35,853 bases of DNA from Clostridia bacterium (GTDB taxonomy: Bacteria; Bacillota; Clostridia; Oscillospirales; Acutalibacteraceae). Position numbers and translations under genes: made by a program. Below the pieces are notes generated by a model. The model did no database searches and was not told where the DNA came from. It saw nothing but the letters and a program-made list of their open reading frames with translations. Shown here one piece after another: positions 1 through 35,853 of the stretch (positions are counted from its first letter, which is position 1; each line of letters starts with the position of its first letter). Location of the stretch: the NCBI GenBank assembly GCA_017416285.1, contig JAFQCU010000004.1, positions 1-35,853 of the forward strand, given 5' to 3'.

Positions 1-92
1 CCGGTTAATCAAAGCATCTGACCTGGAGATGGAATTATGTAGCCTGTTTCATCTCAACCATTCCGTCGTGACGCCTATTCAATTTTCAAAAA

Positions 93-104
93 GAACATTT
101 GTTC
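93..104. promoter_or_regulatory. LexA/DinR-type SOS box
   Basis: GAACATTTGTTC fits the Gram-positive SOS operator GAAC-N4-GTTC exactly. It lies directly beside the -10 hexamer of a leftward promoter (113-118), which is where a LexA-type repressor would block initiation. The gene it would control is outside the window. Confidence 0.5.
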
Positions 105-112
105 TATAATCT

Positions 113-140
113 ATTATACACTTATTTTTTAAAATTGCAA
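113..140 (-). promoter_or_regulatory. Leftward sigma-A-like promoter
   Basis: Read on the minus strand: TTGCAA (135-140), a 16-bp spacer, then TATAAT (113-118). The SOS box at 93-104 lies just downstream. The hexamers are good and the regulated gene lies off the left edge. Confidence 0.45.
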
Positions 141-246
141 GGACTTTTTTTACTTACTTTGTATTCTATATGAATTAATTTATAATTATAAGGATTTATG
201 CCACTGCAAGTATGAAGAATATAATTAAATAAACTAGCAATGTTTT

Positions 247-945
247 TCAACAATCACATTTATATAAAAGTTTAATATCAAATTGACAATCCAACACACC
301 CTGCAAATCATCACATAAGCTCTTCATTTGCTCTATCTTGCGCTTTTTAAAAAAATCGCAAATTTTATAGCAAGTCAAAAAAACAAACGCTATAAAACCC
401 AATGTTAGTATAAATGCAATTGCATATGTAAACAGTGTAGTTAAATCTTTTTGTTCTTTTATTAACGTAGAAAAAATCGCGAGCGTAATTGGTATAATCA
501 GTATTTGTATCCATTTCTCAATTCGTTCTTGGGTAGTTATTCGTTGTTTTTCTTTGGATTCAATTTCTTTTTCTAAACGCCACATAAGTTCTATTATATT
601 TTCTCTTGTCATTACAAATCCAACTTTTACTAACCAAAAGCGTATTTTATCACAGTATTCTTTATAAATAATAAATTTCATATCGCTATTTTTAATTTGA
701 AAATTTTCCGTATAAAAATATAAAGAAATGTAAAATATTGCTTCAAGTAATAGGCAAATAAAACATGTTAAATATGTATATTTAACAATTGGGATGAAAA
801 TAGCAAGCAAATTTCCTATTAAAGTAAAACATAAACCGCCAAACAAAAGTTTAGCAGTAAGTGGTAGCTTAAAAATTGCCTTTGCAAAATTATCCTTATT
901 CTCTTTTTGAAATTTTCTATAACTGTTAAATAAAATAGTGTGCAT
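247..945 (-). CDS. Four-TM membrane protein of unknown function
   Basis: I do not recognise a family. The protein of 232 residues has two closely spaced hydrophobic segments near the N-terminus, a charged middle stretch rich in Glu, Lys and Arg, and two further hydrophobic segments before a basic C-terminal tail. I chose the ATG at 945 because AAGGAG lies 6 nt upstream; a start at 984 would add 13 residues but lacks such a site. It is AT-rich like the rest of the island and stands alone on the minus strand, divergent from the XRE gene at 1219. The paired-TM layout recalls SLATT-like membrane effectors of defence islands, but no diagnostic motif supports that. Role unknown. Confidence 0.7.
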   Translation of the reverse strand: MHTILFNSYRKFQKENKDNFAKAIFKLPLTAKLLFGGLCFTLIGNLLAIFIPIVKYTYLTCFICLLLEAIFYISLYFYTENFQIKNSDMKFIIYKEYCDKIRFWLVKVGFVMTRENIIELMWRLEKEIESKEKQRITTQERIEKWIQILIIPITLAIFSTLIKEQKDLTTLFTYAIAFILTLGFIAFVFLTCYKICDFFKKRKIEQMKSLCDDLQGVLDCQFDIKLLYKCDC

Positions 946-1135
946 ATATTTCTCCTTAAAACTTATTTTAAAAACAAAAGACATCCGCTACCTCGTTTTT
1001 TACAACTGAAAAATAACGATGAAAAATGTCCTATATGTTTTCCTAAAATACAACAAATTTCGACAATAAAGAGGGGACAATTTTTAAAAGCAATTTGCTA
1101 ATATATTAAATTATTTTGCACAAAATATTATTAAG

Positions 1136-1150
1136 TATCCTATTAGGATA
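1136..1150. promoter_or_regulatory. Palindromic operator upstream of XRE gene
   Basis: TATCCTATTAGGATA is a perfect interrupted palindrome (7-bp arms, one central base). A matching half-site TTAGGATA recurs at 1175-1182, next to a possible -10 (TACAAT, 1183-1188) of the XRE gene at 1219. Autoregulation by that XRE protein is the simplest reading. Confidence 0.5.
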
Positions 1151-1174
1151 TTTGCGTTATTCAGAAATTTCTAA

Positions 1175-1182
1175 TTAGGATA
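1175..1182 (+). promoter_or_regulatory. Operator half-site TTAGGATA
   Basis: Repeats one arm of the 1136-1150 palindrome and abuts the likely -10 region of the XRE gene. The same octamer occurs at 6189-6196, upstream of the 6-TM gene. Confidence 0.4.
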
Positions 1183-1218
1183 TACAATAACTTTAAAAGG
1201 TGTTTTGGTGGTGGAATA

Positions 1219-1563
1219 ATGGAGATAAATTATATAGCAATTGGTAAAAGAATACGACAACTTCGTATTGAACGAGGATGGAGTCAAGCAATGTTGGCTG
1301 AAAAATCAGGCGTTGAACCTTCTAATATATCGCATATTGAACGTGTTGCAACAAAATTGAGCTTACCCACGTTGGTAAATATTTGTAACGCATTGGGAGT
1401 AACTCTTGATGAAATCGTTTATGAAAGCTTAATTAAAAACGACCATATAATCTGCGATATAATAAACCAATTACTTGCTGACTGTACATCAAACGAAATT
1501 TCCGCTATAATCGAAATTGTAAAAACAACAAAAAGTATTTTAAGAAACGACGATAACAAATAA
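1219..1563 (+). CDS. XRE-family HTH transcriptional regulator
   Basis: DNA-binding protein of 114 residues. Residues ~7-63 form a Cro/C1-type helix-turn-helix: an RIRQLR first helix, a WSQAMLAEKSGV helix pair, the recognition helix around SNISHIER, then a LPTLVNICNALGV helix. The remaining ~45 residues are probably a helical oligomerisation tail. The ATG at 1219 follows a purine-rich GGTGG stretch. Upstream are the palindrome at 1136-1150 and a half-site at 1175-1182, suggesting autoregulation. The same motif upstream of the gene at 6271 suggests a small island regulon. The family assignment is secure; the ligand and targets are inferred. Confidence 0.88.
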   Translation: MEINYIAIGKRIRQLRIERGWSQAMLAEKSGVEPSNISHIERVATKLSLPTLVNICNALGVTLDEIVYESLIKNDHIICDIINQLLADCTSNEISAIIEIVKTTKSILRNDDNK

Positions 1564-1566
1564 TAT

Positions 1567-1594
1567 TTGACATAATTTTTGTTTGTTTTATAAT
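1567..1594 (+). promoter_or_regulatory. Consensus sigma-A promoter for the ECF sigma operon
   Basis: TTGACA (1567-1572), a 16-bp spacer and TATAAT (1589-1594) begin 3 nt after the XRE stop codon. Transcripts would carry a leader of about 140 nt before the sigma-factor gene at 1740. Confidence 0.7.
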
Positions 1595-1739
1595 TAAAAT
1601 GTATTATTTGAATTTATTTAAAACTTACTTCGGTAACGAGGTGAGTTATTGGTATATTTTGGATAATTAAATTTTGTACCCTGTTTTTACATATAAAGTG
1701 TTGTATATATGGAGACAGGGTTTGAAGGGGAACGTTAAA

Positions 1740-2324
1740 ATGCTGGCTCTATATTTAGCATATCTTGACGATGAAAACGATAAGGAACTGTTTGCACATA
1801 TTTATAATTCATACCGGAAGCAAATGGTTCAAACAGCCTTTTTAATTGTGAATAATAATCATGATGCTGAAGACGTTGTTGAAGAAGTATTTTTACGTAT
1901 AGCACAAAAATATTTTGATGTTGTGCGAAGCATAAAAGATGAAACCGATTTGCGCAACTATCTACTAAAAGCCGCAAAGAATACTGCTATTAGCAAGTCA
2001 AAATCCAAAAAGAAGGAAAACACATCTTTAGATACAGTTATAGAATATAATATGACTGATAATGAAGAATTGTCTGACGATACGTTTGTTGAATTTATAT
2101 GTAATAAAATTGATCGTGACCGAATAGTGGCGACTATTGAAAATTTGAGTGAAAAGTATCGCGACGTACTATATTATCATTTTGTGGCAGAGCTAACCGT
2201 ACCGCAAACTGCAAAGCTTCTTGACCAAACAACAAGCACCACAAAAAAGCAATTAGTTCGTGGCAAGAAAATGCTTTTAAGTATACTTGAAACAGAAGGA
2301 GTTGAAGATAATGGCAATCAGTAA
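1740..2324 (+). CDS. ECF-type RNA polymerase sigma-70 family factor
   Basis: Alternative sigma factor of 194 residues. Region 2 spans about residues 18-85 (ELFAHIYNSYRKQM, HDAEDVVEEVFLR, LRNYLLKAAKNTAI) and region 4 about 128-184 (LSEKYRDVLYYHF, then the helix-turn-helix ending in TKKQLVRGKKML). The ATG at 1740 has AGGGG upstream; a TTG start at 1674 would add 22 residues unlike the family N-terminus. A consensus housekeeping promoter lies at 1567-1594. The last 14 nt overlap the next gene, so the two are probably translationally coupled. The partner looks like a membrane-bound anti-sigma factor, so this is likely an envelope-signal pair. The signal and regulon are unknown. Confidence 0.88.
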   Translation: MLALYLAYLDDENDKELFAHIYNSYRKQMVQTAFLIVNNNHDAEDVVEEVFLRIAQKYFDVVRSIKDETDLRNYLLKAAKNTAISKSKSKKKENTSLDTVIEYNMTDNEELSDDTFVEFICNKIDRDRIVATIENLSEKYRDVLYYHFVAELTVPQTAKLLDQTTSTTKKQLVRGKKMLLSILETEGVEDNGNQ

Positions 2325-2979
2325 AGCTGAATTTAAAAAAGCTTTCCGTGAAGTCATTTCTTCTGAGTTTTCACATATTCCCAAAAACGAAGACGAAATT
2401 GATTTTGTGTTTTCGGAAGGCTTTAATAAGCGTATGGCAAAGCTAATCAATTCACAAAAGAAGGCCTATTATCATCTTATAAACACTGCTGCAAAACGCG
2501 TGGCGATTATTATTGTATTAATTCTTACAATGTTTACCGCCGCGTTCAGCGTAAAAGCAATTCGCGAGCCGATTATAGAATTTGTTAAACAAATTTATGA
2601 AACGTTTATACACTATTCGGTTGAAGGTGACACAACTGATAAAATAACTGAAGAATATAGTTTGACTAAATTACCAGATGGGTTTAATAAGACTAATGTA
2701 TTGCGGGATGATAATTTTGTGATCACAACTTACGAAAACGCATCAGGGGATATCATTGAGTTTACACAAACCACAACCGAATCTCATTCAGGGCATTTTG
2801 TAGATAATGAATCTGGAAATATTCATTCAGAAATGGTTGATGATATTAAAGTTGAATTTAAAGAGTGGAATTATATCAAGAATGCCATATGGATAGAACA
2901 TGGATATGTATTTACAATTGATTGCCATGGCGATTTTAGCTTTGATATGATCAAAGAAATGATACAATCTATCAAATAA
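2311..2979 (+). CDS. DUF4367-type membrane protein, likely anti-sigma partner
   Basis: Single-pass membrane protein of 222 residues: ~60 cytoplasmic residues, one TM helix at ~63-83, and an extracytoplasmic domain ending in a pattern typical of DUF4367 (IWIEHGYVFTIDCHGDFSFDMIKEMIQSI). Proteins of this layout beside ECF sigma factors in Clostridia usually hold the sigma factor at the membrane until a signal arrives. I chose the ATG at 2311, preceded by AGAAGGAG; a TTG at 2287 lacks support. The gene overlaps the sigma gene by 14 nt and is followed by a strong bidirectional terminator. No zinc-binding anti-sigma motif is visible, so the anti-sigma role is inferred from context. Confidence 0.75.
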   Translation: MAISKAEFKKAFREVISSEFSHIPKNEDEIDFVFSEGFNKRMAKLINSQKKAYYHLINTAAKRVAIIIVLILTMFTAAFSVKAIREPIIEFVKQIYETFIHYSVEGDTTDKITEEYSLTKLPDGFNKTNVLRDDNFVITTYENASGDIIEFTQTTTESHSGHFVDNESGNIHSEMVDDIKVEFKEWNYIKNAIWIEHGYVFTIDCHGDFSFDMIKEMIQSIK

Positions 2980-2985
2980 AATAAC

Positions 2986-3023
2986 GCACGGTGCACTTGA
3001 TAAATGCACCGTGCTACTTTTTT
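2986..3023. terminator. Bidirectional rho-independent terminator
   Basis: A perfect 10-bp stem GCACGGTGCA / TGCACCGTGC (2986-2995 / 3005-3014) with a 9-nt loop, then a T-rich tract. It sits between the convergent DUF4367 and DUF6147 genes and can serve both. Confidence 0.85.
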
Positions 3024-3471
3024 AATATGAGTCGGTTTTTTGCATTTCAATTTCGTCTGCCGAACCACCGGAACCGTAAATTTTATAATTTATGGTTACT
3101 CGATATGTACCTGATGCAGAAAGTTGGTGAGTACGCGACCCTGCATACATATAATCATATACTGTATCAACCCACTCATCATTAGTTGTGCCAATATCTA
3201 CTCGTTTCCAGAATAAACCCAAAAACTTCTTTTCAATATATGTAGTGATAACTGCTTTGGTTGTTATTGATGAAGAACCAGTATATCTATAGCTAATAGT
3301 CATTTTACCGCTATCGTTTATGCTCATAGCACCCGTTACTGTGCTTACATTATTATAACAGGGCATAACTTCAGTTTCAGGGGCTGTTGCGGCAGAAACG
3401 GGGCTTAACGGAACTACAAATAAACACATAATTAAAAGTGCGCTTATGATGCTTGTTAAACGTTTAGTCAT
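3022..3471 (-). CDS. Secreted DUF6147-family protein
   Basis: Small exported protein of 149 residues. It has a Sec signal peptide (basic MTKR, a hydrophobic core, likely cleavage after SPVSA, residue ~27) followed by a mature domain of about 120 residues rich in Ser, Thr and Tyr, probably a beta-sandwich. It resembles the DUF6147 family of Firmicutes, whose function is unknown. AAGGAG directly abuts an ATG at 3480 (spacing 0) but lies 9 nt before the in-frame ATG at 3471, so I chose 3471. It converges on the ECF sigma operon and shares its terminator. Regulation by that sigma factor is possible but no promoter evidence supports it. Confidence 0.7.
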   Translation of the reverse strand: MTKRLTSIISALLIMCLFVVPLSPVSAATAPETEVMPCYNNVSTVTGAMSINDSGKMTISYRYTGSSSITTKAVITTYIEKKFLGLFWKRVDIGTTNDEWVDTVYDYMYAGSRTHQLSASGTYRVTINYKIYGSGGSADEIEMQKTDSY

Positions 3472-3549
3472 TCTTTTCATCTCCTTTCTTACAATATTAA
3501 AGAAAAGTTTGCACTTCTCCTTAATAGTACAACAAACCAAAACAGTAAA

Positions 3550-3582
3550 CAGGTGACAAAATTTGTCAAATTTTGTCACCTG
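3550..3582. terminator. Perfect 33-bp palindrome followed by a T-tract
   Basis: Two 16-bp arms (CAGGTGACAAAATTTG and its exact complement) flank a single T, followed by a T-rich run (3583-3593). It is shaped like a rightward intrinsic terminator, but no rightward gene lies immediately upstream. It may insulate the CBASS operon, or be an operator or a recombination site. Confidence 0.55.
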
Positions 3583-3635
3583 TTTTTATTTTTGAAATGT
3601 TGTATATATGAGTAAAGTAAAAAGACATATGTAAA

Positions 3636-3660
3636 AAACATATTGCTTTTCCATATGTTT
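3636..3660. promoter_or_regulatory. Inverted repeat upstream of the CBASS operon
   Basis: AAACATAT and ATATGTTT (3636-3643 / 3653-3660) form an 8-bp inverted repeat with a 9-bp spacer, about 55 nt before the NUDIX effector start. A further CATATG lies at 3626-3631. A TATAAT at 3693-3698 is present but has no good -35. Possible operator; speculative. Confidence 0.3.
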
Positions 3661-3714
3661 ACTTGTTTCAAAACTAACTCACGATAAAAAACTATAATTT
3701 TAAAAGGAGTCAAA

Positions 3715-4518
3715 ATGAAAAAAACAATAATTTTTATAATAGGTTTTATAATTATTACCATTTTAACATGTATAGGTTCCATAAATAAAGCACCTCTTTG
3801 GACATGTTTAGGTTCAATAGCCTCGGCTGTTTTAGGCTGTCTCATTTCAAGCGTTTTTACATTTATTGATACACATAAAACAGATTGGAGACTTTGGCTT
3901 CAACAACTTAAATATCATAAAAAGGATATTAGGCTTTCGTTTTCCTATTTGTTTAGGATACAGGTAGATGGTAAATATCTTCTTGTAAAAGGAAATAGAT
4001 TAAAGAATCAGTATCAACCTATAGGTGGTGTATATAAATATTACGATGAAGCCAAACCGACGTTAGAAAGTTTTAATTTTCGACCTGACATTAGTATGGG
4101 AAATACAACTGAAACGGATGATTTGCGTATTTATATATCAGGAAAACATTTGCTTGATTTTATGCAGTGGTTCAGAAGTATGAAAGATAGAGAATATGAC
4201 CCAAAACGCGAATTTTACGAAGAGTTAATAGTATCTAAATTGCTTCCCAGGGATGCTTTTGAAAATATCGAATACCGCAAAGTTTGTGTTCACAATAATG
4301 GAGTGGAACATCCCGTGTTTATGAAATGTGATGAGCTAGTATATGCAGATATATTTGAAATAAAACTAACTGATAATCAAAAATCGGTCATAAGACAAGC
4401 CGTTAATGAGCATCCAGACATGCTATGTTTGGCTTCTGCAGAAGAATTAAGATGCGAGTGTTATAACGGAATTGAAAAAAATTTAGGCAATAATTCAAAA
4501 TGGCTATTAGGAGAATGA
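3715..4518 (+). CDS. CBASS effector: 2TM plus SMODS-associated NUDIX-like domain (Cap16-like)
   Basis: Membrane effector of 267 residues. Two TM helices (about 4-21 and 28-50) precede a soluble domain resembling the SMODS-associated NUDIX family: a strand with KYLLVKGNR (88-95), the loop QPIGG (101-105), then after a ~60-residue insertion a REFYEE helix (165-170) matching part of a Nudix box. In characterised 2TM CBASS effectors the soluble domain senses the cyclic nucleotide and the TM part disrupts the inner membrane, killing the infected cell. The start has AAAGGAG 5 nt upstream. It is the first gene of a tight operon with the CD-NTase (gap 2 nt). The family call rests on motif and context; the membrane-disruption role is inferred. 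Confidence 0.8.
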   Translation: MKKTIIFIIGFIIITILTCIGSINKAPLWTCLGSIASAVLGCLISSVFTFIDTHKTDWRLWLQQLKYHKKDIRLSFSYLFRIQVDGKYLLVKGNRLKNQYQPIGGVYKYYDEAKPTLESFNFRPDISMGNTTETDDLRIYISGKHLLDFMQWFRSMKDREYDPKREFYEELIVSKLLPRDAFENIEYRKVCVHNNGVEHPVFMKCDELVYADIFEIKLTDNQKSVIRQAVNEHPDMLCLASAEELRCECYNGIEKNLGNNSKWLLGE

Positions 4519-4520
4519 AA

Positions 4521-5630
4521 ATGAAAAATTATATAGAATCTATTCTATTTGGAATATGCGAAAAATTGCAATTGACACCTCAACTATACGAGTTGGCGAC
4601 TCAAAGGTATGAAACTATTATTGAGATTTTGCGAAAGGATGATGTCTTCAAACAAACTGAGTTAAATGTATACCCGCATGGTTCTTTTAAATTAAAAACA
4701 ACTGTCAAACCTCTTGCGGGCGAAGAATTCGATTTAGATTTTGTTGCGGAACTTCCTATCAATTCTAACATAACTCCCAAAGAATTATATAACCATATTG
4801 TAAGAATTCTTGATGACGACGCGTCCCATAAAGGAAAAATAGAACCAAAAACGCGTTGTGTTAGAGTTAATTACGCCAATGATTTTCATATGGATATTAT
4901 GCCTGGAAAACTTATTGACATTAAAACGCAAGAAATTATCGTACCTGACCGCGATTTAAAATCTTGGTATCATCATAGTAATCCCAAAGGATTTGCTGCT
5001 TGGTTTGAAAACCAAGCACGTACTCGACTTCTTTTTGAAATGTCTGAATTTCATCACGGCCAATTTGATGTCGAAGGTGTTTCAGAGCAAGAAATAACCG
5101 CACAATTAGAACCGCTTCGAAGGGCCGTCCAGTTAGTCAAAAGATACAGAGACATATATTGTGACAAAAACAATAAAGAACCCGTTAGAAGTATTGTTAT
5201 ATGCGCATTAATGGGTAATATTACAAGTTTTACTGGTAATACCATTCAAATCATTTCTTCTTTTTGCGCGCATGTTAATGATTTAATACAAAAAAGTAAC
5301 GGACAACCTTTTGATGTCAGGAATCCCGTTGTTAATGAGGTTTTGACGGAAAAATGGCACGAAGGAAATAACTATCAAGATTTTGTAGATATGATGAATG
5401 CTTTAACAACTGACATTTATGCTTTGCAGCAATGTTCTAATAATTCCGAAGCTAATCATCTAACGAAAAAAATGTTCGGAGAAGAAATAACAAACGCATC
5501 TATATTAAGACATACTAGAATTCTAAATGAGGCTCGTCAAGCAGGAAAATTATCGGTTGATAAATCCGGGACTTTAAATACACAAAATTTAGGAACACCC
5601 GTAAAAAAGAATACCTTTTATGGAAGTTGA
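4521..5630 (+). CDS. CD-NTase (SMODS cyclic oligonucleotide synthase) of CBASS
   Basis: cGAS/DncV-like nucleotidyltransferase of 369 residues. The catalytic core is visible: HGS at 53-55, the DLD pair at 71-73 and a third acidic residue in HMDIMPG (Asp125). All three metal ligands are present, so it should be active. Its product cannot be predicted from sequence. I chose ATG 4521 because AGGAG lies 7 nt upstream; ATGs at 4500 and 4515 would overlap the effector gene. It ends with a flexible tail (NTFYGS) whose small terminal residues suit E2-mediated conjugation. It sits between the 2TM-NUDIX effector and an E2-like gene, the layout of type II-short CBASS. Confidence 0.9.
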   Translation: MKNYIESILFGICEKLQLTPQLYELATQRYETIIEILRKDDVFKQTELNVYPHGSFKLKTTVKPLAGEEFDLDFVAELPINSNITPKELYNHIVRILDDDASHKGKIEPKTRCVRVNYANDFHMDIMPGKLIDIKTQEIIVPDRDLKSWYHHSNPKGFAAWFENQARTRLLFEMSEFHHGQFDVEGVSEQEITAQLEPLRRAVQLVKRYRDIYCDKNNKEPVRSIVICALMGNITSFTGNTIQIISSFCAHVNDLIQKSNGQPFDVRNPVVNEVLTEKWHEGNNYQDFVDMMNALTTDIYALQQCSNNSEANHLTKKMFGEEITNASILRHTRILNEARQAGKLSVDKSGTLNTQNLGTPVKKNTFYGS

Positions 5631-5639
5631 TATTTGACG

Positions 5640-6092
5640 ATGAGTTATGAGAAATTTTTCGCCATTCGACACTATACTCTTGCTGAGTTGGTTAGTCAAG
5701 CATCCGAGATAAAAAAGCATTATCCGCAAACCGTTTGGAAATGTAAAAGAGGCGCCATAGAAGTTACCTTAACTCTTAAACCGACGACAACATCCGTTAC
5801 CTACACGATTAAGTTGTGTGCAAAGCAGAATAGCACAACAGTCAATATTTTTGTTATTGAACCCAAAGTCAACTTTTTTAAAAATGGAAGAAAGGTTCCA
5901 CATTTATATTCAAATGGTTCACTTTGTCTTTATTATCCTAAATATAATGAGTTAAATTATAGTGATTTATGGGCAAAAACACTTATTCCATGGACATCGC
6001 TTTGGCTTTTTTATTATGAAGTTTGGAAAGAAACTGGTGAGTGGTTGGGCGGTGGGATACACGGCAAAAAGAATATTTCTCCTGAAGTTTTA
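5640..6092 (+). CDS. Stand-alone E2-like conjugating enzyme of type II-short CBASS (Cap2-like)
   Basis: Ubiquitin-conjugating (E2/UBC-like) protein of about 151 residues. The core reads PHLYSNGSLCLYYP (87-100), with Cys96 as the expected catalytic cysteine and His88 in the conserved position. It continues with the family block IPWTSLWLFYYEVWKETGEW and a GGG-I-H segment (137-141). Stand-alone E2-like proteins occur in short type II CBASS, where they replace the E1-E2 fusion and promote CD-NTase conjugation. No E1 or JAB protease gene is nearby. The ATG at 5640 is chosen; a TTG at 5634 is possible. It starts 9 nt after the CD-NTase stop and its weak GGAAG site lies inside that gene, so coupling is likely. 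Confidence 0.82.
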
Positions 6093-6186
6093 TAATATTT
6101 CATCTAACAACACTAATAACTGTTATATATAAATCAAAATTATTGACTTACCGGCAGGTTTAATTTAAATATCCTTGTTCTTTGCG

Positions 6187-6196
6187 TATTAGGATA
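6187..6196 (+). promoter_or_regulatory. TATTAGGATA operator-like motif
   Basis: Identical to the right part of the 1136-1150 palindrome; a partner TATCC lies at 6170-6174. A -10-like TAAAAT overlaps its end (6195-6200). The match suggests the gene at 6271 is under the same XRE regulator as the gene at 1219. Confidence 0.4.
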
Positions 6197-6270
6197 AAAT
6201 AATAACAAAAAAGTTGTAAAAATCATAATATTAGAAAATACTTATAATGTGGATTTGCAAGGAGTAAAAT

Positions 6271-7314
6271 GTGAAAAACAAATTAAATACAACTATTGAC
6301 TTGATTTCTTTTGAAAAAGAACATGGAAAAAATAAAACCGAAATGGTTTTGAATATAGGGGAGTTATTTTGGAAATTGCCCATATTGATCTGTTTTTATA
6401 CAGCTATGTGCACGATGACTACGGATGTTTTGCCAAACTATATTTCTAATATATGTGTTTCGTTAATAAACTTGATGTCAAACATTGCGTTATTAGTTGG
6501 TATGGCAATACTCGTTCGTGGTTATATAAAAGGCCACTCTAAAGAAGAATCTAAACTTAAAATCGAACAGATAATGGCAATTATTGATATAACATTACTA
6601 ATCCATGCCACTTATTTCCTGATAGCGGGTATATTAAAGGATAGCGGCATCTCTTTAGGAATGGCCCTAACCAATATTACACTTTATATTGGTTTTGCCG
6701 TTTCATTGGAAGACTTGTTGGATATCAAAAGCCTTAAAGATTTTTTGTGTTGTTTTTATAAACCATTTTCAAACATTAAATTAAGCAAAAAATGGTGGCT
6801 AATCATCTCTATATTTTTTATATTAATTGTATTATTTCTAATTTTGTGTTTATACAAGTTTACACTAATTATTGTTTGCGGATTATTGATAGTTTTATTA
6901 CTTACCTCGATTGTATTAAACACGGTTAGAAAAAACAGATTAAAAAAATTTAGCGATTATTTGGTTACTATCATTCCGGAAAATAATGTTTTGTTTTTGC
7001 AAATTGGTGCAGATTATGTAGTAATTAAATCAATAATGAAAATTTTAGGGCCACAATACTCAGTAAATGAAGTTTCTGATTTACATATAGAGAACTATGA
7101 TATGGTAGTGGTTTTAAATTCGTTAAGTAACAAAAGCGATTACATTTGTTATCTTGAACAAATAAAAGACAAAATCAAACACCATGGAATCATCATAGAT
7201 CCTTTTCTTGATAAACGAGGGAAAAAGAAAAAAATAGCAGCGTTTTTGGGTATACCTGTTTGCACAAATTCAAAGTATTTTGCGAAAGAATACTTTGATA
7301 TTTTACAAATTTAA
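6271..7314 (+). CDS. Six-TM protein with C-terminal Rossmann-like domain, unknown
   Basis: I do not recognise this family. The protein of 347 residues has ~30 soluble residues, then about six TM segments (roughly 34-54, 58-83, 99-121, 127-147, 175-195, 197-217), then a ~125-residue cytoplasmic domain. That domain begins with a strand-helix-strand pattern (NNVLFLQIGADYVVIKSIMK ... YDMVVVLNSLS) resembling a Rossmann-like nucleotide fold, and ends FDILQI. The GTG at 6271 has AAGGAG 6 nt upstream; an ATG at 6269 is followed directly by a stop. It lies 179 nt after the CBASS E2-like gene, with its own operator-like motif, and may be an accessory or independent defence membrane protein. Function unknown. 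Confidence 0.7.
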   Translation: MKNKLNTTIDLISFEKEHGKNKTEMVLNIGELFWKLPILICFYTAMCTMTTDVLPNYISNICVSLINLMSNIALLVGMAILVRGYIKGHSKEESKLKIEQIMAIIDITLLIHATYFLIAGILKDSGISLGMALTNITLYIGFAVSLEDLLDIKSLKDFLCCFYKPFSNIKLSKKWWLIISIFFILIVLFLILCLYKFTLIIVCGLLIVLLLTSIVLNTVRKNRLKKFSDYLVTIIPENNVLFLQIGADYVVIKSIMKILGPQYSVNEVSDLHIENYDMVVVLNSLSNKSDYICYLEQIKDKIKHHGIIIDPFLDKRGKKKKIAAFLGIPVCTNSKYFAKEYFDILQI

Positions 7315-7633
7315 GACAAAAATAACGATTGATATTTTAAAATTTTAAAAAAGTATTACCGATGGAAAAGGCTGTAAAAAATATTGAAAAAATTTTATTG
7401 CAAGAAGGAGTAATGTTTATGTGCTTACACATATGCCCAATAAGCTATAGAGGTGTCGATATAAAGGAACTATAGCTTCCTTGTAAAAATTGGCGAGCGC
7501 AATACATAAAAAGTTATATGTAATTCAACCCGAATTCTTTGTCAAAAAAATGAAATAAAAAATTGTCGAAATATGAAATGCGTTTCGTGGTAGTTTAATT
7601 ATTTTGGTTATATAATTAGCTCAAGGTGAAGAA
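7315..7633 (+). other. AT-rich spacer with a possible short ORF and hairpin
   Basis: A 319-nt gap. It contains an in-frame ATG to TAG ORF of 37 codons (7362-7475) whose internal ATG at 7413 follows AAGAAGGAG. Its end overlaps a perfect 9-bp inverted repeat AAGCTATAG / CTATAGCTT (7442-7450 / 7470-7478). A TATAAT at 7611-7616 may serve the XRE gene at 7634. Nothing else is recognisable. Confidence 0.4.
7362..7475 (+). CDS. Possible small ORF or leader peptide (37 codons, or 20 from 7413)
   Basis: An open frame runs from ATG 7362; the better start is ATG 7413, preceded by AAGAAGGAG. The 20-residue product from there begins MFMCLHICPISY and has two cysteines. The stop lies inside a 9-bp inverted repeat, an arrangement seen in leader-peptide attenuators, but the next gene is about 160 nt away. 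No homologue is recognised, and it may be a relic or chance ORF. Confidence 0.25.
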   Translation: MEKAVKNIEKILLQEGVMFMCLHICPISYRGVDIKEL

Positions 7634-7849
7634 ATGATTTTAGACGCTGAATTTATTGGCAATAACATTCGGGATATCCGTAAGGCCGCGAATAAATCAC
7701 AGGAAATGTTTGCTGAACAAATTGAAACATCAACACGTACTGTAAGCAATATTGAAAATGGAGTTGTTATTCCAAGTTTACAAACAATAGCTAATATTTC
7801 CGAATGCTTTAATCGTTCTGTGGATTCTATAATACGAAAGGAAAAATAG
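7634..7849 (+). CDS. Small XRE-family HTH regulator
   Basis: Compact DNA-binding protein of 71 residues, almost all of it the Cro/C1 helix-turn-helix: IGNNIRDIRKAANKSQEMFAEQI, then TSTRTVSNIENG as the recognition helix, then a LQTIANISECF helix. It resembles the one-domain repressors common in clostridial mobile elements. The ATG at 7634 is preceded by AAGGTGAAG. The DUF6514-like gene begins 3 nt after its stop, so the two form an operon ending at the 8132-8168 terminator. It is distinct from the XRE protein at 1219 and the shared operator motif is not seen upstream. Confidence 0.85.
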   Translation: MILDAEFIGNNIRDIRKAANKSQEMFAEQIETSTRTVSNIENGVVIPSLQTIANISECFNRSVDSIIRKEK

Positions 7850-7852
7850 TTT

Positions 7853-8080
7853 ATGTTACATACATATCAATTAAATGAATCTACTATAAAAGACAAGGAT
7901 GGAATTGTTTACACTGTTTACGGCATAGATGCTGTAGACAAGTCAGGAAAAATTGTTAATTCATTTAAAAAAATTTTCTTTGAACGTTCAAAGGCAGAAG
8001 AGTTGGTTGCTTTATGTAACGAAAACGAATTATCTTCAACTCACCTTGCAGATGTAGTAGAAGATGCACTTTACGAATAG
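7853..8080 (+). CDS. DUF6514-like small protein
   Basis: Protein of 75 residues resembling the DUF6514 family of Firmicutes: a strand YTVYGIDAVDKSGKIV, a central loop, and a C-terminal ELVALCNENELSSTHLADVVEDAL helix pair. The function of the family is unknown. The gene follows the XRE gene by 3 nt with GAAAGGA as binding site inside the preceding gene's end, so co-expression is near certain. A bidirectional hairpin terminator follows. The family name is from memory of the C-terminal CN...L...HL.DVVED.L pattern and should be treated as probable. Confidence 0.65.
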   Translation: MLHTYQLNESTIKDKDGIVYTVYGIDAVDKSGKIVNSFKKIFFERSKAEELVALCNENELSSTHLADVVEDALYE

Positions 8081-8131
8081 TCTATAGTATTTTAAATGTA
8101 TTATCAGCACATCTGATTCTTAAAAATTCAA

Positions 8132-8168
8132 AGCGGTAGAGAGTTATAATCTCTCTACCGCTCTTTAT
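8132..8168. terminator. Bidirectional hairpin terminator
   Basis: A perfect 12-bp stem AGCGGTAGAGAG / CTCTCTACCGCT (8132-8143 / 8151-8162) with a 7-nt loop, followed by CTTTATAG. It separates the convergent DUF6514 and tnpV genes. Confidence 0.8.
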
Positions 8169-8171
8169 AGT

Positions 8172-8549
8172 TTAGATATAAATCAATTCGTTATTTACGA
8201 TGTCAGTAGCTCTTTGGCGTATGTTATTCATACTTGCTACCCATTTCATTTGATTATTTGCTTTGAGTTGTTCTGTTATGCCTTCGTTTTTTGCCATTTC
8301 TTTTACTAGCTTAAAAAACATTTCTTGAGCTTCTTTATTAATGTTAGCAAGGTAGCGATTAATTTCACATTTCACCATCAACTTAGAATATAATCCTTTC
8401 CGATTGAGTTTTATGTATTCTAAATGGCGTTGTCCCCAAATTCCAATCTCTATCTTTTCTTCATCGGGCAGTTTCAGACAAGGAATATAATAATCGCCTT
8501 GAAGTTCGTAGCATAAACCATTATTTTCATCATAAATATACTTTTTCAT
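8172..8549 (-). CDS. TnpV-family transposon protein (orphan)
   Basis: Protein of 125 residues matching the TnpV family of clostridial Tn4451-like elements: an N-terminal YELQGDYYIPCL with LPDEEKIEIGIWGQRHLEYIK, the central CEINRYLANINKEAQEMF helix, and a C-terminal QLKANNQMKWVASMNNIRQRATDIV. The biochemical role of TnpV is not established. I chose ATG 8549, where the family N-terminus begins, with CAGGGGG upstream. No TnpX resolvase or other transposon gene is present in the window, so this is probably the residue of an element at the island edge, 107 nt from the tRNA-Ala fragment. Confidence 0.82.
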   Translation of the reverse strand: MKKYIYDENNGLCYELQGDYYIPCLKLPDEEKIEIGIWGQRHLEYIKLNRKGLYSKLMVKCEINRYLANINKEAQEMFFKLVKEMAKNEGITEQLKANNQMKWVASMNNIRQRATDIVNNELIYI

Positions 8550-8655
8550 AAAAATAACCCCCTGTATTTGGTAATACCATTTTACAAGGAGGTTTATTGT
8601 TTGTCGAATGTGCGAATTGCACATCCACAAAAACAGGGTGCGTTTTTAGGTGTAT

Positions 8656-8715
8656 GGGGAGAGCGTTTGACTGGCAGTCAAAAGGTCATGGGTTCGATCC
8701 CCACCGTCTCCACCA
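8656..8715 (+). tRNA. tRNA-Ala(GGC) 3' fragment (pseudo-tRNA)
   Basis: It contains the 3' half of a D arm (GGGGAGAGC), a complete anticodon arm TTTGA-CTGGCAG-TCAAA with anticodon GGC at 8673-8675, a variable loop, a T arm around GGGTTCGATCCCC (one A-C mismatch), the acceptor 3' strand CGTCTCC, discriminator A and encoded CCA. The matching 5' acceptor (GGAGACG) and a normal D arm are absent upstream: bases 8636-8655 do not fold properly and the spacing is about 4 nt too long. It therefore looks like the displaced 3' end of a tRNA gene left by integration, with the native terminator right behind it. An unusual but working tRNA is unlikely. Confidence 0.65.
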
Positions 8716-8829
8716 TTTTATTGAACACCTGTAACCTCGGTTATAGGTGTTTTTATTTATATGTCTAATCGGGATCGAACCCAAGAGGGTTTCGGCGATT
8801 TAAAAAGGTGCCGGTGGCACGTTTTTAGC
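8695..8829 (+). repeat. Direct repeat copy 1 (tRNA 3' end, terminator, hairpin)
   Basis: From CGATCCCCACC of the tRNA T arm through the terminator (AACACCT / AGGTGTT), an inverted copy of the T arm (GGGATCGAACCC, 8771-8782) and a hairpin with a GGT loop (8808-8820). It is about 95% identical to 8901-9036, offset 206 bp. Confidence 0.85.
8724..8760 (+). terminator. Intrinsic terminator of the tRNA-Ala remnant
   Basis: AACACCT (8724-8730) pairs with AGGTGTT (8745-8751), with inner pairing GTAAC / GTTAT, followed by TTTTATTTAT. A second copy lies at about 8930-8967 in the duplicate. Confidence 0.75.
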
Positions 8830-8900
8830 CGAAAGCGGCGCAGTCGGGTACCGAACGCAAAGCGTTGGGTCGACAAGCCATTAGTATGCGAAGCAGACGG

Positions 8901-9036
8901 CGATCCCCACCGTCTCCACCATTTTATTGAACACCTGTAACTTCGGTTATAGGTGTTTTTTATTTATATATCCAATCGGGATCGAACCCGAGAGGGTTTC
9001 GGCGATTTAAAAAGGTGCCGGTGGCACGTTTTTGGC
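8901..9036 (+). repeat. Direct repeat copy 2
   Basis: Second copy of the tRNA-Ala 3' end (to CCA), its terminator, the inverted T-arm copy and the GGT-loop hairpin. It differs from copy 1 by a handful of substitutions and one extra T. The copy breaks off just before the REP sequences that start near 9046. Confidence 0.85.
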
Positions 9037-9045
9037 TGACATACG

Positions 9046-9065
9046 AGAGAACCGTCCCTTGTGTT
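9046..9065 (+). repeat. REP-like sequence 1
   Basis: GAGAACCGTCCCTTGTGTT, of the same family as 9097-9115 and, inverted, 10026-10054 and 10466-10485. ACCGTCCC..TTGTGT repeats of this kind accompany RAYT transposases. Confidence 0.65.
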
Positions 9066-9096
9066 ATGTTTTTACCATATCTAGTATACTCTCACG

Positions 9097-9115
9097 CTAA
9101 CCGTCCCCTGTGTTT
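9097..9115 (+). repeat. REP-like sequence 2
   Basis: CTAACCGTCCCCTGTGTTT, in direct orientation to 9046-9065 and inverted to 10026-10054. The latter two bracket the zinc-ribbon gene. Confidence 0.65.
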
Positions 9116-9129
9116 ACTCTTTCGAATCA

Positions 9130-9972
9130 TCACCTTGTGTTCCATTTTGATGATAACTCCTCTTCTGTTATATGAAATTCTTTTACATCTTCATCAACAA
9201 ATTCACTGCGGCTATAAAGTTCCTTGCCCGTAGCACCATCTATCCAAACATATTTTACATAAATTTCCTCTGCCTTTTTTTGAGGGTCACTAAAAAATTG
9301 ATATAAATATAATTTATTCATCGCAGACGCAGCAGTCACAGTATCTGCTATCAAATTTTCCCTATAAAGATTTACGCATATTTCGTCAAAACTTGTAGAA
9401 ATATAAATATCATCGCTCCGTGATTTTGCAATTTCCTGCGCACATATAGCCAAAATTTTCTTGTTCTGCTCGTGACTCATTTTAATAATTACACTTCCGT
9501 CTTTTTTCTTTTTTACGAATGCAACATTTCCCTCGACTATTGTATTGTCACCTTTTGTAAAAATAAAATCAGAAATGCTAACTGGAAATGCTTCCTCAAA
9601 TTCTTTTGTCGAAATTGTAAAAGTGAGAAAATTTAGATGCTGAAAAAGTACCACAACAATAACAGATAAAACAGCTGTGAGAGCACCTAAAACGGCTTTT
9701 TTGTTAAACCCATCCTTAATGAATGATATAATAGCAAAAACAACTACCATAAATGCTGAAAAAAACATTAAATAAACGCTAGTATAATAAGGCGCTATAA
9801 ATATGTTGGATATAATATATACTATAGCAATTGTGAATATCATAATCCCACTTATTAAAACATTCTTTGAGTGATTCTTATAGGACGAATTGCAACGGCA
9901 ACCACATTCTGGACAAAACGCTTCAGATCTAGAAACGGCGCAACCACATGTTTTACAATATTTTATAGCCAT
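9130..9972 (-). CDS. Zinc-ribbon membrane protein of unknown function
   Basis: Protein of 280 residues. An N-terminal zinc ribbon (CKTCGC at 6-11, CPECGC at 20-25) is followed by about three TM segments (~37-58, 64-85, 93-112) and a C-terminal soluble domain of ~160 residues with no recognised motif. The four-cysteine ribbon plus TM layout is frequent in Firmicutes proteins of unknown role. The ATG at 9972 has GGAGAA about 10 nt upstream. The gene is isolated between REP-like sequences in opposite orientation (9097-9115 and 10026-10054) and beside a transposase remnant, so it may be a passenger rather than a core gene. Function unknown. Confidence 0.75.
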   Translation of the reverse strand: MAIKYCKTCGCAVSRSEAFCPECGCRCNSSYKNHSKNVLISGIMIFTIAIVYIISNIFIAPYYTSVYLMFFSAFMVVVFAIISFIKDGFNKKAVLGALTAVLSVIVVVLFQHLNFLTFTISTKEFEEAFPVSISDFIFTKGDNTIVEGNVAFVKKKKDGSVIIKMSHEQNKKILAICAQEIAKSRSDDIYISTSFDEICVNLYRENLIADTVTAASAMNKLYLYQFFSDPQKKAEEIYVKYVWIDGATGKELYSRSEFVDEDVKEFHITEEELSSKWNTR

Positions 9973-10025
9973 GTTACTTATTTCTCCAAGATATTGTTTT
10001 TATGTTTTACAAATTTTCATATATA

Positions 10026-10054
10026 AAGACACAAGGGGACGGTTCTATTGTGTT
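10026..10054 (-). repeat. REP-like sequence 3 (inverted)
   Basis: Contains ACACAAGGGGACGGTT, the reverse complement of the 9046 and 9097 repeats, followed by CTATTGTGTT. It sits directly behind the RAYT remnant's stop codon. Confidence 0.65.
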
Positions 10055-10055
10055 A

Positions 10056-10465
10056 TTAAAATTTTCTAACTATGTTAAACCCTATCCCTGTCAATCTCGA
10101 AATTTGTCTTATTGACAGCCCTTGATTTCGCAAAAGTTTCAAAAATTTATCCCTCTTTTCAATGGATAAATTTTGAAATTCAGTAATAGTACTGCATCTA
10201 GAAATCTTATGAATAATTTTTCTTGCCTCGTCGTCGGTTAATCTAAAATTATCTTCTTCAATTTCTAAACAAATATCTTGTGCATATTCAGCATTGAAAT
10301 CGATAAATTGTTCTTTATCGATAATACCAAGACAAAAATCAGTATCCACCATCAAAGACTTTCGTATATATTCATTATAACTGCTAAATTTATATCCGTC
10401 AATATTTTTACAAAATCCCGCTTTTATAGGATTTTGGTGTATATAACGAAGAACAGTCAAAAAAT
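10056..10465 (-). pseudogene. REP-associated tyrosine transposase (RAYT), N-terminus lost
   Basis: The C-terminal half of an IS200-like RAYT is clear: LRYIHQNPIKAGF followed by a domain ending in LLRNQGLSIRQISRLTGIGFNIVRKF, the DNA-binding tail of this family. The N-terminal part with the HUH motif and much of the catalytic region is absent; the frame runs upstream into a REP-like sequence (10466-10515) instead. Full-length relatives are considerably longer than the ~135 residues left here, so it cannot be catalytically active. REP-like repeats lie on both sides. It belongs to the same decayed mobile patch as 9046-10054. Confidence 0.8.
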
Positions 10466-10515
10466 GGACACAAGGGAACGGTTCCAAACACAAGAAAACC
10501 GTCCCCTTGTATCCC
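10466..10515. repeat. REP-like hairpin pair
   Basis: GGACACAAGGGAACGGTTCC (10466-10485) and AAAACCGTCCCCTTGTATCCC-like bases (10495-10515) are in inverted orientation and can pair as a hairpin. The element truncates the RAYT remnant and ends 2 nt before the gerB stop codon. Confidence 0.7.
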
Positions 10516-10516
10516 T

Positions 10517-11332
10517 TCAGTTTGCACGAACGTTAATCTCTTGCTTGATTACATTTATGCAAACTGTAATTTTAATGAGTGCTGTAACGAAATAAATAAA
10601 ATATGAAAAACCGTCCAATCGTGAAAATAAATTGCCAAAGGTTACGGTGCTTATCGCCATTGCATAAGGATAATCAAATTCCCCCGCCATTTGTGCGCCA
10701 AATAGTAAAACCGAATTGAAAATGCTTATAAGCAAAAATGCATTTCCAACGCAAATTCCCGAAAAAGCAACGGTTTTAGTTGTGTTTGTTTGCTTTGCAT
10801 ACAGGGTTAATACAGCGGTGGGTAACGTTACGGACTTTATATACGGCAAGGCTTGACTAAACAGATTATTTATTTTTGGAAACGAATAAATATAGATATT
10901 TTCGGGATTAAAATCCTTCAAAGTGGAAAAAAAGAAAAACACCAAAAGCAGACCGCATACCACACCGCAAACGAGCGAAAAATTGAAAATTTCGGTTGCT
11001 TTACGGAAGCAAAAATATATAAGCGTTGCCAAAAACAGCAGTAAAACCCAAAAATTTTGATTATTGTTTAACAAGGTTTGGCTGATAAACTGCAAAAAAA
11101 CAATCAAGGCTTCACCTACAAAATAAATCGCCAAAAACATAATAGGGTATTTTAAAAAATCGAATTTGTACACCGCAAAAATCAGAGCTATTGATAGCAA
11201 AAATGCAATTAAAAAGCCCAAAAAGGTTAATTTGTCGGCATTTTTAAATGGCAGGTTTATAATACTGCTACCCAAAATAAACAATGTGGAAAGCCATATA
11301 AAGTGATGCGCAAAAGGCTTTGAGTTATTCAA
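10517..11332 (-). CDS. GerAB-family spore germination permease (short form)
   Basis: Multi-pass inner-membrane protein of the GerAB / endospore germination permease family, which forms the nutrient-sensing subunit of germinant receptors. The N-terminal block (FIWLSTLFILGSSIINLP) and the C-terminal block (FGNLFSRLDGFSYFIYFVTALIKITVCI) both match the family. At 271 residues it is about 90 shorter than the usual ~360, so several internal TM helices are missing or compacted. It overlaps the gerC end by 8 nt and is last in a gerA-gerC-gerB operon. A REP-like element abuts its stop codon, so late truncation is possible, but the family C-terminus seems intact. Confidence 0.75.
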   Translation of the reverse strand: MNNSKPFAHHFIWLSTLFILGSSIINLPFKNADKLTFLGFLIAFLLSIALIFAVYKFDFLKYPIMFLAIYFVGEALIVFLQFISQTLLNNNQNFWVLLLFLATLIYFCFRKATEIFNFSLVCGVVCGLLLVFFFFSTLKDFNPENIYIYSFPKINNLFSQALPYIKSVTLPTAVLTLYAKQTNTTKTVAFSGICVGNAFLLISIFNSVLLFGAQMAGEFDYPYAMAISTVTFGNLFSRLDGFSYFIYFVTALIKITVCINVIKQEINVRAN

Positions 11333-11873
11333 AATAATACCCCTTTTCAGTAAGCGTTATTTTAGGCAGCACAGGGCTTTGGCTTTTGTAAATTTCAAAA
11401 AGGCGATTTTTAAGCGGTTTTTCAGTTTTTCGCATCATACTTACAAGGTCGTAACCAACACTGATTGACGAAATTGGCTCGGTTTGGAAAAGCTTTTGCG
11501 GACTTTCGGTTTCAATAAATTGTATCGACAAAGGAATATTGCGGTTTTCCTTGCAGTAACGCATAATCCCCAAAAGCTTGGTGCGGCTTATACCTTTTCC
11601 AACCGCAACTACACCGCAATGTGACATCAAAAGCGGAAGTGTTGCCTGCTTTTCAAGCTGTTCGACTGTCTTTAACAGTGTGCGGCCCTTTGCGGTTAAA
11701 ACCTCTCTTTTTTGGCTGTCCTTTTCGGTATTGGTAATCACAGCTTCAAAATAAAGGGTATAAAGTCCGCCGTCATAATCGGCACCAATGGCGGTTATCA
11801 AATATTCTTGCGGTTTTTGTCGGCAACCGCACAATAAAAGTGGGCACAAAAGTAAAATCATTAGTTTTTTCAT
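11325..11873 (-). CDS. GerAC-family germinant receptor lipoprotein (N-terminal domain only)
   Basis: Lipoprotein of 182 residues. The signal peptide ends in the lipobox LLCGC, and the domain starts YLITAIGADYDGGLYTLYFEAV, matching the GerAC N-terminal domain. Characterised GerAC proteins have ~370 residues in three domains; here the protein ends after ~165 mature residues with KITLTEKGYYFE. In receptors the C subunit is anchored to the outer face of the inner spore membrane. It overlaps gerA by 4 nt (ATGA) and gerB by 8 nt, so all three are translationally coupled. The missing C-terminal domains are notable because the neighbouring genes are in frame and intact. Confidence 0.72.
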   Translation of the reverse strand: MKKLMILLLCPLLLCGCRQKPQEYLITAIGADYDGGLYTLYFEAVITNTEKDSQKREVLTAKGRTLLKTVEQLEKQATLPLLMSHCGVVAVGKGISRTKLLGIMRYCKENRNIPLSIQFIETESPQKLFQTEPISSISVGYDLVSMMRKTEKPLKNRLFEIYKSQSPVLPKITLTEKGYYFE

Positions 11874-13354
11874 TTTTTTCTTTGCCTCGTAATGTTTTTG
11901 TTAAAAAGCGGTCGGGTACGCATAAGATGCCACGGCGCTCGCCATATGGTGTCTTTAAAGGATTGAAAGCTTATGCGGTTTAAGGTCAGGGTGTAATCGG
12001 TTTCATAGCTTTTGATTGAAATAATGTGCATAATCATTAAAATCACGCCACAGAACAAACCGTAAAGCCCCCACAAAGCTGCAAGAAGCACAAATAGAAT
12101 TCTTAAATAAAACACCGCCGCACGAAGTCGGGGAAGCATTAGTCCCGCAATGCCCGAAAGGGCTACAATGATAAGGGTTGGAGCACTTATTATTTTGGCT
12201 TCTACTGCCGCTTGACCCACTACCAGACCTCCGACAATCGAAAGGGCGGGGCCAATGTTTTGGGGCATTCGCACCCCTGTTTCTTTTAAAATTTCAAAAA
12301 TTAAAATCATACCCATCGTTTCGGTTACTATTGAAAATGGTACGGCTGTGCGCTGCTGCATAACCGTTATTAAAAAGCTTGTCGGTAAAAATTCGGGGTG
12401 GAGTGTGGTTATTGCGACGAAAAGTGCCGGCACAAAAATTGAAAGCGCAAAGCAAAAATAACGTATCATTCTGCCAAAGCTGCCAAGCAAAAAGGTTTGG
12501 TAGTAATCTTCGTCCGATTGAAAGTTTTCGCAAAAAAGATACGGCAAAGTCATAACCATTGGACTGCCATCAACAATAATAGCAATGCGACCTTCTAAAA
12601 GACGTGCGGCAACAATGTCGGGGCGTTCGGTTTTGCCCGCTGTTTTAAAGAGTGAAAAAGGATGAGGCGAAATTTCTTCAATAATGTAATTTGTGTCTAA
12701 AATGCCGTCAATGTTAATGTTTTGAAGTGCTTTTTTAATTTTTTTAAGAGTTTTGGGGTTGGCGAGCGTACCCAAATAACAAACAAAAACTGCCGTGTTG
12801 GTGCGTCGGCCAACACGGTTAAGCTCAATGCACAAATCGGGAGTTCCCAGTTTTCGCCTAAGAAGCGCCAAATTTAAAAGCGCCGCTTCTTCAAAGCCTT
12901 CACGTGGACCTTCGGTTATGCGTTCGTTTTCGGGCTCGCTTATACCACGGGTGCGAAAGCCCTTTACGTCAAGCATTAAAGCGTTTTGACTGTTATCAAT
13001 AAGCAAAAGCGCTTCGCCGTATAAAATACCCTCTAAAATTTGTGAAATTTCGGTTTTTACTTTAACGTCCCTTGCGAAAAGCACCTGTTTTTCAATATAT
13101 TCTGATAAACTTTCAAAATCGTTTTCAACCTCTATTTCGATCAGGGGTTCAATTACCGCTTCGTTAAGCTGGGTGGAATCGACCATACCGTCAATATAAA
13201 TTATTGCCGCATCAAAGGGCACTGCCTTTCTGGCAGAAATGAATTTAATACGCAAGGTTGCATCGTTTTTGAAAATTTCTTTAAAGATGGCAATGTCTTT
13301 TTTTAGACTACCGCTTATGAATTGGTTTTTATAATCTTCAATCTGTCCTGCCAT
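11870..13354 (-). CDS. GerAA-family spore germination protein
   Basis: Germinant receptor A subunit of 494 residues, full length for the family. A soluble N-terminal domain of about 260 residues carries IDGMVDSTQLNEAVIEPL and the segment FRTRGISEPENERITEGPREGFEEA, highly characteristic of GerA proteins. It is followed by several TM segments, including FVPALFVAITTLHPEFLPTS and GGLVVGQAAVEAKIISAPTL. The ATG at 13354 is preceded by AGAGGTGAT. It leads the minus-strand gerA-gerC-gerB operon. Its presence implies the host forms, or recently formed, endospores. The germinant cannot be predicted. Confidence 0.9.
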   Translation of the reverse strand: MAGQIEDYKNQFISGSLKKDIAIFKEIFKNDATLRIKFISARKAVPFDAAIIYIDGMVDSTQLNEAVIEPLIEIEVENDFESLSEYIEKQVLFARDVKVKTEISQILEGILYGEALLLIDNSQNALMLDVKGFRTRGISEPENERITEGPREGFEEAALLNLALLRRKLGTPDLCIELNRVGRRTNTAVFVCYLGTLANPKTLKKIKKALQNINIDGILDTNYIIEEISPHPFSLFKTAGKTERPDIVAARLLEGRIAIIVDGSPMVMTLPYLFCENFQSDEDYYQTFLLGSFGRMIRYFCFALSIFVPALFVAITTLHPEFLPTSFLITVMQQRTAVPFSIVTETMGMILIFEILKETGVRMPQNIGPALSIVGGLVVGQAAVEAKIISAPTLIIVALSGIAGLMLPRLRAAVFYLRILFVLLAALWGLYGLFCGVILMIMHIISIKSYETDYTLTLNRISFQSFKDTIWRAPWHLMRTRPLFNKNITRQRKK

Positions 13355-13404
13355 AAAATCACCTCTTGTGGTATATTATGGCTGGAATTTTTTAATAAAT
13401 ACAA

Positions 13405-13437
13405 AAATAAAAAATGCGGTAGAAAACTACCGCATTT
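13405..13437 (-). terminator. Intrinsic terminator after vanY
   Basis: AAATGCGGTAG / CTACCGCATTT (13412-13422 / 13427-13437) form an 11-bp stem with an AAAA loop. On the minus strand a T-rich run follows (complement of 13401-13411). It ends the lepA-vanY transcript. Confidence 0.8.
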
Positions 13438-13439
13438 AA

Positions 13440-14330
13440 TTAATATACATAATCGCCAATGCCTTTATATTGGCAATATTCTTCGTAACAATATCCAAGG
13501 TCGTTCATTTCTTTAGCTATGTTAATGCCGACAAAGCGCCAATGCCACGGCTCGTAAATAATACCGCCCGTGATATCCATTTTTTCCTTTTCGTAACGCA
13601 TTATAAAGCCATAATTTTCGGCATTTTCTTTAAGCCACTTGAATGCTTTAGTGTTTTCAAACGACTGCTGTGTGGTATTAAAGTCAACCGCCAAGCCTGT
13701 GTGGTGTTCGCTTGTGCCGGGTACAGCCACACGGGAAGCCGCTTCTTTTTCGGCATCTGCTTGTGAATAGCCCTTATCCAGCCACTTCTTAATTTGCGCT
13801 TCGTAAAGGGTTACTTGAGTGCCGTAATCACGCCAAGCCGAAATAATACCAATATCAACACCATCGGCACGAGCGGCATCCATCATAGCCTTGAGATATG
13901 GCCAAATATCCTTATCAATTTTGCGGTAAACCTCGGCCTGTGAATACCATTTATATTCACTTGGGAAAACCATCATATTTGCCTTATAATCGTGGTTTTT
14001 CGGCAAGGGATTTTTAATATTTACCAAAATGGTTTTAGTGAAGTTTGCATCCGCCTCAAATTCACCAACCTGCACAGGGTCGGGGGTACTGGGCAGAGGC
14101 TCGGGGCTTTGGGTATCGCTTGAGGTGTCGCTTGAGGTGTCGCTGTTTGTCTGTGATTGACTTGGTGTTGAGTTGGTGCTTTGTTCGGAAGAATTGCCGT
14201 CGTTATCGCCAAGACCTGATGCAACAACCCAAACTATTAATACGATAGCGGCCACAAGTACAAGACTTACGCTGCCCAAAAATATATTGCGACGTAAAAT
14301 TGCCTGTTGTCTTTTGCTTCTTTTTGCCAT
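13440..14330 (-). CDS. Membrane-anchored VanY-type D-alanyl-D-alanine carboxypeptidase
   Basis: Peptidoglycan-trimming zinc peptidase of 296 residues. A TM anchor (~16-38) precedes a Ser/Thr/Pro-rich linker (~45-85) and a VanY domain (~125-285). The zinc-site motif SEHHTGLAVD fits SxHxxGxAxD with His209 and Asp216, and the second motif EPWHWR provides His263. All expected ligands are present. The ATG at 14330 has AGGTGAT upstream. It lies 8 nt downstream of lepA and ends at a strong terminator, so it is probably cotranscribed with lepA. Lack of van regulatory genes argues for ordinary wall turnover rather than glycopeptide resistance. Confidence 0.88.
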   Translation of the reverse strand: MAKRSKRQQAILRRNIFLGSVSLVLVAAIVLIVWVVASGLGDNDGNSSEQSTNSTPSQSQTNSDTSSDTSSDTQSPEPLPSTPDPVQVGEFEADANFTKTILVNIKNPLPKNHDYKANMMVFPSEYKWYSQAEVYRKIDKDIWPYLKAMMDAARADGVDIGIISAWRDYGTQVTLYEAQIKKWLDKGYSQADAEKEAASRVAVPGTSEHHTGLAVDFNTTQQSFENTKAFKWLKENAENYGFIMRYEKEKMDITGGIIYEPWHWRFVGINIAKEMNDLGYCYEEYCQYKGIGDYVY

Positions 14331-14338
14331 TTTATCAC

Positions 14339-16150
14339 CTATTCATCTAATTTAAGCACTGCCATAAATGCTTCTTGCGGAACTTCAACGTTGCCTAAGC
14401 GGCGCATACGTTTTTTACCCTCTTTTTGCTTTTCAAGAAGCTTTTTCTTACGGGTAATGTCACCGCCGTAGCATTTTGCAAGCACGTCCTTACGCATTGC
14501 TTTAACAGTTTCACGGGCAATAACCTTGCCCGAAACTGCAACCTGCACAGGCACCTCAAATAGCTGTCTTGGTATAAATTCCTTTAGCTTTTCGGCAATT
14601 TTACGTGCCCTTGTATAAGCGTTATCATTGTGAACAATAAAGGAAAGTGCATCGACCATATCGCCTGCTAGCAAAACGTCTAATTTTACAAGCTTGGATT
14701 TTTCATAGCCCTTCATCTCATAATCGTAGCTTGCATAACCCTTTGTGCGTGATTTTAAGGCATCGAAAAAGTCGTACACAATTTCGCCCATTGGCATAAT
14801 GTAATGAATATCCACACGGTCACCCATATATTTCATATCGGTGTAAACGCCACGGCGTTCCTCACAAAGCTGCATAATTGTGCCGACAAAGCTGCTTGGT
14901 GAATAAATATGAACGTCTGCAACGGGCTCAAGCGCATCGACAATGATTGCGGGGTCGGGGTAGTTGGTGGGGTTATCCACCGTTACGGTTTCGCCCGTGG
15001 ATAAAACGAACTTATATTCAACGCTGGGGGCTGTGGTTACAAGGTCTAAATTATATTCTCTTTCAAGGCGTTCTTGTATAATTTCCATATGCAAAAGCCC
15101 CAAGAAGCCACAGCGGAAGCCGAAGCCTAAAGCGTTTGAGGACTCGGGCTCGAACAAAAGGGAGGCGTCGTTTAACTGAAGCTTGTCAAGTGCATCACGC
15201 AAATCGGGATATTTTGCACCGTCGGCAGGGTAAATACCGCAGAAAACAACAGGGTTTACCTTGCGGTAGCCTGCAAGTGCTTTCGGGGTGGGGTTATCCG
15301 CCAAGGTGATAGTATCGCCGACACGTGCTTCGCTTACGGTTTTGATTGAAGCGGCTAAATAACCAACCTCGCCCGCTTCCAAAACGTCGCAGGGCTCAAG
15401 CGAGGTGGCACGCTTGCGGCCAAGCTCAACAATGTCAAACTGTGCGCCGGTAGCCATCATTTTAATAACGTCACCGCTTTGAATTTTACCGCTTACAACA
15501 CGGAAATATACGATAACACCCTTATATGGGTCGTAATAAGAGTCGAAAATAAGCGCAGAAAGAGGTGCCTCACGGTCGCCTGTTGGTGCGGGGATATCGG
15601 TTACGATTTTTTCGAGCACTTCGGGGATATTAATGCCGGTTTTTGCTGAAATTAAGGGGGCGTTATCAGCAGGAATACCAATGATATCCTCAATTTCGCT
15701 CTTAACACGCTCGGGCTCTGCCGAAGGGAGGTCAATTTTATTAATAACGGGTAAAATTTCAAGCCCGTGGTCAACCGCCAAATATGTGTTGGCAAGGGTT
15801 TGGGCTTCTATACCCTGACTTGCGTCAACAATAAGCACAGCGCCCTCGCAAGCGGCTAAAGACCTTGAAACCTCGTAGTTAAAGTCAACGTGGCCGGGGG
15901 TGTCAATCAAATTCAATTCATAACGTTCGCCGTCTTTGGCATCATAATAAAGGGTAACAGCGTGGGCTTTTATGGTAATACCACGCTCACGCTCCAAATC
16001 CATACTGTCAAGAATTTGTTCCTCCATATCACGGCTTGCAACCGACTGTGTGTGCTCAAGCAAGCGGTCAGCCAATGTGGACTTGCCGTGGTCGATATGT
16101 GCAACAATGCAAAAATTCCTAATTTTATCTAGCGGAAATGACACTTTCAT
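14339..16150 (-). CDS. Elongation factor 4 (LepA), ribosomal GTPase
   Basis: Full-length LepA/EF4 of 603 residues. The G1 motif AHIDHGKST lies at 17-25, with DTPGHVDF and NKID following, then EF-G-like domains and the LepA-specific C-terminal domain ([39 protein letters not shown]...). EF4 acts on stalled or misassembled ribosomes. At the start, AAGGAG lies only 2 nt from ATG 16150 but 8 nt from the in-frame GTG two codons later (16144), so either may be used. A divergent promoter pair separates it from pyrC. vanY follows in the same operon. Confidence 0.97.
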
Positions 16151-16175
16151 TTCTCCTTGTATCGTAATTTGTTTT

Positions 16176-16204
16176 ATTGTAACACAAAGTTTTTAAATTT
16201 ACAA
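16176..16204 (-). promoter_or_regulatory. lepA promoter
   Basis: On the minus strand: TTGTAA (16199-16204), a 17-bp spacer and TACAAT (16176-16181), about 25 nt upstream of the lepA start. Confidence 0.6.
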
Positions 16205-16232
16205 TTTATTTCTTTAGGTAAGGTTAAATTTC

Positions 16233-16261
16233 TTGACAATATATATATATTATGATAAAAT
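16233..16261 (+). promoter_or_regulatory. pyr operon promoter
   Basis: TTGACA (16233-16238), 17-bp spacer and TAAAAT (16256-16261). Only ~38 nt separate the -10 from the pyrC GTG, leaving no room for a PyrR-type attenuator leader. Confidence 0.7.
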
Positions 16262-16298
16262 ATACTGAAATTTGGGCAAGTTTTAGGGAGGGTTTTCC

Positions 16299-17492
16299 GT
16301 GACAGTTAAAAACGCAATGGTTTATATGGGTAAACAATTCGTTTCACAGGATTTTTCTTTCCCCAAAGGCGTTACTATTTCTAATTTTAATAATTTGGTT
16401 GTTTTTCCGGCTTTTTGTGATGTACATGTACATTTACGAGAGCCGGGTTTTTCATATAAAGAGACTGTTTTGTCAGGCACTAAGGCGGCGGCTCGTGGCG
16501 GATATACAGATATTTGCTCAATGCCAAACCTTAACCCTGTACCCGACAGCGCAGAAAATCTGCAGCAGCAGTTAGATATAATAAGCCGTGATGCAGTGAT
16601 AAATGTGCATCCTTATGCGGCAATAACGGTCGGGCAAAAGGGCGAGCAGCTTGTCCGTTTTGAAAAACTGCAAAATGCCATTGCTTTTTCGGATGACGGC
16701 CGTGGTGTTCAAAGCGAAGACTTAATGCGCAAGGCTATGATAAACGCCAAGGCGCTTGGCAAGATGATAGTTGCACATTGTGAAGAAAATTCGCTTTTAA
16801 AGGGCGGTTATATTCACGCCGGTGAATATGCAGGTCTTCACAATCACAAGGGCATTTGCAGTGAAAGCGAATGGGTACCTATTGAACGTGATTTGCGTTT
16901 AGCAAAGGAAACAGGCTGCAAATACCACGTGTGTCATATTTCCACAAAGGAAAGCGTTGAGCTTATTCGAAAAGCCAAGGCTGACGGTGTTGACGTTACC
17001 TGTGAAACGGCGCCCCATTACCTTGTGTTTAACGATATGGATTTAATTGAGCACGGGCGATTTAAAATGAACCCGCCAATTAGGTCAGAGGCTGACCGTT
17101 TGGCACTGATTGAGGGCATAAAGGACGGCACTATTGATATGATAGCCACCGACCACGCACCCCACAGCGAGGAAGAAAAGTCAAAGGGTCTCAGTAAAAG
17201 TGCTTTTGGTGTGGTTGGCATTGAAACGGCTTTTCCCGTTATGTATACCCACCTTGTTAAAACAGGCATAATCACTTTAGAAAAGCTTGTCGAGCTTATG
17301 TCAATTAACCCACGCAACCGTTTTGGTATAGCCGATAGCGGCATAACTGTGTGGGATTTAAATAAACAAATAACAGTTGATACCGAAAAATTTTTATCAA
17401 AGGGGCGTGCAACCCCGTTTGAGGGTATGAAGCTGTATGGCGAATGTATTTTTACCGAATTAGACGGTAAATTGGTTTACGTGAAAGACTGA
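16299..17492 (+). CDS. Dihydroorotase
   Basis: PyrC of 397 residues, class I dihydroorotase. It closes N-carbamoyl-aspartate to dihydroorotate, the third step of UMP synthesis. The metal site is visible: DVHVHLREPG (His43, His45), histidine motifs VAHCEE and YHVCHIS, and ATDHAPHS near residue 285. The start is GTG, with AGGGAGGG 6 nt upstream. It heads the eight-gene pyr operon and carB follows by 13 nt. Full length. Confidence 0.95.
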   Translation: MTVKNAMVYMGKQFVSQDFSFPKGVTISNFNNLVVFPAFCDVHVHLREPGFSYKETVLSGTKAAARGGYTDICSMPNLNPVPDSAENLQQQLDIISRDAVINVHPYAAITVGQKGEQLVRFEKLQNAIAFSDDGRGVQSEDLMRKAMINAKALGKMIVAHCEENSLLKGGYIHAGEYAGLHNHKGICSESEWVPIERDLRLAKETGCKYHVCHISTKESVELIRKAKADGVDVTCETAPHYLVFNDMDLIEHGRFKMNPPIRSEADRLALIEGIKDGTIDMIATDHAPHSEEEKSKGLSKSAFGVVGIETAFPVMYTHLVKTGIITLEKLVELMSINPRNRFGIADSGITVWDLNKQITVDTEKFLSKGRATPFEGMKLYGECIFTELDGKLVYVKD

Positions 17493-17505
17493 TGGGAGGA
17501 TTTTT

Positions 17506-20500
17506 ATGGCAAAAAGAAAAGATTTAAAGAAAATTTTAATTATCGGCTCAGGCCCGATTGTTATTGGTCAAGCGGCTGAATTTGACTATGCCGGCACACA
17601 GGCTTGCCTCGCTTTGAAGGAGGAGGGCTACGAGGTTATACTTTGTAACTCTAACCCTGCTACTATTATGACCGATACCTCAATCGCAGATAAGGTTTAT
17701 ATGGAACCTTTGACCTTGGAATTTATGGCAAAGGTTATCCGTTATGAGCGCCCCGACGCTATTGTGCCGGGTATTGGCGGTCAGACAGGTCTTAACCTTG
17801 CAATGCAGCTTGAAGAAAAGGGTATTTTAAAGGAGTGCGGTGTCGAGCTTTTAGGCACCTGCAGTGAAAGTATCGAACGAGCTGAAGACCGTGAGCTGTT
17901 TAAAGAGCTTTGCGAATCAATCGGTGAGCCGACTATTCCCTCACAAATTACCTACAGTCTTGAGGAGGCTAAAAAAGCCGCAGAAGAAATTGGTTATCCG
18001 GTTGTTTTGCGTCCTGCCTTTACCTTGGGCGGTACAGGCGGCGGCTTTGCTTATAATGAGCAAGAGCTTATCGAAATCGGTATGAACGCATTTAAGCTTT
18101 CCCCCGTTCATCAGGTTCTTATTGAAAAAAGCGTTAAGGGTTATAAGGAAATTGAATTTGAGGTTATGCGTGACGGCAGCGATAAGGCCATTACCATCTG
18201 CGGTATGGAAAATATCGACCCCGTTGGTGTTCATACGGGTGACTCAATCGTAGTGGCACCCATTATGACACTTAACGACCACGACCTTAAAATGCTTAAC
18301 GACAGCGCTATTAAAATTATTCGTGAGCTTAAAATTGAGGGCGGCTGTAACGTTCAGTTTGCTTTAAATCCCAACAGCAGTGAGTATTATCTTATCGAGG
18401 TTAATCCCCGTGTATCACGTTCGTCTGCCTTGGCTTCCAAGGCAAGCGGTTATCCCATTGCACGTGTTACAGCCAAAATTGCGGTTGGTATGACCTTGGA
18501 TGAAATTAAAATTGCAAATACCACCGCCGCATTTGAGCCCAAGCTTGATTATATAATTGCAAAATTGCCACGCTTCCCGTTTGATAAGTTCACCACCGCT
18601 TCAAATATGCTTGGCACACAAATGAAGGCAACAGGCGAGGTTATGGGCATAGGCTCTACCTTAGAGGAAAGTCTTTTAAAGGGCACACGCTCGCTTGAAA
18701 TCGGTATTAATCATCTTTATCACCACAAGTTTGATAACATGACAGATGATGAGCTTCGTCATTATATCAGCGAATTCCGTGACGATAATCTTTTTGCTAT
18801 TGCTGAGCTTATTTACCGTGGCGTAACCGTTGAAGAAATTCACGAAATCACAAAAATCACCGCTTTCTTCCTTGAAGCCATTAAGCGTATTATTGATATG
18901 GAAGAAAACTTAAAGGTTAATCAGTTTAATCTTGAGGTTTTAAAGGCTGCAAAGCAGATGGGCTTTTCGGATAAATACGTTGCCCGTATGTGGAAGTGTA
19001 GCGAGCTTGACGTTTATAATTACCGCAAAGAAAACAAGCTTTTACCTGTTTTCCGCATGGTTGACACCTGTCACACAGGGGCTTATATTCCGTATTTCTA
19101 CTCATCTTACACAGGTGAAAACGCTTCACGCCTTACAGATAAAAAGAAAATTGTTGTTTTGGGTGCAGGTCCTATCCGTATCGGTCAGGGTGTTGAATTT
19201 GACTATTCAACCGTTCACGCTGTTACAACCATTAAAAATTCGGGCTATGAAGCGATTATTATTAACAACAACCCCGAAACCGTTTCTACCGACTATACCA
19301 CAGCGGACAAGCTTTATTTTGAACCCCTAACCCCCGAAGATGTTATGAACATTATCGATTACGAACAACCCGAGGGTGTAATTGCATCACTCGGCGGTCA
19401 GACTGCAATTAATCTTGCAGAGCCGTTGCGTGACAGGGGCGTAAAAATTATCGGTACTGATTGTGATGCAATCGAGCGTGCCGAAAACCGTGACAGCTTT
19501 GAAAAGATTTTAAGCGGGCTTAATATTCCACAGCCCAAGGGCAAGGCCGTAACAAAAATTGAGGATGGCATTTCCGCTGCGGCAGAAATCGGTTATCCCG
19601 TACTTGTGCGTCCGTCATTCGTTTTAGGCGGCCGTGCTATGCAGATTGTTGCAGATGAAAATCAGCTTCGCAAATACCTTAAAACTGCGGTTGAAATTGA
19701 TGAAGACCGCCCCGTTTTGGTTGATAAATATATTCAGGGTAAAGAGGTTGAGGTTGATGCTATATGCGACGGCGTTGACGTTTTTGTACCCGGTATTATG
19801 GAGCTTGTTGAAAGAACAGGTATTCACAGCGGCGACTCTATAAGCGTTTATCCCACCTTTAGCATTTCTGACAGCGTAAAGGGCATAATTTTACAATACG
19901 CCAAAAAGCTTGGTCTTGGTATTGGCATTATCGGTCTTTATAATATTCAGTTTATCGTTGATGAAAATGAAAACGTTTATATTATTGAAGTAAACCCCCG
20001 TTCATCACGTACCGTACCGTTCTTGTCAAAAGCAACCGGTTATAGCCTTGCTGATATCGCTACCGAGGTTATTTTGGGCAAATCCTTAAAGGAACAGGGT
20101 ATATTTGACCTTTATCCCGAAGAAAAGAAACGTTGGTACGTTAAGGTTCCGGTGTTCTCGTTTAATAAAATCCGTGGTCTTGATGCATACCTTTCACCCG
20201 AAATGAAGTCAACAGGTGAAGCAATCGGCTATGATGACAAGCTTAACCGTGCGCTTTCAAAGGCTTTGCAGGCAAGCGGTATGAAGGTGCAAAATTACGG
20301 CACAATTTTTGTTACCATTGCTGACAAGGATAAAAACGAGGCATTACCGCTGGTTCGCCGTTTTTATAATCTTGGCTTTAATATTGAAGCTACAAGCGGT
20401 ACTGCAAAATTCTTAAAAGAAAATGGTATAAATACCCGTGTACTCAAGAAAATAAATGAAGACCCCGACGAAATTCGTGACGCTATCCGCCAAGGACACA

Positions 20501-20679
20501 TCGCTTACGTTATCAACACAAAGGATATTTCGTCAGGCAACGTTGAAAGTGACGGTCACCAGATACGTGCGTTTGCTACCGAAAATAACGTAACAATCTT
20601 TACCGCACTTGACACTGTACGTGTGCTTTTGGACGTTTTGGAAGAAACCACACTTACAATTTCAACTATTGATGCTTAA
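17506..20679 (+). CDS. Carbamoyl-phosphate synthase large subunit
   Basis: CarB of 1057 residues, full length, with two ATP-grasp halves: an N-terminal carboxyphosphate domain (KKILIIGSGPIVIGQAAEFDYAG; ATP-grasp ~128-320) and a C-terminal carbamoyl-phosphate domain opening with KIVVLGAGPIRIGQGVEFDYS, followed by an MGS-like allosteric domain over the last ~120 residues where UMP normally inhibits. It makes carbamoyl phosphate for pyrimidine and arginine synthesis using ammonia delivered by CarA. carA is not in this operon or window, an unusual separation. RBS GGGAGG lies upstream. Confidence 0.97.
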   Translation: MAKRKDLKKILIIGSGPIVIGQAAEFDYAGTQACLALKEEGYEVILCNSNPATIMTDTSIADKVYMEPLTLEFMAKVIRYERPDAIVPGIGGQTGLNLAMQLEEKGILKECGVELLGTCSESIERAEDRELFKELCESIGEPTIPSQITYSLEEAKKAAEEIGYPVVLRPAFTLGGTGGGFAYNEQELIEIGMNAFKLSPVHQVLIEKSVKGYKEIEFEVMRDGSDKAITICGMENIDPVGVHTGDSIVVAPIMTLNDHDLKMLNDSAIKIIRELKIEGGCNVQFALNPNSSEYYLIEVNPRVSRSSALASKASGYPIARVTAKIAVGMTLDEIKIANTTAAFEPKLDYIIAKLPRFPFDKFTTASNMLGTQMKATGEVMGIGSTLEESLLKGTRSLEIGINHLYHHKFDNMTDDELRHYISEFRDDNLFAIAELIYRGVTVEEIHEITKITAFFLEAIKRIIDMEENLKVNQFNLEVLKAAKQMGFSDKYVARMWKCSELDVYNYRKENKLLPVFRMVDTCHTGAYIPYFYSSYTGENASRLTDKKKIVVLGAGPIRIGQGVEFDYSTVHAVTTIKNSGYEAIIINNNPETVSTDYTTADKLYFEPLTPEDVMNIIDYEQPEGVIASLGGQTAINLAEPLRDRGVKIIGTDCDAIERAENRDSFEKILSGLNIPQPKGKAVTKIEDGISAAAEIGYPVLVRPSFVLGGRAMQIVADENQLRKYLKTAVEIDEDRPVLVDKYIQGKEVEVDAICDGVDVFVPGIMELVERTGIHSGDSISVYPTFSISDSVKGIILQYAKKLGLGIGIIGLYNIQFIVDENENVYIIEVNPRSSRTVPFLSKATGYSLADIATEVILGKSLKEQGIFDLYPEEKKRWYVKVPVFSFNKIRGLDAYLSPEMKSTGEAIGYDDKLNRALSKALQASGMKVQNYGTIFVTIADKDKNEALPLVRRFYNLGFNIEATSGTAKFLKENGINTRVLKKINEDPDEIRDAIRQGHIAYVINTKDISSGNVESDGHQIRAFATENNVTIFTALDTVRVLLDVLEETTLTISTIDA

Positions 20680-20832
20680 AAAACACATTCTGTGTTTTAA
20701 ATGAATAATGAAAAATTAAGAATGAAGAATTTCGGTGTCGGCTTTGCCGACGGATATATATCCGTGCCTTAAGGCACACATTAATTATTCACTATTCATT
20801 ATTCATCATTCATTATCTATGAGGTAACTATT
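20680..20832. repeat. MITE-like palindromic repeat inside the pyr operon (carB-pyrK)
   Basis: An AAAACACA / TGTGTTTT hairpin follows carB. Then flanking arms of AATGAATAATGA type (20700-20730) and their imperfect complement ending ATTCATCATTCATTA (~20782-20815) enclose the mini-hairpins GTCGGCtttGCCGAC, GGATATATATCC and GTGCCttaaGGCAC. The same organisation recurs at 23175-23310 and, in part, at 23992-24095. Confidence 0.7.
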
Positions 20833-21564
20833 ATGGTAAAACAGGGAATTTATAAAATCCTTTATAACTATGCTCTTACCGACACGGTTTACAGTATGGT
20901 GCTTGAGGGTGACACCTCGGCACTGATTGCACCGGGTCAGTTTGTTAATATTAAATTAGAGGGCAAGTTTTTGCGCCGCCCCATTTCGGTGTGTGACTAT
21001 AATGACAAAACCATAACTATAATTTACAAGGTTGTGGGCGAAGGCACCGAGCAAATGTCAAAAATGAAGGCGGGCGACACGCTCGATTTATTAACGGGTC
21101 TCGGCAACGGCTTTAACCCCGAGGTACCCTGCGAAAAACCGCTTCTTATTGGCGGCGGTGTGGGTATTCCGCCTCTTTACAATTTGTGTAAGGAGCTTTT
21201 AAAACTAGGCAAAAAGCCTACCGTAATCCTTGGTTTTAACACTAAAAGTGAAATATTTTACGATAAAGCTTTTGAAATGCTTGGCGTAAAGGTTATTATC
21301 ACCACCGTTGACGGCAGTGCAGGTGTTAAGGGCGTTGTTACCGACGCTATGGGGGAAGATTACGACTATTTCTTCACTTGCGGACCAATGCCAATGTTTA
21401 AAGCAATCGAAAAGGTGGCAAAAACAAGCGGTCAGTTTAGCTTTGAGGAAAGAATGGGCTGTGGCTTTGGCGCTTGTATGGGCTGTAGCTGTAAAACCAA
21501 ATACGGCAATAAACGAATTTGTAAGGACGGTCCCGTGCTTTACAGGGAGGAGATTATATGGTAA
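20833..21564 (+). CDS. Dihydroorotate dehydrogenase B electron-transfer subunit
   Basis: PyrK of 243 residues, the iron-sulfur flavoprotein that passes electrons from dihydroorotate, via PyrD-B, to NAD+. An FAD-binding beta-barrel ([11 protein letters not shown], ~47-56) and a nucleotide-binding domain ([14 protein letters not shown]) precede the [2Fe-2S] cluster cysteines 210, 215, 218 and 230. Its last 7 nt overlap pyrD, the usual tight pairing for a PyrD2K2 complex. A MITE-like repeat precedes the gene and its binding site is GAGGTAA. Confidence 0.95.
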
Positions 21565-22469
21565 ATACAAAGGTTAATCTTTGCGGTATTACACTTGATA
21601 ATCCTATTATCCCCGCAAGCGGCACTTTTGGCTTCGGTTACGAATTTGCCGAGCTTTATGATATAAACCGTCTTGGCACATTTTCCTTTAAAGGCACAAC
21701 AAAAGACCCACGCTTTGGCAACCCCACACCCCGCATTGCCGAGGTGGAAAGCGGTATGCTAAACTCTGTGGGACTTCAAAACCCCGGTGTTGATGCAGTT
21801 ATCGCAAACGAATTGCCTAAGCTTCGTGAGTGTTTTCACAAAAAGGTTATGGCAAACGTTAGCGGCTTTTCGGTAGAGGATTACGTTTACACCTGTGAAA
21901 AGCTTAACGGCGAGGACCAAATCGGTTGGTTTGAGGTTAATATTTCCTGCCCAAACGTTCACGGCGGCGGTTTGGCTTTTGGTACAAACCCTCAAAATGC
22001 GGCGGCGGTTACCAAAGCTGTTAAAAAGGTTACCGATAAGCCGGTTATTATTAAGCTTTCACCAAATGTTACCGATATTGTGGAAATCGCAAAAGCTTGC
22101 GAAAGCGAGGGCGCAGACGGTATCAGTCTTATAAACACCCTTTTGGGTATGAAAATTAATTTAAAAACTAAAAAACCCGTTTTGGCAAACAAAATGGGTG
22201 GTTTTTCAGGCCCTGCGGTTAAACCCGTAGCGGTCAGAATGGTTTATCAGGTTTATGATGCGGTAAAAATTCCGATAATAGGTATGGGCGGTGTGATGAC
22301 TGCCGAGGACGTTATCGAATTTATGCTTGCGGGCGCAACTGCTGTGCAGGTTGGTGCGGCAAACCTTGTTAATCCCTTTGCCTGCCGTGACATTATTAAT
22401 ATGTTACCTAAAACAATGGAAAAATATGGAATAAAGGACTTAAATGACATCATAGGAGGCGCACACTAG
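21558..22469 (+). CDS. Dihydroorotate dehydrogenase B catalytic subunit
   Basis: PyrD-B of 303 residues, an FMN TIM barrel oxidising dihydroorotate to orotate. The catalytic cysteine lies in VNISCPN (Cys131), as in class 1B enzymes; class 2 enzymes use serine. C-terminal phosphate-binding motifs [27 protein letters not shown] are present. It overlaps pyrK by 7 nt and pyrF by 1 nt (taGtg), indicating coupled translation. GAGGAG precedes the start inside pyrK. Confidence 0.96.
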
Positions 22470-23167
22470 TGGGTAAGGACGTAATTATTGCTTGCGATTT
22501 TTCTAGCAAGGAACAGGTTTTAACTTTTTTGGATAAATTCACAGGCAAAAAGCCTTTTGTTAAAATCGGTATGGAGCTTTTTTATGCTGAAGGACCGCAG
22601 ATTGTACGTGAAATAAAGGCAAGAGGTCATAAAATCTTTTTAGATTTAAAGCTTCACGATATTCCAAACACCGTTAAAAAGTCAATGGCGGTTTTATCCG
22701 GTTTGGACGTTGATATGACAAACCTTCACGCCGCAGGCACAATTAATATGATGACTGCCGCACTTGAAGGTCTTACCCGTGCCGATGGCACCCGCCCCAT
22801 TTTGATTGCAGTAACTCAGCTTACCTCAACCGACCAAGAAACAATGGAAAACGACCTTTTAATTAAAGAGCCTATTGATGAAGTTGTGCTGCATTATGCT
22901 GAAAACGCCGCAAAGGCAGGTCTTGACGGTGTTGTTTGCTCACCGCTTGAAGCGGGGAAGGTGCACGCACGTTGCGGTGAAAATTTCGTTACCGTTACCC
23001 CCGGTGTTCGCTTTGCTGACGGTGACGTTGGCGACCAAAAGCGTGTTATGACACCCGCCGCTGCTAAAGAAATCGGCAGTGACTATATTGTTGTCGGCAG
23101 ACCTATTACTGCAGCACAGGACCCCGTTGCAGCGTATACACGTTGTTGTGAAGAATTTATTGGATAA
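22469..23167 (+). CDS. Orotidine 5'-phosphate decarboxylase
   Basis: PyrF of 232 residues, a TIM-barrel enzyme making UMP from OMP. The active-site block [11 protein letters not shown] places Lys61 with Asp59 and Asp64, and the C-terminal phosphate site reads [14 protein letters not shown]. The start is GTG overlapping the pyrD stop by one base, with AGGAGG upstream. A MITE-like repeat follows before pyrE. Confidence 0.96.
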
Positions 23168-23324
23168 ATTCTTCACAAATGAAAAATGAAGAATGAAGAA
23201 TGAAGAATTAATGTGTTTTCGGCTTGCCGAAAACTGATATAAATCCGTGCCGAAAACGGCACACCGAAATTATTCACTATTCATTATTCATCATTAATTA
23301 CTATAAATATAAAGGAGAAGAAAA
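23168..23324. repeat. MITE-like palindromic repeat inside the pyr operon (pyrF-pyrE)
   Basis: Arms of AATGAAGAATGAAGAAT type (23178-23210) and the imperfect complement ATTATTCACTATTCATTATTC (from ~23270) enclose the hairpins GTTTTCGGCttGCCGAAAAC and GTGCCGaaaaCGGCAC. Same family as 20680-20832. Confidence 0.7.
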
Positions 23325-23978
23325 ATGGAAGGCTATAAAAGAGAGTTTATTGAGTTTTTAGAAAGCGCAGGCGTTTTAAAATTTGGCGATTTTACCGCAA
23401 AATCAGGCAGAAAAATCCCTTATTTTATAAATGCGGGCGATATTAAAACAGGCGACCAGATTTCAAAACTCGGTGAATTTTACGCTAAAGCATATTTTGA
23501 AAAAATCGGCAACAAAAAAACTGTGCTTTACGGTCCTGCTTATAAGGGTATTCCGATTGCTGTATCGGTTGCTTGCGCTCTTTCAAAGCAGGGCTTGGAC
23601 GTTCCGTTTTTCTTTAACAGAAAAGAAGAAAAAGACCACGGCGAGGGTGGTGTTTTCGTTGGCTATAAGCCTCAAGGCGAAGACATTGTAATCGTTGAAG
23701 ATGTTATTACTGCAGGTACCGCTATTCGTGAAAGTATGGAAATTTTATCGTCACTAAAGGACAGCAAGGTTTGTGCAGTTTTTGTAATGGTTGACCGTAA
23801 GGAAAAGGGCAAAACCGAAAAATCTGCAATGGCAGAGGTTGGCGAAGAATTCGGCTTCCCTGTATATTCGGTTGTTGACGTTTATGATATTATCGAATAT
23901 TTAAGCGAAGATGAAAAAAATGCCGAAAACGTTCAGCGAATTAAAAATTATCTTGCCATCAACGGCGCAAAGGAATAA
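23325..23978 (+). CDS. Orotate phosphoribosyltransferase
   Basis: PyrE of 217 residues, joining orotate and PRPP to OMP. The PRPP-binding motif IVIVEDVITAGTA spans ~121-133, and the flexible catalytic loop carries the Lys-rich segment RKEEKDHGEGG (~99-109). It is between two intra-operon repeats, with GGAGAAG upstream of the ATG. The length and motifs fit a functional enzyme. Confidence 0.95.
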   Translation: MEGYKREFIEFLESAGVLKFGDFTAKSGRKIPYFINAGDIKTGDQISKLGEFYAKAYFEKIGNKKTVLYGPAYKGIPIAVSVACALSKQGLDVPFFFNRKEEKDHGEGGVFVGYKPQGEDIVIVEDVITAGTAIRESMEILSSLKDSKVCAVFVMVDRKEKGKTEKSAMAEVGEEFGFPVYSVVDVYDIIEYLSEDEKNAENVQRIKNYLAINGAKE

Positions 23979-23984
23979 TTTTTA

Positions 23985-24100
23985 GTGTCACTAAAAATTA
24001 TTCAGTGAATAGTTAAAAGTGAATAGTGAATAGTTTTGGTGTCGGCGTTGCCGACGGATATAAATATTTTTATTATGTATCAAAATTATTCATTTTAACA
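23985..24100. repeat. MITE-like repeat inside the pyr operon (pyrE-pyrB), partial copy
   Basis: A TTTTAGTGTCACTAAAAAT hairpin at the start is followed by GTGAATAG-type arms, GTCGGCgttGCCGAC, GATATAAATA and a shortened right arm. Third member of the family in this operon, apparently degenerate. Confidence 0.6.
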
Positions 24101-24114
24101 GAAGGGACTTTTAT

Positions 24115-25026
24115 ATGAGAAGTTTAATTGATATTGCTCAGTTGTCGATTAGCGAAATTGATGCGCTTTTAGAAAAAGCCAACGATATTATTGATAATCC
24201 TTCAAAATATGCCGAAAAATGTAAAGGTAAAAAGCTTGCTACCTTGTTTTTTGAGCCCTCAACCCGCACACGACTCAGCTTTGAAGCCGCAATGTACGAG
24301 CTTGGCGGTAACGTATTGGGCTTTTCCGAAGCGCAAAGCTCATCATCGGCAAAGGGTGAAAGCGTGGCAGACACCGCAAAAACCGTTTCTTGCTATGCGG
24401 ATATTATAGCAATGCGCCACCCTAAAGAGGGTGCGCCGCTTGTGGCTTCATTAAACGCAAGTATTCCCGTTATTAATGCGGGCGACGGCGGTCACAACCA
24501 CCCCACACAAACCCTTACGGATTTACTTACAATAAAGCGTGAAAAAGGTGGTTTTGAAAATATAACCGTTGGCTTTTGCGGTGACCTTAAATTCGGCAGA
24601 ACGGTTCATTCACTTATAACAGCGCTTCGCCGTTATAATAATGTTAAGTTCATTTTTATTTCTCCGAACGAGCTTAAAATACCTGAATACGTTCGGGAAT
24701 CTTTAAAAAGCGATAAGGTCGATTTTGTCGAAACCACCGATTTAGAGGCGGTTATGGGCACGCTTGACGTTTTATATATGACACGTGTTCAGCGTGAACG
24801 CTTTTTTAACGAGGAGGAATATCTGCGACTTAAGGACAGCTATATTCTTACCCCCGAAAAGCTGGAAAACGCAAAAAGCGATTTATCAATAATGCATCCG
24901 CTACCCCGTGTAAACGAGATAAGCGTTGCCATTGACAGCGACCCCCGTGCTTGTTATTTCAAGCAGGTTTTAAACGGCAAATACGTTCGTATGGCACTTA
25001 TTTTAATGCTTTTGGAGGTGGAGTAA
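24115..25026 (+). CDS. Aspartate carbamoyltransferase catalytic subunit
   Basis: PyrB of 303 residues, condensing carbamoyl phosphate with aspartate. Signature [13 protein letters not shown] (Ser49-Arg53 region), [22 protein letters not shown] and HPLPRVNEI are all present. The gene ends immediately before the pyrI ATG, with no spacer. The presence of PyrI implies an allosteric holoenzyme of trimeric PyrB and dimeric PyrI. Confidence 0.97.
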
Positions 25027-25443
25027 ATGACAGTTGATACAATAAAAAACGGCATTGTTATTGACCATATCACAGCAGGGCTTGGCATGAAAATTTATTC
25101 CCTTTTAAAGCTTGACGAGCTTGATTGTCAGGTTGCGCTTATTAAAAATGCTCCCAGTAAGAAAATCGGCAAAAAGGATATTATTAAAATAGATTCTGCC
25201 ATAGACCTTAAAACCGATGTTTTGGGTTACATAGACCCCGACGTTACGGTGAACATTATTAAAGACGGCAACATTGTTGAAAAGAAGCAGATTGCGCTTC
25301 CCGAAAGACTGGAAAACGTTATAAGCTGCAGAAATCCACGTTGTATTACCACAACCGAGCAGGAGCTGCCCCAAATCTTTAAGCTCACCGACAAAGAAAA
25401 CCGAGTTTACCGTTGTGTTTATTGTGAAGCAAGGGCGAAATAA
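25027..25443 (+). CDS. Aspartate carbamoyltransferase regulatory subunit
   Basis: PyrI of 138 residues. An allosteric N-terminal domain (IKNGIVIDHITAGLGMKI) binds CTP/ATP in known homologues. The C-terminal zinc site has Cys101, Cys106, Cys130 and Cys133 (CRNPRC and CVYC), which holds it to PyrB. It is directly adjacent to pyrB, whose end GGAGGTGGAG serves as binding site. It is the last gene before the operon terminator. Confidence 0.95.
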   Translation: MTVDTIKNGIVIDHITAGLGMKIYSLLKLDELDCQVALIKNAPSKKIGKKDIIKIDSAIDLKTDVLGYIDPDVTVNIIKDGNIVEKKQIALPERLENVISCRNPRCITTTEQELPQIFKLTDKENRVYRCVYCEARAK

Positions 25444-25485
25444 AGCCAAATTTTCATATTATAATTATATTTTTATATTGCAAGC

Positions 25486-25531
25486 ATATAGGTTTTCGTG
25501 TTAATATAATGCAAAACCTATATATTTTTTT
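25486..25531 (+). terminator. pyr operon intrinsic terminator
   Basis: ATATAGGTTTT (25486-25496) and AAAACCTATAT (25513-25523) form an 11-bp stem, followed by a T-rich run to 25531. A TATAAT in the loop (25505-25510) lacks a well-spaced -35. Confidence 0.7.
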
Positions 25532-25546
25532 ATTGGAGTGTAGGAT

Positions 25547-27892
25547 ATGTTTTTAAAAACCGATTTTAAATTCAAAAAATTCGAGCTTGATACTGTTGAC
25601 GAAAGCGTTTTTTCAACCGATTTTGACGACAGCGATTGGCGTGTTGTCAGAATACCTCACGATTGGGGAATTGAAGGCGATTTTTCTGCCGATAACGATG
25701 CCACCGTAAACCAAATTATTGAAGACGGTATGACAAAGCCGCAGGTTATTACCGGTTGGACGGGCGGTCTTCCCATGGTGGGAGCCGGTGTTTACCGCAA
25801 GTGGGTTAAAATCGAAAAAACCGACAAGGTGTTTTTAGAATTTGACGGTGTTATGTGGAACAGCCGCATTTACATAAACGGAAAATTAGCAGGTCAAAAC
25901 CATTTTGGTTATAAATCCTTTTCGGTTGATATTACCGACTTTGTAAATTTTGATAAAGAAAATTTAATCGCTGTTTATGCCGAAGTGCGTGAAAACAGCG
26001 GCCGTTGGTATTCGGGCGCAGGCATTTACCGTAATATCCGCCTTGTTTCAAAGCCCGAAAAGCATATTGCATATAACGGCATTTGGGTAAGACAGACCTA
26101 TGCCGACAAGGGCTTGGCAATTTTAGATATTTCGGCCGAGCTTGTAAACGTAAGCGGCTTTACTGCTAAAATTACGTCACCCAACGGTGAAACCTTTGAA
26201 TACACCACCGAAGACGATGCTATTTTGGCTGAAATTAAAAATCCCATGCTATGGGATATTGACGAGCCAAATTTATACACCGTAGAAATCACCCTTGAAA
26301 ACGGATATAGCGAAACCGTTCGTTTCGGTATTCGTATGTGCGAATTTACAAAGCAAGGTTTCTTCCTTAACGGCCGTTATCTTAAGATGAACGGTGTTTG
26401 TATGCACCACGATTTGGGCGCTATCGGTGCGGCGGTTAACAAGTCTGCCCTTAAACGCCAAATTGAAATTATGAAGGGTATGGGTGTTAACGCTTGGCGC
26501 ACAAGCCATAATCCCCCCGCACCCGAGCTTTTGGAATTGTGTGACGAAATGGGCCTTGTGGTTATGGACGAATTCTTTGATGAATGGCGCCTTCAAAAGG
26601 TTAAAAACGGTTATGCTCAAACCTATGACGATTTCGTAAAGCAAGACGTAATAGATATTATAAAACGTGACCGCAATCACCCAAGCGTTATTATGTGGTC
26701 AACCGGTAACGAGGTGCGCGAGCAAATTGATGATAACGGTTGGAAGGAAGCAAGAACGCTTTATGACCTTGTAAAGGCTACCGACCCCACACGTCCCGTT
26801 ACCAACGGTCTTTCGCATTATCCTGCTTGCTACACAAAATATATGGCATTTTATACCGATATTGTCGGTCTTAACTATAAGCCCCACACCTATGGCGACG
26901 ATTTGAAAAAATACCCCGAAAAAATGTTTTTAGGCAGCGAAACCGCTTCTTGCATTTCAAGCCGTGGCATTTATCACTTCCCTGCAGAGATTGAAATTGC
27001 TGATAAACGCTGGGATGATTTGGCCATTTCGGATTACGGCTTAATGGCACCCCCGTGGGCATATTATGCCGAGCGTGAAATTGCCGCCCAAAAGGATTTC
27101 CCACAGGTTATGGGCGAATTTATTTGGACCGGCTTTGACTATCTTGGCGAGCCGACCCCTTACTACACAAATTGGCCTTCACGTAGTAGCTATTTTGGTG
27201 TTGTTGATTTGGCAGGTCTTCCCAAAAATCGTTATTACCTATACCGCAGCGTTTGGACCGATATTCCCACCTTACATATTTTCCCACATTGGAACTGGGA
27301 AAACAAAATTGGTGAAAATGTTCCGGTTCATATTTATACAAACTATGACGAGGTTGAGCTCTTCGTAAACGGCAAGTCACAGGGCAAACGTACCTTTGCT
27401 GAAAAGAAAGCCGAATTTGCCGATAAAAAGGAAGAATGGCAAAATCAGGTTGAACGCTTCCGCCTTATTTGGAATGACGTTGTTTATGAACCCGGCGAAA
27501 TTACTGCTGTGGCTTATAAAAACGGTAAAGAGGCCGAACGCAAAACCATTAAAACCGCAGGCGAGCCGTATGAAATTCGCCTTTTGGCTTACAAAGAAAG
27601 TATTTTAGCCGACGGTGAGGATTTAAACTATATCACGGCTCAAATTGTGGATAAGGACGGCAACCTTTGCCCCAATGCCGATAACCGCATAACCTTTACA
27701 GCCGACAAGGCTGAGGTTTACGCAACCGATGCCGGCGACCAGCGTGAAACCGAAACCTTTTTGCGTGCTGATAAAAAGGCAATGTCAGGTATGTTGGTTG
27801 CAGTTGTACGCTCTGATAAACAGGGTAACGCAACCATTATAGCAACCGCTGACGGATTAATTTCGGGTATAATTACATTTGAGTGTAAATAA
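25547..27892 (+). CDS. Glycoside hydrolase family 2 beta-galactosidase-like enzyme
   Basis: Protein of 781 residues with no signal peptide, so probably cytoplasmic. Order: GH2 sugar-binding jelly roll (~10-170, with WYSGAGIYR), immunoglobulin-like domain (~175-265), catalytic TIM barrel (~270-560) and C-terminal beta-sandwich domains resembling DUF4982 plus an Ig-like repeat. The barrel has NAWRTSHNPP, the acid/base Glu389 in STGNEVREQ and the probable nucleophile Glu524 in VMGEFIWTGFDY. Substrate is uncertain among beta-galactosides and related glycans. It stands between two terminators as a single-gene unit with GGAG upstream of the start. Confidence 0.9.
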   Translation: MFLKTDFKFKKFELDTVDESVFSTDFDDSDWRVVRIPHDWGIEGDFSADNDATVNQIIEDGMTKPQVITGWTGGLPMVGAGVYRKWVKIEKTDKVFLEFDGVMWNSRIYINGKLAGQNHFGYKSFSVDITDFVNFDKENLIAVYAEVRENSGRWYSGAGIYRNIRLVSKPEKHIAYNGIWVRQTYADKGLAILDISAELVNVSGFTAKITSPNGETFEYTTEDDAILAEIKNPMLWDIDEPNLYTVEITLENGYSETVRFGIRMCEFTKQGFFLNGRYLKMNGVCMHHDLGAIGAAVNKSALKRQIEIMKGMGVNAWRTSHNPPAPELLELCDEMGLVVMDEFFDEWRLQKVKNGYAQTYDDFVKQDVIDIIKRDRNHPSVIMWSTGNEVREQIDDNGWKEARTLYDLVKATDPTRPVTNGLSHYPACYTKYMAFYTDIVGLNYKPHTYGDDLKKYPEKMFLGSETASCISSRGIYHFPAEIEIADKRWDDLAISDYGLMAPPWAYYAEREIAAQKDFPQVMGEFIWTGFDYLGEPTPYYTNWPSRSSYFGVVDLAGLPKNRYYLYRSVWTDIPTLHIFPHWNWENKIGENVPVHIYTNYDEVELFVNGKSQGKRTFAEKKAEFADKKEEWQNQVERFRLIWNDVVYEPGEITAVAYKNGKEAERKTIKTAGEPYEIRLLAYKESILADGEDLNYITAQIVDKDGNLCPNADNRITFTADKAEVYATDAGDQRETETFLRADKKAMSGMLVAVVRSDKQGNATIIATADGLISGIITFECK

Positions 27893-27894
27893 AC

Positions 27895-27930
27895 AAAAAT
27901 GGTAGAACAATTCGTTCTACCATTTTTGTT
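27895..27930 (+). terminator. Terminator after the GH2 gene
   Basis: AAAAATGGTAGAAC / GTTCTACCATTTTT (27895-27908 / 27914-27927): a 14-bp stem with a 5-nt loop, ending in a T-tract. Confidence 0.85.
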
Positions 27931-28236
27931 TGCTATTCAAATTATAGTTTGTTGGGCTAACGCTCAATTCGTAATTCGTAATGCGTAATTCGTAATTATT
28001 GTACAAACCAATTTATATCCGTCGGCGAAGCCGACACCTTAACTCATAACTTGCCGTAGGCAATCATAACTCATAACACGGCATAGCCGTTCATAACTTA
28101 TTGTGGGCGCAAGCCCCATAAACCCCAATTTAAAGTTTTAAAATATTTTTTAAAACTCCGCCATTTTTCTATCATTTTTTTACAAAACGGGGAATATAAT
28201 CGTAGTAACTGATATTAAAAGAAAGGTGACAGTTAA
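27931..28236. repeat. Mini-hairpin repeat cluster and upstream region of the S1 gene
   Basis: It contains tandem AATTCGTAATGCGTAATTCG modules (~27967-28000), ATTTATATCC, and the short hairpins GTCGGCgaaGCCGAC, TTGCCgtaGGCAA and ACGGCataGCCGT separated by AACTCATAACT modules (28030-28100). A TATAAT at 28195-28200 may belong to the S1 gene's promoter but has no clear -35. Confidence 0.65.
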
Positions 28237-29163
28237 ATGAACGGATTTTACCCCGAAGGCAAACTTTATAACACACAGGAAAATAAACGGCAAATGCTAT
28301 CTCCCGCAGCACTTTTAGATGCTCAGGTGCGAGGCTTGGTGCTTGAAGCGGCGGTGCTGATGTGTGACACCGACCACAATTTAATAGTAAATCTTGGCTG
28401 TATGCGTGGCATAATTCCTCGTAACGAGGGCGCAATAGGTATTGAAAGCGGTGCCACACGTGACATTGCACTGATTTCACGTGTCGGAAAGCCGGTGTGC
28501 TTTGTTATAAGTGAAATCAAAAGTGACAGCAAGGGTGAGCTGTACGCTGTTTTATCCAGAAGAAAGGCGCAGCTTCTTTGCAAAAAATATATTGAAAGCG
28601 AATATAAAACAGGCAGTGTTGTTAATGCGGTAATAACTCACCTTGAATCCTTTGGCGCTTTTTGTGATATTGGTTGCGGTAATATTGCTTTATTGCCGAT
28701 TGATGCCATTTCGGTTTCACGAATATCGCATCCAAAAGACCGTTTTCAGGTTGGTGATAATATTAAAGCGGTGATAAAAAGCATCGCTGAAGATGGAAAA
28801 ATCACACTTTCACATAAAGAGCTCTTGGGCACGTGGGAGGAAAACGCCCGTGAATTTTCGGCGGGTCAAACTGTGACGGGTGTGGTCAGAAGCGTTGAGG
28901 ATTACGGAATTTTTGTGGAAATAACCCCAAATCTTGCAGGTCTTGCCGAGCCACGTGACAACGTGCGGGTCGGACAACAGGCAAGCGTGTTTATTAAAAG
29001 TATTTTAAAGGATAAAATGAAAATTAAGTTGATTATTATTGATAGTTTTGAATCGAATTATATTCCTAAAATTAAGTATTACAATACCGATGATATGATA
29101 ACCGAGTGGGAGTATTCCCCAAAGGATTGTCGCAAACAAATCACCACCCGCTTCTGCGGTTAG
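28237..29163 (+). CDS. S1 RNA-binding domain protein
   Basis: Protein of 308 residues with S1-type OB folds: a divergent domain (~28-110), a clear S1 (~121-190: GSVVNAVITHLESFGAFCDIG ... KITLSHKELLG) and another (~205-265: GQTVTGVVRSVEDYGIFVEI ... VRVGQQASVFIKSI). The last ~45 residues have no recognised domain. It likely binds RNA or the ribosome; a role like ribosomal protein S1 is possible, but it is too short and divergent to assign. AAAGGTGA precedes the ATG. It stands alone and shares a bidirectional terminator with the convergent ASCH gene. Confidence 0.82.
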   Translation: MNGFYPEGKLYNTQENKRQMLSPAALLDAQVRGLVLEAAVLMCDTDHNLIVNLGCMRGIIPRNEGAIGIESGATRDIALISRVGKPVCFVISEIKSDSKGELYAVLSRRKAQLLCKKYIESEYKTGSVVNAVITHLESFGAFCDIGCGNIALLPIDAISVSRISHPKDRFQVGDNIKAVIKSIAEDGKITLSHKELLGTWEENAREFSAGQTVTGVVRSVEDYGIFVEITPNLAGLAEPRDNVRVGQQASVFIKSILKDKMKIKLIIIDSFESNYIPKIKYYNTDDMITEWEYSPKDCRKQITTRFCG

Positions 29164-29193
29164 AAAAAACGCACCCAATCGGGTGCGTTTTTA
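29164..29193. terminator. Bidirectional terminator
   Basis: AAACGCACCC / GGGTGCGTTT (29167-29176 / 29181-29190) with an AATC loop; A-rich on the left and T-rich on the right, so it works in both directions. Confidence 0.85.
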
Positions 29194-29526
29194 TATTACT
29201 TCAATTTCAATCCCCACCACGCCGAATTTTTGTTGTTTTTCGAGTGAATAGTATATGTTCATATCATCCGCTTTAGCGGTTTTTAATTCTTCAGGCAAAT
29301 AACCGCATTTTAAAAGGTCTAACGATTCATAAAGCGCTTCAAAACTTTCAAAGCGGTGAAGCGCTAAAACCTTTGCGGTTAAGGTTTCCTCGCCACAACT
29401 AAAAATAATTTCGTCATTTATGTTAATAAGCGAACGTTTTTCGTCCCACAGGCGCAGTTCAATAGTTTTATGTCCGTTTTTTATCATCTCAAACGGAGAT
29501 TTTTTAAGGTTCATATAATGTGTCAT
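29191..29526 (-). CDS. ASCH-domain protein
   Basis: Small RNA-binding-fold protein of 111 residues. The ASCH pattern is visible: MNLKKSPFEMIKNGHKTIELRL at the start, a DEIIFSC strand, and the end DMNIYYSLEKQQKFGVVGIEI. ASCH domains belong to the PUA-like superfamily; a few have N4-acetylcytidine amidohydrolase activity, but most are uncharacterised. I chose ATG 29526, with GGTGAT just upstream; GTG 29535 and ATG 29532 are alternatives that would overlap that site. It is monocistronic and converges on the S1 gene. Confidence 0.8.
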   Translation of the reverse strand: MTHYMNLKKSPFEMIKNGHKTIELRLWDEKRSLININDEIIFSCGEETLTAKVLALHRFESFEALYESLDLLKCGYLPEELKTAKADDMNIYYSLEKQQKFGVVGIEIEVI

Positions 29527-29535
29527 AGCCATCAC

Positions 29536-29836
29536 CGCAAACTATTGTAACATATTTACGGTATAGCTTCAAGTCCCGCTAACACTTATAAAATACATAA
29601 AACAAAAAAGACTCACCTTAAAGGTAAGTCTTTACTTGGTGCGAGTGATGGGTGAGGTTGCGAGTGCGTCCGGTGGACGAAACAGCGAGCAAAACGAAGC
29701 GCTGCGGTCGACAAGCGAGATACGGCAGTATCGAGTCGTCGGGTACCGCAAGAGAGAAGGAACCGAAGCTTCAAGTCCCATCACATTGACAAAATAAAAA
29801 ATCCCAAACCAAACCTAAAGGTCTGCTTTGGGATTT
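29536..29836. repeat. tRNA-Leu-associated hairpin unit
   Basis: Left to right: a minus-strand terminator (29607-29633), a 16-bp copy of the tRNA-Leu 3' end (29637-29652), the hairpin CGTCC-GGT-GGACG (29667-29679), GGTCGACAAGC (29706-29716), the GATACggcaGTATC hairpin, GTCGGGTACCG (29738-29748), an inverted 15-bp copy of the tRNA T arm and acceptor (29770-29784), then the tRNA's own terminator (29798-29837). Modules are shared with 8771-8900 beside tRNA-Ala. No protein gene. Confidence 0.75.
29607..29633 (-). terminator. Distal terminator behind the duplicated tRNA-Leu end
   Basis: AAGACTCACCTT / AAGGTAAGTCTT stem around 29608-29632, read on the minus strand, where a T-rich run follows (complement of 29601-29607). 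Confidence 0.7.
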
Positions 29837-29837
29837 T
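29798..29837 (-). terminator. tRNA-Leu terminator
   Basis: AAAATCCCAAA pairs with TTTGGGATTTT, with an inner CCTAAAGG-type loop. On the minus strand the stem is followed by TTTTTTATTTT (complement of ~29790-29800). Confidence 0.75.
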
Positions 29838-29921
29838 GGTGCGAGTGATGGGACTTGAACCCATACGTCGGTTGACACACGCCCCTCAAACGTGCCTGTC
29901 TGCCTATTCCAGCACACTCGC
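29837..29921 (-). tRNA. tRNA-Leu(GAG)
   Basis: 85 nt with encoded CCA. The acceptor GCGAGTG pairs exactly with CACTCGC; the D arm starts CTGGAATAGGCAGAC; the anticodon arm CACGT-TTGAGGG-GCGTG gives anticodon GAG; an extended variable arm and the T arm ATGGGTTCAAGTCCCAT follow. The long variable arm and the sequence style fit leucine. A consensus promoter lies directly upstream and its 3' 16 nt are duplicated 200 bp downstream. Confidence 0.95.
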
Positions 29922-29952
29922 GAATATTAACCGCTTTTTACAGCGCCATATT

Positions 29953-29981
29953 ATTATAACAAAGTCGAGCGCTGTTGTCAA
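29953..29981 (-). promoter_or_regulatory. tRNA-Leu promoter
   Basis: On the minus strand: TTGACA (29976-29981), 17-bp spacer and TATAAT (29953-29958), a perfect sigma-A consensus about 30 nt before the tRNA 5' end. Confidence 0.85.
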
Positions 29982-30036
29982 CAAAAAAATTCATTTATTT
30001 TAAAAATTTATTTATGTGGAAATCTATGCGAAATCG

Positions 30037-30045
30037 TGATATAAT
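30037..30045 (+). promoter_or_regulatory. glf operon extended -10 promoter
   Basis: TGATATAAT is a perfect extended -10 (TGnTATAAT). No good -35 lies 17 bp upstream, as is common for extended -10 promoters. The glf GTG follows 33 nt later. Confidence 0.55.
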
Positions 30046-30077
30046 AATATTATACTTTAAATTAAAGGAGTGATTTC

Positions 30078-31175
30078 GTGAAAAGATACGATTATGTGCT
30101 TGTTGGCGGCGGTTTGTTTTCGGCTGTTTTTGCTTATCACGCCAAAAAAGCTGGCAAAAGCTGTCTTGTGGTTGAAAAACGAAATCACCTTGGCGGCAAT
30201 ATTTATTGTGAAAATATAGAAAATATCAACGTCCATAAATACGGCGCACACATTTTTCACACAAGCGATAAGCGTGTGTGGGATTTTGTGACTTCAATTT
30301 GTGAATTTAACAACTTTGTCAATAGCCCGCTTGCAAATTATAAGGGTGAAATTTATAATTTGCCCTTTAATATGAACACCTTTAACCAAATGTGGGGTGT
30401 CACCACCGCTGATGAAGCTAAAGCAATTATTGAAGAGCAAAAAAAAGAAATTTGTGGTGAGCCTAAAAACCTTGAGGAGCAGGCAATCAGCCTTGTTGGG
30501 CGTGATATTTATGAAAAGCTTATTAAGGGCTATACCGAAAAACAGTGGGGCCGTGACTGTGCGGAACTGCCCGCCTTTATTATTAAGCGTTTGCCGGTTC
30601 GTTACACCTATGACAACAATTATTTTAATGACATATATCAAGGTATCCCTGTGGGGGGCTATAACGTTTTAATTGAACGGCTTTTTGACGGTTGTGAAGT
30701 CTTGCTTAATACCGATTATAATCAAAACCGTGAATATTTTAATTCGATGGGCGAAAAGGTGCTTTATACGGGCACACTTGACAGCCTTTATGATTATAAA
30801 TTCGGCAAGCTTGATTACCGCAGCTTAAAGTTTGAAACTGTGGTTTTAAAAGTTGAGGATTACCAAGGTGTTGCGGTGGTTAATTATACCGAGCGAGAGG
30901 TACCGTATACCCGTATTATCGAGCACAAGCATTTTGAAGGCGCTATAACCGACAAGACCGTAATTACCCGTGAATATCCTGCAGACTGGCAAGATGGTAT
31001 GGAGCAATACTATCCTGTAAATGATGATAAAAATAACCAACTTTTCATGAAATACAAGACCGAGGCCGAAAAAGAAAGCAATATGCTTTTTGGCGGCAGA
31101 TTGGCAGAGTATAAATATTACGATATGGACAAGGTTATCGCATCGGCATTGGCGCTGTGTGATAAGGAGTTTTAG
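30078..31175 (+). CDS. UDP-galactopyranose mutase
   Basis: Glf of 365 residues, an FAD enzyme interconverting UDP-galactopyranose and UDP-galactofuranose for surface glycans. The N-terminal dinucleotide fold has VGGGLFSAVFA (~8-18), then the flavin motif VEKRNHLGGNIY, the substrate block HKYGAHIFHT, and the family's GYTEKQWG and FGGRLAEYKYYDMDKVI. GTG start with AAGGAGTG upstream. The glycosyltransferase begins 1 nt after its stop. Galactofuranose-containing capsule or wall glycan is the likely product. Confidence 0.95.
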   Translation: MKRYDYVLVGGGLFSAVFAYHAKKAGKSCLVVEKRNHLGGNIYCENIENINVHKYGAHIFHTSDKRVWDFVTSICEFNNFVNSPLANYKGEIYNLPFNMNTFNQMWGVTTADEAKAIIEEQKKEICGEPKNLEEQAISLVGRDIYEKLIKGYTEKQWGRDCAELPAFIIKRLPVRYTYDNNYFNDIYQGIPVGGYNVLIERLFDGCEVLLNTDYNQNREYFNSMGEKVLYTGTLDSLYDYKFGKLDYRSLKFETVVLKVEDYQGVAVVNYTEREVPYTRIIEHKHFEGAITDKTVITREYPADWQDGMEQYYPVNDDKNNQLFMKYKTEAEKESNMLFGGRLAEYKYYDMDKVIASALALCDKEF

Positions 31176-31176
31176 T

Positions 31177-32235
31177 ATGAGTGACGTTAAAATAAGCATT
31201 ATAATGCCGGTTTATAAGGTTGAGGATTACGTCGGAAAGGCGATTGAAAGCATTCAAGCACAAAGCTTTACCGATTGGGAATTTTTAATTGTTGATGACG
31301 GCACCCCTGATAAGAGCGGCGAAATTTGTGATGAATATGCAAAAAAGGACAGCCGTATAACCGTTTTTCACACCGAAAATGGCGGCGCCCCTGCGGCGAG
31401 AAATTATGCTATTGAACGTGCGAAAGGCAAGTATTTTTATTTTATGGATTCGGACGACTGGGCCGAGCCAACAATGCTTGAGGATATGTACGCCCTTGCC
31501 GAACGTGATAACGCACAGCTTGTAGTTGCGGGCTTTTTTATTGATACTTATTATACCGACACCGAATATCGCACCGACAATTTGCTTATTCCGTCTGCAG
31601 TTTATAAAAACGCTGAGGAATTCAGACAAAATGCACACCGACTTTTTGATAAAAATTTGCTTTACACCCCTTGGAACAAGCTTTATCGTACCGATTATAT
31701 AATGGAAAATAATATCCGCTATTCTAAAACCTTGTGGGATGATTTTCCCTTTAATCTGGATGTTATTCGAAATATCCAACGAGTTACGGTTACCGATAAA
31801 CAGTATTATCACTTTATCCGTAAGCGTGCCGAAAGTGAAACCGCCGCTTACCGCCCAAATATGTACGAAAAGCGTGAGGAAGAGCACGGCTGGATGGAAA
31901 ATCTTTATAAAAATTGGGATTTAAATACCGCCGATTCTCAGGAGTTTTTAGCAAGAAGATATATCGAACGCTTTATTGGTTGTGTCGAAAATTTAACAAA
32001 CCCTAAATGTTCGTTAAAAACCAAAGAAAAACGCATTGAAATCAAGAAAATGCTTTGCAATCCTCGAGTAAAATGGGCGTTAAAAACTGCAAAACCAAAA
32101 TCAAGCTATATGAAAATAATGCTTGTGCCAATAAAAATGAATAACGTCACACTCACTTTGCTTGAGGGTAAGGCAATTTCGTTTGTAAAATGCCGCAGCA
32201 CAAAGCTGTTTGCAAAACTCAAAGCGGGAAGATAG
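31177..32235 (+). CDS. Family 2 glycosyltransferase
   Basis: GT-A fold transferase of 352 residues. The N-terminus KISIIMPVYKVEDYVGKAIESI, then WEFLIVDDGTPDKS and the metal-binding FMDSDDW (near residue 90) are all canonical. A central AEFRQNAHRLFDKNLLYTPWNKLYR segment is typical of GT2 enzymes acting on surface polysaccharide. I chose ATG 31177, preceded by AAGGAG at the end of glf; a longer frame reaches 31090 but overlaps glf. Adjacent to glf with 1-nt spacing, it may add galactofuranose or modify the same glycan. The acceptor is unknown and the C-terminal region is unassigned. Confidence 0.88.
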   Translation: MSDVKISIIMPVYKVEDYVGKAIESIQAQSFTDWEFLIVDDGTPDKSGEICDEYAKKDSRITVFHTENGGAPAARNYAIERAKGKYFYFMDSDDWAEPTMLEDMYALAERDNAQLVVAGFFIDTYYTDTEYRTDNLLIPSAVYKNAEEFRQNAHRLFDKNLLYTPWNKLYRTDYIMENNIRYSKTLWDDFPFNLDVIRNIQRVTVTDKQYYHFIRKRAESETAAYRPNMYEKREEEHGWMENLYKNWDLNTADSQEFLARRYIERFIGCVENLTNPKCSLKTKEKRIEIKKMLCNPRVKWALKTAKPKSSYMKIMLVPIKMNNVTLTLLEGKAISFVKCRSTKLFAKLKAGR

Positions 32236-32310
32236 ATGAAAAACAACTGACTTGTCAGGCAATTATAATGCGACAACGTGTGGAGCATTTTATATGTCGA
32301 TAAAAAATGC

Positions 32311-32339
32311 TTTACTTTTTTGAAAGTTTGTGATATAAT
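32311..32339 (+). promoter_or_regulatory. rpsO promoter
   Basis: TTTACT (32311-32316), 17-bp spacer and TATAAT (32334-32339) within TGATATAAT, an extended -10. It lies ~105 nt upstream of rpsO, leaving a leader. Confidence 0.7.
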
Positions 32340-32344
32340 CTTTT

Positions 32345-32441
32345 GGCGACCGTGTACTATGCAGTTGGCGTCTGCCCGAAAGGGAACACTCAATGGCCTT
32401 TTGCTTGGTTTACGGATTGAAATTTAAAAAGGAGTGAAAAT
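32345..32441 (+). ncRNA. Putative rpsO 5' leader, possible S15 autoregulatory element
   Basis: A ~100-nt GC-richer leader (GGCGTCTGCCCGAAAGGGAA and neighbours) separates the promoter from rpsO. S15 represses its own translation through structured leaders in several bacteria, so a regulatory fold is plausible. I did not resolve a specific known S15 leader structure. Confidence 0.4.
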
Positions 32442-32444
32442 GAG

Positions 32445-32708
32445 ATGACAAAGGATTTAAAGAATCAGATTTTAGCTGATTACGCTATCCACGAAGGTGA
32501 CACCGGTTCGCCTGAAGTTCAGATTGCTCTTCTTACCACAAGAATCAACGAACTCAACGCACACCTTAAGGCTCACCCCAAGGATAAGCACTCTTACCGT
32601 GGTCTTCTTAAGATGGTAGGTCACAGAAGAAATCTTCTTGCATACCTTCAGAAGAAGGACATCGAAAGATATCGTGCTATCGTTAAGAAGCTCGGTCTTC
32701 GTAAGTAA
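32445..32708 (+). CDS. 30S ribosomal protein S15
   Basis: RpsO of 87 residues, full length. It binds the central domain of 16S rRNA early in small-subunit assembly. Signature [37 protein letters not shown] and [12 protein letters not shown] are intact. AAAGGAG precedes the ATG. Its terminator lies immediately downstream, and pnp follows on its own unit, the common rpsO-pnp order. Confidence 0.97.
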
Positions 32709-33041
32709 TTTTGGCATCCAAAGGCAGACCGTATTTTTTCGGTCTGCCTTGTTGCAGTTTTTAAAGCAAAAAAATGGGACCTCTAAAAACTCCTTTTATG
32801 AAATTATGTTTGCCCTTTTTCCGTCATACGCACCAAAAATTCTTGTTAATGCGTCAGCATTGACTTCGTATTTTTGGCACCTCTGACGAAAAAAATTCTA
32901 AACATTCTTTATATAATTAGTTTTCAGAGATGCCCATAAGAGATTTTCGTGATTTAGCGGTAAATAGAGTATCCGAAACGGCGGGTATTGTATTTATTGC
33001 TAACCGAAAATCTCAAAAATAAATTTAAAGGAGATTTTAAA
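32709..33041 (+). other. rpsO-pnp intergenic region with structured hairpin
   Basis: It contains the rpsO terminator (32721-32752) and a large imperfect hairpin (32821-32887: arms CGTCA...CCAAAAAT and ATTTTTGG...TGACG around a nested AATGC-GTCA-GCATT). A TATAAT at 32912-32917 may belong to a pnp promoter. pnp leaders are commonly structured and processed, so the hairpin may be regulatory. Confidence 0.55.
32721..32752 (+). terminator. rpsO terminator
   Basis: AAGGCAGACCG / CGGTCTGCCTT stem (32721-32731 / 32740-32750) with a TATTTTTT loop. The tail after the stem is short, so termination may be leaky. Confidence 0.65.
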
Positions 33042-35231
33042 ATGTTTGAAAATTTTAAGGTTTATGAAACCGAACTTGCAGGCCGCCCCTTAAAAATTGA
33101 AACAGGCATGATGGCAGGTCTTGCAAATGCTGCAGTTATGTCTTGCTATGGCGACACACGTGTACTTTGTACCGTAACCGCTTCTGCAAAGCCCCGTGAA
33201 GGTGTGGATTTCTTCCCCCTTTCGGTTGATTATGAAGAAAAAATGTATTCAGTAGGTCGTTTCCCCGGCTCCTTCACTCGTCGTGAAGGTAAAGCAACCG
33301 ATAAGGCAATCTTGGCTTCACGTTGCATCGACCGTCCTATCCGCCCCTTGTTCCCCAAGGATATGCGTAACGATTGCTCGGTTGTTGCTACCGTTATGTC
33401 GGTTGACCCCGATTGTTCACCTGAAGTCGCAGCAGCTATCGGTGTTTCTACCGCTATCGCTATTTCGGACATCCCCTGGGCTGGTCCTATATCCAGCGTA
33501 AACGTTGGCCTTGTTGATAGAGAAATCATCATTAACCCCAATCTCGAACAGCGTGCAAAAACCGACCTTACCTTAACCGTTTCTTCTACTGCCGATTTGG
33601 TTGCTATGATTGAAGCCGGCGGTAACGAAATTGAAGACGACCTTATGTTCGACTGCATTATGGCAGGTCACGAGGTTAATAAGGAAGTTGTTAAGTTCAT
33701 CAACGGCATTGTTGCTGAAATCGGTAAGCCCAAGTTTGAATTTGAATCTAACGATCCCGACCCCGTTCTCTTTGCTGAAATGGAAGAATTCTGCATTGAA
33801 GACGTCAAGAAAGCGCTTGATACTGATGACAAGCTCGTTCGTGATGCTGCATTACTTCCCATTAGCAATGCTTTACACGAAAAGTATGATGCTCAGTTTG
33901 AGGGTCAGGAGGCAAAGATTGACGAAATCCTTTACCTCATTCAAAAGCACGTTGTAAGAAGCTGGCTTAAGGATGAAAAGAAGCGTGTTGACGGTCGTGG
34001 TATTGATGACATCCGTCCTTTGGATGCTAAGGTTGACTTACTCCCCCGTGTACACGGCTCAGGTATGTTTACCCGTGGTCAAACACAGGTTCTTTCAATC
34101 GCTACATTGGCTCCTGTTGCTGAAGCTCAGAAGCTTGACGGTTTAGACGAAGAAGTTTCTAAGAGATATATTCACCACTATAACTTCCCCTCATACTCTG
34201 TTGGTGAAACCAAGCCTTCACGTGGTCCCGGCCGTCGTGAAATCGGTCACGGTGCATTGGCTGAAAAGGCTCTTGTGCCGGTTATCCCCAGTGTTGATGA
34301 ATTCCCCTATGCTATTCGTGTAGTAAGTGAAGTTCTTTCTTCAAACGGTTCTACCTCACAGGGTTCAATCTGCGGCTCTACCTTAGCTCTTATGGCTGCA
34401 GGTGTTCCGATTAAGGCCCCCGTTGCAGGTATTTCCTGCGGTCTTATCACCGGTGACGAAGGCGTTTACGGCGACTTTATGACAATGGTTGATATTCAGG
34501 GTCTTGAAGACTTCTACGGCGATATGGACTTTAAGGTAGCAGGTACTCACAAGGGTATTACCGCTATTCAGATGGACTTAAAGGTTCACGGTCTTACTCC
34601 CGCTATTATTAAGGAAGCATTTGCTAAAACTCATAAAGCAAGACTTCATATTCTTGACGAAGTTATGCTTAAGTGTATTCCCGAAAGCCGTAAAGAGCTT
34701 TCACCCTTTGCTCCCAAGATGCTCACTCTTTCTATCAACCCCGAAAAGATTGGTGACGTTATTGGTAAGCAGGGTAAGGTTATTCAGTCAATTCAGGAAC
34801 AGTGCGACTGCACTATTAACATTGAAGAAGACGGTCGTGTATTTGTTTCCGGTCTTGACCTTGAAAAAGCAAAACAGGCTGTATCTATTATCGAGCTTAT
34901 TGCAAACGATCCCGAAATCGGCGCAATTTACAGCGGTCGTGTAACCCGCCTTATGACATTTGGTGCATTTGTTGAAATTGCTCCCGGTAAGGAAGGTCTT
35001 GTTCATATTTCCAAGCTCGACGTTAAGCGCACCGAAAAGGTAGAAGACGTTGTAAACGTTGGCGATCAGGTAATCGTTAAGGTGACCGAAATTGACGATC
35101 AGGGCAGAATTAACCTTTCACGCCGTGACGCATTGGTTGAAATTAACGGTGCAGTGGTTGAAGATGACGGTGAAGAGGAAGAACGCCGTCCCCGCCGTGA
35201 TAACAATCGCCGCAAAAATTTTAAAAAGTAA
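33042..35231 (+). CDS. Polynucleotide phosphorylase
   Basis: PNPase of 729 residues, the phosphorolytic 3'-5' exoribonuclease. Order: RNase PH 1 (~1-220), helical linker, RNase PH 2 (~310-540), KH domain (~555-610: GDVIGKQGKVIQSIQEQCDC), S1 domain (~625-690) and an Arg/Lys-rich tail (EERRPRRDNNRRKNFKK). I chose ATG 33042, with AAAGGAG 8 nt upstream; an upstream in-frame ATG at 32988 lies in the leader. The basic tail may aid RNA binding. A strong terminator follows. Confidence 0.97.
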   Translation: MFENFKVYETELAGRPLKIETGMMAGLANAAVMSCYGDTRVLCTVTASAKPREGVDFFPLSVDYEEKMYSVGRFPGSFTRREGKATDKAILASRCIDRPIRPLFPKDMRNDCSVVATVMSVDPDCSPEVAAAIGVSTAIAISDIPWAGPISSVNVGLVDREIIINPNLEQRAKTDLTLTVSSTADLVAMIEAGGNEIEDDLMFDCIMAGHEVNKEVVKFINGIVAEIGKPKFEFESNDPDPVLFAEMEEFCIEDVKKALDTDDKLVRDAALLPISNALHEKYDAQFEGQEAKIDEILYLIQKHVVRSWLKDEKKRVDGRGIDDIRPLDAKVDLLPRVHGSGMFTRGQTQVLSIATLAPVAEAQKLDGLDEEVSKRYIHHYNFPSYSVGETKPSRGPGRREIGHGALAEKALVPVIPSVDEFPYAIRVVSEVLSSNGSTSQGSICGSTLALMAAGVPIKAPVAGISCGLITGDEGVYGDFMTMVDIQGLEDFYGDMDFKVAGTHKGITAIQMDLKVHGLTPAIIKEAFAKTHKARLHILDEVMLKCIPESRKELSPFAPKMLTLSINPEKIGDVIGKQGKVIQSIQEQCDCTINIEEDGRVFVSGLDLEKAKQAVSIIELIANDPEIGAIYSGRVTRLMTFGAFVEIAPGKEGLVHISKLDVKRTEKVEDVVNVGDQVIVKVTEIDDQGRINLSRRDALVEINGAVVEDDGEEEERRPRRDNNRRKNFKK

Positions 35232-35239
35232 GAATTAAA

Positions 35240-35268
35240 AACCGACCCAAGCGGGTCGGTTTTTTTAG
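35240..35268 (+). terminator. pnp terminator
   Basis: AACCGACCC / GGGTCGGTT stem with an AAGC loop, followed by TTTTTTT. Confidence 0.9.
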
Positions 35269-35474
35269 TTATGATTGCCTTGCGGCAAGTTATGAGTTAT
35301 GAGATGCTTCGCATCGTTATAAGTTAAGGTGTCGCTTTGCGACAGATATAAATTTATCAATGCTGCAGGCGCAGCGACTTTTTCGAAAATTGTGGTTATG
35401 ATTTTTGTGCAAATACTACATATTGTACCCGTTTTAAAAGTGTAAAAAATGGGCAAAATTTAGTTAAAAATTGT
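35269..35474. repeat. Mini-hairpin repeat cluster after pnp
   Basis: Contains TTGCCttgcGGCAA, GATGCttcGCATC and GTCGCtttGCGAC hairpins with AAGTTATGAGTTATGA linkers, then GATATAAATTTA. It is the reverse-orientation counterpart of 27958-28110. No gene seen. Confidence 0.65.
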
Positions 35475-35503
35475 TTGACATATTGACGCTTGTATGCTAA
35501 AAT
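35475..35503 (+). promoter_or_regulatory. rpsL promoter
   Basis: TTGACA (35475-35480), 17-bp spacer and TAAAAT (35498-35503), preceded by TGC to give an extended -10. The leader to the GTG is about 78 nt. Confidence 0.8.
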
Positions 35504-35581
35504 GTTTTAGTGTGAAATAATATGCGGTATTATGTGTTTATCGCAGAATTTCATAGTTTTTAAGAAAGGAGAGATTGATCA

Positions 35582-35853
35582 GTGCCTACCTTTAACCAAT
35601 TGGTTCGCAGCGGTCGTGACACAATCGAAAAGAAAGCAAAGGCTCCTGCTCTTTTAAAGGGTTACAACTCAATGAAGCGCAGCCTTACAGACCATGATTC
35701 ACCTCAGAAGCGTGGCGTTTGTACAGCTGTTAAGACTTCTACCCCTAAGAAGCCTAACTCTGCACTTCGTAAAATTGCCAGAGTACGTCTTTCTAACGGA
35801 ATTGAAGTTTCAGCTTACATTCCCGGTATTGGCCACAACCTGCAGGAACACAG
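35582..35853 (+). CDS. 30S ribosomal protein S12 (5' part, runs off the window)
   Basis: The first 90 residues of RpsL, starting with GTG and preceded by AAGGAGAG. Signature [52 protein letters not shown] is intact, including the Lys/Pro-rich PKKPNSAL loop where streptomycin-resistance changes arise in other bacteria; the wild-type lysine is present here. S12 sits at the decoding centre. Its own promoter lies 110 nt upstream, probably leading a rpsL-rpsG-fusA operon beyond the edge. Confidence 0.95.

What the first reader, a model, noticed from the sequence alone, without database searches (positions are those of the whole stretch)
3715..6092. Compact type II-short CBASS with a 2TM-NUDIX effector
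Three tightly packed genes encode a 2TM-NUDIX-like effector, a CD-NTase with all three metal ligands (Asp71, Asp73, Asp125) and a stand-alone E2-like protein with Cys96. No E1 or JAB protease is nearby, as in type II-short systems. This effector type paired with an E2-only module in a Clostridia-like background is little characterised. The NUDIX fold may bind, or even cleave, the signalling nucleotide.
Basis: partly seen in the sequence, partly recalled or inferred. Interest (0 to 1): 0.78.

Follow-up and report, generated by a model that had tools for sequence, protein, structure and literature searches.

The report
Three-gene E2-only CBASS phage-defence operon
This is a compact bacterial anti-phage operon in which an enzyme makes an alarm nucleotide, a ubiquitin-like partner probably switches that enzyme on, and a small membrane protein probably kills the infected cell; it belongs to a known kind, and its effector's highly conserved but unexplained enzyme site is the interesting open question.

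Summary
Window 3715-6095 holds three packed genes: a two-helix membrane protein with a Sa_NUDIX domain, a CD-NTase (Asp71/Asp73/Asp125) and a stand-alone E2 (Cys96). None of 16 ORF products scanned between 247 and 11873 hit an E1 or JAB model. It is a type II-short CBASS; cyclase and E2 best match the two partners of one solved Serratia complex (8hsb).

The arrangement recurs: 27 of 80 Sa_NUDIX loci kept from public genomes carry cyclase plus E2. Two results bear on mechanism. First, the E2-linked cyclases of this set end in aromatic-Gly/Ala plus 1-3 residues (25 of 25 distinct unfused; 1 of 41 without this E2). Seven natural cyclase-E2 fusions keep that motif at the junction. In a wider set, four E2-linked cyclases have a variant tail (F-E-G-N-x). 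Second, the Nudix residues RE-x-x-EE are kept in 79-80 of 81 members in every context, although a review reports that a NUDIX mutant of Cap16 stays toxic.

Verdict: real, intact, a new member of a known kind.

The parts
3715..4518 (+). 2TM-NUDIX (Cap16-like) effector, 267 aa
   Evidence: PF18167 194 bits, residues 71-249; PADLOC 2TM effector PDLC00667 214 bits; PADLOC RTasNUDIX 189 bits
3727..3783 (+). hydrophobic segment 1 (residues 5-23)
   Evidence: Kyte-Doolittle mean 2.84
3811..3867 (+). hydrophobic segment 2 (residues 33-51)
   Evidence: Kyte-Doolittle mean 1.92
4207..4224 (+). Nudix helix motif R165-E-F-x-E-E170
   Evidence: R165, E166 and E170 kept in 80 of 81 and E169 in 79 of 81 aligned members; the gapped member (L054) is a split fragment, and L089 has Lys at 169
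4500..5630 (+). CD-NTase (cyclase); likely start ATG 4521 (AGGAG at 4509-4513), 369 aa
   Evidence: PADLOC PDLC00815 289 bits; SMODS PF18144 57 bits; PDB 8hsb_A SmCdnG E 4.8e-23
4731..4739 (+). D71-L-D73, expected catalytic metal ligands
   Evidence: sequence; role by family knowledge
4893..4895 (+). D125, expected third catalytic carboxylate
   Evidence: sequence; role by family knowledge
5610..5627 (+). cyclase C-terminal tail NTFYGS, predicted E2 substrate
   Evidence: aromatic-[GA]+1-3 residues in 25 of 25 distinct unfused E2-linked cyclases of the NUDIX-based set, 1 of 41 distinct cyclases without this E2; SmCdnG 8hsb_A aligns as KNTFYG ending at 406 of 407
5634..6095 (+). stand-alone E2-like protein; TTG 5634 or ATG 5640
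   Evidence: PADLOC PDLC00863 132 bits; PDB 8hsb_B E 1.4e-12
5925..5927 (+). E2 active-site Cys96 (98 from the TTG)
   Evidence: 27 of 27 aligned E2s have Cys here, in [LV]CL[YFT]; His90 (TTG numbering) also 27 of 27

Best explanation
A type II-short CBASS anti-phage operon. Shown by sequence: an intact CD-NTase active site, an E2 with the conserved Cys, a cyclase tail like that of the Serratia enzyme, and a two-helix membrane protein with a Sa_NUDIX domain. Inferred from the Serratia system: E2 trims the cyclase tail at the aromatic-Gly site, carries the cyclase on Cys96 and links cyclases to lysines (other cyclases or host proteins), which primes nucleotide synthesis. Inferred: during infection the cyclase makes a cyclic oligonucleotide, probably a cGAMP-like dinucleotide. 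The cytosolic NUDIX domain binds it in its metal-containing pocket, the effector oligomerises, and its two helices breach the inner membrane, so the cell dies before phage release.
For: Profiles for all three proteins. Cyclase and E2 best match the two partners of one solved complex, 8hsb. Catalytic residues present. In the NUDIX-based set the tail tracks E2: 26 of 26 unfused against 1 of 45, or 25 of 25 against 1 of 41 without duplicates. Seven cyclase-E2 fusions keep [H/N]-R-N-Y-G-[G/S] at the junction, all with a NUDIX effector upstream. The three genes are shared in order with L011 (61/65/57% identity) and L012 (50/58/49%), while outside them only short scattered translated matches of at most 51 residues occur, which bounds the system. 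Print: type II-short cyclase-cyclase conjugation (PMC11153139 passage); a table row listing Y405 cGASylation by E2 that promotes cGAS activation (PMC12135389 passage), Y405 being the Tyr before the Gly in SmCdnG by the alignment; Cap16 toxic through membrane damage by oligomerisation, NUDIX mutant still toxic (PMC10419184 passage).
Against: No activity is shown for any of the three proteins. The signalling nucleotide is unknown; the NCBIfam cGAS model scores 62 bits, well below its 150 cut-off. The NUDIX domain has no match among PDB sequences even by profile, so ligand binding is inference. The tail rule is not universal: of nine further split E2-linked cyclases met, three fit, one has aromatic-Gly with a longer tail (L123), four end F-E-G-N-[ILV] (L119, L120, L122, L124) and one is a broken piece (L121). 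The aromatic-Gly/Ala pattern was widened from Gly after I saw the tails of L057 and L072 (then 90); with Gly only, 23 of 25 distinct tails have Gly after the aromatic residue (tails; the Gly-only count printed agrees at 23, though it passes over L057 only because of its length limit). Related sequences are counted, not independent events. The NUDIX mutant result, as the review reports it, argues against a need for catalysis in killing and does not explain why the site is so strictly kept.
Confidence: 0.8

Rival explanations
1. The NUDIX domain is an active enzyme, not only a receptor: it hydrolyses the cyclic signal (a timer or off-switch) or another nucleotide, and the helices mainly anchor it or act in parallel.
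For: R-E-x-x-E-E is kept in E2-linked (27), cyclase-only (41) and cyclase-less (13) members but for L054 (fragment) and one Glu of L089, while the median column top-residue frequency is 0.41. A pure binding fold would usually relax some catalytic carboxylates (inference).
Against: Gly to Arg spacing is 56-64 residues (79 members measured) against about 14 in the canonical Nudix box (recalled), so the box is interrupted. A review says a NUDIX mutant of Cap16 stays toxic. G104-G105 are also invariant, but lie in one of the two search patterns and are partly selected.
Confidence: 0.2
2. E2 works as a binding scaffold or sensor for the cyclase without tail processing or conjugation.
For: No E1 model was hit nearby, so canonical ubiquitin-like activation is not evident in the operon. 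Some E2-linked cyclases have a different tail, F-E-G-N-[ILV].
Against: Cys is kept in 27 of 27 E2s, the tail tracks E2 in the NUDIX-based set, and fusions keep the site at the junction. Published Serratia work, seen only through citing passages, concerns E2-dependent cyclase conjugation.
Confidence: 0.1
3. A decayed cassette left in a variable region, no longer functional.
For: Similarity to sister genome G027 ends at window position about 3564, and a TnpV gene and what reads as a partial tRNA lie downstream, so the region looks mobile. The cyclase search matched 2 of 61 genus genomes including this one, the other with a different effector.
Against: All three frames are intact with catalytic residues, and gene order and overlaps match L011 and L012.
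Confidence: 0.05

Closest known systems
Type II-short CBASS of Serratia marcescens (SmCdnG-E2, PDB 8hsb, 8yjy, 9kkb)
   Same: CD-NTase plus stand-alone E2, tail KNTFYG plus one residue, E2 LCL motif
   Different: Moderate similarity only (cyclase 85 bits, E2 51 bits); the Serratia effector was not compared here; this one is in a small Clostridia-type genome with a 2TM-NUDIX effector
Cap16 / PADLOC 2TM effectors (2TM-NUDIX)
   Same: Two N-terminal hydrophobic segments plus Sa_NUDIX PF18167; PADLOC 2TM effector models at up to 214 bits
   Different: Founding Cap16 sequence not compared directly; the review passage does not describe its operon
Butyricicoccus pullicaecorum ET57 locus L011 and Lachnospiraceae MAG locus L012
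   Same: Same three genes in the same order, 49-65% protein identity
   Different: Unrelated flanks in the DNA held; tails FFGG and FYGE instead of FYGS
Type II CBASS with Cap2 (E1-E2) and Cap3 (JAB)
   Same: Cyclase C-terminus joined through an E2-type Cys (PMC10097602, PMC11153139 passages)
   Different: No E1 or JAB found here; tail is aromatic-Gly plus residues rather than a terminal Gly or Ala
PADLOC RTasNUDIX / DRT with RT UG23
   Same: Same NUDIX effector family; the window protein scores 189 bits to the RTasNUDIX model
   Different: The neighbouring gene is a reverse transcriptase, confirmed at the two loci tested, L038 and L045; L038 also has a cyclase-like ORF upstream of it

Membership tests
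CBASS type II-short | CD-NTase with [DE]xD and third Asp | tested here: met
CBASS type II-short | Stand-alone E2 with conserved Cys | tested here: met
CBASS type II-short | No E1 or JAB in the operon | tested here: met
   No E1/JAB model listed for 16 ORF products at 247-11873 (Pfam all 16, PADLOC 10); the rest of the window only read
CBASS type II-short | Cyclase tail of the E2-substrate kind (my criterion, from SmCdnG and this set) | tested here: met
   NTFYGS; 25 of 25 distinct unfused against 1 of 41; F-E-G-N-x variants exist elsewhere
CBASS type II-short | E2-dependent processing or conjugation of the cyclase | not testable with these tools
   Needs biochemistry
CBASS type II-short | Defence against phage by cell death | not testable with these tools
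   Needs phage challenge
2TM-NUDIX effector (Cap16-like) | Two N-terminal helices plus Sa_NUDIX | tested here: met
   (helices by hydropathy only)
2TM-NUDIX effector (Cap16-like) | Predicted fold compared with Nudix proteins | not tested
   Structure prediction switched off; profile search of PDB sequences gave no match
Active Nudix hydrolase | REUxEE metal site | tested here: met
   REFYEE; 79-80 of 81 members
Active Nudix hydrolase | Canonical Gx5Ex7REUxEE spacing (recalled) | tested here: not met
   56-64 residues from GG to R in 79 members
Active Nudix hydrolase | Hydrolysis of an NDP-X or cyclic nucleotide | not testable with these tools
   Needs enzyme assay

The most novel reading that the evidence does not exclude
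The 2TM-NUDIX effector is both receptor and enzyme: its nearly invariant, interrupted Nudix site breaks down the signal that opens the pore, giving CBASS (and the reverse-transcriptase and type III systems that borrow the effector) a built-in timer. In the same family E2 acts as a self-contained protease-ligase that needs no E1, and natural cyclase-E2 fusions are polyproteins that E2 cuts at the retained aromatic-Gly junction to make the active cyclase.
Probability: 0.15. Interest if true: 0.7.

Novelty: new member of a known kind. Interest (0 to 1): 0.36.

Why it matters
As a locus it adds a clean three-gene example with an effector family that has no match among PDB sequences. The comparison makes two questions directly testable. 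Why is the Nudix metal site kept in 79-80 of 81 members if a mutant stays toxic? And do the natural cyclase-E2 fusions self-cleave, which would show in one polypeptide that E2 alone processes the cyclase tail?

Tried and rejected
Rejected: the gene at 6271-7314 as a fourth component. It has no PADLOC hit and no Pfam hit over a cut-off, no match in the other 61 genus genomes searched, and is absent from the shared block of L011 and L012. Also rejected: an E1 or JAB nearby.

Led nowhere: single-protein scan of genome contigs with the effector (no relative; the alignment-based scan, worked); viral-contig scan (none by tblastn); PDB by effector sequence and profile (one search shows three receptor chains at E 0.15-0.16, taken as chance); Rfam on the window (none at gathering threshold); promoter scan (19 sites against 13.7 expected, not informative). 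A plan to predict structures of the effector and of a natural cyclase-E2 fusion was dropped because the tool was off.

Count caveats. One search kept the best 80 of 141 relatives. Tail counts use 74 of 87 loci (the window, L002, L005-L007, L009, L010 and the 80); 13 have no cyclase hit. Six of the 74 repeat another's cyclase end: L014=L006, L020=L005, L025=L024, L058=L056, L079=L074, L085=L084. L074 and L079 tails come from the downstream piece of an interrupted cyclase gene. L110 is 98% identical to L085. Some E2-less cyclases are broken or cut. The first tail pattern (aromatic then Gly) was widened to Gly or Ala for after I saw L072; L057 fits only through Ala or an earlier His-Gly. One search repeats five places seen before (L100=L085, L101=L084, L102=L070, L106=L082, L114=L078) and one interrupted gene (L117=L074); its nine new split E2-linked cyclases are told in the Against line. 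The scan patterns include QP[IV]GG[VA]Y and YL[FY][RK]I..D, so those columns are partly selected; REFxEE was in no pattern. L025 and L035 carry a different, longer E2 family and tails with KPW plus 3-4 residues; they count as 'without this E2', and L024, L028, L030 have KPW tails too but their neighbours were not scanned.

Full report
What is there. Window 3715-6095 carries three genes on the + strand. The effector gene (3715-4518) overlaps the cyclase ORF; the likely cyclase start, ATG 4521, follows AGGAG at 4509-4513. The E2 begins 3 bases after the cyclase stop (TTG 5634) or 9 bases after it (ATG 5640).

Identity. The effector matches Sa_NUDIX (PF18167, 194 bits) and PADLOC 2TM effectors (up to 214 bits); two hydrophobic segments precede the domain. 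The cyclase matches SMODS and PADLOC cyclases, and SmCdnG of PDB 8hsb (E 4.8e-23). The E2 matches PADLOC E2 families and the E2 chain of the same entry (E 1.4e-12). Cyclase and E2 thus find the two partners of one solved complex. No E1 or JAB model was listed for 16 nearby ORF products (Pfam all 16, PADLOC 10 of them).

Bounds of the system. L011 (Butyricicoccus pullicaecorum) and L012 (a Lachnospiraceae MAG) share the three genes in order at 61/65/57% and 50/58/49% identity. Outside the three genes, translated comparison with the window leaves four short matches for L011 and three for L012, of 18-51 residues and scattered, and nucleotide comparison leaves none. L011 holds only about 1.2 kb beyond its E2. 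In its own genus a search with this cyclase matched 2 of 61 genomes counting this one (which examined 99 genomes in all, 2 with a match); the other, G012, pairs cyclase and E2 with an HNH-SAVED effector. In sister genome G027 the upstream module is shared at 81.5% DNA identity up to window position about 3564 and then differs. So the operon looks like a transferable cassette in a variable region.

How common. An alignment-based scan of genome contigs found 141 relatives of the effector and kept 80. Of these 80, 27 have cyclase and this E2 family, 40 have a cyclase in the locus without it and 13 have neither; at least one of the 27 is a duplicate (L079). Tested partners in other contexts: HORMA and TRIP13 at L050 (type III), reverse transcriptase UG23 at L038 and L045, and a longer E2 family at L025 and L035. 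The effector is a module shared between several defence systems; PADLOC already holds an RT-associated NUDIX model.

The cyclase tail. Of 87 loci compared, 74 have a cyclase hit. In 29 with E2, 26 cyclases are unfused and all 26 end in an aromatic residue, Gly or Ala, then 1-3 residues (window: KNTFYGS); of 45 without this E2, one (L032) fits the pattern. Without duplicates this is 25 of 25 against 1 of 41; 23 of the 25 have Gly, and L057 and L072 have Ala. The pattern was widened to Ala after the first count. SmCdnG ends the same way, KNTFYG plus one residue. Against a universal rule: of nine further split E2-linked cyclases seen, three fit (L115, L116, L125), L123 has the motif with a longer tail, four end F-E-G-N-[ILV] (L119, L120, L122, L124) and L121 is a broken piece. 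Only L115 and L116 of these nine show the NUDIX effector in the stretch held. So the rule is tight for E2 operons with a NUDIX effector and looser elsewhere.

Fusions. Three of the 29 E2 loci are cyclase-E2 fusions (L070, L084, L085). A search of 349 genomes of the family of L085's genome matched 18, of which five carry a fusion, four of them new (L110-L113). All seven fusions keep [H/N]-R-N-Y-G-[G/S] at the junction, and all have the NUDIX effector upstream; L084/L085/L110 are nearly identical. Records of Maribacter litoralis carry one fused and one split copy on separate small contigs. A cut site retained inside a fusion is what a self-processing polyprotein would look like. This is inference from sequence.

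What is in print. [quoted passage not shown] A table in PMC12135389 (passages) lists Y405 cGASylation by E2 and cites Yan et al. 2024, which is not held and whose abstract I only recall; the trimming and Cys-carrier steps in my mechanism rest on that recall. PMC10097602 (passages) gives a terminal Gly or Ala for Cap2 systems and reports no conserved C-terminus in operons lacking Cap2 and Cap3 or lacking an E2 domain. For the effector, PMC10419184 (passages) says Cap16 is toxic through membrane damage by oligomerisation and stays toxic with a NUDIX mutation; the primary paper is not held. Listings that showed nothing closer on this effector by title: (one search listed 20 of 33). The phrase 'type II-short CBASS' gave no paper. 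A search on fused E2 and cyclase terms listed four papers, of which I saw passages of three (for two; the third, PMC12355090, only as a listing), so two were looked into; neither passage set describes a cyclase-E2 fusion.

The NUDIX site. In 81 aligned members, G104-G105, D136, R138 and R159 are invariant; R165, E166 and E170 are kept in 80 and E169 in 79; the gapped member, L054, is a fragment, and L089 has Lys at 169. The pattern holds in 27 E2-linked, 41 cyclase-only and 13 cyclase-less members. The median column top-residue frequency is 0.41. The spacing from GG to REFxEE is 56-64 residues, so the Nudix box is interrupted by an insert compared with the canonical box (recalled). No PDB sequence matches by profile. 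Selection on the metal site is therefore strong, while the reported mutant says killing does not need it. Either the site binds the signal through metal at native expression levels, or it hydrolyses something in a step that overexpression toxicity does not reveal.

Mechanism and confidence. Shown: gene content, order, catalytic residues, tail motif, family distribution. Inferred: E2 trimming and conjugation, nucleotide synthesis on infection, NUDIX sensing, membrane breach. I hold the family assignment at above 0.95 and the full chain at about 0.8 as the best single account.

Verdict. A sound first-stage call. The locus is a new member of a known kind. Interest is moderate and lies mostly in the two testable family-wide observations: the retained Nudix site and the retained cut site in natural fusions.

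Noticed in passing
L070, L084, L085, L110-L113: Seven natural cyclase-E2 fusions keep [H/N]-R-N-Y-G-[G/S] at the junction; Maribacter litoralis records hold both a fused and a split copy.
   Followed up: partly
L119, L120, L122, L124: E2-linked cyclases whose tails end N-F-E-G-N-[ILV] instead of aromatic-Gly/Ala; effector not seen in the stretch held.
   Followed up: no
L025:7957-8790, L035:7934-8659: 2TM-NUDIX operons with a longer, different E2 family (PADLOC PDLC00871) whose cyclases end in KPW plus 3-4 residues rather than aromatic-Gly.
   Followed up: partly
L038:2549-6786: A cyclase-like ORF, a reverse transcriptase (UG23) and the 2TM-NUDIX gene lie together; L044 has the same pattern of sizes (the RT was tested in L038 only).
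   Followed up: partly
L007:1-3583: In genome G299 a cyclase and 2TM-NUDIX pair lies next to an ORF that reads like a subtilase-type serine protease (by reading only).
   Followed up: no
L074:7516-11296 (= L079): Cyclase gene interrupted by an insertion with a transposase-like ORF (IS1595-like by reading) and two further ORFs; described only.
   Followed up: partly
window 3547-3585: Near-perfect 18-bp palindrome where similarity to G027 ends (the long match runs into it); a second G027 stretch upstream of the module, L098 700-761, matches window 3516-3577 at 79%.
   Followed up: partly
window 8660-8716: Reads like the 3' part of a tRNA (anticodon loop CTGGCAG, CCA end) with no 5' half; ARAGORN and Rfam do not call it, and its 47-base core has no other copy in the genome with up to 3 mismatches; part of it recurs at about 8905.
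   Followed up: partly
window 8172-8630, - strand: TnpV (PF14198, 147 bits), a transposon-encoded protein near the cassette.
   Followed up: no
window 6271-7314: 347-aa protein with three hydrophobic segments, no Pfam family over its cut-off, no PADLOC family and no match in 61 other genus genomes.
   Followed up: partly
L138:446-3332: Same-genus genome G012 has a type II-short CBASS with an HNH-SAVED effector and cyclase tail NTFFGD.
   Followed up: yes
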